Shown here piece after piece: positions 1-64,000 of a DNA stretch of 64,000 nucleotides. The position numbers and the translations under genes are program-made. This DNA is from Adineta ricciae (lineage: Eukaryota; Rotifera; Eurotatoria; Adinetida; Adinetidae): NCBI GenBank assembly GCA_905250025.1, contig CAJNOJ010000109.1:62001-126000 (forward strand). The letters are read 5' to 3'. Every line of letters starts with the position of its first letter. Within the stretch, counting starts at the first letter, position 1. The notes below the pieces were generated by a model. The model was given only the letters and a program-made list of their open reading frames with translations, did no database searches and had not been told where the DNA came from.

Positions 1-640
1 GAAAAACGACGTCCGCCACCGTCACCTAAAATTCGACAACAATCACCTTCACGCGATGATCGTCGCCCATCTAAATCTCGAAAGTGAGAACCACAACCTC
101 ATCCTCAAAATGAATTCTCTAACTCATTTTTCAATGATTACAGATCACCTCCACGTTCCTATCATTCGACTCGTGAAAAACGTCGTTCACCCCGTCCGCC
201 ACCAACCGTTTTTCAATCAACTCAACGTACATTTGTTTATCTGGATGAATCTTCCACTTCCAAACAACATTCCGAGTAAATTCTCATTCTAATCATAACT
301 TCTCCATGATTTCACATAAATTTCATTTAGTCGACATCGCGATCATCATCGACGAAAAACTCGTTCGAAATCTCCTCCATCCTCTGTAATTGTATCCTCA
401 GAAACACGACCAAAAACTCTCGCATCACGAGTTGAACCAGTCATCAATGAAAAACGTTCTTCTTCAATTTTGTCAAACTCATCGAATAAGATCCATTCGA
501 GTGACGCAAATTCCAATAACGAAAATAAACGAAAGAAACATCATCATCATAGTACAAAAAAATATCAACGTCATCGTCGTTCGACAAGTGAAGACAATCG
601 AACTAATCCAAAGGCAATTCTCAATGAAACAGTAACTTAG
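1..640 (+). CDS. Arg/Ser-rich protein, C-terminal part (5' end outside window)
   Basis: Three exons are read: 1-83, 144-275 and 331-640. They are separated by GT-AG introns of 60 and 55 bp whose phases close. The visible 174 residues are low-complexity: proline-rich near the start (RRPPPSP), then Arg/Ser/Lys-rich stretches (KRRSPRPPP, KTRSKSPP), a KRKKHHHH basic-histidine patch and a QRHRRSTS segment before the TAG stop at 638-640. No folded domain is visible in this part. Such tails occur in splicing-speckle proteins, so a nuclear RNA-processing role is possible, but that is inference from composition only. The N-terminal part lies left of the window, so family assignment is not possible. 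Confidence 0.6.
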
Positions 641-997
641 TAATTTCTGTTTGCTCTGTTTTTGCTAAAAAAAAACGTCTTTAGACAAGATTAGAAGCAA
701 ATTTCTTTCTTTTCATGTGATTATTTTGTGTTTGCTGGTTTGTTAATGTTTTTTTTGGACACAACAAGAAAATCTTTTTTTGAGGAAACTTTCATTTAAA
801 TCGTTACTCGCTTTCGAGAAACTTTTCTTATCAGCGATTCGAGTTCGCCATGAATACCTGTTCACGCTTGAAGAGATTTTCATAGAAATTGAATTTTTTA
901 TTTAAAATATCTTCTAGAAAAAAAATCGAATTAGTATTTGGATTCTTTCGCGAGATTATACAGATAAATAGAAGAGTTTGGCTCATTCAAAACTAGT
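641..997. other. Intergenic, convergent 3' ends
   Basis: This is AT-rich spacer between two convergent genes, with several poly-T and poly-A runs. I see no coding exon, repeat or RNA gene in it. Confidence 0.5.
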
Positions 998-3955
998 TTA
1001 TCGGGATTTTAAAACCGATTGTTGTTCACCGATCTGCGTTTGCACTTTGGAATTATGTGAATTCATGATTTCCGTCGAGCTTTGTGAAGTTAACAATTTA
1101 AAGTCTCCGCATTTCAATCGATGAGCATGGAGATAAAGAAAAATTGCAAAAGCAATTAATATCAGACCGAATGGTGATAAAATCCAACCAAATCTATACG
1201 ACGCTGTCATCACAAATGACCAAAACATGAGAAAACCTATGGCATAGACAAATAAAATATAAATAGTAAAGATCCGGCCACAACGACTAAAATAAAATTT
1301 GATTAGATTTGTACTTGACTGAAGCTGTTTATAACGATAATAACATAACGAACTTAAACAATGTGTATATGGAAACACGATGAAATATAACTAAAATTTA
1401 AAATGATCATTGTTCTGATTGACTTCAAGAATAATTTACTTGAAAATTTCCGCTGAGTACTTGAATATCGGGAGGTAAATAAGTTCTCTGAATTAGAATT
1501 CCCCATAGAAACACAGCACCTATGTGATCTTGTGTTAAATATCCGATATACCAAGGACCTTAATTTACAAAATGAGATTCTATTGATCGAAGATTTCAAA
1601 GAGATTTCCATACCGATAAAATGATAAATGGCGAAAGCGAGAAGTGAGAAATAGATGAGATCGACTGAACAAAGCAATGTCATTCGCAAACGAAATCGAT
1701 TCCATAACAAACATCGTCCATCAAAATGATCTAAAACGAGATAAATATTATTTTAATTAAGCTATTTTTGTCAGAAAAATGGCTAATCTATCCTTATGTG
1801 TAAACAGACATGACAGACATCGCACAACTCTGTTTTCTTCTCATTAGCTTCGAGTATCTGTTCTGTTAACTTTGACGCATGTCGTACGCTGTTTTACAAT
1901 CTCAACATTCCATCTCCGCTACCTACGCTTGTACTGAAGAAAGTTGACGTAAGAATTCAACTTACTAGATATACGTTTGGCCTGATGTCGAAAGAGCAAT
2001 AACAGGGCAATGTAAATAAATAATGATAGTGTTAGAAAACAAAGACCCTAAAAGGAAATTTATCGGAATGAGAAATGAAATCGTGAGGAAAGTTTCGTAC
2101 GAAAGTCGGTTGATGAACTGTAAGGAAAATTTTCGATTTATTCCATGAAGTGATTGTTGATAACGATAAAGAAAACTCGTGAGTAATGGTAATTGAATTA
2201 TTTTCTTGATCCTTAACAAACGAAAAACACTATTGAACAATTCAATTCTTTTGACTATTAAATTTACTCGAATTTGTACGGATATTACATGAAGATTATC
2301 ATCGTGATAGACACTTGCATTCCAAGGCAATACAAACAAATTCGAATGATCAATTGCTTGTCTCGCCGAGCCCATTGATTGTCCATCAATGGATATTTGG
2401 ACATCGACAATCGGTAAATAGGCAAATATAACAATTCTAAAGGTAAATGTTATGTGTTTGTTAGAAATCGAAAGACGTGATTGTTTATGAACCTAATATG
2501 AGTATTTTCACGTGGGCGAATCAATGGTTCTCGAGATGTTTTGAACCTGGCTGATTTTGGATTTGATATGACTGCATAGATTGGGTCATTGAATCGGAAA
2601 TCTCCGAACGATAGAATTCCCGAATCGATCGTTATCAAACGGAACCTAGTAAAGGAAAATATGGTGTTTTTTCTTCATCTCAAAAATAGAGTTTTGCCGG
2701 AATGAAGTACTTCGAAATGAATCTCTTTTATTAATTTCTTCCACTTTTCTGCTATCAATATTGTTTAACTTTAGGGAAAAGTGAAAGAAAGTTAATAAAA
2801 ACAAGGTTCACTTTGAAGCATCTCGTTTCGTGCAAATTCCGCTTTGAAAAGTAATAAATAGTAAATAATTAACACGTGTTTTGTCGCGTAGGTTTACCTT
2901 CGATTTCGTTTCCAATCACCTAACTCTAATTCCAGTAATCCAGTAGAATGTCGAGCATACAATTGTTTTATCCCAGAATGAAGATGACCATTGAGATAAA
3001 CAAGTGCGTGACTCATCAGTCGTTGAAGACCATATGAATAAGTATAAGACAGAGGATAATGACCAAACAAGATTGTTGATGTCGAGTTTTTCGTTTGTTC
3101 AGATAATCTGACTAAATTCTGCATTTCTTTCTAAAAAAAATTCTCTTTCTTTATCGTCCTAAAGAAGATATTCATTCTCATTTACATCACTGATTGATCC
3201 AAAGAAATTAAATGGTCGACCGACACCTGGTTTTGGACAAAAGTCAATTCCAATAAAAGAATAGCTGTCATTATCTTTTGTTGTCAATGTATATTCATAT
3301 GACCCACTATGCAAATGTCCTTGATGAGAATATACACTTCAATAAGAAACAAACTTCAGATTCAAACGGTCATTTTCATTTCATACCGAAAGAAACTTTT
3401 TGGTGAATCAGGATTTGAATCCATAAACGTATCTATTCATTCGAAGAAACTTCCTAAACTATTCATAAGTGACTTTCTTTACCATGATTTCCTTTGATAT
3501 CAAGCCATTTCGTATACTGTGTAACATTGGTTCGATCGAGAATATTTCGATAAATATTCCATTCTTGTTCGTATTGTCCCGTTCCAAATAATCGATCATG
3601 TTTGTATTTTAAGCCGCCAACATTGTTCACAAGATCACCTGAGTGAGAAAGAATTGAATCAAACAGAAGAGGAAATCGAATTCTTTACCTGAAACAACTG
3701 TCACTTCTGGTTTGATCAATGTTTTGATAATTTGATTACAGAAATCTTCGAATTGCTTCATTCGATCTTCATGTCCGAAATGTGTGATATGAATATCCGT
3801 GACCTAAATGGCGATATTTTCTTTTGGTTTTTATCCGAGAAAATGCGATTTACTTGAACGAAATAGAACAGATGTTTGCTCGTGTTTCCAAAGTATTCAT
3901 TTGACGAGAAAACAACATAGATGTGAAGATTTAACAGCAAAATAATCAACTTCAT
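998..3955 (-). CDS. TMEM62: Transmembrane protein 62 (metallophosphoesterase-type)
   Basis: Thirteen exons are read on the minus strand: 3854-3955, 3689-3803, 3483-3638, 3387-3432, 3186-3336, 2898-3130, 2493-2645, 2268-2436, 2101-2211, 1966-2047, 1614-1730, 1440-1558 and 998-1390. They sum to 1947 nt (648 residues), close to the roughly 640 residues of animal TMEM62. A signal peptide (MKLIILLLNLHIYVVFS) is followed by a calcineurin-like phosphoesterase domain. Its metal-binding motifs are visible: TDIHITHFG, VSGDL, GNHD (the Asp is restored only by splicing), ILFGHYPL and NGHLHSG. LELELGDWKRNRR and SNPKSA match the vertebrate protein well. The C-terminal half holds several hydrophobic membrane segments. 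Family function is poorly known; an endomembrane hydrolase is the usual inference. Most introns are 49-56 bp and four are exactly 50 bp; two (252 and 235 bp) are longer. Confidence 0.9.
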
Positions 3956-4530
3956 TTGGAAAGAAAGAAATGGAAAACAATTAATGACTCATTTAGATCT
4001 AAAGAAAAGAAAATTCATCTTTACAAATCGATCGAATGATTAATGAATTTCGTTTAGTTCTTTTTTCATTGTTGAATTCTCTTCGGTATTATTATTCGAT
4101 ATGATATGATTAATGAACTCTTTTGTTTCGTTAAACTGAACGATTATTCAAAAGAAAAGGAGATGTTTTGGAGTGATTATCCTTTAAATGATTTTGATCA
4201 GAAGAAAATATAGACGAACAAGGACGGAGATTTCTATCAATTATTTTCTATTATCATTAGAAATAAATCTCATTGTATCAAGATAGAACTTGTGTAGGAT
4301 GATGTTCTTACAAGAGCTCCAAAAAAGAAATTCATTGACGAGAAAAAGAAGTATTTCGTCAATAGATTGGATCTTGATTGGTTTATGACGTCTTTTCTCT
4401 CTTCTTTCTCTCTCTCTCTCCCACTTTTTCTCTCTAAGGTATCTCGTTTTTTCCCGTCCAGATATAAATTCTCTTCCTCGAGCAATTCAATCTGGTCTAC
4501 TTTTAATAATTTTCCCTAAGTTCGCTTACA
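3956..4530. other. Intergenic, divergent promoters
   Basis: This AT-rich spacer lies between the divergently transcribed TMEM62 and neuropeptide-like genes. It holds a pyrimidine (CT-rich) tract around 4395-4435 and a TATA box near its right end. No other gene is seen. Confidence 0.5.
4463..4468 (+). promoter_or_regulatory. TATA box of the neuropeptide-like gene
   Basis: TATAAA lies 68 bp upstream of the start codon at 4531. This is a plausible distance for a short 5' leader with transcription starting near 4493. The assignment rests on position and sequence only. Confidence 0.45.
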
Positions 4531-4839
4531 ATGCATATTCATTCGACATTTGCTATCTTTCTACTCTTTTGTCTTCTTATTCAAACCTTATATGGTATTC
4601 CGCCTACGCATTATCGAGCTGAACAAGATGATCAACAACTGGCATCGTTGATCAATGAACTCAAAGAACGTCAATGGCATATCGACTCATCTGAAGCAAA
4701 TGATAATAACAGTGAAGAAGAGCAACTAAATAAACGAAGCGCATATTCGAAATTTCGTCTTAGTCCGTTATGGTTGTCACGTCGAACACGTGGAAATCGC
4801 TTCTATGGAAAACCATTATGGATCTCTCGACATGGATAA
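4531..4839 (+). CDS. Neuropeptide precursor-like secreted protein, 102 aa
   Basis: A single-exon ORF begins with a clear signal peptide (MHIHSTFAIFLLFCLLIQ, cleavage probably near LYG-IP). An acidic spacer rich in Glu, Asp and Asn follows, and then a dibasic KR site. After it come two related C-terminal peptides. One contains FRLSPLWLSR followed by another Arg. The other contains FYGKPLWISR and ends RHG at the stop. Both fit F-x-x-x-P-L-W-[LI]-S-R. This layout is that of a neuropeptide or peptide-hormone precursor: signal, acidic spacer, basic cleavage sites, duplicated mature peptide. The terminal Gly could serve amidation. I do not recognise the peptide family. A secreted antimicrobial peptide is a less likely alternative. 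Confidence 0.6.
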   Translation: MHIHSTFAIFLLFCLLIQTLYGIPPTHYRAEQDDQQLASLINELKERQWHIDSSEANDNNSEEEQLNKRSAYSKFRLSPLWLSRRTRGNRFYGKPLWISRHG

Positions 4840-6009
4840 AACTTTTTTCTTTCTTTTTCTGGTAAAAATGCAATAATCATTGACGTTTATTTCTTTTTCT
4901 ATTCGAGTTTTAATTATATAAATAGTGACAGAAAAAGAAAACCATTAAACATATCTTGAATTGATTTCAAGACTGTAAACTGTTTTCTCTCTCTCTTCTC
5001 ACAACTTACGAAAATCAAGTTTAACATAAAATCTAAAAGAATTCGAATGAGAAGCCTATCTGACTTTTATTGTTTTATAATCGAGACGATCGAAAATATC
5101 AAAAATGTTCTTTTTCTCAAGTGCATCGAGTACGATTATTGATTGATACATCCAATGAAGAAATCTTTTTCATTTCTCAAAGAATTTTATTCGAAAACTT
5201 ATTTTCGAATAGAAAGAAAGAATTCCTTTTGGACGCCACGCACTCGATGACGTTCAGCGACATCTATTCGAATCTTTTGTGAAATTCTATTTCTTGCCGG
5301 AAATGTTGTAAGTATGAATAGATTACCATGAGAAATCTACAGACAATGACTCTGATCACCCACGATCTCTTTGAGAACTAAAGATATTTCTCACTTGAGA
5401 TTCTTCTCACATTATTTATTGCTCTTATTCATCCCTCAGCATTTCCCCCCTAAATAAATGCAGATTGTATGAAACAACATTTTCACAAGTAAATATTCAT
5501 TGTGACGAATTCTCTTGACGTTTATGTTAAAAGTGATGAGATGCTTATCTGAGAATGAATCTATCTATGAAAGTCAGGCGATGGTCGAATACGATCACAA
5601 GAGAAATGTGAAAAATGTCTTCCGTGAACATTGCGTAACCTTCCTTATTTGACGGATTAGTTCTAATAAGATTGACAATGACACATTGAAATCAGAAAAA
5701 AAAATCTCTCGTACCGACTGTTTTTACCGTCGCACAAACCTAGTTAATGATAAGAACGGCATTCAGTGATGCGGATATAATTATCAACGATAAAATATTC
5801 ATGAGAACTATTCTTCTTTTCTTGTTATATAATCGAAATCTGTTCAAGAGAAGAAAAGTTAAATTTCGAATAAATTTCGATTTATTCTTTAGAAGAAAAA
5901 TAGTTCAAATGATCAAAAATAAATAAATAGGTTTTCTTTATTCTCTCATATTGAAAATAAGAGCTTAGCGACTATATGCAGATCGTCACAGGTGGTTCGA
6001 TTTTCCATG
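4840..6009. other. Intergenic, no gene seen
   Basis: About 1.2 kb of AT-rich sequence lies between the 3' ends of two convergent genes. Short open frames are present but show no signal peptide, domain or splice structure that I can support. Confidence 0.45.
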
Positions 6010-7659
6010 TTAAGATGTGTATTTCGGCGGTGGTGGAGGAATTTGTCTTTTATCATCATCCTCTCGTTCAGCTTGGACGCGGGTTGCATGAGCAAAGCTT
6101 GTTTCCATTGGAACATATATCCGATGACCAATTGGACGTATAAACGATGAGCCATTTCCTAACGGATCATCTCCCATCATTCCGCCTGCAGTTAATGTCG
6201 CCATACATGGATTTTGTAGTTGAAGTTCACGTTCTCTGAAACAAAAGAATCATGGTGACAAGAAGTTTGATTTTTTTTTGGGAAGAAATTCTCACCTCGA
6301 TACTCGTTTTGATAATCGATAAGCGAGAAGTGTTCGAATACCAAATAAAATCAGAAAACCAATAATTAATAAAAGAATAAGCGAAGATATAGTCACTACG
6401 AATATACCAACACCACTAACTGGAGAAAAGTCATTGAGAAAATATGACAACAATCAATGAATCTCCTCTTACTATTTTGACAACGTTTTCCGGAATGGAA
6501 AAAGTCGCAATCACACTTATAATCTCCCGGTAAATTTGTACAACTGAATGCTCCACAGATTCGTTCGTTAGTAGCACATTCATTGATATCCAGTTCGCAC
6601 ATCAAACCTCCATACCCCGATGAACACACGCATCTACTTGTGGCGTTTGAACAAAAGCCTTAAAAATAGATCAGATTTTTCTTCTAATCAACCAATTGAA
6701 ACAAATCAAGAGAGAGAAAAATGACTGACCTCCATTAAAACATTCATAACGGCTGTCGCAGATGCCATTTTGCGGTATTTCTATTTAAAAAAATGACATA
6801 TACATATATATATATATACACATTTCTCTCTAAATATATAATTATTGAATATGATTGTTCAACGGATGTTGGAATTTTGTTTTACGCTCTTTTGGCAGGA
6901 ATAGAAAAGGAAATGTTACGTAATAAGAAACCCTCTTACCTTGAAGCACACAACGTCCTGTTGATGAAGAAAGAGCAAAACCCGGAAGACACACGCAGCT
7001 GACACCACTTCCATTAGATAAACGTATGCACACAGCCCGAGTGTCACATTTTGCACAATTCGGATCATCTGCTTGACTGAGTACTAGAAGAACAGTATGA
7101 TTTATTTAAAGATTATTTCCTATTAAAATGCTAATGAGCACAGAAAAGTTTGTCTTTCAATTCCAATGCAACTTTTTCTTCTCTTATATGAACAAACAAC
7201 CAAGCAATTTAACACTTTCATCATTGACACCTAATATCTTCAATGAGTCTTTTTACAAGTTGAGGTATATACATATATCACATGCGTCGTAAAAAAAGAA
7301 TCCTTCTCGCTCTTGTCATTGATAAGCTCCTTTCTATTGCTCTCGATGATCAATACATGTCTATTGAACTGATTGGAGGCGAAGTGTTATCATCGATTTA
7401 GTTAAATGTGTTAAAGAATGAGAATCTGATATGTTGGACAAACAACGAGCTTTTACTTAAAGGTTGTCGATTTGAACTGAAACTTGATCAGTGGGCAGCT
7501 GCTGAATCTCGACATGTAGACAGCGGAACCAATTCTGTTTGGTATATACGTTCTTTTTCTTTCATCTCGTTCGCTTTACTTACCTGTAATATGATTTTGT
7601 CCGTAAACGATCCATAGTGTGATGAGAAATAGGAAAAGGAGTGAAACAACAGTCGACAT
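6010..7659 (-). CDS. Single-pass membrane protein with EGF-like domains
   Basis: Six exons are read: 7584-7659, 6940-7083, 6730-6780, 6473-6658, 6296-6419 and 6010-6235. They total 807 nt (268 residues) and phases close. The signal peptide is MSTVVSLLFLFLITLWIVYG. Cys-rich modules follow: a first one around CAKCDTRAVC...SCVCLPGF, a short NGICDSRYECFNGG unit, and a calcium-binding EGF unit with the signature DINECATNERICGAFSC. A single transmembrane helix (VGIFVVTISSLILLLIIGF) is followed by a basic stop-transfer (RLSKRVSR). The roughly 80-residue cytoplasmic tail ends in a poly-proline stretch (PPPPPKYTS) that could bind SH3 or WW domains. It resembles small Notch-ligand-like or fibropellin-like surface receptors, but no specific orthologue is recognised. 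Confidence 0.8.
6797..6830. repeat. AT-rich microsatellite in an intron
   Basis: Repeated TA/ATAC dinucleotides lie inside the 159-bp intron 6781-6939 of the EGF-domain gene. Confidence 0.6.
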
Positions 7660-8132
7660 TGCTTAAAGATTAGCTGCGAATGTTGCACATATACACACCG
7701 AGAATAAGAATGATTGTTTTAAAATGAGCTCGTGTGAAAAAATACTTCTTTCTCTCTCTCTCTCTCTCTCGTTTCTCTTGCGCAATGGAACCAGCGAATA
7801 AATTCTCTCACTTTTACTTCTCTTTCTCTCCTTGACCAAAGACATTAAACCAGAGAGAAGAAAAAAAATGATGAAGAACATAACACCACTTAGTGCATTG
7901 ATCTTCCGATGCTCTTTTTCTTTTTTGAAAACCTTGAGATGAATAAGACACATTTTGACCTTCCACATTCATTAAGATATTTTCATGGGAAAATAATCGA
8001 ACATCAATAATCAGTTATCGACTTTATTTCTTCACATAAGAAAAACAAGTGAATACATCGAGATCTTAGAGAGAAGTTTTCGTATTGATTCGCAAGAATA
8101 ATAGATGAATATTGCTCTAATGTTTGACAATG
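7660..8132. other. Intergenic spacer with CT microsatellite
   Basis: This spacer runs from the start of the EGF-protein gene to the stop codon of the SR-protein gene. It contains a (TC)10 run at 7751-7770. No coding exon is supported. Confidence 0.45.
7751..7770. repeat. (TC)10 microsatellite
   Basis: Ten perfect TC dinucleotides, upstream of the EGF-domain protein gene on the opposite strand (GA-type on the coding strand). Confidence 0.85.
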
Positions 8133-9539
8133 TTAGCGAGATCGTGAACGCGATCGAGAATAACTGTCTGATTTTGAACGCGAACGATTTTTTGATCGAC
8201 TACGTCGATGGTCTCTACGAATCAACAATAAAAACAGTTTTTCGAAATAAAAGATTTTACCTTTTGGAACGTCGTGATGATGATTGTTCGTTATGGCGAT
8301 GTGTTCGTCGTCGTCTAGGACTGCGACTTCTTTGTTTGGATCTATAATTTTGTACTTGTATTTAAAAACTCGTTGTGAAAGAGAAAAGAGAAGTGTGTTT
8401 TGTATTTCTGACTGTCTTGATCATCGATTAGAGGAAAATGCCGATGAATATCTTATCGACTTCTTTGTAATTCGTCATCTATGAGTGAAGTATGAAGGCA
8501 TCGAGTGCATTAATCGCTCGCTCGTATCTCTCTTCGTCATCAACACGTATGTGAACTAAAAACAGATACTTTCGTCTTTTTTTAAATGTACATTGACTTT
8601 TCATTTGATCACAAAGATCAAATCTCGATTTTCCTATGGAAGAATACACAAAACGAGATTTTCTTCTTACCGATTTCGTTGTTGACGTCGTAATCGAATC
8701 TCACAATCATAACCGTAATGACCACGACCTAATTAAATAAAACATCACATAGTTTCTATGCTCGTGAAGAAAAGAAGTTCTCGATTTTCATCTGAAGTGA
8801 CTCATCACAAAAATTGAGTCCTTGAAGAAGCCTTTGAAATTTTATTATTCTACAAGGCCAATGACATCTTACGTCTATTCATTCAACTTTAACAGAATCT
8901 AATTTGAGTTCCTCGTTTCAAAGAATTCCTTCATGTAGATAATGTTCCATGAATAAATAAAACAACTCACTGCCACATTCATAACAAACATCACGTGGAC
9001 TAAAACGTCGTCGTACAGAAGATGAAGGACTACGTAGTTTTCGATGAGTACGTTCTGATGCTTTCATCCGTCCACGTCCGTGAGAAAATTCTACGCGGAC
9101 ACTTGAGCCGCCAATCAATCTAAATGATCGATAAGATCCATTTCAATCATGTCTTCAATTCGATCATACTTACTTTCCATTGAGTGCACGAACAGCATCA
9201 GCAGCATCACGATGACGTCGAAAATCAATAAAACCTAACGTAAAGTTCTTAGAAATAGTTTCATTGTTCTCCTTTATTTACCATATCCAGCTGGTTTCCT
9301 GGATAACCTTTATCGAAACGAGCAAAACCAAAACGTAACGGTAGAAAAGTTCTTCGAAAGACTTTACCACATATTTTCTATTGTTCCATAAGTGCTAAAT
9401 GTGCTCCTGATATCTTCTTCTGATGCATGTTCTGATAAATCACCCACGTAAACCTTTAATTGTGAAAGAAATCAATTTCCATCACTGAATTCATATGAAA
9501 CTATAGTACCGTCACAGTCCCATCACGTTCATTCGACAT
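8133..9539 (-). CDS. SR splicing factor with RRM, CCHC knuckle and RS tail (SRSF7/Rbp1-like)
   Basis: Eight exons are read: 9510-9539, 9368-9453, 9282-9307, 9174-9234, 8971-9119, 8671-8728, 8261-8341 and 8133-8214. They sum to 573 nt (190 residues). The N-terminal RRM shows RNP2 (VYVGDL) and RNP1 (GYGFIDF) and continues through RALNGK and VRVEF. It is followed by one zinc knuckle, C-YE-C-GSRG-H-YGYD-C, completed by splicing between exons 5 and 6. The RS tail contains RSRSPRRRR and ends in SRSRSRSR. This domain order (RRM, one CCHC, RS) is that of SRSF7, a nuclear regulator of splice-site choice and mRNA export. The 329-bp intron 8342-8670 is unusually long for this locus; SR genes often carry regulated poison exons, but I cannot identify one. 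It is head to head with the ANKRD45 gene. Confidence 0.88.
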
Positions 9540-9886
9540 TCGTTCGTAATAACCCAATACACAAAACGAAGCGACAAATTTTCCTTTGAATGTATCACAG
9601 GTATAACATCAATCCACGAGATAAACGTGTATTATATCGTTTGTAATCAAGGTAAACATTATAATACAAAAACGAGAATAGACTGACTGTGATTTTCTTC
9701 ATGGTCTATTAACGATACAATTATATTCGATGATCGATGATTTCGAATGTGATGAATGTAAAGCAAAAAGTAAGAAAATCGATTTCTCTTTTCATTCGTG
9801 TAATATGACGAACAATTCAAATCCGAAAATTAAATTAATTTTTCGGTTGAGGTCAGAATTTGTTGCTAGGAGTAACGGAAAAGAAA
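9540..9886. promoter_or_regulatory. Shared upstream region of two divergent genes
   Basis: 347 bp separate the start codons of the minus-strand SR factor and the plus-strand ANKRD45 gene, so any promoters must lie in this short stretch. No TATA box is evident. A bidirectional promoter is inferred from spacing only. Confidence 0.35.
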
Positions 9887-11289
9887 ATGGAGACTGATGC
9901 GACATCTAACAATAACACAAATTTCACTTGTCACAATCAATTTCAATGGTAAGTAACACCGATTACGCAGGTCAATCTTTTCGTTTGCATGAAAACAACG
10001 ATATCCTAATCTTCCTTGAGAATTTAATAGCGTTTTGTTTATTACTTTAATGGATTTGGACTGGAAAAAGATGTGATATAATGGAAGTTTTTAATTGAAG
10101 TATAATGAAGAAGAGAAACAGCGTCGAAGTTGATTAGATTTTCACTAATCCATTCATGATCCTTTGTAGAAAATGATGAACTATTCTCTATGTTTATTTT
10201 TAGCCACCGAAGGACACCAAGCGGGTAAAACGTTTGCGATAGAAAACACCTTGATTTTTCTCATCGGAAACTTTTCTTATAGAAAAGTACAGTCGATCGT
10301 AGTGTGCTACTCGAACAAATCAATGTTCCTGAGTTAACCGATACATTATTTCAATCATCTTGTCATGGAAATCTTTCGACTCTAACCGAAATTCTCACTG
10401 CGCCCACGAAAAATGTCGAAAATCTTCGTTATGAAGCCGTTCAATATCACCATTTATTACAAGTACGAAACGATCAGACACGAACATGTTTAGATCTCGC
10501 CGCCATGCTCGGTCATTCCGAAGTTGTCAAATTATTAGCAGAGAAAAGCACTGCAATGACAACCGACGCAATTAACTTAACCAACGGAGCTGGTAAAACA
10601 TGAAAAAAATCAAACTGTGTCATTGATTTTCTTTAGGATATTCATGTTTACATCTCGCTTGTGCTTGGAATCAATTGGAAACAGTTAAAAGCATTATCAT
10701 AGCAGGCGGAGATATCAATCAACAAACAACGAATGGAGAAAAACCGATAGATGTTGCCCGACGGTATCATCATGATGAATTAGTTGAATATCTCGAATGG
10801 ATTGGTAAGCAAATTTTAATTATCCTAAGCTGATTAGATCAAAGTAGTTTTGTTTGATTATTTTTAGCGACAAGAAATCAACTGACATGTATTATCAACG
10901 ATGCGAAAGATTTCATCGGTGACCCGGCAAAAAATTTAGACAAATTAAAGAAAGATGACAAAGTATATCTGTCGAAGAACGGAAGATCAACGAGTTGTTT
11001 TTGAAAATTTTTTGCTTTAGAAAAAATTGGAGAAATACACGAAGGATACGTTGAAATGGTCCGAAGAAAATCAAACAAATCCGAATGCGCGTGAATTATT
11101 CACAAATAAAATTCGAGAAGCAGAAGAATTCTTTGCTCCTTTCTATGCAAATGTTGCGTGTAAGTTAATGAATTCAAATGAAAAACTCTCCTCTCATCAA
11201 TCTTCTCCTTTATTCTAGCATTTTTAGCAGAAATGGATATGAATTCGACTCGACCATCATCGCGACCACCAAAAAGTGGAAGAAAATAA
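9887..11289 (+). CDS. ANKRD45: Ankyrin repeat protein, ANKRD45 orthologue
   Basis: Seven exons are read: 9887-9948, 10204-10224, 10303-10592, 10637-10804, 10868-10962, 11021-11159 and 11219-11289. The total is 846 nt (281 residues), nearly the length of human ANKRD45. Ankyrin repeats are visible around TCLDLAAMLGHSEVVKLLA and CLHLACAWNQLETVKSII. After them comes the diagnostic stretch DVARRYHHDELVEYLEWI, which parallels human DVAARYSQTECVEFLDWA. A helical tail with LDKLKKDDKKKLEKY and AEEFFAPFYANV also matches the vertebrate C-terminal region. The very short second exon (21 nt) is the least certain element. ANKRD45 is a poorly characterised protein linked to cilia and centrosomes in vertebrates, so a ciliary role here is inference. 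Confidence 0.82.
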
Positions 11290-12211
11290 ACCCAAACTTT
11301 TTCTTTTCATTTATTAATAAAAGTTCCGTAAAAGAAACTATCTTCGTAGATGTTTCAGAGTGGAAAAAGGAAAAAACTACTCTAGATTATCTAAAATCTT
11401 GATGATGACTTTGCAAATATCACAGAAAACATGTTCCTGCATCTTATCTATAGTGGAATTCTATTCCCTAGCAATGCACAAGAATTAACTTATCATGAAA
11501 GTATTTGATTCTTCCACTGACAGTTATTTCATCAGCAATCTTCTTTTCGAGCAAATAATTACGTCGATTAGGTTGAAAAACCAAATCTACAGTTGACCTT
11601 GTTCTACTAATTACATATGTTTCGACTCGAGTAATAATGAAACGTATATTTAACAATCGTAGATCATATTTGTTCGTTATTATTTGTTGAAAACGACACA
11701 TCTCCAAAGAAATATGTTGATTTTTCACATCTGAGTGAAGCTTCGGTAAGTTTTGTTATTTAATTCAATTAGTTTCGCCATTGTCACTCGTTTCTTTTGC
11801 TCCAACAAACAAATTCATTGGTGTATCATATTTTTCTAATCTTCTATTACAAGACCTAATCAACAATGAAAGGAACAAGTGAAATATGTTATTATAATCA
11901 ACATAAATACAATAAAACTCTGCTTTTTCCTAGATCAGTATGAAATCTTCGTCAAAATAGAGATATGATAAAGGAGGATGCGAAGAAAAGAGATGACTAG
12001 AATTCTGATGTCGCGACAATGACAAAGAATATAGATTTAAGAAGGAAGGAGGTTGTGTCAAGAGATTGGAAAAATAATGGAAAAGAAAACTTCAGTGTCA
12101 TCAAAGTTGATAAGTGCTTACGGCAAACTTTTCTTTTTTCTTTTTCTCTTTCCACAATTAACGATGAGCAAAACAGAACAACGTCGATTTCATTATTCTT
12201 TCTAGATAACT
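11290..12211. other. Intergenic, no gene seen
   Basis: About 0.9 kb of AT-rich spacer. A splice-acceptor-like CTTTCTAG ends at 12205, six bases before the next start codon (see findings on trans-splicing). An 86-codon open frame on the minus strand (11468-11728) shows no recognisable features. Confidence 0.45.
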
Positions 12212-13614
12212 ATGCAGTCCGTCAACATTAACACTTCACTCGAAAATCGAATTTTTCCAATGACAAATTCTTCCTCATTGGATTCATTCCTCTCCGACAC
12301 CGAAGCGTCCATATCATTGCCACAATGGTTATTCATTCCATTCATTATTATCTCAATCGTGGAAAGTGTTCTTGGTACCGTTGGTAACATTCTTGTTATC
12401 ATTGCCATTTCATGTCTTGGCAAATCCAATCCTCATCATCGATCTTACAACAGTTTCATTGTTAATTTAGCACTAAGTGATTTAGTTTTGTGTTTATTCA
12501 CAATGCCATTGAATACCTATCGAAGTTTAAACACTTATATGAAATTCCCTCCCGCATTTTGTAAATTAGCTGATACATTTCCTGCTATAAATATTTGTGT
12601 TTCATCGTTAACTATTGTCGCCATATCGATTCATCGATATTTAGTTGTTTGCTTTCCACACAAACAGCTGATGGGGACTTTTGTGACATTCTTAACCATG
12701 ATCGGTATTTGGTTACTGGCAATTATTGCAGCAAGTCCACTTTTTATCTATTCATCGTCGTTGCGAGCTTATGACGATGAATTGATTGAAAGAACCATTG
12801 ATTTGTTTTGCGCGAACTTGTCCGATGATTCGTGTATGAATGAATTCAATCAAAGAAATCGACGTTTGCATGTTGTTTGCTATGAATCTTGGCCTCAATA
12901 TGGCAATTTGCGTCTTGTGTATACAATATTTATCTTCTTTCTTCAATTCATTCTTCCAATATTCATCATTTCTATCACATATTATCAAGTTATGCTGAAA
13001 TTAAGAGAACGTATGTAAAAAAATCCTTTTAGTGATTCTAACGAAGAATCTATTCGACTTTTTCATAGGTTTTCGCTATCGATTTTTAATTAAACGTCAT
13101 AATATTTCTTCATTACGGCAAGAAGTTAGCCGTCAACGGCGAAACAACGTTCTCCTCCTTCTAATCGTTTCCTCATACGCGATCAGTTGGTTACCATTCA
13201 ACATTTCCTATACCATCTTCACCTACAAGAACCGTTATCTCTCTAATTCAGGTAAAACAGTCATTTCCTCTCATTTGAGAAAGATATTTTCCATAATTAT
13301 TTAACCATTCGATATATTTGTATTCAGATAGTAATCCAACGCATTCAAAAGTGCAAATGAATGGCTCATTGAAGTATCTTCCATTACGTTTTCTAATTTG
13401 TATGATCTCCGCAATAACAAATCCGTTTGTTTACGGTTATTTTAACGAAACATTCCAAGACGGTTTAAAAAGAATCGTTTCGTTATTCTGCCCGCGTTTC
13501 AATCGCAACATCAATGTAATTTATTATAAACAAACAGACATTTCCTCATTTCCAACCAATGGATCCAAAGTTCGAATAAAAACCAATGACTTATCAGCCA
13601 TACATTCATTTTAA
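12212..13614 (+). CDS. Rhodopsin-family GPCR, neuropeptide Y/F-receptor-like
   Basis: Three exons (12212-13010, 13069-13251, 13328-13614) give 1269 nt and 422 residues. Seven hydrophobic segments are visible. Class-A landmarks: N in GTVGNILVII (TM1); NLALSDLVLC (TM2); conserved Cys in PAFCKLAD; SIHRYLVVCFP at the end of TM3, where His replaces Asp/Glu of DRY; WLLAIIAASPLF (TM4); SYAISWLPFN (TM6); NPFVYGYF (TM7). VCYESWP in loop 2 and the overall layout resemble neuropeptide Y/F and related peptide receptors. The N-terminus carries potential N-glycosylation sites (NTS, NSS). Ligand is unknown. A second in-frame Met lies 16 codons downstream (12260), so the exact start is uncertain. Confidence 0.85.
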
Positions 13615-15535
13615 TACTTCATTATACTTGGCAAATATTGAACTGGCAAACAACGAGATTAATTAACTAAAAATACCAAGTCAATTGTACTATTAATATT
13701 CATAAACATTAGAATATAAAAATAATTTAAATAGAAAAGAGAAATGACATTCCCATACTGTCTGAAGAAGTGCTTCGAAACAAATAATTAGATGTTTATC
13801 ATGTAGTTACATTCGACTCGTGTTGTCGCTAAGCAAAAGAAAATGATGTAGTGAAGATGTTACTCAAAAATAAACGGTGTATTGATCGTTTACAATAAAA
13901 GTCTTGAGAAATTTGAAACAATTCTTTCTTTTGTCTTTTCAAGGGCAAGTGTAGCGAATAAATACACACGAAAAAGAATTTGTTGATCTTGTCTATGAAT
14001 TCTTCACACGTCGAATGTTTTGTTGCATTTGGATGAAATCGGTAATTCTTGAAAATAATTTACAATTGAGATGACAAGGTCAAAACAAGTTGGATTCATT
14101 TGGTTGATAAATATTTTCAAAATGTTCACTTGAAACGATTAGAGAAAAGAACGTCAACGATCTAAGGCAATTTCTTTGCCAAAGGAAAAGAAATAACTTG
14201 TCAAGGTTAAATCAAAGAATATTCTATTAACTATATCAGTGATTCTTCTAATCAAATTAGTCGGGCTTCAACACATCAAATCGAAGGATTAACAACCATA
14301 TACCTGTCAGAGTTTGTTCTACATTATTTTCACAGCACACAGTTTAGTTAGGCTTCACAAGGGCGAACTAAAAGTGAGTTTTAACAATTTATTCAAATAA
14401 GTTCCAATCAATACGCATTGTAAATAGAGAAACCTTAGATCTTTACACATCCGGGTAAGTCTACGCAGGGTTTTTTTTCTTTTCAGTATGCAAACCAGAA
14501 TCGTTCAATGGCTGATTATGATTACGAACTAATAAAATCATGCGAAATCCATTTTACTTTGATTTTGTTTTTCTCCTATTGTTTACAATAACAATAATAG
14601 ATTGATTGAAGAAAACAAGAGGAGAGACTTCTTTGTATATTTTTGAAGAGCAGCGTTGAGAAAACGACGAGAGATGTGATGATTAGTCAAACAGATCGAA
14701 ATTGGCAAACAGGAGAGAAAAATAATACTTGAAATACCACAACATTACTAAGCAGCACGATTGTTTTGAGAAAAAAATCTTTCGTTTTTGTGGTAAGACT
14801 AAAGAAAATACAGTGAGGAAAAGAAAAAATTTCTTTTCTCATCAATAAGTCGACTTTCAAAATGCAAATCATTCCGTAACATCAGTCAGAAAGAAAAACG
14901 AAACCTTTACGATTCTTTTTTTATCCGTCATCGAATAATAACATATTTATACTAAAAGTAAATCGCCATTTTTACATAAACAAAGGTAAGGCAATTCAAT
15001 TTTCAATTATCTTTCAGTTAAAGTCCACTGACGATTTCCGAACGTCAGCTCGAATGTCACATTGAATGTTCAATGTTTTTCTTCTGCCTGGATAATCGCT
15101 TTTCTTTTGAAATATTGATCGAAGAAAGAAGAACATTTGATGTCAATGAATTTTTCTTCGATCGAATTTCAATGTTCTAATGGATTTTGATGATGAAAAT
15201 AAAAACGTTCGTTTGTTTATTAAAACCTGCCAAATGTACCCTGTTTGTTTTTCTTTCCATTAGAAGTAATGCAATTTAAAATCTCAATAGAAACATTCAC
15301 TTTCTTCGCTTTTTCTATTCTTTTTTTGAAAAATGTATCGCATTTCGTGGTGTCTTTTTTTTGTTCTCAAAACCCAATACGAACGCTGGATGATCGTCAG
15401 GTGCTGCAGCAAATAAAGTGCGTTATTCAAGTCAGCTCGATCGATTAGCTTTTTATTTCGTCGTCAAGAAAGAAACATTCGGAATTCTATAAATCAAATG
15501 ATTTCTCTTTCAGATTATCAGTTTGCACGAGCACG
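13615..15535. other. Intergenic, probable 5' leader of next gene at right end
   Basis: About 1.9 kb of AT-rich DNA without supported coding exons. A CTCTTTCAG acceptor-like site ends at 15513, 22 bp upstream of the next ATG. An upstream leader exon or a trans-spliced leader is therefore likely. Short open frames near 14687-14872 (minus) and 15245-15448 (plus) lack features. Confidence 0.45.
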
Positions 15536-18500
15536 ATGCAGCCGTTGAGTACTCTTGATACAACAAAACCGATTAATTTTGATGATTTGAATATTATTAT
15601 TCGTTCATTACCACCGCGACGACGGCAAAGTGGAACATCGATTATTCCATTTCGACCTTATGTCAAACGTTTAACGAGTGTTCGACAACCATTCTCGTTT
15701 GCAAATGGACGCGATGGATGGGTGACAACCGGAGAGAAAGTGGCATTTTTCAAACAGGAAAATGCACGATGCATTGGATCGTTGTTTTCCGATTGTGAAG
15801 CATCGGAAGTTATTCGATGGGATATCGAAGGAGAATCGACTCGTTTACCGATGATGTGTAAACTCTGGATCATCGGTAAGAAAGTTGTTTTCTTTTCTCG
15901 ATAAAATAAACATTCTTCATTGTTTAGTCGACGGTGCGGTTGTTGAACGAGGTAAACCACGAATGGTACAAGATGCAGCTGTGACAGTTTTCCGTGCTGG
16001 TCGAACACTTTTGTCATTACTAACAAATCAATTTCAAATGATCAGTCGTTCAACTGTAACAAGATACGATCGACGTCGTCGCCATTCATGGCACGATGTT
16101 AATGAATATCATAGCATACCGTACTTTCAATATACGAGTATAATCAATCCAGGCTTACCCCAAACCATTCAATGCGATTTGGACAATGAACAATTCAAAG
16201 GTCAAATTCAATCGCTGCCTTTCATTCGAGAAGAAACGACTGAAGAGCATTATATGATGAAACTTAAAGAACAAAAAGCAAAACAAACGATACATGATCA
16301 AGAATTACTACACGATCGAGTTCAAATTTCAATGACAACACAAACTGAGTAGGAAGAATTTCTTTTCTTTTATATTATTCTGCAAATATTTTCCTCTAGA
16401 CATGCCTTAAAAACTCGATCAACATCAATCGATTCAGGAATAACTTTGGCATCGCATCTCAATACTGAAATCACCGAAAGTACTTATTCGATTGCATCAA
16501 GGCAATCGCATGATATGGCAACAAGTACTCATGATGATATCTCATATTCAAATCAATCGATTTCAACACACGACGGAATTTGTTACACTAATCGCTCAAT
16601 TTCTACTCATGATGATCTTAATGATACACATCATTCGATTGCGATTGGAAATGATATTGAATATTCCGAACGTTCAATGTCAACTTATGATGATGTGAAG
16701 TACTCAAATCAATCGTGTTCCACGCATGATGATATCGTATATTCTGAACGTTCAATGTCAACCTATGATGATGTTCACTATGCCAATCAAGCCGTTGCAA
16801 CTCGTGATGATATTGAATACGCCGATCGTTCAATGTCAACTTATGACGATGTTACTTTCACTAATCAAGCTGTTTCTACTCACGATGGCGTTCAGTATGC
16901 CCACCAATCTTCTTCGACACATGACGACGTCGGCTATACAAGTCAATCGGTCTCGACACGTGATTATATCGAATATGTCAATCAATGTGTATCTACTTAT
17001 GATGATGTTCAACATTCACATCAATCGGTTTCCACTCGTGATTATATTGAATATGTCGATCAATCTGTTTCAACTGGCGATGGCATTCGATATATCAACC
17101 AAGCCGTTTCTACTCACGATGGTCTTCAGTACGCACATCAAGCTTGTTCAACACATGATGACGTCGCGTATGCAAATCAATCGGTTTCAACTCGTGACGA
17201 TATTGTGTACCTCAATCAATCGGTTTCTACGCGCGATGATATTCAACAGTTGCATCAATCGGTTTCGACTCGTGACTATATGGATGATACACATCATTCA
17301 ATTGGAACTGGTAGTGATATCGGCTATTCCACTCAATCAGTGTCGACTCGAGATGATTTTCAACATTCAAATCAATCTGTTGGTACCCATGATGATATTG
17401 AGTTCACCGATCGATCTGTTTCTACGGCTGATGGTATCGGATATTCTGATCAATCTGTTGCCACACGCGATGATATGGAATATCTAAATCAATCCGTATC
17501 GACACGTGACGATATTGGATATTCTCATCAATCAGTTGCTACACATGACGATTTTGAATATCTAAATCAATCTGTTTCTACTCGTGACGATGTCGAATAC
17601 TTGAATCAATCGGTCTCTACTCAAGACGAAGTTCAACATTCCAGTCGATCGATTGCTACAGGTACTGATTATCCTGACTTCTGGCTGCAATTTTCTACAA
17701 GTGAAATTCTATCTGAATATATTATACAACCACGCAAAGATGCTAAGTCACCTATTATTGTTTCTCGTCCATCGGACCAACTAACACGAACAGAAGTAGA
17801 GCACGATATTGACCTTGAATTGGAAAGACCACGACCGCCATCATCACGATCATTACGTACTCCAGAATCGTCCATTCTATCTCCGCGTCCATCCGATCAG
17901 TTAACTCGAGCAGAAACTGAACACGACACCGACCTTGAATTAGAAAGACCACGACCGCCATCATCACGATCACTACGTACTCCAGAATCGTCCATTCTAT
18001 CTCCGCGTCCATCCGATCAGTTAACTCGAGCAGAAACTGAACACGACACCGACCTTGAATTAGAAAGGCCACGACCGCCATCATCACGATCGCTACGTAC
18101 ACCGGTATCATCATCATCAGTAACAATCAGTAATCGTTATCAAGTTGTTGACCAAATTGATGATGAACAAACAACACCGAGAGCATTGCCCGGTACCAGT
18201 CAACGAGTAAGTTAAACTTTTCACAACTTCATTTACTTCAAATGCTGCACGATATGTTTTTCGTAGCTTGATTCTCCCGGTGATTTAGATTCCCATTTCA
18301 GTGATATGCAAATTGAAACGTCGAGTCGAAATTCAGCTCGATCACGTCGTGTAACATCATCGTCAGGCTACAATTCATTCGATTTAGCACTCAGTCGTCG
18401 AACATACTCAACCCCTGATCTCGACAATTCTCTTCCAACAGAAATTCCATCAAATATTGAAATCACTCATCCAGCTCCAGCTACAGTGTCCGACAACATA

Positions 18501-19745
18501 TCAAGTACACTGCTACAAACGTTAATGGAACGTCACGAACGAACGGTTCAAGATCGTCGTCGAACTACTGCAATGATCAACGACGAATTATATGATATTG
18601 GACAAATTGTACAAAATTATCGTGAAAGAATACGAGATCCAGTTACAACAAACACGAGCAAAGTAAATTTACTTTCATTTAGCTAAAGAAAACTGATGAT
18701 ATGGGATATTCTCTTTAGACAATGCAACTCAATCGTAATACTGTAATAGCATCTCCGAAAATAAAAGAAGATCGTTCACCATCTCCAGTATCATCGAGTG
18801 GCTCATCACGAAGTCGATATCGATTTACTTCCAATGTTAATACTGAAGAAATGTTACCAGACTATATTCCACGATCACGATCGTATTCCCGATCATGTCA
18901 AGAAACATCACTAGAACCACATTATTGTGAAATATGTCTAACTGATCATAGTTCAGGTTCAGCATGGATTCGATATAATGAACAACGAATGGAAAGAATA
19001 CAACAACGAATTAATCTCATGTTAGAACTTGATGATGTTGAAGATGGACAGTATGCTTTGTCGACATTGAATTCAACGGCAACATCAACACAACGTATCG
19101 ATGATATTCTCTCAGGAAGATCCAGCTATCGAGATTATATTAATTATGATCAAGACGACGTGTGTAAGTTAATATTTTATAGAAGAAAAATCATTCGGTT
19201 GTATTTGTTATTGTTGTTTAGTAAGTTCTCACCGATATGATTATCGTTCAACTTATCGTGCGAAATCTGCAACAGCGGATTCTTCTCGATTGACATCATC
19301 ACGAAAACTAACAAGATCAGCATCACCAGGATTGAAACGGGTTCGAATTTCTACGGATGACGTTCTAATTCCGAATCAAACTCGTCATCGTGAACCTATC
19401 AAGTCATCAAAATCAGCTTCTCGACCTATTGTTTCGATTTTACGCCACAATTCTCCAACATTACCACCCCCACCATCACCAACTACAATACAATATAGTC
19501 GCCGACGCCGTGAAACATCAGAAGCATGGAGAAATGAATCAAACCGCATCGGTTTACCGCTTGATCAATGGAGTATTCCACGTTATTATCGTTTATACAA
19601 CGATGTTGGTTTCCGTGAAGTTTATGACTTTTCCCGCACACTAAATTCGTATTCAGCTCGAGCAAGTCCAAGAGATTATGCGTCAATGGTTCATCATTAT
19701 GCCGTAGATCATCAACTACCAGCAGCGATTACAAGTCCAGCTTGA
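15536..19745 (+). CDS. Large repeat protein of unknown function, 1310 aa
   Basis: Six exons: 15536-15875, 15928-16348, 16400-18206, 18267-18662, 18719-19163 and 19222-19745. The 3933 nt close in phase. The N-terminal ~250 residues look folded (mixed composition; RPYVKRLTSVRQPFSF, GRDGWVTTGEKVAFF) and match no family I know. Residues ~290-666 are exactly 29 uninterrupted 13-residue units (consensus S-V-S-T-R-D-D-I-x-Y-x-N-Q). Residues ~709-829 are three 40-residue units starting RPSDQLTR and containing LELERPRPPSSRSLR. The remainder is Ser/Arg-rich and disordered, with one Cys pair (YCEICLTD). The protein has no signal peptide or membrane helix. The 13-residue period with alternating Tyr and Asp might form a beta-solenoid or fibre; this is inference. 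Upstream in-frame coding is not excluded, since no stop precedes the ATG within its exon. Confidence 0.8.
16518..17648 (+). repeat. 29 tandem copies of a 39-bp coding repeat
   Basis: 1131 bp equals 29 x 39 exactly, with no indels between units. Each encodes 13 residues such as SVSTRDDIEYLNQ. Units differ by many substitutions, so the array is old or under diversifying turnover. Larger blocks recur: units 3-4 (THH then SIAIG) resemble units 20-21 (THH then SIGTG), and units 9-11 resemble 15-17, suggesting past segmental duplications within the array. Confidence 0.92.
17766..18125 (+). repeat. Three tandem 120-bp coding repeats
   Basis: Units start at 17766, 17886 and 18006 and each encodes 40 residues. 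The second and third units are almost identical over their first ~95 bp and the first is more diverged, so the last duplication is the recent one. The reading frame stays open through all three. Confidence 0.92.
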
Positions 19746-20333
19746 CAGTACTAAACTTCCTTTCTCTTTTCTTTTTCTTTTACTTTTATTTTGAGTAGTT
19801 ATACCCTTTTAAATATTAATTTATTTATATATTAAAACATTCACGATGATTGATATTATAGTAGTTCGTTTTAGTCCTAAGGAAACCCTCACCCTCTCAT
19901 GATAGTAATAGACTGAAAAGAAAAGATCATGCATATTATTGATAACACAGTTTTACAGTTATTGATGTTCTTTTCAAACAGTGAATAGTACTTCGCATAT
20001 CTTCCTTTGTTAATAACTACTCAGCTAGAGGTTTGAATGATAAGAATATATATATAGCTTTGTAGTGTTTTTCAGAACCAAACACTTAATAGTATTGCTA
20101 TTTTTGAGCCTCTTAAATAAAAGACATTCTAACTCAAAGATAGACGCAGAACAAATGTATTGACTTGAAAGTAGTGAAGTTTAATCTTCGTTCGTATAAC
20201 ATTCTATTCAAATAATTGTAAAAGACATTTTCTTTGATGAATAAAGGAGATTCTTTTTTCTTGTTGTCTTCGTATACAAACCTTGTCTAATATATATAGA
20301 CATCAGTAATTCGAATAGTTTCGATATAATACA
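19746..20333. other. Intergenic spacer
   Basis: AT-rich spacer between two tandem plus-strand genes. An AATAAA-type signal near 20116-20121 and a TA-rich stretch at 20287-20297 (possible TATA region, about 40 bp before the next ATG) are the only features seen. Confidence 0.4.
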
Positions 20334-20723
20334 ATGCATCTAATTCTCTTTGCTTCATTTGTCCTTCCATTACATGCATTGAATATTCCAATTAGTCGAT
20401 TTCGTCGTCAAGCCAATGGTTGTGGTCCTTCGAGTCTCAATCTCGATGAATTTCTTCGTGAAATAGGTGAAGATATTCTCATTGTTTGCTGTAATGAACA
20501 TGATTTATGTTATGATACATGTGGAAAGAAACAATTTATCTGTGACACGTCATTTCTTCGTTGTATGCTTGAAATATGTCAACACTTATCGCCATTATCG
20601 AATGTCCAACGTTGTCAAAATGACGCTCGAATCTATTTCTGGTTTGTTGTCTTCGGTGGCCAATTTGCTTATCAACAATCACAAGAGCAACATCAATGTA
20701 ATACAACCAAAGAGATTACCTGA
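20334..20723 (+). CDS. Secreted phospholipase A2, group XII-like
   Basis: Single exon, 129 residues. A signal peptide (MHLILFASFVLPLHALN) and an RFRR processing site precede the mature domain. NGCGP resembles the PLA2 calcium-loop glycine-rich motif. CCNEHDLCYDTCG contains the active-site His-Asp pair in the canonical CCxxHDxCY context. The following CDTSFLRCMLEIC closely parallels the group XII pattern CDEEFQYCLSKIC. The enzyme would hydrolyse the sn-2 ester of phospholipids in a calcium-dependent way. Group XII members vary in activity, and some (XIIB) are inactive through loss of the His, which is retained here. Length is shorter than vertebrate XIIA (~190 residues). No intron is present, unlike its large neighbours. 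Confidence 0.8.
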   Translation: MHLILFASFVLPLHALNIPISRFRRQANGCGPSSLNLDEFLREIGEDILIVCCNEHDLCYDTCGKKQFICDTSFLRCMLEICQHLSPLSNVQRCQNDARIYFWFVVFGGQFAYQQSQEQHQCNTTKEIT

Positions 20724-21650
20724 TATTCCTGTATGTAATAGTCAAACTCTTGTTCGGTTATGAAATAAAAATGAACAACGGATTATTTGTTCATGAGAAA
20801 TGAAAGGAATAAATATATGAAGATGATTTGATTTTGTTCGGAAAGTGGCGGAATTCGCCATTTAGAATGACTCAAAATGCGATTATCGGTACCAGTTCGA
20901 TGCTAGGTAAAATACTAAGTGGACATCAAGTTGAAAATCGAAATGATCGTTGCTTTGGGTAAAATGAATGATGGTGAAGTCACAGTAGGGTTGTTACTTT
21001 ACCTTTATTCCCTCGGCTGTAAGAAGGGCCATATGAAATAAAATAGTTTGTCTGTTTGTGTCAGGACCAAAGGTCAAAAAATTTTTTTTTCTAAAATCAT
21101 CCCACACATTGAAAGCTTCTACTATGGTGAGGCTAGAACGAGTGGGAATGAAGGGCGAAGGGGGAGGGGAGAACCCATGAGTGGGTGTATGGAGTCAGTG
21201 ATCGGCGGCTGTGCCCTCCGAGTTAAGGATTTTAGTGAGATTTGGTGCTAATTTGTTTGTCATCGAATTTGAAGCTGATGTGGGGTTTGGATGGCTAGGA
21301 GCGGTGTTAGAACGCAGTTGGAGTGGCTAGAGTGTTCTAACTTTGATTCAGCTGTAACTGATCTTAAGAATAAAAGTAAAGTAGCACCCCTACGTCACAG
21401 AATGGATCGACTTAGCTTATTTTCTCATTTTGTGCAAAGAGAATTAGTTCGGTCGAAAAATCAATGCCTTTTGCAGATTCACAACATATACATAGTCAAG
21501 ATCGGTTGTCGTCAAACAATTTAATTCGCTGACGCTTACTGTGATATAGTATGGAATAGACCATGTCATTAACTAGCGTTCGCATGCACATGACCTAATC
21601 GCATATCGTCTTTTCTCTTTATTGGATTTTTCCTACGCACATATATGTGC

Positions 21651-21688
<38 letters not shown>

Positions 21689-21868
21689 AGATAGGACACT
21701 ATGCTAGCCGTTAGCCGTACCTCCCTGTCTCTCATTGTTCACCGTTTATTCCTGATCATATTACATAAACAACTCCTAATTGTATGTTACTCAAATATAT
21801 AGTTTCTTTAGGTGCAACCCCAAGACGTAACATTAACATTATCTTCGGAGTTCGATACGAGCACAAAT
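20724..21868. other. Intergenic with AT/GT microsatellite
   Basis: This is a locally GC-richer stretch (21120-21330, with G-rich GGGGGAGGGG near 21165) followed by a microsatellite. Two open frames of 67 and 77 codons (21048-21251, 21291-21524) have no recognisable features. An acceptor-like TTCTTTAG ends at 21811, 57 bp before the next start codon. Confidence 0.4.
21651..21689. repeat. (AT)n-(GT)n compound microsatellite
   Basis: About nine AT dinucleotides run directly into about ten GT dinucleotides. Confidence 0.85.
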
Positions 21869-24800
21869 ATGGGTACGTTTGTTTTTTTCAATTTTGAAAC
21901 TTGAATGACACTTGTGAGTTTACACTGACAAATTTTGATAGAAAATGCTATGTTGAATTTTTAAGAACGTTTATCGACCCTTTTAACTGGTCAATTAAAA
22001 GATCTAAAACACTAGCAATTAGGGAAGCGAAATAGCAGTTCTTTAGTTGATTTGTAAGAGAATGAATGTGTTTTTCATTCTTTTCTTTTCACATGTATAA
22101 TCGGCTTTTTCTTTTCGTTCTTGTGTTTCTTATCTCTTTGACGTCTTCTCTATCATTATATATATATATATATATATATGAATGGGTTTCTTCCTAAGCC
22201 GCACTTTGGAAGTAGTAAAAGAAAATACCAGTTTTTACTTCTGATTTTTTCTCACTCACTTTCGGTAGTGAAACGTTGTCTTTGCCGCCGAGCAATACAA
22301 TATCTTGATAGATCAAAGAAGACTATAACAATTGGCGCACTTTCCAGGAATTAATCCATTCGTGTATATAACGATAGCGAATAAATCAATGAAAAAAACA
22401 CGAAAAAAGAAAAGAAAGTGTAGAATATGCTATATGTGAGTAGAAAATAATGAAAGACATATTAATTGTCTGGAATGACCATTGGACATCGCCAGTCAGT
22501 TGTTAGTTTTAAGTACACAAACATATACTTTAACCCTTTCCGGCCAGCTACCAGAAAACAGCAAGCAAAAGATTTTCTTTATATATATTCTTGTTAGATT
22601 AGTTATGAGGAGCAATTTTTCAGCCTCGAATTTTTGGAGAATGCCGTACCCCCCCTCCCCCTACGGCAAAATTATTGCCTTTTGGCAACACCCGGCCGGA
22701 AAGGGTTAAAGAAATGTGTTAATTGTTTATACTTGGCAGCGACGTAACTAAGAAGTATGCTTTTTTTCAGGAAATGAAATCTCCACAGTTGGGGGTGTGA
22801 TTGCAACTGCAAGTACAGCCGTAGCGAGTGTTGTCACGCTTCGTCAATGCGATGCCATCAATGATGCAGTGAGTACATGTGCAAACTACACTGTCAATAA
22901 AGCACAAGAAACGATTGTCCTGAATGGAGTTTGCGCTGCCGGGGCAGTAGTGAGTGGGACTGCTGTTGCCGTTGCCGGTTTAGTGACAAACAACGATGAT
23001 CTTTTTGACTATGCCAATGACATTCTCAAAGACGCTGGCAAGGCAGGCGAGAAAGTTGGCACCGAAATCTTGGACACCGTCAATGGCGTTCTTGACAGCA
23101 CACCAGGTGTGGGACATATCAAAGGAGCAATCCATGAATTGCGTGGCAATGATGAGGCCGCAAGGAAGGCCTATTTTTCAGCTAACAGAACAGTTGGAGT
23201 GATAGGTGGGGCAATTGCAGGCAGTATTGGCGGACCAGTTGGTGCAGTTGCTGGTGGTATAGCTGGTGGTGCTGCAATGGATGGCGTGAACACTGGATAT
23301 GCAACGCTTAGAGATGACCAATACAGTCCCCAGGGTCAGATTGCAGCTTGGACTCAGGTAATTCATTTACATTTTCTAAAGCTAGGCATTAAAAAAAATC
23401 AAAGGAACGATAAAACGACAGTGTCGATCTGCATTAGCAAATCACTGCCGAAGAATGCTAAGGTAACAAAGTATACAAAGATTCTGCTCCCTTCCCCTTA
23501 AAAAAGTCAGTTTTCGTCAAAAAACAAAACTTTAGGCCAATGTATAGATGAATACTTTAAAGCCTGCAGATTAGTGATCAATGTGATTGAGGGTTGAAAG
23601 AGGCTGTCGAAATACAGGGCGTCGCAGAGTCGTTTTTTTAGATTAAGCTTTATTTTCGCCGTCTACGAGGATATTTATATAATTAAACCTCGTTTTTGAC
23701 AGGTTTTTTCAATCATCGGACTTCTCGACTTCTTTCATTGCTAAAAGTATAAAAATTTGAAAAACGAACTCTATGATGCTCTTCATACTGACATCCTCTT
23801 TGTAACAAAAATAAGTAAGCATGTAGTACTATCATACATTGGAAAATTCTTTTTACAACGTGACCTATTTTTAGTTTTTGCTTATAATATATTTCGTGCA
23901 TACATTATCAAATTGAGCCGAAAGGTTGATCAAAGCTTGCCGGTTATAGCCTTGACGTACTCTAAAAGTTCCATAGAACTGGTGCGAGTTGAAGATGGAG
24001 ATGAGATTGGACGCTGAGACAAGAGGGGTTTGAACATTAACAAGACTACAAAGAACTTACAAACATGATTGAAATATGAGTATAGTCTATTTACAAGAGT
24101 TCTAAAATTTAGTTTCTGAATTACGAAGATCAGAAATTGTTCCCATTCATCACTTAGCACAATTCAAATTTTAAGTTGAGCTCGGTCAATATATGTCACT
24201 TTTGAAATGGAATTAAATTAATAATTTTTTACTCATTTGCTCACATATTTATAGGTGTTCACGGCCAAAAATGGCGAAGATGTTGTCGACGGCCTTGTAC
24301 ATGGATTTGTCACACCTGTCTTCGACGGAATCGCCGGCTATCAATATGCAAAAATGACTAACGCCTTGAAAGATCAACGTCCACAAAGAACAGTCGCTGG
24401 TGGAGCCAAGGAAGAGGCGTATGTACCGCAGAAGCGAAAAATAGGATATGAGAGCGCCAAGAGAAGACAGCTTAATGATGGATCTGCTTACAAAATTGCC
24501 GACCATCCGGAAAACTTCCCGACAAGTGCACCGGTTACTGCGACAGCTGCCCAAGGAAATGCTGGGAATTTTGCGGACAATCCAAATCATTCAAATAATA
24601 AATACCAAGACCCTCAAGACTTTGACTCGACTGAGACTGCTAACACAATTTCATCAGATACTATAAACGACACCTGGGAGTATGAAGCCAACAAATCGGT
24701 CGGAAACACGTATGGTCTCCAGAGCAAAGTCGTCAAGCTTCCTCATGATTGTGGCACGCGTGGAATTCAACTTCTGATCGACGAAAACAATAGAAGCATC

Positions 24801-25446
24801 ACTTTGATTCAGCATGCTGGAGATGGTCAATACGGTCCGTTCACTGGTTTGGCCGAACAGCAAGCATATACCTTATTTAGGACAATCAGAAAGAACATCA
24901 ATTCCAATACCCGAACAATAAATTTGCTTGGATGTCACGTCGATAAAACTTTTGCACAACAATTTCAAGCTTTACTCAATAAAAATAACTGTTCCCACAT
25001 CACGGTTCAGGTTCTTCAGGTAACAGCATTATACTGCTCTCTGGGGCCAGCATTCCGAAAAATGTCCTGTTGTAAGAATGTCAAAAATACTTTTCATATC
25101 ATAGCAATGCTGAGGACCTTTGAAATATTTTTATGTGTGTATAGCACTGAATACAGTAGTCGATCTTACGAAAGATTTTCTTAACATTTCAAATAAACTA
25201 GTGCATTTTATTCATGAAAAATATTTCTCACATTCATAAGAGGTATGAGCTTTTTCTAAAGTTTACAACATTTTTTTCCTCTAGGACATGTCAATCGGGA
25301 CGGTACCTGGCGAGTGGAGTCTCTACATCTACGCTCAAGCTGGAACATTCTCCATCGTTCACCAAAACGCAGGGATCGGTATAACACGTCCTATCAACGA
25401 GCTTCACGATTATCTCACATCTCCAGAAAATCTGCATAGAAACTAA
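21869..25446 (+). CDS. Glycine-zipper protein with possible N-myristoylation, unknown function
   Basis: Four exons: 21869-21872 (ATGG), 22771-23357, 24255-25019 and 25285-25446; 1518 nt, 505 residues. I chose this start because splicing creates MGNEIST, which fits the N-myristoylation pattern MGxxxS/T, and because a splice-acceptor-like site lies just upstream. Residues ~130-165 form a glycine zipper (GGAIAGSIGGPVGAVAGGI), typical of membrane-inserting or packing helices. A basic KRK...KRR cluster lies at ~257-268. The C-terminal ~160 residues look folded: SITLIQHAGDG (His ~384) and INLLGCHVD (Cys ~424) resemble the beta-strand-His and beta-strand-Cys pair of clan CD peptidase folds, but this is a weak, motif-level resemblance. 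Two introns are ~900 bp, far longer than local norm. Synonymous GC looks higher than in neighbours. I do not recognise the family. Confidence 0.6.
22157..22180. repeat. (TA)n microsatellite
   Basis: About twelve TA dinucleotides in the first intron of the glycine-zipper gene. Confidence 0.8.
22530..22709. mobile_element. piggyBac-type MITE with TTAA target duplication
   Basis: TTAACCCTTTCCGGCC (22530-22545) is perfectly inverted at 22694-22709. Each end starts with TTAA, the target duplication of piggyBac elements, followed by a 12-bp terminal repeat beginning CCC. The body is only ~172 bp and non-coding. It contains an inner hairpin, TGCCGTA...TACGGCA, whose loop is almost pure C/T (~22644-22668). 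It lies in the 898-bp first intron of the glycine-zipper gene. The perfect ends suggest a fairly recent insertion. Non-autonomous; no transposase is present. Confidence 0.8.
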
Positions 25447-27003
25447 TGAATCGATTTTGGTGTCAATTAAGCATCTGAATCGTTCTGACATTTTATTCCA
25501 CCAGTTTGACCTTCTTTCTAAACAAGAATCTTGTGTTTTCACTTTTTAAAATGATATTTATCTTCATTAACAAACAATAACCTCAGTTCACTTAAGTGCC
25601 TGAATATGTTTCGAAACAAGAAGATCAATAAATCTTGTGAAAACTTTCATTGTACGGATCACAGCTTATAATAAAAAGGAAAATGAAATCAGTTTTTTAA
25701 ACCTATTCCAGAACAGACGATGTAGTTATAGTTATGGCCCTAGAACGTCTGTGATAAAAGTTTCAACTTGAAATAACGTGTTATGGAGAAGTTGTCAAAA
25801 TAATAAGACTAAAAACGTGAGTCCTCGTGTAATCCAGATTTTTCCAAATTCCATGAAGCAAATCTGGGGCAAGCGGTAAAATGCAATAAATTTCTATCAC
25901 TACATACTGATAGGGCTCTAGTTGTTCTCGAAAACTTCGAACAAATATACGGAGTACGCAAAACTGCGGCTGTTTTTCTGAAAAAAATCAAGAAGAGTAT
26001 AAAAAATATAGCTGTAACAGGTTGCAGAGCGCAGTTCTCTCTTGAGCTTAAATTTTTTGTCACTTTTTAACATGTAGAATGGTTGAGAAATCTGCGATGC
26101 ACAACTGGGAAAATTGACAAACTCATTTTGACAGGAAAATAACGAATTTTTTAGAAGTTTATATTTAGGGCATACCAAAAGTCGTTGCAGCAACACTTTT
26201 GTTTTACTTAAGCACATTGACGATTGCCTATCACAGGAAAGTGGAAGAAAAAAGAAAATCAAACGTGTTGATAAAAAACCAGTCCACATTATGTGAAAAT
26301 GACTTTTACATTGGATTTAATATTCAAATTTTCGTTAAGGTCTGATGAACTGACATGGAATAAACAGTAGTGTGCGATTAGAAATATGAACAAACGATCA
26401 TTTCAAAGGCAATGTAACATCTTTGTCGGCATCGACAACCGTTCTCTATCGCTGGTTTTCTTTGCCTTTTCTCAATTGATCTCATCAAAATATTTAAGAA
26501 TAATACTGCTCGGAAATGATCAAAGTCATTCGAAAAACATCAATTGGTAGACACATTAAGAAAACAAAGATGAAAATGAGGAGGAGTTTGATGAAGGGTC
26601 AATTAGAAAAGAATAACATTGACATGTAGGTGGTCTTTTGATCATAGTTTCCTTTGTTAAAAACATCGAAAAACAGGTGGGAGAAGTCAAATCGAGCATG
26701 TAACAGGTGGACAAGCGTGTCATTGATCTATCAATCTTTATTCAAAATCATTAGAAAGATAAATGTCAGTCGATTAATCGAACGTGCTGTGACACATCGA
26801 TCAGAATGAAAAAGATCCTTCTCCGTTTGTAAAGCATCGTTAATACGAATGAAGACAATCAAAAAAGACAACAACTGTGCTCTATTTTATTAATGACACG
26901 TCATTATCACTGATTTGAACTGTGTTAAACAAATGAAAATGTTTGTTTAGCGTGAAGAAATTCTTCTAATCGAAAACGTGTTTTTTTATTGTTAGATAAT
27001 TTA
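25447..27003. other. Intergenic, no gene seen
   Basis: About 1.6 kb without a supported gene. Overlapping minus-strand open frames (25809-26289) lack start context, splice structure and recognisable motifs. Confidence 0.4.
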
Positions 27004-27545
27004 TTAGAGTTTTTGCAAAGCAGAATTATACAATGGAAGAGACGAATATGAAAATAAATGGTTCGGGTTAATTAAACATTGTTCCTGAAATCCATTAGGA
27101 ATCGTTGAATTGCAAACGAACGGTGATGATAAGATGGAATCGATTAAATACGAAGATTGAAACGATGAAGAATACATTTGATTTAGATGATGTAAAACTA
27201 AAGAATCGAAGATTGTTGAAGATTTTTTCGTTGGCGGAGATGAAGGAGAGGGCGATGCAGTTCGTTTCACAGACTTTTTCCTGTCAGGTGTCAAATGTGA
27301 TTTTCGTTGTTTTGATGATGAATATTTCAATGGAGGAGAAATCTGTTTGATTGGTATTGATAAATCTTTTCCAATATTGTTACACGCCTGAGCCATTAAG
27401 ACCAAAGGATTTTCTTGTTGAGGTAAACATGAATCAACCTGTTAAGTAGACATGGGTTTTGAAATTTTCAAATGAGGGAAAGACATGTTACCATTGGATT
27501 GATGTATTCAGTATCGAATTGATGTTCTTTGCTTGAGGTTGTCAT
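27004..27545 (-). CDS. Short protein with Sp/NocA-like motif, 162 aa
   Basis: Two exons (27492-27545 and 27004-27438, intron 53 bp) give 162 residues beginning MTTSSKEHQF. The segment EYINPM, then NPLVLMAQACNNIGK, resembles the conserved stretch of the NocA/Elbow/ZNF703-ZNF503 family, where EYLQPL is followed by SPLALLAQTCSQIGK (the Sp or buttonhead-like motif). A basic Ser-rich region follows (KQRKSHLTPDRKKSVKR, SPSPSSPPTKK). The C2H2 finger expected in these repressors is not visible, and the gene ends shortly after. It may be a truncated or highly derived family member, or a short isoform whose further exons I missed. A nuclear transcriptional-regulator role is inference. Confidence 0.5.
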
Positions 27546-28265
27546 TGTTGCAAATCGAAGAGAGAAAATGAAGAGAAAAGAAAGAAAAACATTTCATCAA
27601 TGATACATTACTGAAAGCAAATGATTGGATGAGACGACAATTGATCGATTTTCTCTTTCTTTTTATCCAATGTCTGAAAATAATGATCTAATCATTGTCG
27701 TTTCTCTTTCATCTTTCACACTTTACGATGAAAATCAAAAACTCATCGATATTTTTCACTGACAAACATCGATCATTATGAAAAAGAGAATGTGTCTTCT
27801 CGTACATATGCACGTATTATTACATGATAGAAACACATTACCGACTCGTTCAATGTCATTTCCGAACTCGTTTTCATCTTGAAGGAAATAAATGGTTTGA
27901 ACCGAGAACGATGAACACAGATCAAAGAGATGGACATGTCGCACCAAGAGAATTCAACTGATGTTTCGTGAAATAACAAGGTGATTTATCAAATTGTATC
28001 TGATATGAACAAGAATACAACAAAAAATCACGTCGAAAGGTTATTTATCATTCATTTGATAACGATTTCGAGAAAGAGATCTTGATGATAAACATGAAAT
28101 GATTAATTTCAAATCGATATGAAGAAAAGAGAGAGTTGACTGGCTCTTGTCGATCATTAATGGCAGTCAGCTTGACAAAAAGAAAACATTCTTAGTATCA
28201 GACCATTATTGAAGTTAAAATAAGAAGAAATTCTATTAAAAAAATCTGTTCGCATATCGAATTAT
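27546..28265. other. Intergenic, no gene seen
   Basis: About 0.7 kb of AT-rich spacer between two tandem minus-strand genes. Short minus-strand open frames (27756-27979) overlap in different frames and have no features. Confidence 0.4.
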
Positions 28266-29403
<1,138 letters not shown>

Positions 29404-29618
29404 TGCGATGAATTGATAAACATGTTGGTTTTTAATGATGAAACATCATGATGAATGATTCGACAGAAGTCTCACTTTGATTATAGCGCCATGAAATTAG
29501 TTACAAGATTATTATTTTGATTTTTTAGGAAAAATGATTTCAGATTTCGTGAATTGCACAATGTTCGCATTGATTTTATGTGTATTAAAAAAAAACAAGA
29601 TAACAGACAGAAGAAAAC

Positions 29619-31041
29619 TCAACATAATTCTCCATTCTGATTTTGTTCTCTCATTTTATACAAATGCCACATCGATTCGATTTTATAAATTCTACCAGCA
29701 CAAAAAACATACAACTGTTCGAATGGTTTGTATCTTCGTAGATTTCCCCAAAAGCCAAAGCCTGAATTCGAGATTATCGATACATCACAGATTTCTCCTA
29801 ATAAATGAAAATCTGTTATGAGTTTATCTTGTTCCCGGCAGACTTTCTGATTCGTATTTAATGATCGATCGATATGAGTTATTTCACCTGAGACGTACAA
29901 CAAACGAGATTCATAACGACGTTGAGCTTCGTGATAAACTTGGTCATTATCAGTTGTTAAGAATATTTGCGAATCTTCAATGGAAATGTTGGAATCGATG
30001 AACGAAAAGATCGTTTCGCTGATATTTCGACGACCTGGAAGTAATTTATCATCAGGAATTGTTGGATTTTTTCCTAGAAAATATTCACCAGGACATAATT
30101 TCGTGTTTCTATCGATTTGACCATACCTGTTCGTATCTGTGCACAAATCATTTGCTTCGCCTTTCTTTTTGTCTTGTAGAAATCGATCTGTCGCTGAATT
30201 TTGGCGACAGGTCGAAAGAGAATTTCATAAAACAACGGAAAAAGTATTTCTAATTTGATATTGTATTTCGTCATAATTCCATAGGATTTGAATTTCTTTC
30301 GATAGTATAAATTATTCGATAATTGATTGAAATAATCCTTATTCGTCGCCCAGTAAAGTACATCTTCTGACCAAATGGAATTGATTGCTCGAGTATGATT
30401 CAGAATTCGCGAAACATTCGATATTACTTCTCTTCGAGCATATGCTGATGTTATCAACATTTTTCGTGTTAAGTTGTACCGACGACGGTGAGTTTTTTTA
30501 TCTTCTATAGTCAATCCTTTGATCGATTGCGTCCAATTGTACAAATTTGGGTGAAAAATATTCGATAAATCACATGGATGAGTAATTTCAATACGGAAAT
30601 TGCGATCGAGCATTAATGAAATCATGAAAATACTCATAATTCCACGAAGACGATCGCCCCAACCTAAAGAAAACGATGGTTTTAATGGATTTTCAACGAA
30701 AATTTACCTCCGCAGTTTTCATGACAAACATAAACGAGATATTTTCGAATTTTTTTCGGTGCGACAATAGCGGTTAAATTAATTCCGAATATCCGGGAAT
30801 TATTTGTCAACCAATAATTCAATCGATTCAAATGATTGACTTCTGTTTCTTTTGTCTCGAAGAATGTTGAGTGAAGATACGTTTGACTGGTTGTAGATCG
30901 AAGAAAACGAGGTTTTAACGTATCTTTGTCTTCTTCTAATTGAATTGATTTCTCATGATGTCGCCAAATAAGCACTGCTGTGGAAAAAAATAAACAATAA
31001 GCGACGAATGTACGCTTACAAAGAGTATTTCCAACGATCAT
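29619..31041 (-). CDS. Type II membrane glycosyltransferase, fucosyltransferase-like
   Basis: Three exons (30708-31041, 30127-30663, 29619-30073) give 1326 nt, 441 residues. A short cytoplasmic N-terminus and one signal-anchor helix (TFVAYCLFFSTAVLIW) are typical of Golgi enzymes. The lumenal domain starts with CHENCGGWGDRLRGI, like the GDRL motif of GDP-fucose-dependent enzymes. AQIRTG corresponds to the nucleotide-binding Arg/Gly motif, and FLTTDNDQVY and ISNSGFGFWG resemble the later conserved motifs. Several N-glycosylation sequons are present. It probably transfers fucose onto glycans, but the exact family (alpha-1,2 or GT23/GT37-like) and acceptor cannot be decided by eye. WGDRLRG is created across the first intron. 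Confidence 0.7.
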
Positions 31042-32439
31042 GCACCACCACCATCGATCCTAAAGTACAAGAGAGTGACTTTGATGTTTTTATAGGACAA
31101 ATTTGACGACGAAAAAGAAAAAATTCAAGTTGACATGATGATTAACGAAAACTGACGATAAATTGTTCTTTTTCTCTCTCTCTCTTTCGTTTTTTGTATA
31201 TATATATATAAAACCAGTCTCAATCCGCTTACAAATAAAAAAAATTCGAAGCTGTTTTTTCATTGCACCAATCGAATTTTATTATTTTCTTTCGTTTGCT
31301 CAATATCCATCTACTTAAAAGAAGTTTTTCGCATCGTCAACTGAATGAAAGAAGAAAAAAAACCGAAAGTGTTTTACTTATAAACGTTGGCATAGAAAAT
31401 GAAAGAATTGACTAAGTAAACATAACCTTTTTACTTCACTGTATCAAAGAACATGCTTTTATATTTCAATTGAAATTCTCAACGAGACGAAGATCAATAG
31501 CTTTTTTTTCTTTTTCTGTGTGAATCACGTTCGGATTTGAATGAAAAAGAAAGATTAGAAAATTGCACGTGCATCAAATAAAAATCAATGTGAACGAAGA
31601 TTTCAAAAGCAAATTTCATTCGTTGAGAAAACATAATCTTAGTTGTACATTTTTACAGAAATACATCACATCTACCTCTATACTCTTGTTAAACTTATAA
31701 CAAATGTCTGAACTCTCATTCAGTTCGAAAGACATTTCTTCGTCTAATATATACGATAAGATGCAAAACGTACCTTTAAACTTCGATGTTTTGAAAGCAT
31801 AATTCGACGGAAGACAAGTACTGATTGTGATGACAAAAGGACCATGGATAAACCAAATTTCATACAATGATGAATCGAATAACTGCAGAAATTGGATAGA
31901 GCATCTGTCAATTGTAACACAATGTCGTGAAATTCATTCTTATTGAAGAATCGAAGAACTATATCGATATCTTGCGTACATATGTATAGGAGATACGATC
32001 AGAGTTGTTCTTTCAATCGTATATGTTGTTTAGAGCGTCACATTTACCCATTGTCAGACAATGATAGATCATAAACAAAGAAGAGAACGGAGAAAAAGAG
32101 CAAAAAACTAAGATTAATGAGAGGAAAATGATATGTTTCAGTATGATTATTCCTAATCGAGAATAGCAAGCAAAGCTTGACGAACAAATAATTGTCTTGC
32201 TAAACGTAACAGAATCGAAAGAGAATATTCTCAATGCCAATGTTGATTAAAGATCGTTTCTTTTTCTAATCATAATACGAAACTTTACTAATATTAGTTC
32301 TTTTTTTTTCGATCCAAATGAATCTGGATAATTTACATCAAACAAAACAATTTGAGTCATATTTGAATAGTTCTTATTGTATCTGATAAAAAAATTGCAT
32401 TCGAAAACAAAGAAAAATAAATATTAGGAAGAGAATTAT
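31042..32439. other. Intergenic with TA microsatellite
   Basis: About 1.4 kb of AT-rich spacer. A TA repeat ending in TATAAAA lies at ~31197-31213, but no gene starts on that strand nearby. Minus-strand open frames at 31616-31867 and 32013-32240 are featureless. Confidence 0.4.
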
Positions 32440-33096
32440 TTAAGTTTGCTGTTGATTTTCTACTAGTCGTTTGAGTTGTCGGTAATAATCATAGAGAGGT
32501 TTGACGATTTTCTTTTGTTCACTTTGTGTAGGTTTTGAATACTTGTTTTCAAATCTGAGTAATTCTTGTTGAACATTCGTTTTCTCTTCAAGAATTTGTT
32601 TATTGGTCATTTCCGAAAGATCTTTAGGTCGATTGTGTTTCAACCGATGTTTCGCGATTCGTTCTTGAATCTTTCGAATTTCATTTTCCAGATAATCCAA
32701 GTCAATTGGTGTCGATTGGAAAAGTGTATCTCTTTCCGGAGTTGTTTTCGTTGACGATTGATTACTAAGGAACGTTCGCGAGGTCGACAATTTCGATGAC
32801 AGACACGTTAAAGAATATTTTCCATCAGCGAACAGCAAGTCTGAGGAACGATTGATTTTCGATCGATGAGAATTGTAACATTGCTCGAAGGTTAACGTTG
32901 ATTTGGGACGAATAAGCAAGGCTTGTGGGAATGATTGAGAAAAGTGATAATAATGCTCGGATGGAGTTATACCACGAAATAAAAATCCATCAATAGCTAA
33001 ATTAATACATTCATGAAGAAAATTATGATCGGACATAGTTTTGAAAGGACATTGATTGACAGGTGACAACACAGCTGTACCGATGCGTGTAACCAA
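32440..33096 (-). CDS. FAM13 C-terminal-domain protein, 218 aa
   Basis: Single exon. The C-terminal ~75 residues match the conserved end of FAM13 proteins: a coiled-coil stretch (LENEIRKIQERIAKHRLKHN), then LSEMTNKQILEEKTNVQQ and VKPLYDYYRQLKRLV, paralleling vertebrate VMKPLYDRYRLVKQ. The N-terminal half is Ser-rich and has no recognisable domain. The RhoGAP domain of FAM13A/B is missing, and only 411 bp of spacer lie upstream, so this is a RhoGAP-less member. Molecular function of the C-terminal module is not established. The coiled coil suggests protein-protein interaction. Confidence 0.7.
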   Translation of the reverse strand: MVTRIGTAVLSPVNQCPFKTMSDHNFLHECINLAIDGFLFRGITPSEHYYHFSQSFPQALLIRPKSTLTFEQCYNSHRSKINRSSDLLFADGKYSLTCLSSKLSTSRTFLSNQSSTKTTPERDTLFQSTPIDLDYLENEIRKIQERIAKHRLKHNRPKDLSEMTNKQILEEKTNVQQELLRFENKYSKPTQSEQKKIVKPLYDYYRQLKRLVENQQQT

Positions 33097-33507
33097 TACG
33101 AGAAGTTTCCGGAGGGTTCGTATAAGTTATTTGACAGGTTTGATACGTGCCCAATGAATCAAGAATAACAATATTTGACAAAAAAATCAATCGAATGTAC
33201 GTCCATAATTAACCTATGACGAAGTTTAGGCAATGATTATGTTCGATAGATGTCATTTTACAAAATTCAGCTCACTATGACAGTCTTCGACAGTAATCAA
33301 TATCAACATTTTCGCCCAGCTCTATAGAATGCAAGAAAAATTTTCATAATGAAAATGTTTTTTTTTCTTCATAGAACGCTTCGTTTAATCTCAAGGTATC
33401 ACCTTGAAAAACAACAGTAGACATCATAACAAAGAATATATTCTATCAAACCTCGCCATCGAAAATATATTTCCTATATACATGATTTTTCACACAGTTG
33501 AATTGTA
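33097..33507. other. Short intergenic spacer
   Basis: 411 bp between two tandem minus-strand genes, with no feature supported. Confidence 0.4.
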
Positions 33508-35013
33508 TCATACAGAAAATTGTTTACAAAAACATGTCACTTGCGTTTTCAGATCTTCCTGTTGATTGACCTGATGAATTTGAATAGGCTTTCCTGATGA
33601 TTTGCTGACTAAATTAACGATCGGTTGTAAGTAAATCATCGTGTTCTGATAGATTTTGTCTGAGATTAGAATGAGATCGTATTTCTTCCAATCATAGTCG
33701 CGATGAAATGGTTTGTCTTGTAAATGACCTTTGCTGATTTTATTCACGTCGATCGATTGAGAATTTTCATCGATAAAATAAGCGGAAATAGTTGGTGGTG
33801 ATGATTTGGATTGAAATGATTGAAGAAAATCTGAACTGATGATAAAAGGGTAACGATGATACCAACATTCGATGCGATGTTCGTCATCGGTTATTAAAAT
33901 AAAACGTGGAGACGGTTTACTTGATGATTTGGTATCAATTGCACTACGACAGCGTGGAATTTGATTTTGTAGTTTAATTGTCGATTTGATTGAAGTCTGA
34001 GATGCAGTTTTAGGACGGACGAATGGCTCAGTGGAGACGATCGAAGGTTGTTCTTCAATCACTGGAAGAGTTTCATTTGTAGTGGGTGGAAGTATCGGTG
34101 CGGGAGGACAAGGTGGATGCGTTGTTGTTGTTGTTGTTGCTGTTGATAAAGGAGAGGAACGCATTCGTGGAGGTGCAGATGAGGGTGGTTTTGTAACTTT
34201 AAATCTAGTTTTTGGTGAATGGGTGTTATCAATGGTTTGGAGTGAATGCAGTGGTTTAGAAGCAACAATAAACGCTTCAAGAACTGGTTTTGAGTAGACA
34301 TCCGTTGTTCGTTTAGATAGTCGAGGTTGAGTTGTCAAACTTGCTGATTTTGGTACACTGGTTCGTGGTCGAATACTAGACATAGGTCTGACATCTACAT
34401 TGGTAACATAAAAACGATTTTTATTTTCGAAAGTCGATTGACGGAATTAAATTATCAGGAAGATGAGAATTTCATCCTCATGAATAACTTACCAACCTGA
34501 TTCAGATTTTCGATTTGGTTCTTGAAGGATCGTGTGCTTTAGTTTTTCATAATTTAACTGCATTGTTTGTAAGTCAATCAGACATTCGTCTGTTTTTATC
34601 AAGCGTTTCAACGGTGCGGATGTTTGTCTTAAATGGAACCAATTATCAGAATCGATATGTGCGAATTTCTGCGCTTGTTGTTTGCGTAATTTTCTTTCCT
34701 GAGCAATTTTTCGTCTTTCATGAGATTGTTTCGCAAAGCTATTCGATGTACCTTCTTCGAAATTGGCTTTTAACGGAACTGCTAACATTGCCGATTTGAT
34801 GCGAACTGGTGTTTGAGATGAAACTGTTGTTGATTCTTCATCGAGGTCTGGTGTTGGTGCCGGTTGATAAAGTGGAGGAGGTGAATGTGAACGAGATTCT
34901 GGTTGTAAGGAGCTTTTCGTCGAAGTGAAATGGTTCGAAGGTCGAATCAATGATGGCGACCAACGAGAGAATTGATAAGGAGTTGAAAACATTGGATCAT
35001 TGAGATTATTCAT
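33508..35013 (-). CDS. Unrecognised disordered/basic protein, 467 aa
   Basis: Two exons (34497-35013 and 33508-34394; intron 102 bp, donor GTTGGTAAG) close to 1404 nt. The N-terminal third is Ser/Pro-rich, then a charged helix (SHERRKIAQERKLRKQQ) with coiled-coil potential and a short conserved-looking block (LKRLIKTDECLIDLQTMQLN). The central part is Pro/Thr-rich with a TTTTTT run encoded by an imperfect ACA/GTT triplet repeat. The C-terminal ~130 residues look folded (FILITDDEHRIECWYHRYPF, YDLILISDKIYQNTMIYL). No membrane helix or signal peptide is seen. An acceptor-like CTTTTTAG lies 11 bp upstream of the ATG. I do not recognise the family. It lies between FAM13-like and EML-like genes on the same strand. 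Confidence 0.65.
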
Positions 35014-35134
35014 TCGAGTTTTATCTAAAAAGTAGAATCGAAATCGAAAACAAAATCCTAAACACTTGTTAGAGTTAGAGAATAATTAACTACAAAAAAA
35101 AAATGATTCAAAACATGAGAAACAAAGAAAAATA

Positions 35135-43522
<8,388 letters not shown>

Positions 43523-43811
43523 GAAGTTGTTAAGTAGAGGAAAGTGATGTATGTCACCATCGAATTTGTTATTGCTATGAAACGAATGTCGATGAAATAT
43601 CGAAAATGAGAGGGCGACACTTATGTATATTGATCATCAACAAGCGACATCAGAGAATCTCGTGGATATAGATATAGGTGAAGATACGAGTGTATGAAGC
43701 AAACATTTATACACAGATCAATTGCCATGCAAGTTTTTTTTTTATTCAAAATGATTTCCTTTTGCACAAAAGAAAAAGAAGACTGTGATAATATTTCAAC
43801 GGTTTAACACA
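43523..43811. other. Spacer between EML and desaturase genes
   Basis: 289 bp of spacer. A poly-T run and AATAAA-complementary sequence on the right belong to the 3' end of the desaturase gene. Confidence 0.35.
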
Positions 43812-44972
43812 TCAAGCTTCAACATCTAAAACAAGACTCGAGATATTCATAGTAAAACCGATGAAGTCTTTCATTTGAAGGCCATCAGCATCTTTCTCAT
43901 GGTTTATTTTTGGCCTTCCATGCGAATCACCTTTTCTGAGCGTAATTCGATCAATGCGTCTTCGATGGTACTCTTTCAACATACTAGGTAAACGTATCAC
44001 GTGTCCATACGATTCAGGATACATTGCTGCATCTAGTTGATCTAAATGATACCATGGTACTCTTGTCAGAAAATGATGAGCGTTGTGATAGCCACAATTC
44101 AGAAACAGTATGTCTAGCATATGTCGGATCATTGTATGCCCACCAAATACTGTTGAATAAGTTGTTTGCTGTTCGTAACAAGCATCGCGTTTTGGCAACA
44201 TAGTGTCGCGTGATACAAATGGAATGGTGTGATGGTAAGCATCATATACACGTGCAATATCAATGAATAATATATGTGCAATGAAATAATATATTATGGA
44301 AGTTGGTTGTACATACCACATGATAAAGAAGAAAATATGTCGTAAAATGAACACTAGAAGAATACGAGCACGTAAACTTCGATACTTATCCACATATAAC
44401 GGAACAATCAAAGTACGCCACCATGCCACAATTGATAATACAGGAATATAGCAAGCTTCCAGTGGTAATATGATAAAACGTAACCAATATGGATAAGTTG
44501 ACAAGATGTATGATACTAAATATGAATCGATAGCTGCTTGAGTTAAATGATGCTCTTTATGTTGACTTCGTAGTTCCGAGAACGGCACATACAAAGCACC
44601 AGATATTACAATGCTTACTTCACCAACAATGTGATTGATCCATAGCGAAGACGTTACACAAGTATGAATACATTCATGTGTGATTGCTAATGCTACAAGC
44701 ATGGCATGTGTCAGTAAAATAGTTGCAATGAAAGAAATTAAACATGAATCAATGCACAATAAACAGTATAAAGCCAAAAGATAACTACCTATCATGTAAG
44801 TGAGAGTGATGATATTAATGAATAAGTTTTGCGATAGTAAATAAGCTTTCTGCTTGCGGCTCAGTTTTTTATAGGGAATATAAGCTTCATTGATAAAATC
44901 ACCGCCTGGACGAGTTTTTTCACGTGGTATAGATACAAATTTTTCGACGCTGTTAGCGCGCATGAAAACCAT
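43812..44972 (-). CDS. Membrane fatty-acid desaturase family protein
   Basis: An intronless ORF of 386 residues has the three histidine boxes of the integral-membrane desaturase/hydroxylase family: HECIH at 99-103, HKEHH at 138-142 and HNAHH at 296-300. The last sits in the context NCGYHNAHHF. Four or more hydrophobic helices are seen (about 49-75, 78-98, 165-190, 205-240). Such di-iron enzymes insert a double bond or hydroxyl into an acyl or related lipid chain in the endoplasmic reticulum, using a cytochrome-b5-type donor. No fused cytochrome b5 domain is present. The lack of introns beside the exon-rich EML gene, and the start of a repeat-rich stretch just upstream, would fit horizontal origin. 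Substrate and donor lineage cannot be told by eye. Start chosen as the first Met (another at residue 4). Confidence 0.85.
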   Translation of the reverse strand: MVFMRANSVEKFVSIPREKTRPGGDFINEAYIPYKKLSRKQKAYLLSQNLFINIITLTYMIGSYLLALYCLLCIDSCLISFIATILLTHAMLVALAITHECIHTCVTSSLWINHIVGEVSIVISGALYVPFSELRSQHKEHHLTQAAIDSYLVSYILSTYPYWLRFIILPLEACYIPVLSIVAWWRTLIVPLYVDKYRSLRARILLVFILRHIFFFIMWYVQPTSIIYYFIAHILFIDIARVYDAYHHTIPFVSRDTMLPKRDACYEQQTTYSTVFGGHTMIRHMLDILFLNCGYHNAHHFLTRVPWYHLDQLDAAMYPESYGHVIRLPSMLKEYHRRRIDRITLRKGDSHGRPKINHEKDADGLQMKDFIGFTMNISSLVLDVEA

Positions 44973-45485
44973 TACTTAAACACAAGACAATGCAAATTTT
45001 AGATAGATATGAATATCTAAAATTCTTTTGCTATTCAATGAAACGAAGTTATTCAAGAAAAAATTTGTAAATATTATGATGTATGATATTTTAATTAAAG
45101 ATCGATAATTATATACATAAGGATGTATGAAATTTCATTTGAATACTTTTACAGTGTTTCTATATTTAGTACGCAAAACTAGGGCACGACGGTCGTTTTC
45201 GCATGCGATTTGTCCTTACCTCGATGTATTTTTATGTACTTTGACATTATCTTTCCTTTCTTTCTATCGAGAGAAGGATATATAAGCGTGTGTTCTGTAT
45301 TAGAACGATGCAATCCTTTTTGGATTCCGCGATATCCACGAAACCAATTTTGGATTTCGTCAAAAACCTTTTTTGTTTTCAGTGTAAACGATCACTCACT
45401 GATTATAACTGCGTGCAGATACGAACTTCTCATCCTCGGTTGCCCCTGAGTGGTTCTTATACAGAATAGCGGTTATCATGATCAG

Positions 45486-45790
45486 TTAACCCCTTGAGAG
45501 CGGGATTATTTTTAGGAGAGTGCAAAAGACAATGTGTGCGAAGATAAATACAATAAATGCATGATACATGATATCAGTGGAGCATGACATGACGAAAAAA
45601 TAGAAGTGATGAAGATAACTACAAAAAGAAAAAAACGTGAAAAAGGTCTCCATACGAATGATAGTATAATACATTAGCGATATATATAGTAACACAGATC
45701 ATTAAAATATCATAAGAAGTATACGCAAATAAATTATGAGTTGATTTCAACCTGAACGTATATATACGTCACCCGTCCCCAAGGAGTTAA
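45486..45790. mobile_element. Second TTAA-flanked piggyBac-type MITE
   Basis: The left end TTAACCCCTTGAGAGCGGG (45486-45504) is imperfectly inverted at the right end CCCGTCCCCAAGGAGTTAA (45772-45790). Both ends carry TTAA followed by CCC or its complement, the piggyBac signature. The 297-bp body is AT-rich with a palindromic ACGTATATATACGT near the right end. Terminal mismatches suggest it is older than the 22530 element, and the terminal sequence differs, so it is a separate family. The 69-codon open frame inside (45486-45695, minus) is unlikely to be a gene. Confidence 0.65.
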
Positions 45791-46589
45791 TGATCATTTG
45801 ATAGATGATTAATAAATCATTAAAAACTGACTTCAAAGTTGTGCTTCTCACTGTTAATCCCTTCTTGGTCAAGCTATCTACGAAAAGATTTCTTTTGGGC
45901 CGATTCGAGTTTCGATCGATTAGTGAAATATGAATGCGCAAGAAACTAACCTGTCAGAGAAATTGCGCTTACGAAACTATCATTCTGCGAAAGAGAGCAT
46001 ATCACTGTATGAAGATGTATACATATACTAACGAAACCGTGTCTGAAGAGAGTAGTGACAGCAGTAACACTTTCTGCTTACGGACAAATATGTTATACTA
46101 TTTAAACATAAAAAAATATAGCATTGCATGCCGTATATATAATGAGCACCGATATGGTAGATAATATCTTTAAATATTTGGCTAACCTAAATAATTGAAT
46201 AAAAGGTACAGGCTATGTTGTAATATGAAGACCTGTACTTTGGATCTATCATATTGCAAAGTATTCACATGATTTATTTTCGGCACCTATTGAATAATAC
46301 TGACATGTAATAGAGCAGGGACTTTGTTGGCCTCTTTCTTGTTGTTGCACTAGAACTGCTGTTTAAGCGAGTAATCAAAATATCGCTTATCACAGCGTCA
46401 TATGTAGAAAAACAAATGCACTTTCTCAAATACCGCTGCTTTTTTTGTTCATGGCCTATGAGAAGATGAATTTCAATTATTGAACAAGGATATCGCAGAT
46501 CATTCTCATAACACATAATAAGAATAAGAAAAGCATGAATATGATATACTCTTAGTGCGAATGTGAGTTCGCCAAAACGTATCTAACTC

Positions 46590-46985
46590 GAAACCATGCG
46601 ATCGGATCCTGTTGGTCCCCTGAACAATTCACCAACATTCGACAGTCGGATCCGATAGAATTCTGACGGTCGGATTTCGTATATGATCCTTTAGTTTTCG
46701 GTGCATTCAGGCATTCGGATCATCCAGGATTTCAACAACAGAATGCAGACATTTCTGATATATCTTCAACAGTTTGAATAAATGAATGTACTAAAAATTT
46801 GAGAAAAGCATTGAAAATCGTAGGTATGAAAACTTTATGAAATCTGTTGGATCCTGTCGGTTCTGAGGATGTCTGCCTATTGGATCCTGGCGTCGGAAAT
46901 TGTTGGACCCCTAGCGGAATTCGCCGAATTTAGTAGGATTTCCGACAGAATCCGAATCCAGGATTACTCGTCCTTAGTACCGTTT
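46590..46985. repeat. GC-richer degenerate repeat with recurring GGATCC/TCGGA words
   Basis: GTTGGTCCCCT...AATTCACC...CGACAG (~46610-46651) recurs in diverged direct form at ~46902-46950 (GTTGGACCCCT...AATTCGCC...CGACAG). GGATCC and TCGGA words are scattered through it. Word content resembles the 60.8-61.1 kb repeat. I cannot assign a family. Confidence 0.4.
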
Positions 46986-47536
46986 CGTTGCATTGGCTGA
47001 ATTACCGCTAGTAATCTAAATTCTTAAAATAATGTTTTTTGTGCCAAAGCTTTGTTAACAAGTAATTGTTTATTGAAGATTCTCGTAGCAAGGACATTTT
47101 AATTTGAGTGATATGATAAATTTTTAGGTCATGTTCCTGACGTATGTAAGGCCAGATGCGTGTTTTCTCTTTCAATTATGAAATAATCGCGCCAAGGGCA
47201 AGCACAAGACTATTACTTATTAGAATATATGGGGTCGTCGTCGTACAAGTACTTCTGATTGATAAGAAAGGTAATCAAAACAATATAATATCTAAATTAA
47301 AACAATTTGTCCTTTTGTTAAAGAAAAAAGTACGCATATCCTATATGTGCGTTTGCAAAGTTCGTAAGTCTCGGGTACAAGATACGAGTACGTTTTAATG
47401 ATCAATAGCAAAACCAGATAATTTCTTTGAATACCATACACACTTTGATCTTCAGTTTCTTTCGAGGTGGCTTTTCTTTTGGAGCGTATCAAAGAACATT
47501 TAACTTTCATGCCACTCTGCCCATAAAGTGATGTTC

Positions 47537-48847
47537 TAGGTCATATGTCTTCAAAAGCAAAACATGAATTACCTTATCATCTTCTTTTGTCCTCTTATCA
47601 GCACTCTTCGATTCTCATAACCAATAAATCACACTATAAATTCATTCGAACGTCTATACACCTTAGTATCTCACTTACTTTTCTTACATAAAGCATAGCA
47701 ATATGGGTTCCCAAAGCAAAACTTCAGACATAAAGTCGTATTCAATCACAGGAATGGCTGGATCATACAATGAAAACTCTTCACCACAATTACTTGCTGT
47801 TCAACATGCCATTCCATTGATGCGAAAAGCTATTGATGCATGGGAGTCAATTCCTTCATCTTTCCCAACAATTATTGCTGATTTTGGCTCATCTCATGGT
47901 GCAAACACCACATTCATTATCAAAACAATGCTTGATTATATAAAACAATCGAAAAGCCAATTGGTTGATCAATCTTTCCTAATCATTTATAATGATTTAC
48001 CGTCAAATGATTGGGCTGCAGTGTTCAATATTGTGAATGAGGAAAGTCAATATTATGGTTTGGGTAATGGTCGTTCATTTTATTCACAATGTTTGCCATC
48101 AAACTCTCTGTCTATTGGCTTTTCGTCAACCTCTCTTCAATGGCTTTCTCGAAAACCCTGCAATATATCAAATCATTGTATCTTTTTATTTGCGCAAGCT
48201 TCCGAGCGTGCTGCATTTCGGATGCAAGCGAAAGAAGATCTGGAACAATTCATAAAGACTCGTTCGCATGAATTGATTTCAGGTGGTGTTTTGATTGTCA
48301 CAGCCGTTTGTTCTAATAAGAAAGGTGAAAGTATTTTAAACCATGCATGTGACTGTTTATATCAGTGTAGCAAACTGCTTCCCTTGAGTGAACAAGAATT
48401 GCTTGATTACACAATACCGATTTATTTTCGCGAGTATGAAGATTGTATTGATGAAAACCTTTTCAAACGATATTCATTTCAACTGGTTTCATCTTATTTT
48501 TATTTGGTTGATGTCGAATTCGACCGACATTTTGAAGTAGGAGAGATAAAGCTCGAAGAATTTGTTCAATTACATACTGGTTTTATGCGTAGTTGGAGCG
48601 AACCAGCATTGAGAAAAGCTTTGCAAAACAATGGAAAAAGAACAGAGGAAGAAATCAATGAATTACTGATTCAATTTTGGGCCTTATACAAAGATCAAGT
48701 GCGCAAAAGTCCCAGAGAATTCAAAAGCAGTTTCAATGAAGCATGTTTTGTATTGAAAAAATGTTAAGAATAAACGTGTAATTTGTTCTCAAAATACTAT
48801 ATATAATCTTCTGAGAAAAAGTTTATAAGCATTAATCATCAGTTATG
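47537..48847 (+). repeat. Duplicated segment, copy A (SABATH gene with flanks)
   Basis: This 1311-bp segment is repeated in the same orientation at 57910-59262. Homology begins at TAGGTCATATG, 166 bp before the start codon, and ends after CAGTTATG, about 80 bp past the stop. Outside these limits the two loci are unrelated. Confidence 0.93.
47703..48767 (+). CDS. SABATH-type carboxyl methyltransferase, copy A
   Basis: An intronless ORF of 354 residues belongs to the SAM-dependent SABATH (salicylate/jasmonate/benzoate-type) methyltransferase family of plants. Hallmarks: N-terminal ITGMAGSYNENSSPQ, paralleling the plant substrate/SAM segment; motif I DFGSSHGANT at 60-69; YNDLPSND at 96-103; SFYSQCLPSNSL at 125-136; SSTSLQWLS at 141-149; and FIKTRSHELISGGVLIVT. 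Length fits the family (~350-380). It would methylate a small-molecule carboxyl (or N) group using S-adenosylmethionine; the substrate is unknown. The family is mainly plant and microbial, so horizontal acquisition is inferred. Compared with copy B it differs by about ten residues, nearly all in the C-terminal 150. Neighbours are repeats and the DYW gene. Confidence 0.88.
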   Translation: MGSQSKTSDIKSYSITGMAGSYNENSSPQLLAVQHAIPLMRKAIDAWESIPSSFPTIIADFGSSHGANTTFIIKTMLDYIKQSKSQLVDQSFLIIYNDLPSNDWAAVFNIVNEESQYYGLGNGRSFYSQCLPSNSLSIGFSSTSLQWLSRKPCNISNHCIFLFAQASERAAFRMQAKEDLEQFIKTRSHELISGGVLIVTAVCSNKKGESILNHACDCLYQCSKLLPLSEQELLDYTIPIYFREYEDCIDENLFKRYSFQLVSSYFYLVDVEFDRHFEVGEIKLEEFVQLHTGFMRSWSEPALRKALQNNGKRTEEEINELLIQFWALYKDQVRKSPREFKSSFNEACFVLKKC

Positions 48848-51399
48848 CCGCTATATAGAGAATCTGTATCGATGTACACTTCGATTTTATCTGACGAAAG
48901 TGTTTCTGCTCATTATTCTTGTTAATACAAGTCCATTTGCTTCGGCATATCCTTTCTGGCAATAAATAAACGGCTCGTGATTGTTGTACACGTTTCAATC
49001 AGTTCCTTTAGCTAACCAGGTTATTATGGCTTGGTCGCGTCCGATGCAGCTTTTCCAGTGTCTACATCTGTTCTATCGACTATTTCAGTGCTGTGGTTTG
49101 CGTCCTTCTCTTCCATCTTTATTTGAAACTAAATCATATAAACCGTTATGTCTGAAGTGTAAACGTTAAAACTATACTGGACAGGAGAGAAAAGATTGAA
49201 CGGAAGAAAAGCGAAACATGCACAACGTAGCTAGTAGTCTTTGCACTATCAGTCTAGAAGATATCATTTCGTTCTGTCGACTCCCTGGGAATGGTTTATC
49301 TGTGCTGTTAGGAAAAGAGCGAGATGAACGTCTTTGTGAGGGGCACTTTGTCTTGTATAATTTTCTCGCAACGATGAAATTGAGGTAAGGCTCATTTGCA
49401 TACCTTATCGTTTGCGATGGCGCATAATAGAAAACTGTGAATCAAATTTAAGTGGCTCACCTATGACGAATTTTCACCAAACTTAACTTCGAAGTCTTCA
49501 TCATTGCCATACGGTTTCGATAGAAAAAAAGAAATAAAAATCACTGTTGAAATATTTTTTCCCGCCTAGATAGAGAAAATATTACGTCAATGAGAGAAGA
49601 CCTTTTGCTTATCAGACTTCTATGAATTTTGCCTGGTTAAACGAAATTTCGAGCAACATCATAGGTCGATTCAAAAACGAAACATGATATACATAGAATT
49701 ATTTTCCAATCGATCTAATCTACTGAAGTACTAAATCAATAAAATTACTTTCATTATATTGATTCAGTGTCAATTTTTTTTTATATAGATTTGAATAACC
49801 ATTTCGAATTAAAAGTGTACGTGCTCCCTGTCGATTTAAACAAGTGGTTCATTGAGTACTTGTGAGTATTCATAACTTACCATTTTCGTTCAAGTTTCAA
49901 CTGATTCATTCAATCTCTTTTTTGTAAGCAAACAACGTAAGACAATACGAATCGACGAATACTATCACATATCTCATTGCTGACTGACAACATTCGGACC
50001 AAAATTAAAATATCCGAAACGAACACAACCGAAGAGATAAGAAAAGGAGCTCTCTCCTTCTGACTTCATCCGTTCATTAATCCCATACCAACATCAAGTT
50101 TGTGAACACCAACAATAGATGAAAGAGTCAAGTTATTTTTTTATTTAACTTGGTTTAAGATTTGACCACAAATTAAAATCTGGCAAAGCACCATAAATGA
50201 AGCGATTTTAATGTGTAGTGTGAATGCCAAGATCATCTTAATCCTAAAAACTCTAATATTTACTTATGATCAACTCTAATCGAACATCGCTTTACTTGAA
50301 ATTGACTTGAAACATCTGTGATTGGATTCGAATGTTCTGCAAATAATTTTTGACTAGCCCATCTCTGATTCAGCAACAATCGTCTAGGGGAGATCTCAGA
50401 AAACTTTATGTGTAATAGAATATGCTTATTAATGTACATGAAAAGCTAGATTGAATAGAACAAGTCTGCAGCTGGATAAAGAAAAATCCAGTTGAAAAGC
50501 GCTCAACATATAACTGAAAATGTTAGTGCATGCGGTAAAGAGTATCACAATTGAGAAAAACATTTAATTAGCGAAAGAAAAGGATAGAATGATGAATAGA
50601 CCACTCGTAAACAAAGCAGATATGAGAAACAGAAGGAACGGTACCATTGTTCGGCCAACATTGTGTAATATTCTCCTATCAATATATATCCATGATTTTT
50701 CATTCAGTGGTAATGAAAGAATGCCAACACAAAAGATTGACATGAGTATTTCCAGGAAAAGTCGTCCAAATCCAGTTGATTTGTGTGATGAGCTATTATT
50801 TATCATTATCAATAAACTAAATATTCGTGATGTCTTTTTGAGGACGGAAATTCATTTGAACACAAGGTTTTACATACTTTTTCGTATTCTGGTGCTAAGC
50901 CGATGGCGCTAGCTTCACACCAATCAACAATGTACTATTAACAACAGTTTTAAAACTTCTCACCGTTACAGTATACGAGGAAAGTTCGCGCCTTACGAGA
51001 ACTACTCAACTTGGTCTCTACCATTTATCTACGCAATAACTCTTGAATGAGTAATTTGATTGTAACGAAATTTTCAGTTGTGTACTGTTATATCACAATC
51101 CTAACTGGATTCCAAGATGAGACTGACGGGACGAGTCATTGATCATTTATTGAGAAAGCATAGATATTTCTCTGTGATTTCGAATGTCCTTTATCTGATA
51201 TATTTTTCGGAGCATGCCTCACCTTCGGGTAAAATCTTAGGCTTCTCTATTTATTTACTTCTTCTTCTCTTCGACGTGATTTTAATCTTGGTTTTCAAGT
51301 AATTTCCTAAGCTACAAATGTCGCGGCATGTCGCTCTGACACGAACAGAAGAGAAAAACTTGAAACAGAGTAATTAGGTAATAATAGAACAAACATTTA
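48848..51399. other. Gene-poor stretch, possible F-box remnant
   Basis: About 2.5 kb between copy A and the DYW gene. Apart from an F-box-like fragment (50589-50912) I see no gene, repeat array or RNA. Confidence 0.4.
50589..50912 (+). pseudogene. F-box-like fragment
   Basis: An open frame of 107 codons contains NPVDLCDELLFIIINKLNI followed by RDVFLRTEIHLNTRF. This resembles the N-terminal F-box block (LPDELLLxIxxYL...DVLxxFxxLNxRL) of a large protein family common in bdelloids. No continuation of the expected several-hundred-residue C-terminal part is seen in any frame, so this is probably a decayed or truncated copy. Confidence 0.35.
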
Positions 51400-53725
51400 T
51401 TAGAAATGATCATTACATGAACATTTTCCCTCAGAGAAATGATGAATACGATTCGTATCACGAATAATAATATCACACTGACGAATCCGACTAATCAACT
51501 TGATTGCACCATCTGTAACAAGAAACTAAAACATATTCTCCATCTATCAAGGTCTCGACTTACGACAATCACCACAAATGCGAAGATTCTTCACGATTTG
51601 AATGCGTGATGGAACTGGTCGCTGAATAAAATGATATGCAAGCGCCAATCTTTCACTGTGACTATTAAGAATCGAAGCGACAGTTTCATCAGGCATCATT
51701 TCACGTGTTATCCAACTTGAATCAAACTTGTGGCCATGCTCAGTGAGCTCTGTTTCGATCCGATGAAGTTCATCATAGATTTCTTCTGTTCGTGGATGCC
51801 TTCGATCTTTAACACGAAATTCCTTCAAGATAAATACGAAGTTGAACGAGCATCAGTGCAACAGAAGATTGATCTTTACCACAATTTCACCGTTGACTTC
51901 AGTCCAAGATACACCCACTTTTTTCTTGATACCTGATTGGCTCATTTCTCGTCTTAGCTGTGATGCTTCTTCCAAGTCACCTGATGACGCCAATATATTT
52001 GTGAAAAGCACAGAAGTCGATGCTAGACGGTCGTCGTCAAGATGGTCTAATTGTTTTATTCGTTGAGTTATTTGTCGTGCAAGAGGAACATCGTTTCGAT
52101 TACGAGCACCTGACAGCAAGGACACTAAAGATAGAAGAACAATATTAACTATTCAACGCGAAGTAAATTTTTCTCCATGAAACAACCTACTGTACATGGG
52201 TGCAACAGGAGATTGGTGACGCTCAAACTCTTCGATCAAATGTTTTGCTTCGTCAAAGAAAAATGAACGACTCAAGCAATCGACCTAAATGAACAAACAC
52301 GTTTTTTCTTTATATTTGATGTTAGTATCAATTTAAACACCATTGCTGTGTAAATATAATTGCTTTTGATAGGAATTGTTGTAAAAATTGAGCGACATTC
52401 ATTAACGAGGCCAGAATGTGAACAAGCGTTCAACACACAAACATGTGATCTCTCATCTCTCATTTCCAGTGGCATTCGATGATAGAGCTGAATTGACTCA
52501 TGGCCCATTCCATTCAATCCATATACATTAACTATTGAGACCAATATATAAACAGACAAATCACTAAGTTAACTTACTCATAGCATTGTATTCGGTACAA
52601 CTGGGTTTCTCGATTGTGTCAAAAATATCTTTAGCCTCCTTTACACATGCCACTTTGCCCTGCTCAATCATAAAAATATCCTAAACATAAATAAACAAAT
52701 GAGATGTCACCTACCCACATATGAATTAAGGTGGTTCGAAGTTGCAGATTAGATAACATCGAAGGTGGAATTTGGCTCGCGATCGATCGACAACGGGATT
52801 CAAGTCCTAATTCAGCACATGCTTGGATGACAAGAAGCAAAACGGCTGAATCTGCTGCAACATTTTCCTTCTTCATCTTTTCATATAGGTTAATAGTTTC
52901 CATAGGCATGCAATGATCGTTATAACATTTCATCATTTGTCCGTAAGTAACTGCAATTCGTTTCATCCGATGAAATAATTGTTCTGCATTGGAGATATCA
53001 CCGCACTTGATAAACATATCAAAGGCACCGACAACGATATATTCATCTTTACGATGAATCTCTGACGTGGAAAGCCACACTTGTTTACCAAAATCTAATG
53101 CTTGCGTTGTTCGAACTTGGGCACAGCTGTTAAACAAAAGGCCAAGAACAACTTCATTTGGAGCTTTTACGCCTCGAAAGAGTTCGATCGCTTTTCCAGC
53201 CATGTTATTTCGTATAAAACCTAGAGAAGAAAGAAACCGCCTTATAGGCACAATGAATCGAATGAATGACGCAACCTTTCATCATCGAACCATAATGAAC
53301 CATGGTTTTATTGACACAGGAATCGAAAACACGCTGAGCATCGCTCACTCGACCACATTGCACTACGCGATTTTAACGACAACAAGGTGAATCCATATAG
53401 TGAATGAAGCTTTACTGTAGAAATGTATAAGTGATGTTTGGACGAATATATTATTAGTGGATTGATTTGAGAGTTGCTCGTGAATGTCTTGACCGCGTTC
53501 AAGAGAACTTAATTGAGTACAAGCCTTGAGTGCTTGAACGATAATTCTGTCTGTTAACAGTTCAGAGTTTTTATGTCTGTCGAAGAGATCAAGTGTTTTA
53601 GTGAATAGTTTTCTCTCGTTAAGTCTTCTCATTTCCAGTTCAATATTCGCTCGAGGTAAGCTTGCAATTGTGCGTACAATGGTGAAATAATTTAATTTCA
53701 CTTGACGAAATAGGATAACAACCAT
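51400..53725 (-). CDS. Plant-type PPR protein with E and DYW deaminase domains (RNA-editing-factor-like)
   Basis: Nine exons: 53416-53725, 53276-53362, 52715-53220, 52578-52680, 52341-52531, 52191-52284, 51880-52124, 51564-51822 and 51400-51512. They total 1908 nt, 635 residues, phases closed. The N-terminus is basic and lacks acidic residues for ~29 positions, fitting a mitochondrial presequence. PPR repeats of PLS type follow (VQALKACTQLSSLERGQDIH, FVQTSLIHFYMQCGRV, VCVLNACSHSGLVNE). The E region is clear (SLLSGARNRNDVPLARQI, KKVGVSWTEVNGEI). The DYW domain spans ~513-635 with the deaminase signature H567-S-E569 and C595-G-D-C598, then HHFSEGKCSC and the terminus DHF in place of DYW. Plant relatives bind organelle RNA and convert C to U. 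All zinc and catalytic positions are retained. The ATG at 53725 is used; a TTG lies just upstream. Confidence 0.9.
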
Positions 53726-54128
53726 CTCCAATAAAAAATCAAGCTAAATGGAAATATGTATCGCCAATACTTTTAAAAGCATTAGCAATCGAAACGAATA
53801 ATTGAAGAAAAGTTTTATGTTGCGTGACTTCTTTTCTTTTGGTTTCGGTATCGGTACTAAGCAGCCGACGATGATAATGAGTGATGAATGAATACATACA
53901 TTGAACGTTAAGAAAATGATTGGCAGAGAATCATCATGTAAAAAACTTGTCCTGTCAAGCCTTCGTCTATAAATAGATGTCAGGCAATAACAGATGGAGC
54001 ATTTTTCCTCTCTCTGACGAGCCAGCGATCAGTCGCATTCTCTTTCGTCTATATACGTTAATTTTGTCGACTTTCGGTTCAAACAAAGAACCTTTTCTCT
54101 CTCTCTCTCGTCCTCTTGTAACTCCAAT

Positions 54129-54951
54129 CAATCTCGACCAAGATCCACCAAGTCTTTCCTACGGATCAAAGACACCGAAAAGGTGACCTTCGTCAAGAGA
54201 GTCGATCTCGAAATCCCCGAAGATCGCATCATGACAGCACTCAAGGACTTAGGACTTGAAGCGATGAATGTTACGCGGTTAACAAACAAAGACGGCAACA
54301 ATCCGACACGAACAGTGAAAATGATGTTCGTCGATGCCGAAAACCGAAATACCTTTGTCCACACAGGTCTACAAGTGGATTCGATGCATTTTCCAGCCGA
54401 GCCAGCCACACAAAACACCAAGCCAGTGAAATGCTATATCTGTATGCAATACAACCATCTAGCTAAGTACTGCAAAACCAAAAAGCAGGTGTGTGCACGT
54501 TGCGGAGAAAATCATCGGCTTGACCAATGCACAGCGTCTACAGACACGTCCAAATGTCGCAACGGCAATCATCTCACCTCGTCTGTAGACTGCCCAAAAT
54601 ATAAGGAACAGGAGAAAAAAAGCGCGAAACTTGGTCAACCGACTATTCATCAACCTTCAACAAAAGGTCGAGAAACTGGAAAAGCTTATTGCCTCCAGCG
54701 AATCGACCACATCCATCCCAACAACTACCACAGATCAACTGACGCCAACGAATTCGACTTCATCAAACGACAAGACAATGACTGTTGTGCAAAGCAGCAA
54801 TGGAGACGCCTCGAAAGAGAGTCAAACAGCTAAGGTAAGGCACAACAAACAGAATGAACCAGCGAAACGAAAACTCGCAGAAGCCAACAACTCTCTCGAT
54901 GCTTCGACTGGCGAAAACAAAGGCATCAAGATCTCCAACGACGATGATTAG
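54129..54951 (+). pseudogene. LINE ORF1 (gag-like, CCHC zinc knuckles), broken
   Basis: The main frame (from ~54183) shows a conserved gag-like segment (MTALKDLGLEAMNVTRLTN) and zinc knuckles CYICMQYNHLAKYC and CARCGENHRLDQC. A third, degenerate one (CRNGNHLTSSVDC) has lost its first Cys pair. A frame change near 54630 leads into a Lys/Glu-rich coiled-coil-like tail (QQKVEKLEKLIASSE) that ends at the TAG 54949-54951. The N-terminal part before 54183 is unclear. The protein would bind the LINE RNA. Confidence 0.7.
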
Positions 54952-57330
54952 AGTGTGTCATATCAATGTCACCTCTGTCACCAAACATCGCGATGAACTC
55001 TTGGCCAGATTCTCCCAATACGACGTCATCTCCGTTAATGAAAGTAACCTGAAGAGTGAACGTCAGTTTGCTTTGAAAGGCTACAACATTTTCAGAAACA
55101 ACCGAGTAGGGAAACCTAGTGGAGGAGTACTACTGGCAGTGAAGCAGCAAATCAAAAGCCGAGAACTGATCTGCAAGACATCGCAAGAAAATGAACTGAT
55201 TGCAGTCCAACTCGAAACAAAAACATACAAGTCCATGCTGATAGCGTCGATATGTGTCCCTCCTCGAGCAAGACTGAACATCGACGTTTTCCACGAGTTA
55301 TACGGAATCAACAACGATTGTATTATTGTTGGAGATCTGAATGCAGCACTCCTCCAGATGGGATCTAGGAGAACGAACGCAAAAGGCAAACAGTTCCAAG
55401 GACTGATCAACGAAGGCTTTTTGAACTGTGTGGACGATGCTACTACCACATTTGAAAAGAACGATTACGAAGAAAAAATTGACTGGATTTTAGCTAGTCA
55501 ACCACTCTTTTCATTCATATCAAATGTCGAGACACATCCAACATTAGGACTTCTTAGTGGACACAAGCCATTAACCTTCGATATCTCGATCGGAACTGAA
55601 GCCAACGCCGCATCACCACGATTATCGCTCAACTTCAAGAGAGCCAACTGGAGGAAATACAGAAATACACTGGACGAAAAACTGAAACCATGGAACGAGC
55701 TAGATCCAACCTCACCCGGTGACATAGACGACTATGCAGAGTTCGTCACTGATTGCATCACCGCTGCCTCCAACGTAGCCATCCCAACAGCATCAATGCC
55801 GAATACAAACTTCAAAGTAAGTGAAGCTTCCCAACGTCTGATCAAGAACAAACATCAAGCATATCGACGTTGGAAAAAGACTGGAGAAGCACCAGACAAA
55901 CAACAATTCTACAACTCTAAAGTCCTGCTAGCCAACTCACTTAGAAACGACAGAAGGCACAAGTTTAAGCAATTAATGGAATCCCTCTGTCGAAAGAAGA
56001 TGTACTCGGATGAAATATGGCTCACGGTGCGAAAGTTCTACAACAATCAGATCAAGCAAACATACCCGAGCACGATACAGTACAACAAAACTATAGCAGC
56101 GACAGGCAAAGAGAAGGCAGATATCTTCGCGGATTATTTCAAGAAGGAGGTCTACTTCAAAGTGTCTGACACGCTCCCGTTTCACAAGCAAGTTGTACGA
56201 CAAACCAAAAAAGTGAAGAAGGGTATATTACATCCGTCAACCACGACCAAATCGAAAAAGGTTTCAACCAAAGAACTTAAGTGGCATATCAAACAACTAC
56301 GCAACAGCACCATTGGCCCTGATAATGTGCACAACAGATGCCTGAAAAACCACACCGAGTTATTTGTACCACACCTCACAGCGTTGTACAATATGATTCT
56401 GGAAGAAAGCACATATTATCTTACTGTTGAAGCCGAACAAGGACAAGCGTCTACCATCCAGCTATCGTCTCATCAGTCTCCTGAGCTGTCTCGGTAAGCT
56501 GCTGGAGAAGATCATCAAGCAAAGGCTCACGCTCGAAATCGAACGTCGAAACATTCTGCCAGCACATCAGGCAGGATTATGTGCGAAGAAGAGTACACTA
56601 TACAACATCGTCCGACTTGAACGCTTCGCAAGAAGTAAACTCCATCGGCCCGAAAGTAGACAACACTCCGCTGTCATTTGATTCAGTCTGGCACGATGGC
56701 CTTATATACAAGCTACATGATCTTCGTCTCCCGCAATACCTTACCAACTACCTGATCTCCTCCCTCCACAAAAGGAGTGCTACAATCGAAATTGGCAATG
56801 ATATATCTCGTCCGTTTCAGCTGCAGAGTGGTACACCACAAGGGTCGCCGTTATCTCCACTCCTATACATCATCTACACGACCGACTCGATGAACGATAT
56901 ATCACCGCACACGGAACATGGTCTCTTCGGTGACGACACTGCTCTATGAACATCATCCAACACCCTGACCAGACTTTCACAAAGACTACAACAATCCATA
57001 GATGCATTCGAAAGTTGATGCAAATCATGGAAACTGAAGCTACAACCAACAAAGACCGAGATGATCCGCTTTAGACTTCACCCAAGAAAGAAATACAAGC
57101 ATCCAGTAGAAGCCAAAGTCGAAAATACTACCATCAAACCTCTGGATGCAACCCGATACTTGGGCGTAATTATCGACAAGCAACTGAAGTTCAGAAATCA
57201 TCTTCAACATCTCGAATCGAAAATGGCTGGACGCATTAGTCTCCTACGATACTTAGCCAAATCAGCGCAAGAACCTAACCAAAAGACGATGATAAACACC
57301 TTCAAGACATCACAGGCCAACTATGACAAA
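54944..57330 (+). pseudogene. LINE ORF2 (endonuclease-reverse transcriptase), broken
   Basis: The first frame, open to ~56420, carries an AP-type endonuclease: HINVTSVTKHRDEL, NESNL, GGVLLAVKQ, IIVGDLNA and SGHKPLTFD (His-Lys in place of the usual Asp-His). Reverse-transcriptase motifs continue in other frames: SYRLISLLSCLGKLLEKII, FDSVWHDGLIYKL, GTPQGSPLSPLLYI, FGDDTAL (instead of Y/F-A-D-D) and YLGVIIDKQLKF. Two or more frameshifts and two in-frame stops make it inactive. No RNase H domain is evident. Confidence 0.75.
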
Positions 57331-57948
57331 ACACCAGCTCCAATGCAAAGGACTATCTGCGCCGTCTTACATGACGACGGCCGATCTAAGACAACCCGAC
57401 CATCCTTCTATCTCTCTTCGTGAAGACAGTTAACGACTATACGTGACGTACACATCTTCGATATTCGGTTTCATCCGTTCTACACGCTATGTTAACGGCA
57501 GCGTGTAACAGCACTCTCCACTATTAACGCTAGCGCCGAGAACATAGATCATTCTTAGGTCGGCTGAAACTGTGCGAAAATTGTTAAATCGGAATCACGT
57601 ACAAAACGTTTGATCTAGAACGAAGAAAAGGCAATCATCGACGTATACATCGGCTCGTTCCTGCACATATAGGTCGATGTTCCTTCGAAGATAACTACCG
57701 CTACATACCAAACTCTCTCTTTTTTATTTTAATTTTCTTTTCTTTTCTCTACGAGACATAAGACATCAGTCCTGCGTCTCTTCTCTCCTGCCAGCTTTAT
57801 AACCAATCTGTCCGTTGTTTCCTCTTTCTCTCCTTTCATTCGGGCTGTTTGTTTTCCTTTCCTCTAAACTGGTTGCTTAATAACAAATAAAGCGACGACT
57901 CCAAAAAAATAGGTCATATGTCTTCAAAAGCAAAACATGAATTACCTT

Positions 57949-58014
57949 ATCATTTTCTTTTGTCCTCTTATCATCTTCTTTTGTCCTCTTATCATCTTCT
58001 TTTGTTCTCTTATC
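57949..58014 (+). repeat. Three copies of a 21-bp unit upstream of SABATH copy B
   Basis: The unit TCCTCTTATCATCTTCTTTTG occurs about three times here and once upstream of copy A (near 47575). The 42-bp length difference between the two leaders equals two units. Confidence 0.85.
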
Positions 58015-58117
58015 AGCATTCTTCGAATCTCATAACCAATAAATCACACTATAAATTCATTCGAACGTCTATACACCTTAGTATCTCACTTACTTTTCTT
58101 ACATAAAGCATAGCAAT

Positions 58118-59182
58118 ATGGATTCTCAAAGCAAAACTTCAGACATAAAGTCGTATTCAATCACAGGAATGGCTGGATCATACAATGAAAACTCTTCACC
58201 ACAATTACTTGCTGTTCAACATGCCATTCCATTGATGCGAAAAGCTATTGATGCATGGGAGTCAATTCCTTCATCTTTCCCAACAATTATTGCTGATTTT
58301 GGCTCATCTCATGGTGCAAACACCACATTCATTATCAAAACAATGCTTGATTATATAAAACAATCGAAAAGCCAATTGGTTGATCAATCTTTCCTAATCA
58401 TTTATAATGATTTACCGTCAAATGATTGGGCTGCAGTGTTCAATATTGTGAATGAGGAAAGTCAATATTATGGTTTGGGTAATGGTCGTTCATTTTATTC
58501 ACAATGTTTGCCATCAAACTCTCTGTCTATTGGCTTTTCGTCAACCTCTCTTCAATGGCTTTCTCGAAAACCCTGCAATATATCAAATCATTGTATCTTT
58601 TTATTTGCGCAAGCTTCCGAGCGTGCTGCATTTCGGATGCAAGCGAAAGAAGATCTGGAACAATTCATAAAGACTCGTTCGCATGAATTGATTTCAGGTG
58701 GTGTTTTGATTGTCACAGCCGTCTGTTCTAATAAGAAAGATGAAAGTATTCCAAACCATCCATGTGACTGCTTATATCAGTGTAGCAAACTACTTCCCTT
58801 GAGTGAACAAGAATTGCTTGATTACACAATACCGATTTATTTTCGCGAGTATGAAGATTGTATTGATGAAAACCTTTTCAAACGATATTCATTTCAACTG
58901 GTTTCATCTTACTTTTATTCGGTTGATTTCGAATTCGACCGACATTTTGAAGTAGGAGAGATAAAGCTCGAAGAATTTGTTCAATTACATACCGGTTTTA
59001 TGCGTAGTTGGGGCGAACCAGCATTGAGAAAAGCTTTGCAAAACAATGGAAAAAGAACAGAGGAAGAAATCAATGAATTACTGATTCAATTTTGGGCCTT
59101 ATACAAAGATCAAGTACGCAGAAGTCCCAGAGAATTCAAAGGCAGTTTCAATGAAGCATGTTTTGTATTGAAAAAATGTTAA
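58118..59182 (+). CDS. SABATH-type carboxyl methyltransferase, copy B
   Basis: An intronless ORF of 354 residues with every SABATH hallmark seen in copy A (DFGSSHGANT, YNDLPSND, SFYSQCLPSNSL, SSTSLQWLS). Relative to copy A: G2D near the start, then changes only after residue ~210 (for example GESILNHA to DESIPNHP, YLVDV to YSVDF, SWSEP to SWGEP, RKSP to RRSP). Both frames are intact, so both may be functional. Leader and 3' flank are shared for ~0.2 and ~0.08 kb. The same reaction is inferred: SAM-dependent methylation of a small acid. The LINE 3' end lies directly upstream, so upstream regulatory DNA beyond the 207-bp leader differs between copies. Confidence 0.88.
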   Translation: MDSQSKTSDIKSYSITGMAGSYNENSSPQLLAVQHAIPLMRKAIDAWESIPSSFPTIIADFGSSHGANTTFIIKTMLDYIKQSKSQLVDQSFLIIYNDLPSNDWAAVFNIVNEESQYYGLGNGRSFYSQCLPSNSLSIGFSSTSLQWLSRKPCNISNHCIFLFAQASERAAFRMQAKEDLEQFIKTRSHELISGGVLIVTAVCSNKKDESIPNHPCDCLYQCSKLLPLSEQELLDYTIPIYFREYEDCIDENLFKRYSFQLVSSYFYSVDFEFDRHFEVGEIKLEEFVQLHTGFMRSWGEPALRKALQNNGKRTEEEINELLIQFWALYKDQVRRSPREFKGSFNEACFVLKKC

Positions 59183-59284
59183 GAATAAACGTGTAATTTG
59201 TTTTCAAAATACTATATATAATCTTCTGAGAAAAAGTTTATAAGCATTAATCATCAGTTATGGAGTAGTGTAGAAATCGTTAAC

Positions 59285-59420
59285 TCGATTTTAGTATTAA
59301 ACATCTTCTTCGAGTTTTCGAGTTTTAAACTTATAAATCTAGAACTCGAAGCTTCGAGTTCTTAAATTTAGAAGTTGAATAGTTGAAAACTCGAACTGAA
59401 AGTTTAATACTCGAATAGTC
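59285..59420. repeat. Fold-back inverted repeat (hairpin)
   Basis: AGAACTCGAAGCTTCGAGTTCT (59341-59362) is a perfect 22-bp palindrome at the centre of a longer imperfect inverted repeat. AGTATTAAAC at 59293-59302 pairs with GTTTAATACT at 59402-59411, symmetric about 59351. Repeated CTCGA words fill the arms. It begins ~25 bp after the end of duplicated segment B. Confidence 0.8.
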
Positions 59421-59539
59421 TCTTCGACTTTTACATGTATGAACCAGGGTTGCCATTCTTTCCGCTTTCTTTACATTTTCGCGTTTTTCCATACAACGTT
59501 TGGATCAAACGGTCGGAAGTCTAAAATACCGTTTAACTA

Positions 59540-60125
59540 GAGGGACCCAGGATGAATGTTTCGGCCTCCGGAACCTCCAAGAAACTACCTCCTTTCGCCT
59601 CACTCCGCTCAGATCCCAACGGGTCTAGAGGAAAAATGGACACAGTATTCCAGACCAGAATACATTGGACCAGGAACCGGCTAAGTCTAAAGAAATCTTA
59701 CGGAACGGTTCCCACAGGCTACGGCCGACAGAAACCCTGTCCCAACAAATGACTATTTCCCTTTGATTTCTGTCCGATCCTGAAAGATACCAACAAATCC
59801 TGGAAAATCCCACTAAAAAAGCACTCCAACCACCAATAAATATCACCTAACCCAGGACGATGGTTCCTGAAGCAGGATTCCATGAATTTCCGACAAAATA
59901 CCTGAGGAAACTCGCCATTTCTGAGCGGAAACCGTCCCGAAAATGCCAGGAATCCGATGGAGAAATGCGATAACTGTTTCCGGCTACTGACTTTGACATG
60001 TTCCTATCGGTTCCGGCCCAAACCAGATAAATTCGGTCACCGAATCCGCTCATCGGGAATATTTCTTCCATAAAATCTCCGGAATACCACGGAACTGGCC
60101 GTTTACGTGCCGGATTGTTCGACCT
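59540..60125. repeat. GC-richer unclassified repeat, possible DNA-element remnant
   Basis: Base composition shifts to GC-rich with frequent CCGGAA/TTCCGG and TCGGA words. The right end ATTGTTCGACCTGAG (~60109-60123) resembles the terminal repeat of the 60832-61086 MITE. A poorly matching counterpart (CCCAGGATGAATGTTTCGG) lies near 59546. A second similar end, ATGTTCGACCTGAG, occurs near 60665-60678. Probably related non-autonomous elements; ends not proven. Confidence 0.35.
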
Positions 60126-60831
60126 GAGAAGTCGTTACTGAGTGATACCCATTGCCTCCTCCCTTAAAATTACACTTAAACCCATCAAAAGCACAACAAA
60201 AATGTATTCATACCGCCGATAAGCAGCAAAAATCAAGGATTTTCTAGAAGATTAAAATCGGATTGTAATCCTGTGAAAAATCCTAACAGTAGATTAAGAC
60301 ATATGAAGTTTTATCATTTTTGGGATAAGTTTCATACGCAGTATTGAAAATTGGATTTAAATCGGCTCGAACATCCTGCTCATACCTAAGTCACAGACAC
60401 TGGATCAAAGATTGCTCTGTGATTATGATCTGTGGCGAGGTTAAGTGTTCGCTTTTGTGAAATATTTTCGAAGTGTTTGAGAATAACAGAAAGAAATTGG
60501 ACTAGTTCGGAAAGTCATCCTGGGATCCGTTCGTTTCCTCCCGGTTTCCGTATGTAAGGTTCCGCGTAGAATTTTTCCGGAGCTTTCCAAGATTTTACGA
60601 TCGGAAACGAAGGGATATCGTCCGAGAAAGTCCGGCCTGGAATCCTGTGTCACGAAATCGCCAGAATGTTCGACCTGAGTCGAGTACCTGCTACAAATAA
60701 GAAATATCTACGTCGAATATCTCACGGGTTGAAGAGCTATAACAGATAAAAGAAATCAATACAATTCAAATTTCTACGCTTCCAGTCCTTATTTTTTCTC
60801 ACCGTGCATCGCATAAAATGGCAGTTTCGGC

Positions 60832-61086
60832 TACCCAGGTCGAACAATCCCATACTCGGATCCCATACAGAATTCTATCAGATCCTACAGGAATTCGACG
60901 GATCCGAAACATGGATTTTCTAAGGGTCATCATAGAATATAGCTAGAAAGTTCACTCATAAAATTTGCAACAACCGACGGGATTTTTCTAGTCGGATTCC
61001 AATGCAATTCCGTTTCCAGGAATCCGATCGGATTTTTTCAGATGGTCGGATCCGGTAAGATCCGATCGGATTGGTTGACCTGGGTA
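60832..61086. mobile_element. TA-flanked MITE (Tc1/mariner-like ends)
   Basis: TACCCAGGTCGAACAATCC (60832-60850) is inverted at 61068-61086 (GGATTGGTTGACCTGGGTA) with two mismatches. Each end carries TA, the target duplication of Tc1/mariner elements. The ~250-bp body is rich in GGATCC/TCGGA words and non-coding. Related termini occur nearby at ~60109-60123 and ~60665-60678. Confidence 0.65.
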
Positions 61087-61344
61087 TATCTCTTTATGCA
61101 AAAGAGTTACGGAAGCTAATTTCTGCCTCAGAAATCATGAAAATTTCCTCTTTCTCTGATATTCACTTTCCACTCCAGCTATTCATTCGTCGACCTTTTT
61201 CTCACTCTTACATCATTTCATACCTTATATCCTTCGAATTCACCCACCCTCGAGATCTCTGATGCTAATACGAGTTCAACTTATTATTTCACATTTATTC
61301 TACAAAATGAAAAATCTACACAATTGTCCTGAGAAAAAGTTCAT

Positions 61345-62783
61345 TTAAAGTTCTGTTCTTGGTTCATCCTGATACATTCTGTTTGTATTTCCTCCGTAAG
61401 CGACAGTATTTATCGTTGATAGCATATGTTTTCCAGCAAATACTAAAGCAGGGTTGACATCGCTGAGATGTGTTGATCGTGGTCGATGATCAAATCGAAC
61501 ATATTCTTCAAACGTTTGTTGAATGTGTTTTCCATTGGAATCGACTTTTTCCTTCTTCATTAGTTTTCCCGTTGGTCGAATTTCTCGAATGATGTGTTGA
61601 TTTGTTGTGACATCATACCATTGATTTGTAAGACAAGTTGAACAATCGTTGAAACATGACCATCGGTTACGAAGGCAAGGTAAAAACGAACAACACCAAA
61701 ATGATGAACAAATCTGACTGGATGCATTTCGAATGGAGTCAACCAAGAAAAACGAAAGCCAAGGATTGATGGCGCGATTGATGAGACGAAGAGTGATCAA
61801 TGGAATATCGATGGCAAACAAAAGATTCGATGATGAGAGATGCAATTGAATGGAGGGATTATAAATTCGAATCAATTGATAAAGATAATAGGGAAATTGA
61901 CAAAATATAAAGACGAGAACAAGGAGAAGAACCTAGAAATAAAAAGATTTGTTGAGTTCACTGTGATTGGAATGATGAAACGAACCATTGTGAAGAGGTG
62001 AGGATGTTCATCATCGAATGATTGGAGATCCAATTGTTTCCAATGGTCATCGTGAATATGATCAAGTTGATAAGTTTTGGATTTGTATTTTCGACGAAGA
62101 GAACTTGTGAAAAATAAGAAGAAAATCATAAGGAATGCAGGTAAAACATTTCCGAAGATGAAATCAAGAAGATAAATGGTTCGATAGGGTGTTTGAATGT
62201 GTTGAAGATCCAACCGAGTGAGTTGATTGACTTGTGTTTCATTGTAAACACATTCATATGAACCATAGTTGAATGATTGTAATTGTTGATCAAAAAAGAG
62301 AGTTGGAATGAGAGCATAAGAGACAATCAACCAAAGTGAAATGAAAATACAAATTCCAGTGACAAATCTTCGTTGACCATAACAAAAGACTCTTCTCTTC
62401 ACACAACGATCAAAACATAAAAAGACAATTGTATAAGCAAGAAGAAAGTCCATGACTCGCAGAATGTACATTTCACATTTACACCACGAATCGCTCAACC
62501 ATCGACCATTGTTCAAGGCAAAATGTTCACCTAAGTCGGCAAATGAAACCATTTTGACCAAAGAGAAGATTGAAGACCAAATTGTTCCTTCGACAATCAA
62601 ATTCCAGATGAGAACATGAATACTTTTGCGTTGGTATTGATCTGTTGAGACACACAATGCAAAGAGATTGAAGAGATTTCCAATGAGTGTAATGAGAAGG
62701 AGAATTGTGTAAACTATGGGAATAATTATGCGAATGGGATAGGCGGTCTGAGAAAACATCTCAGCCGATGATGAAGTTGCCAT
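61345..62783 (-). CDS. Divergent rhodopsin-like GPCR
   Basis: Two exons (61986-62783 and 61345-61932, intron 53 bp) give 1386 nt, 461 residues. Seven hydrophobic segments are visible. TM1 has the conserved Asn (TLIGNLFNLFAL). Cys in SWCKCEMYILR precedes TM3. The DRY site reads FDRCVKRR. TM7 contains NRAINPWLSFF, a variant of NPxxY. The extended extracellular loop 2 has a sequon (NET), and the C-tail starts with a Cys-rich stretch (CSSFWCCSFLPC) suited to palmitoylation. No ligand class can be assigned. Such lineage-specific GPCRs are numerous in rotifers. A superficially possible 29-bp intron was rejected in favour of the 53-bp one. Confidence 0.78.
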
Positions 62784-63598
62784 TGAAAGGAAATATGTGA
62801 GAGAATTGTCGTGTCAATTGTGTTATTGATGTATTATTCGAATAAGCATGAGGTCTCTCCCTCTCTCGCTCTCAATGTTATTTGCATAGAGATTGTCGTC
62901 TGGTTGAGTGTGTTGTTCATAGTGATATGTTTAAGATTGTATGTTTGGAGTAAAGAATTTGTTCGTTCTGTTTCGAAGAGAAAGAAGAAAGAAAGAAAGA
63001 TATTAGTACAATGTAAAGTAGACCAGAGAGATGTGCGTTTGTATTGAATGACAGTTTTTCGTATCTCTTTTACATATTTTGTATTGAAGAATAAAGTATT
63101 ACTACCGACCATATAGTATCAAATATTGTCATACTGTCGCAAAAACGGTGTAACACATGACCAAGAACTTCTTGTCGTAAAGTTTCAGTGTAATTGAGAT
63201 CGTTTATTTCAGACAATGTTATACATCCCCAAGGCTATGTGCTTAAACAGCTACACTACTTTCGCATGCTAGTGTAACAATAAAAGATATTCTGAACACA
63301 ATTTCGAGATGTTGTACACTGGCGACACCATGCGTCCTGATTTGACATAACTGAATAAAGAAGATTTTCCTCCAATCAAACATGAATCTCTTTGTTCTGA
63401 TAATCGATGCGAAGAATAACGATAAATCTCTTTGTCAATTTTCTTCTTTCCGAAAACGAGTCTCAACTCATATAACATGCGAATAATTTCATTTATCTGT
63501 GAAAATATTCTTCTCTTATAGATGTGTTTTCATCTAACTCTTCAAATATCATTAATTTAAGTCATTTTCAACGAAAAAACCATTTAACAATTTAGTCA
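62784..63598. other. Intergenic, divergent promoters
   Basis: About 0.8 kb between two divergent genes. A TTTAG acceptor-like site lies three bases before the next ATG. No other feature is supported. Confidence 0.4.
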
Positions 63599-64000
63599 AT
63601 GGAAAATCGAAACAATCTCTCAACACCGTTGAGTGTTTCATCGTTACTCAGTGATAAGTCGTCAAGTATTACAACTGGTGATTGTTCCTATTATGGTCGA
63701 ATTAATTCAACTGGTTTTGGAATTATTCGTTCATATGAAGGAATTCCGGAAAATATTGTCGTCAATTTAATTGTGACTGCTGTAAGAAGAGCAATTTTAG
63801 AAATCAACTCTTCGATATTTCTCTTTATACTTCTTAGATTCTTCTGCTTTTATTCGTTTATTTACGACGTCGTTTTTCCGATGCGAAAACTATTGTTGAT
63901 GGAACCGAGTAATGGCCTTGAATTTCTTATCTTCATAAATCAAAATCTCATCTCTTTTCGTTCAGAATCTCGACTTTACTTTATGGAAGAAGTAATTCTA
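63599..64000 (+). CDS. TMEM63/CSC1-like channel, N-terminal exons (3' end outside window)
   Basis: Three exons are visible: 63599-63781, 63838-63908 and 63966 onward. The product starts with a Ser-rich segment (MENRNNLSTPLSVSSLL), then CSYYGRINSTGFGIIRSYEG and IPENIVVNLIVTAILLLLF followed by YLRRRF. Cys-Tyr near the start, the IPENxVxN turn and a first membrane helix ending in an Arg cluster match the N-terminus of TMEM63/OSCA-type mechanosensitive cation channels, where IPxNL...LLRR is typical. Only ~95 residues are present, so the assignment rests on this short stretch. Confidence 0.55.
   Translation, partial: MENRNNLSTPLSVSSLLSDKSSSITTGDCSYYGRINSTGFGIIRSYEGIPENIVVNLIVTAVRRAILEINSSIFLFILLRFFCFYSFIYDVVFPMRKLLLMEPSNGLEFLIFINQNLISFRSESRLYFMEEVIL

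Follow-up and report, generated by a model that had tools for sequence, protein, structure and literature searches.

An intact nine-exon gene for a plant-type PPR-DYW protein in a rotifer-like genomic context

Introduction

Site-specific C-to-U editing of organelle RNA, carried out by PPR-DYW proteins, characterizes land plants and a few protists. A gene of this family in a 64,000-nucleotide stretch of apparently animal DNA, the whole of which is referred to below as the window, raises the question whether an animal has taken over such an enzyme and puts it to use. The presence of such a gene in bdelloid rotifers is already known, given that PPR-DYW proteins from Adineta ricciae and Philodina roseola have been published: they were used in a published analysis (PMC4202320), which cites Iyer 2011 and Schallenberg-Rudinger 2013. 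Rotifers are also listed among the carriers of DYW proteins in PMC5295000; the original prediction for this locus, made from the sequence alone, had mentioned reports from bdelloids. The accessible text of PMC5982333 names rotifers and pentatricopeptide apart from each other, and DYW is absent from it. In PMC4202320, the scattered distribution of DYW proteins is read as the result of horizontal transfer from early land plants, and editing in rotifers goes unreported in the accessible sections of that paper.

In the open-access literature on PPR and DYW proteins of rotifers, bdelloids and protists, as far as its text was available, we found no report of C-to-U editing in rotifers. The available portions of two papers on bdelloid mitochondria (PMC2784805 and PMC3426538) hold no statement for or against editing, the phrase “RNA editing” occurring 0 times in the former; the latter describes cDNA libraries of the DYW carriers A. 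ricciae and P. roseola. Within the same accessible literature, we found no description of the nine-exon structure, the inventory of active-site residues, the DHF end and the worn PPR code that are presented here.

Results

A spliced reading frame on the minus strand

Nine exons, running on the minus strand from the ATG at 53725 to the stop codon at 51400, join into an uninterrupted reading frame of 1887 nt that encodes a protein of 628 aa (Table 1). The bounds are exactly those of the original prediction, which had not given the strand, and the nine exons and eight introns, mostly of 46–66 bp, that it proposed yield a continuous frame, all eight introns being of the GT-AG type and 46–66 bp long. 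A simple custom gene finder arrived at the same start and stop and again at nine exons. Its codon model was built from 12 neighboring ORFs (the PPR-DYW gene and a nearby LINE were excluded), and its splice weights and permitted intron length (38–110 bp) were fixed by hand after the gene had been seen. Seven introns agreed exactly; the donor of intron 2 was placed 15 nt upstream. With splice weights and intron lengths set in this way, the best spliced-ORF score of the region was 61.8, compared to a maximum of 13.7 among 200 dinucleotide shuffles, none of which matched it, and to 6.7 on the plus strand; the reading frame is far beyond chance.

The splice sites of introns 2 and 3 are less certain than the others. 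For intron 2, we retained the donor at 53275 over the one at 53290 preferred by the gene finder because the former preserves the PPR repeat, and for intron 3, the acceptor at 52660 was picked because it keeps the repeat length, the gene finder having taken the same acceptor. Intron positions recur within the repeats: S1 (after HFY) and the third S repeat (after HMW) are interrupted at the same point, and P2 and S2 each have an intron behind “AM” in their first helix. The recurrence may be a trace of preferred sites of intron gain.

Table 1 Features of the PPR-DYW gene and of the surrounding window (positions are those of the window).
Feature	Coordinates	Strand	Description	Basis
Exon 1	53416..53725	-	residues 1-103: basic N-terminus, P1, L1, first part of S1	spliced frame, gene finder
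Exon 2	53276..53362	-	residues 104-132: end of S1, start of second P repeat; ends at 53291 in the gene finder	
Exon 3	52715..53220	-	residues 133-301: P, L, S, P, L, start of S	spliced frame, gene finder
Exon 4	52578..52659	-	residues 302-328: end of S repeat, start of P2	spliced frame, gene finder
Exon 5	52341..52531	-	residues 329-392: P2, L2, start of S2	spliced frame, gene finder
Exon 6	52191..52284	-	residues 393-423: S2, start of E1	spliced frame, gene finder
Exon 7	51880..52124	-	residues 424-505: E1, E2, K491, PG-box start of DYW domain	spliced frame, Pfam, gene finder
Exon 8	51564..51822	-	residues 506-591: gating insertion, HSE (560-562), CGDC (588-591)	spliced frame, alignment
Exon 9	51400..51512	-	residues 592-628 and stop: second zinc site (H592, H615, C622, C624), terminal DHF	
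Intron 1	53363..53415	-	53 bp, GTAAAG..TAG	spliced frame, gene finder
Intron 2	53221..53275	-	55 bp, weak donor GTTGCG; gene finder prefers donor at 53290	
Intron 3	52660..52714	-	55 bp, GTAGGT..CAG	spliced frame, gene finder
Intron 4	52532..52577	-	46 bp	spliced frame, gene finder
Intron 5	52285..52340	-	56 bp	spliced frame, gene finder
Intron 6	52125..52190	-	66 bp	spliced frame, gene finder
Intron 7	51823..51879	-	57 bp, inside start of DYW domain	spliced frame, gene finder
Intron 8	51513..51563	-	51 bp, interrupts codon of H592	spliced frame, gene finder
AATAAA	51396..51401	-	overlaps stop codon; possible polyadenylation signal	
Methyltransferase copies (PF03492)	47573-48847 and 57988-59262	+	intronless	Pfam
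LINE-type element	54018-57420	+	separate ORFs: zinc-knuckle-like, endonuclease (PF03372), reverse transcriptase (PF00078)	
Fatty acid desaturase ORF	43815-44975	-	PF00487, uninterrupted, 387 aa	
Tandem repeats	16651-18100	+	39/78-bp units and a 120-bp unit (97% matches), within a 620-aa ORF	
Imperfect inverted repeat	59293-59411		82% identical to its own complement; just downstream of second methyltransferase copy	

Domain and repeat architecture

The claim of a complete plant-type PPR-E-DYW protein was borne out by the Pfam profiles, three of which scored above their cut-offs: PPR (8.1e-33; 110.8 bits against a cut-off of 25), DYW_deaminase (PF14432; 2.5e-32; 111 bits against 24; residues 535–627) and, between the array and the DYW domain, E_motif (1.6e-8; 35.1 bits against 27.3). 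The E+ motif model stayed below its cut-off in the 628-aa protein (14.8 bits against 24), and NCBIfam added nothing above cut-off except one PPR repeat model. In a phmmer search of solved structures, the best match, to the synthetic PPR-DYW protein 9kfx, aligned over residues 44–627 (E = 6e-105), and the DYW domain of OTP86 (7o4e) was matched at E = 1.8e-31. Over the DYW region, the protein shares 44% of residues with 9kfx and 40% with OTP86 7o4e.

Parsed by hand, the array consists of four P-L-S triplets of gapless motifs, in the order P1-L1-S1, P-L-S, P-L-S, P2-L2-S2, followed by E1, E2 and DYW. The candidate PG box reads VGVSWTEVNGEIVEF and matches 7 of the 10 specified letters of the 15-residue pattern PGxSWIEVxGxxHxF given in PMC4202320, with mismatches at P, I and H. 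A gating insertion is present between the PG box and HxE, identical to that of OTP86 at 15 of 55 positions, with one single-residue gap in each row of the alignment. The protein resembles OTP86 (7o4e, 7o4f) and 9kfx in its PLS array, E region, PG-box-like start, gating insertion and both zinc sites, but differs from the land-plant PPR-DYW factors in the eight introns of its gene, its end (DHF rather than DYW or DSW), its non-canonical code residues and the divergent gating region. Structure prediction for single exons added little: that for exon 8 alone reached a pLDDT of 46, and that for exon 3 gave helices throughout at low confidence (pLDDT 61); the best matches of the exon 3 model in the PDB were mostly designed PPR proteins, with none of the 404 matches reaching E 0.001.

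The DYW active site

The deaminase signatures read from the sequence in the original prediction, that is, HSE, CxxC and HHF...CSC, are all found, at residues 560–562 (HSE), 588–591 (CGDC, followed by H592), 615–617 (HHF) and 622–624 (CSC). Aligned with OTP86, the ligands of the first zinc (Zn1), H560, C588 and C591, correspond to H892, C920 and C923; the catalytic E562 corresponds to E894; and the ligands of the structural zinc (Zn2), H592, H615, C622 and C624, correspond to H924, H947, C954 and C956. None of the seven zinc ligands has been lost, nor has the catalytic glutamate, and, to judge from this alignment, the active site is intact. Among the 27 listed OTP86 positions, whose roles we take from the accessible text of PMC7611903, 21 are identical, including S828, D872, S893, R895, K915, D922 and D958, and six are changed (837, 891, 912, 914, 919 and 959 in OTP86 numbering). 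OTP86 R912 and T914 are Q and V in the protein described here; OTP86 mutants at these two positions have reduced activity, which is ascribed to low solubility (PMC7611903). The lysine three residues ahead of the PG-box glycine, described as needed in PPR56, is present (K491, corresponding to OTP86 K823).

The protein ends in DHF, the last residue being F628; the OTP86 row of the alignment ends short of W960. According to the sections of PMC7611903 available to us, the terminal tryptophan is essential in DYW1 and PpPPR65, and its replacement by alanine lowers the activity of OTP86, whereas the middle residue of the DYW end is free in OTP86 and DYW1, although changing it hurt PpPPR65. Because the terminal tryptophan is absent, we do not assign the protein to the class of canonical editing-active DYW enzymes.

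PPR code and mitochondrial targeting

Applying the PPR code, as given in a figure legend of PMC10482289, to the repeats had been proposed as a way to predict a target; almost nothing was gained. In our hand register, the residues at position 5 and the last position of the eight P and S repeats are, in order, E/D, T/T, G/N, G/I, G/D, T/S, N/D and T/V, such that a code pair is present in only one repeat, P2 (N and D), which would read U at -6. Threonine at position 5 of S1, the third S repeat and S2 suggests purines at -13, -7 and -4. This readout, one U and three purines, is too little, and therefore no target can be named.

The worn code and the altered C-terminus bring up the possibility that the protein is expressed and imported but has lost deamination, acting instead as a factor for processing, stabilization or translation of mitochondrial RNA, with the DYW domain kept for structure or for binding a partner. 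Among the rival explanations, an RNA-binding protein of this kind best fits the terminal phenylalanine and the worn code, and the R912Q and T914V changes point the same way. However, the seven zinc ligands, the catalytic glutamate and the K915/S828/S893 network are all kept, which weighs against the loss of editing because residues that are not needed for binding would be expected to drift. We consider a non-editing factor unlikely on balance.

The suggestion that the basic N-terminus targets the protein to mitochondria holds with respect to charge, residues 1–28 containing four K/R and no D/E, but not with respect to amphipathicity, the best N-terminal hydrophobic moment being reached by 606 of 2000 shuffles. 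Mitochondrial import is plausible and is not supported by the amphipathicity test. With targeting evidence this weak, the enzyme might instead act outside mitochondria, on nuclear-cytosolic RNA or on RNA of transposons or viruses, as plant factors can edit nuclear transcripts in human cells (PMC9508816). We rate such a location as improbable: there is no positive evidence for it, and the characterized relatives in the literature, as far as its text was accessible, act in organelles of their own hosts.

Genome context

Of the 185 stop-to-stop ORFs of at least 70 aa in the window, 20 were scanned with Pfam profiles. One encodes a rhodopsin-type GPCR (106 bits against a cut-off of 30.5), and two single-exon ORFs resemble EML beta-propellers at scores below the Pfam cut-offs (53.8 against 90 and 62.6 against 88.2); GPCR-type and EML-type ORFs fit an animal. 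ARAGORN and Rfam searches gave no match anywhere in the window. The median intron length is 55 bp for the eight introns of the PPR-DYW gene and 56 bp for 70 introns predicted in the neighbors, including the GPCR-type gene, a comparison limited by the 38–110 bp that the gene finder allows. Among these 70 introns, 39 come from one 40-exon model that plainly fuses genes; without that model, the median of the remaining 31 is still 56 bp. In four bdelloids, the median intron measures 55, 58, 67 and 61 bp, and GC contents are 30.8–35.6% (PMC5916493), so that the assignment to a rotifer fits the median intron size and, roughly, the GC content, which at 36.2% for the window is just above the bdelloid range.

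The GC3 of the PPR-DYW gene, 0.32, is the second highest of the gene models (neighbors, 0.25–0.34), and its synonymous codon fit to the neighbors, 0.109, is the lowest of 11 models, the other ten spanning 0.122–0.209. Together, the low codon fit and the high GC3 amount at most to a slight trace of foreign origin.

The plant-like domain order could in principle mean that the segment is plant or protist contamination or that the contig is chimeric. The original prediction held plant contamination to be unlikely, and we agree because the introns resemble those predicted in the neighbors. The gene finder recovers the gene with codons of its neighbors, the GC3 value lies within their range, and the same window contains the GPCR-type ORF above its Pfam cut-off and the EML-type ORFs below theirs; the nuclear context is animal-like. 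Contamination or chimerism thus appears extremely improbable.

Two direct copies of a PF03492 methyltransferase, 98.35% identical over 1275 nt without gaps and with 9 aa differences over 366-residue ORFs, flank the PPR-DYW gene and a LINE-type element. We take PF03492 to be the SABATH type; among solved structures, a fatty acid O-methyltransferase comes nearest, followed by plant-type enzymes. A scan of genome_contigs for relatives of the methyltransferase produced 31 matches, 0 of them confirmed, and our literature search found no title on SABATH in rotifers. GC content over the LINE is 43–45%, compared to 36.2% for the whole window; its zinc-knuckle-like ORF had no Pfam match and was assigned by eye. 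Bdelloid genomes are known for foreign genes (PMC5916493), and the patch comprising the PPR-DYW gene, the LINE and the two methyltransferase copies looks like a foreign-gene patch. An imperfect inverted repeat lies next to the second methyltransferase copy, and tandem repeats occur within a long ORF elsewhere in the window (Table 1). The window also encodes a fatty acid desaturase in an uninterrupted ORF; in Adineta steineri, a desaturase is described as intronless and horizontally acquired (PMC10597677).

That the gene shares its patch with a LINE and two almost identical methyltransferase copies of possibly foreign origin, and that its codon fit is the lowest among the 11 models, would be compatible with an acquired gene that is not used and is heading for decay. 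Against this stand 1887 nt that contain neither a stop nor a frameshift. Plant DYW genes are usually intronless, and if the donor gene was too, the eight neighbor-sized introns suggest long residence. A decaying gene is, in our estimate, highly improbable.

Relatives among non-plant DYW proteins

Judged by their published descriptions, the PPR-DYW proteins of A. ricciae and P. roseola belong to the same family and probably to the same animal group as the protein described here. On the same basis, the PPR-DYW proteins of the heteroloboseans Naegleria and Acrasis are likewise non-plant DYW proteins but come from protists. In PMC4202320, as far as accessible, the Naegleria DYW proteins group with those of rotifers at a posterior of 0.93, and Acrasis is reported to combine DYW proteins with two confirmed C-to-U sites in its mitochondria. 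The fungal/paradinid PPR-DYW clade (PMC11946409) comprises further non-plant DYW proteins with the same zinc signature, which share a two-residue deletion located, in the numbering of that paper, between HxE and CxxC. The protein described here keeps the plant spacing, with 28 residues from H560 to C588 as from H892 to C920 in OTP86; lacking the deletion, it therefore falls outside this clade, and membership was rejected.

Pattern scans of contig collections yielded no confirmed relatives: with two peptide patterns from the DYW alignment, 14 matches in viral_contigs and 36 in genome_contigs were obtained, 0 confirmed in either, and with six patterns from the full protein, 4 matches in viral_contigs, again 0 confirmed.

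Discussion

We give about an even chance to the explanation that this is a functional nuclear gene adapted to its host, a rotifer of the bdelloid type, and that it encodes a PLS-class PPR-DYW protein derived from land plants and editing mitochondrial C to U. The gene would have come from land plants directly or through protists, and its product would be imported into mitochondria. There, by homology with characterized factors, about twelve PPR repeats would bind a stretch of a mitochondrial transcript, with S2 placed at -4, four bases ahead of the target C; the gating segment would then move, and the zinc-dependent DYW domain would deaminate the target C to U.

In favor of this explanation, we count the nine-exon frame unmatched by any shuffle, the match to 9kfx, the zinc and catalytic residues, K491, the editing in Acrasis and the grouping of Naegleria with rotifers. 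Counted against an editing role are the phenylalanine in place of the terminal tryptophan, the single repeat in eight that fits the code, the shuffle-level amphipathicity of the N-terminus, and R912Q and T914V. The earlier suggestion of an active editing enzyme in rotifer mitochondria has the intact active site in its favor but is weakened by the C-terminus, the N-terminal amphipathicity and the PPR code. C-to-U editing of a mitochondrial RNA would be the likeliest role. Somewhat short of an even chance, and put forward tentatively, is the broader proposition of C-to-U editing of mitochondrial (or other) RNA in an animal by means of an acquired, DHF-ended PPR-DYW protein with self-evolved, largely non-canonical recognition rules.

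The presence of the gene family in bdelloids has been published before, and the present account adds an intact nine-exon PPR-DYW gene. If the rotifer uses the enzyme, an animal would have acquired an enzyme for organelle editing, and the case would provide a natural test of PPR code drift.
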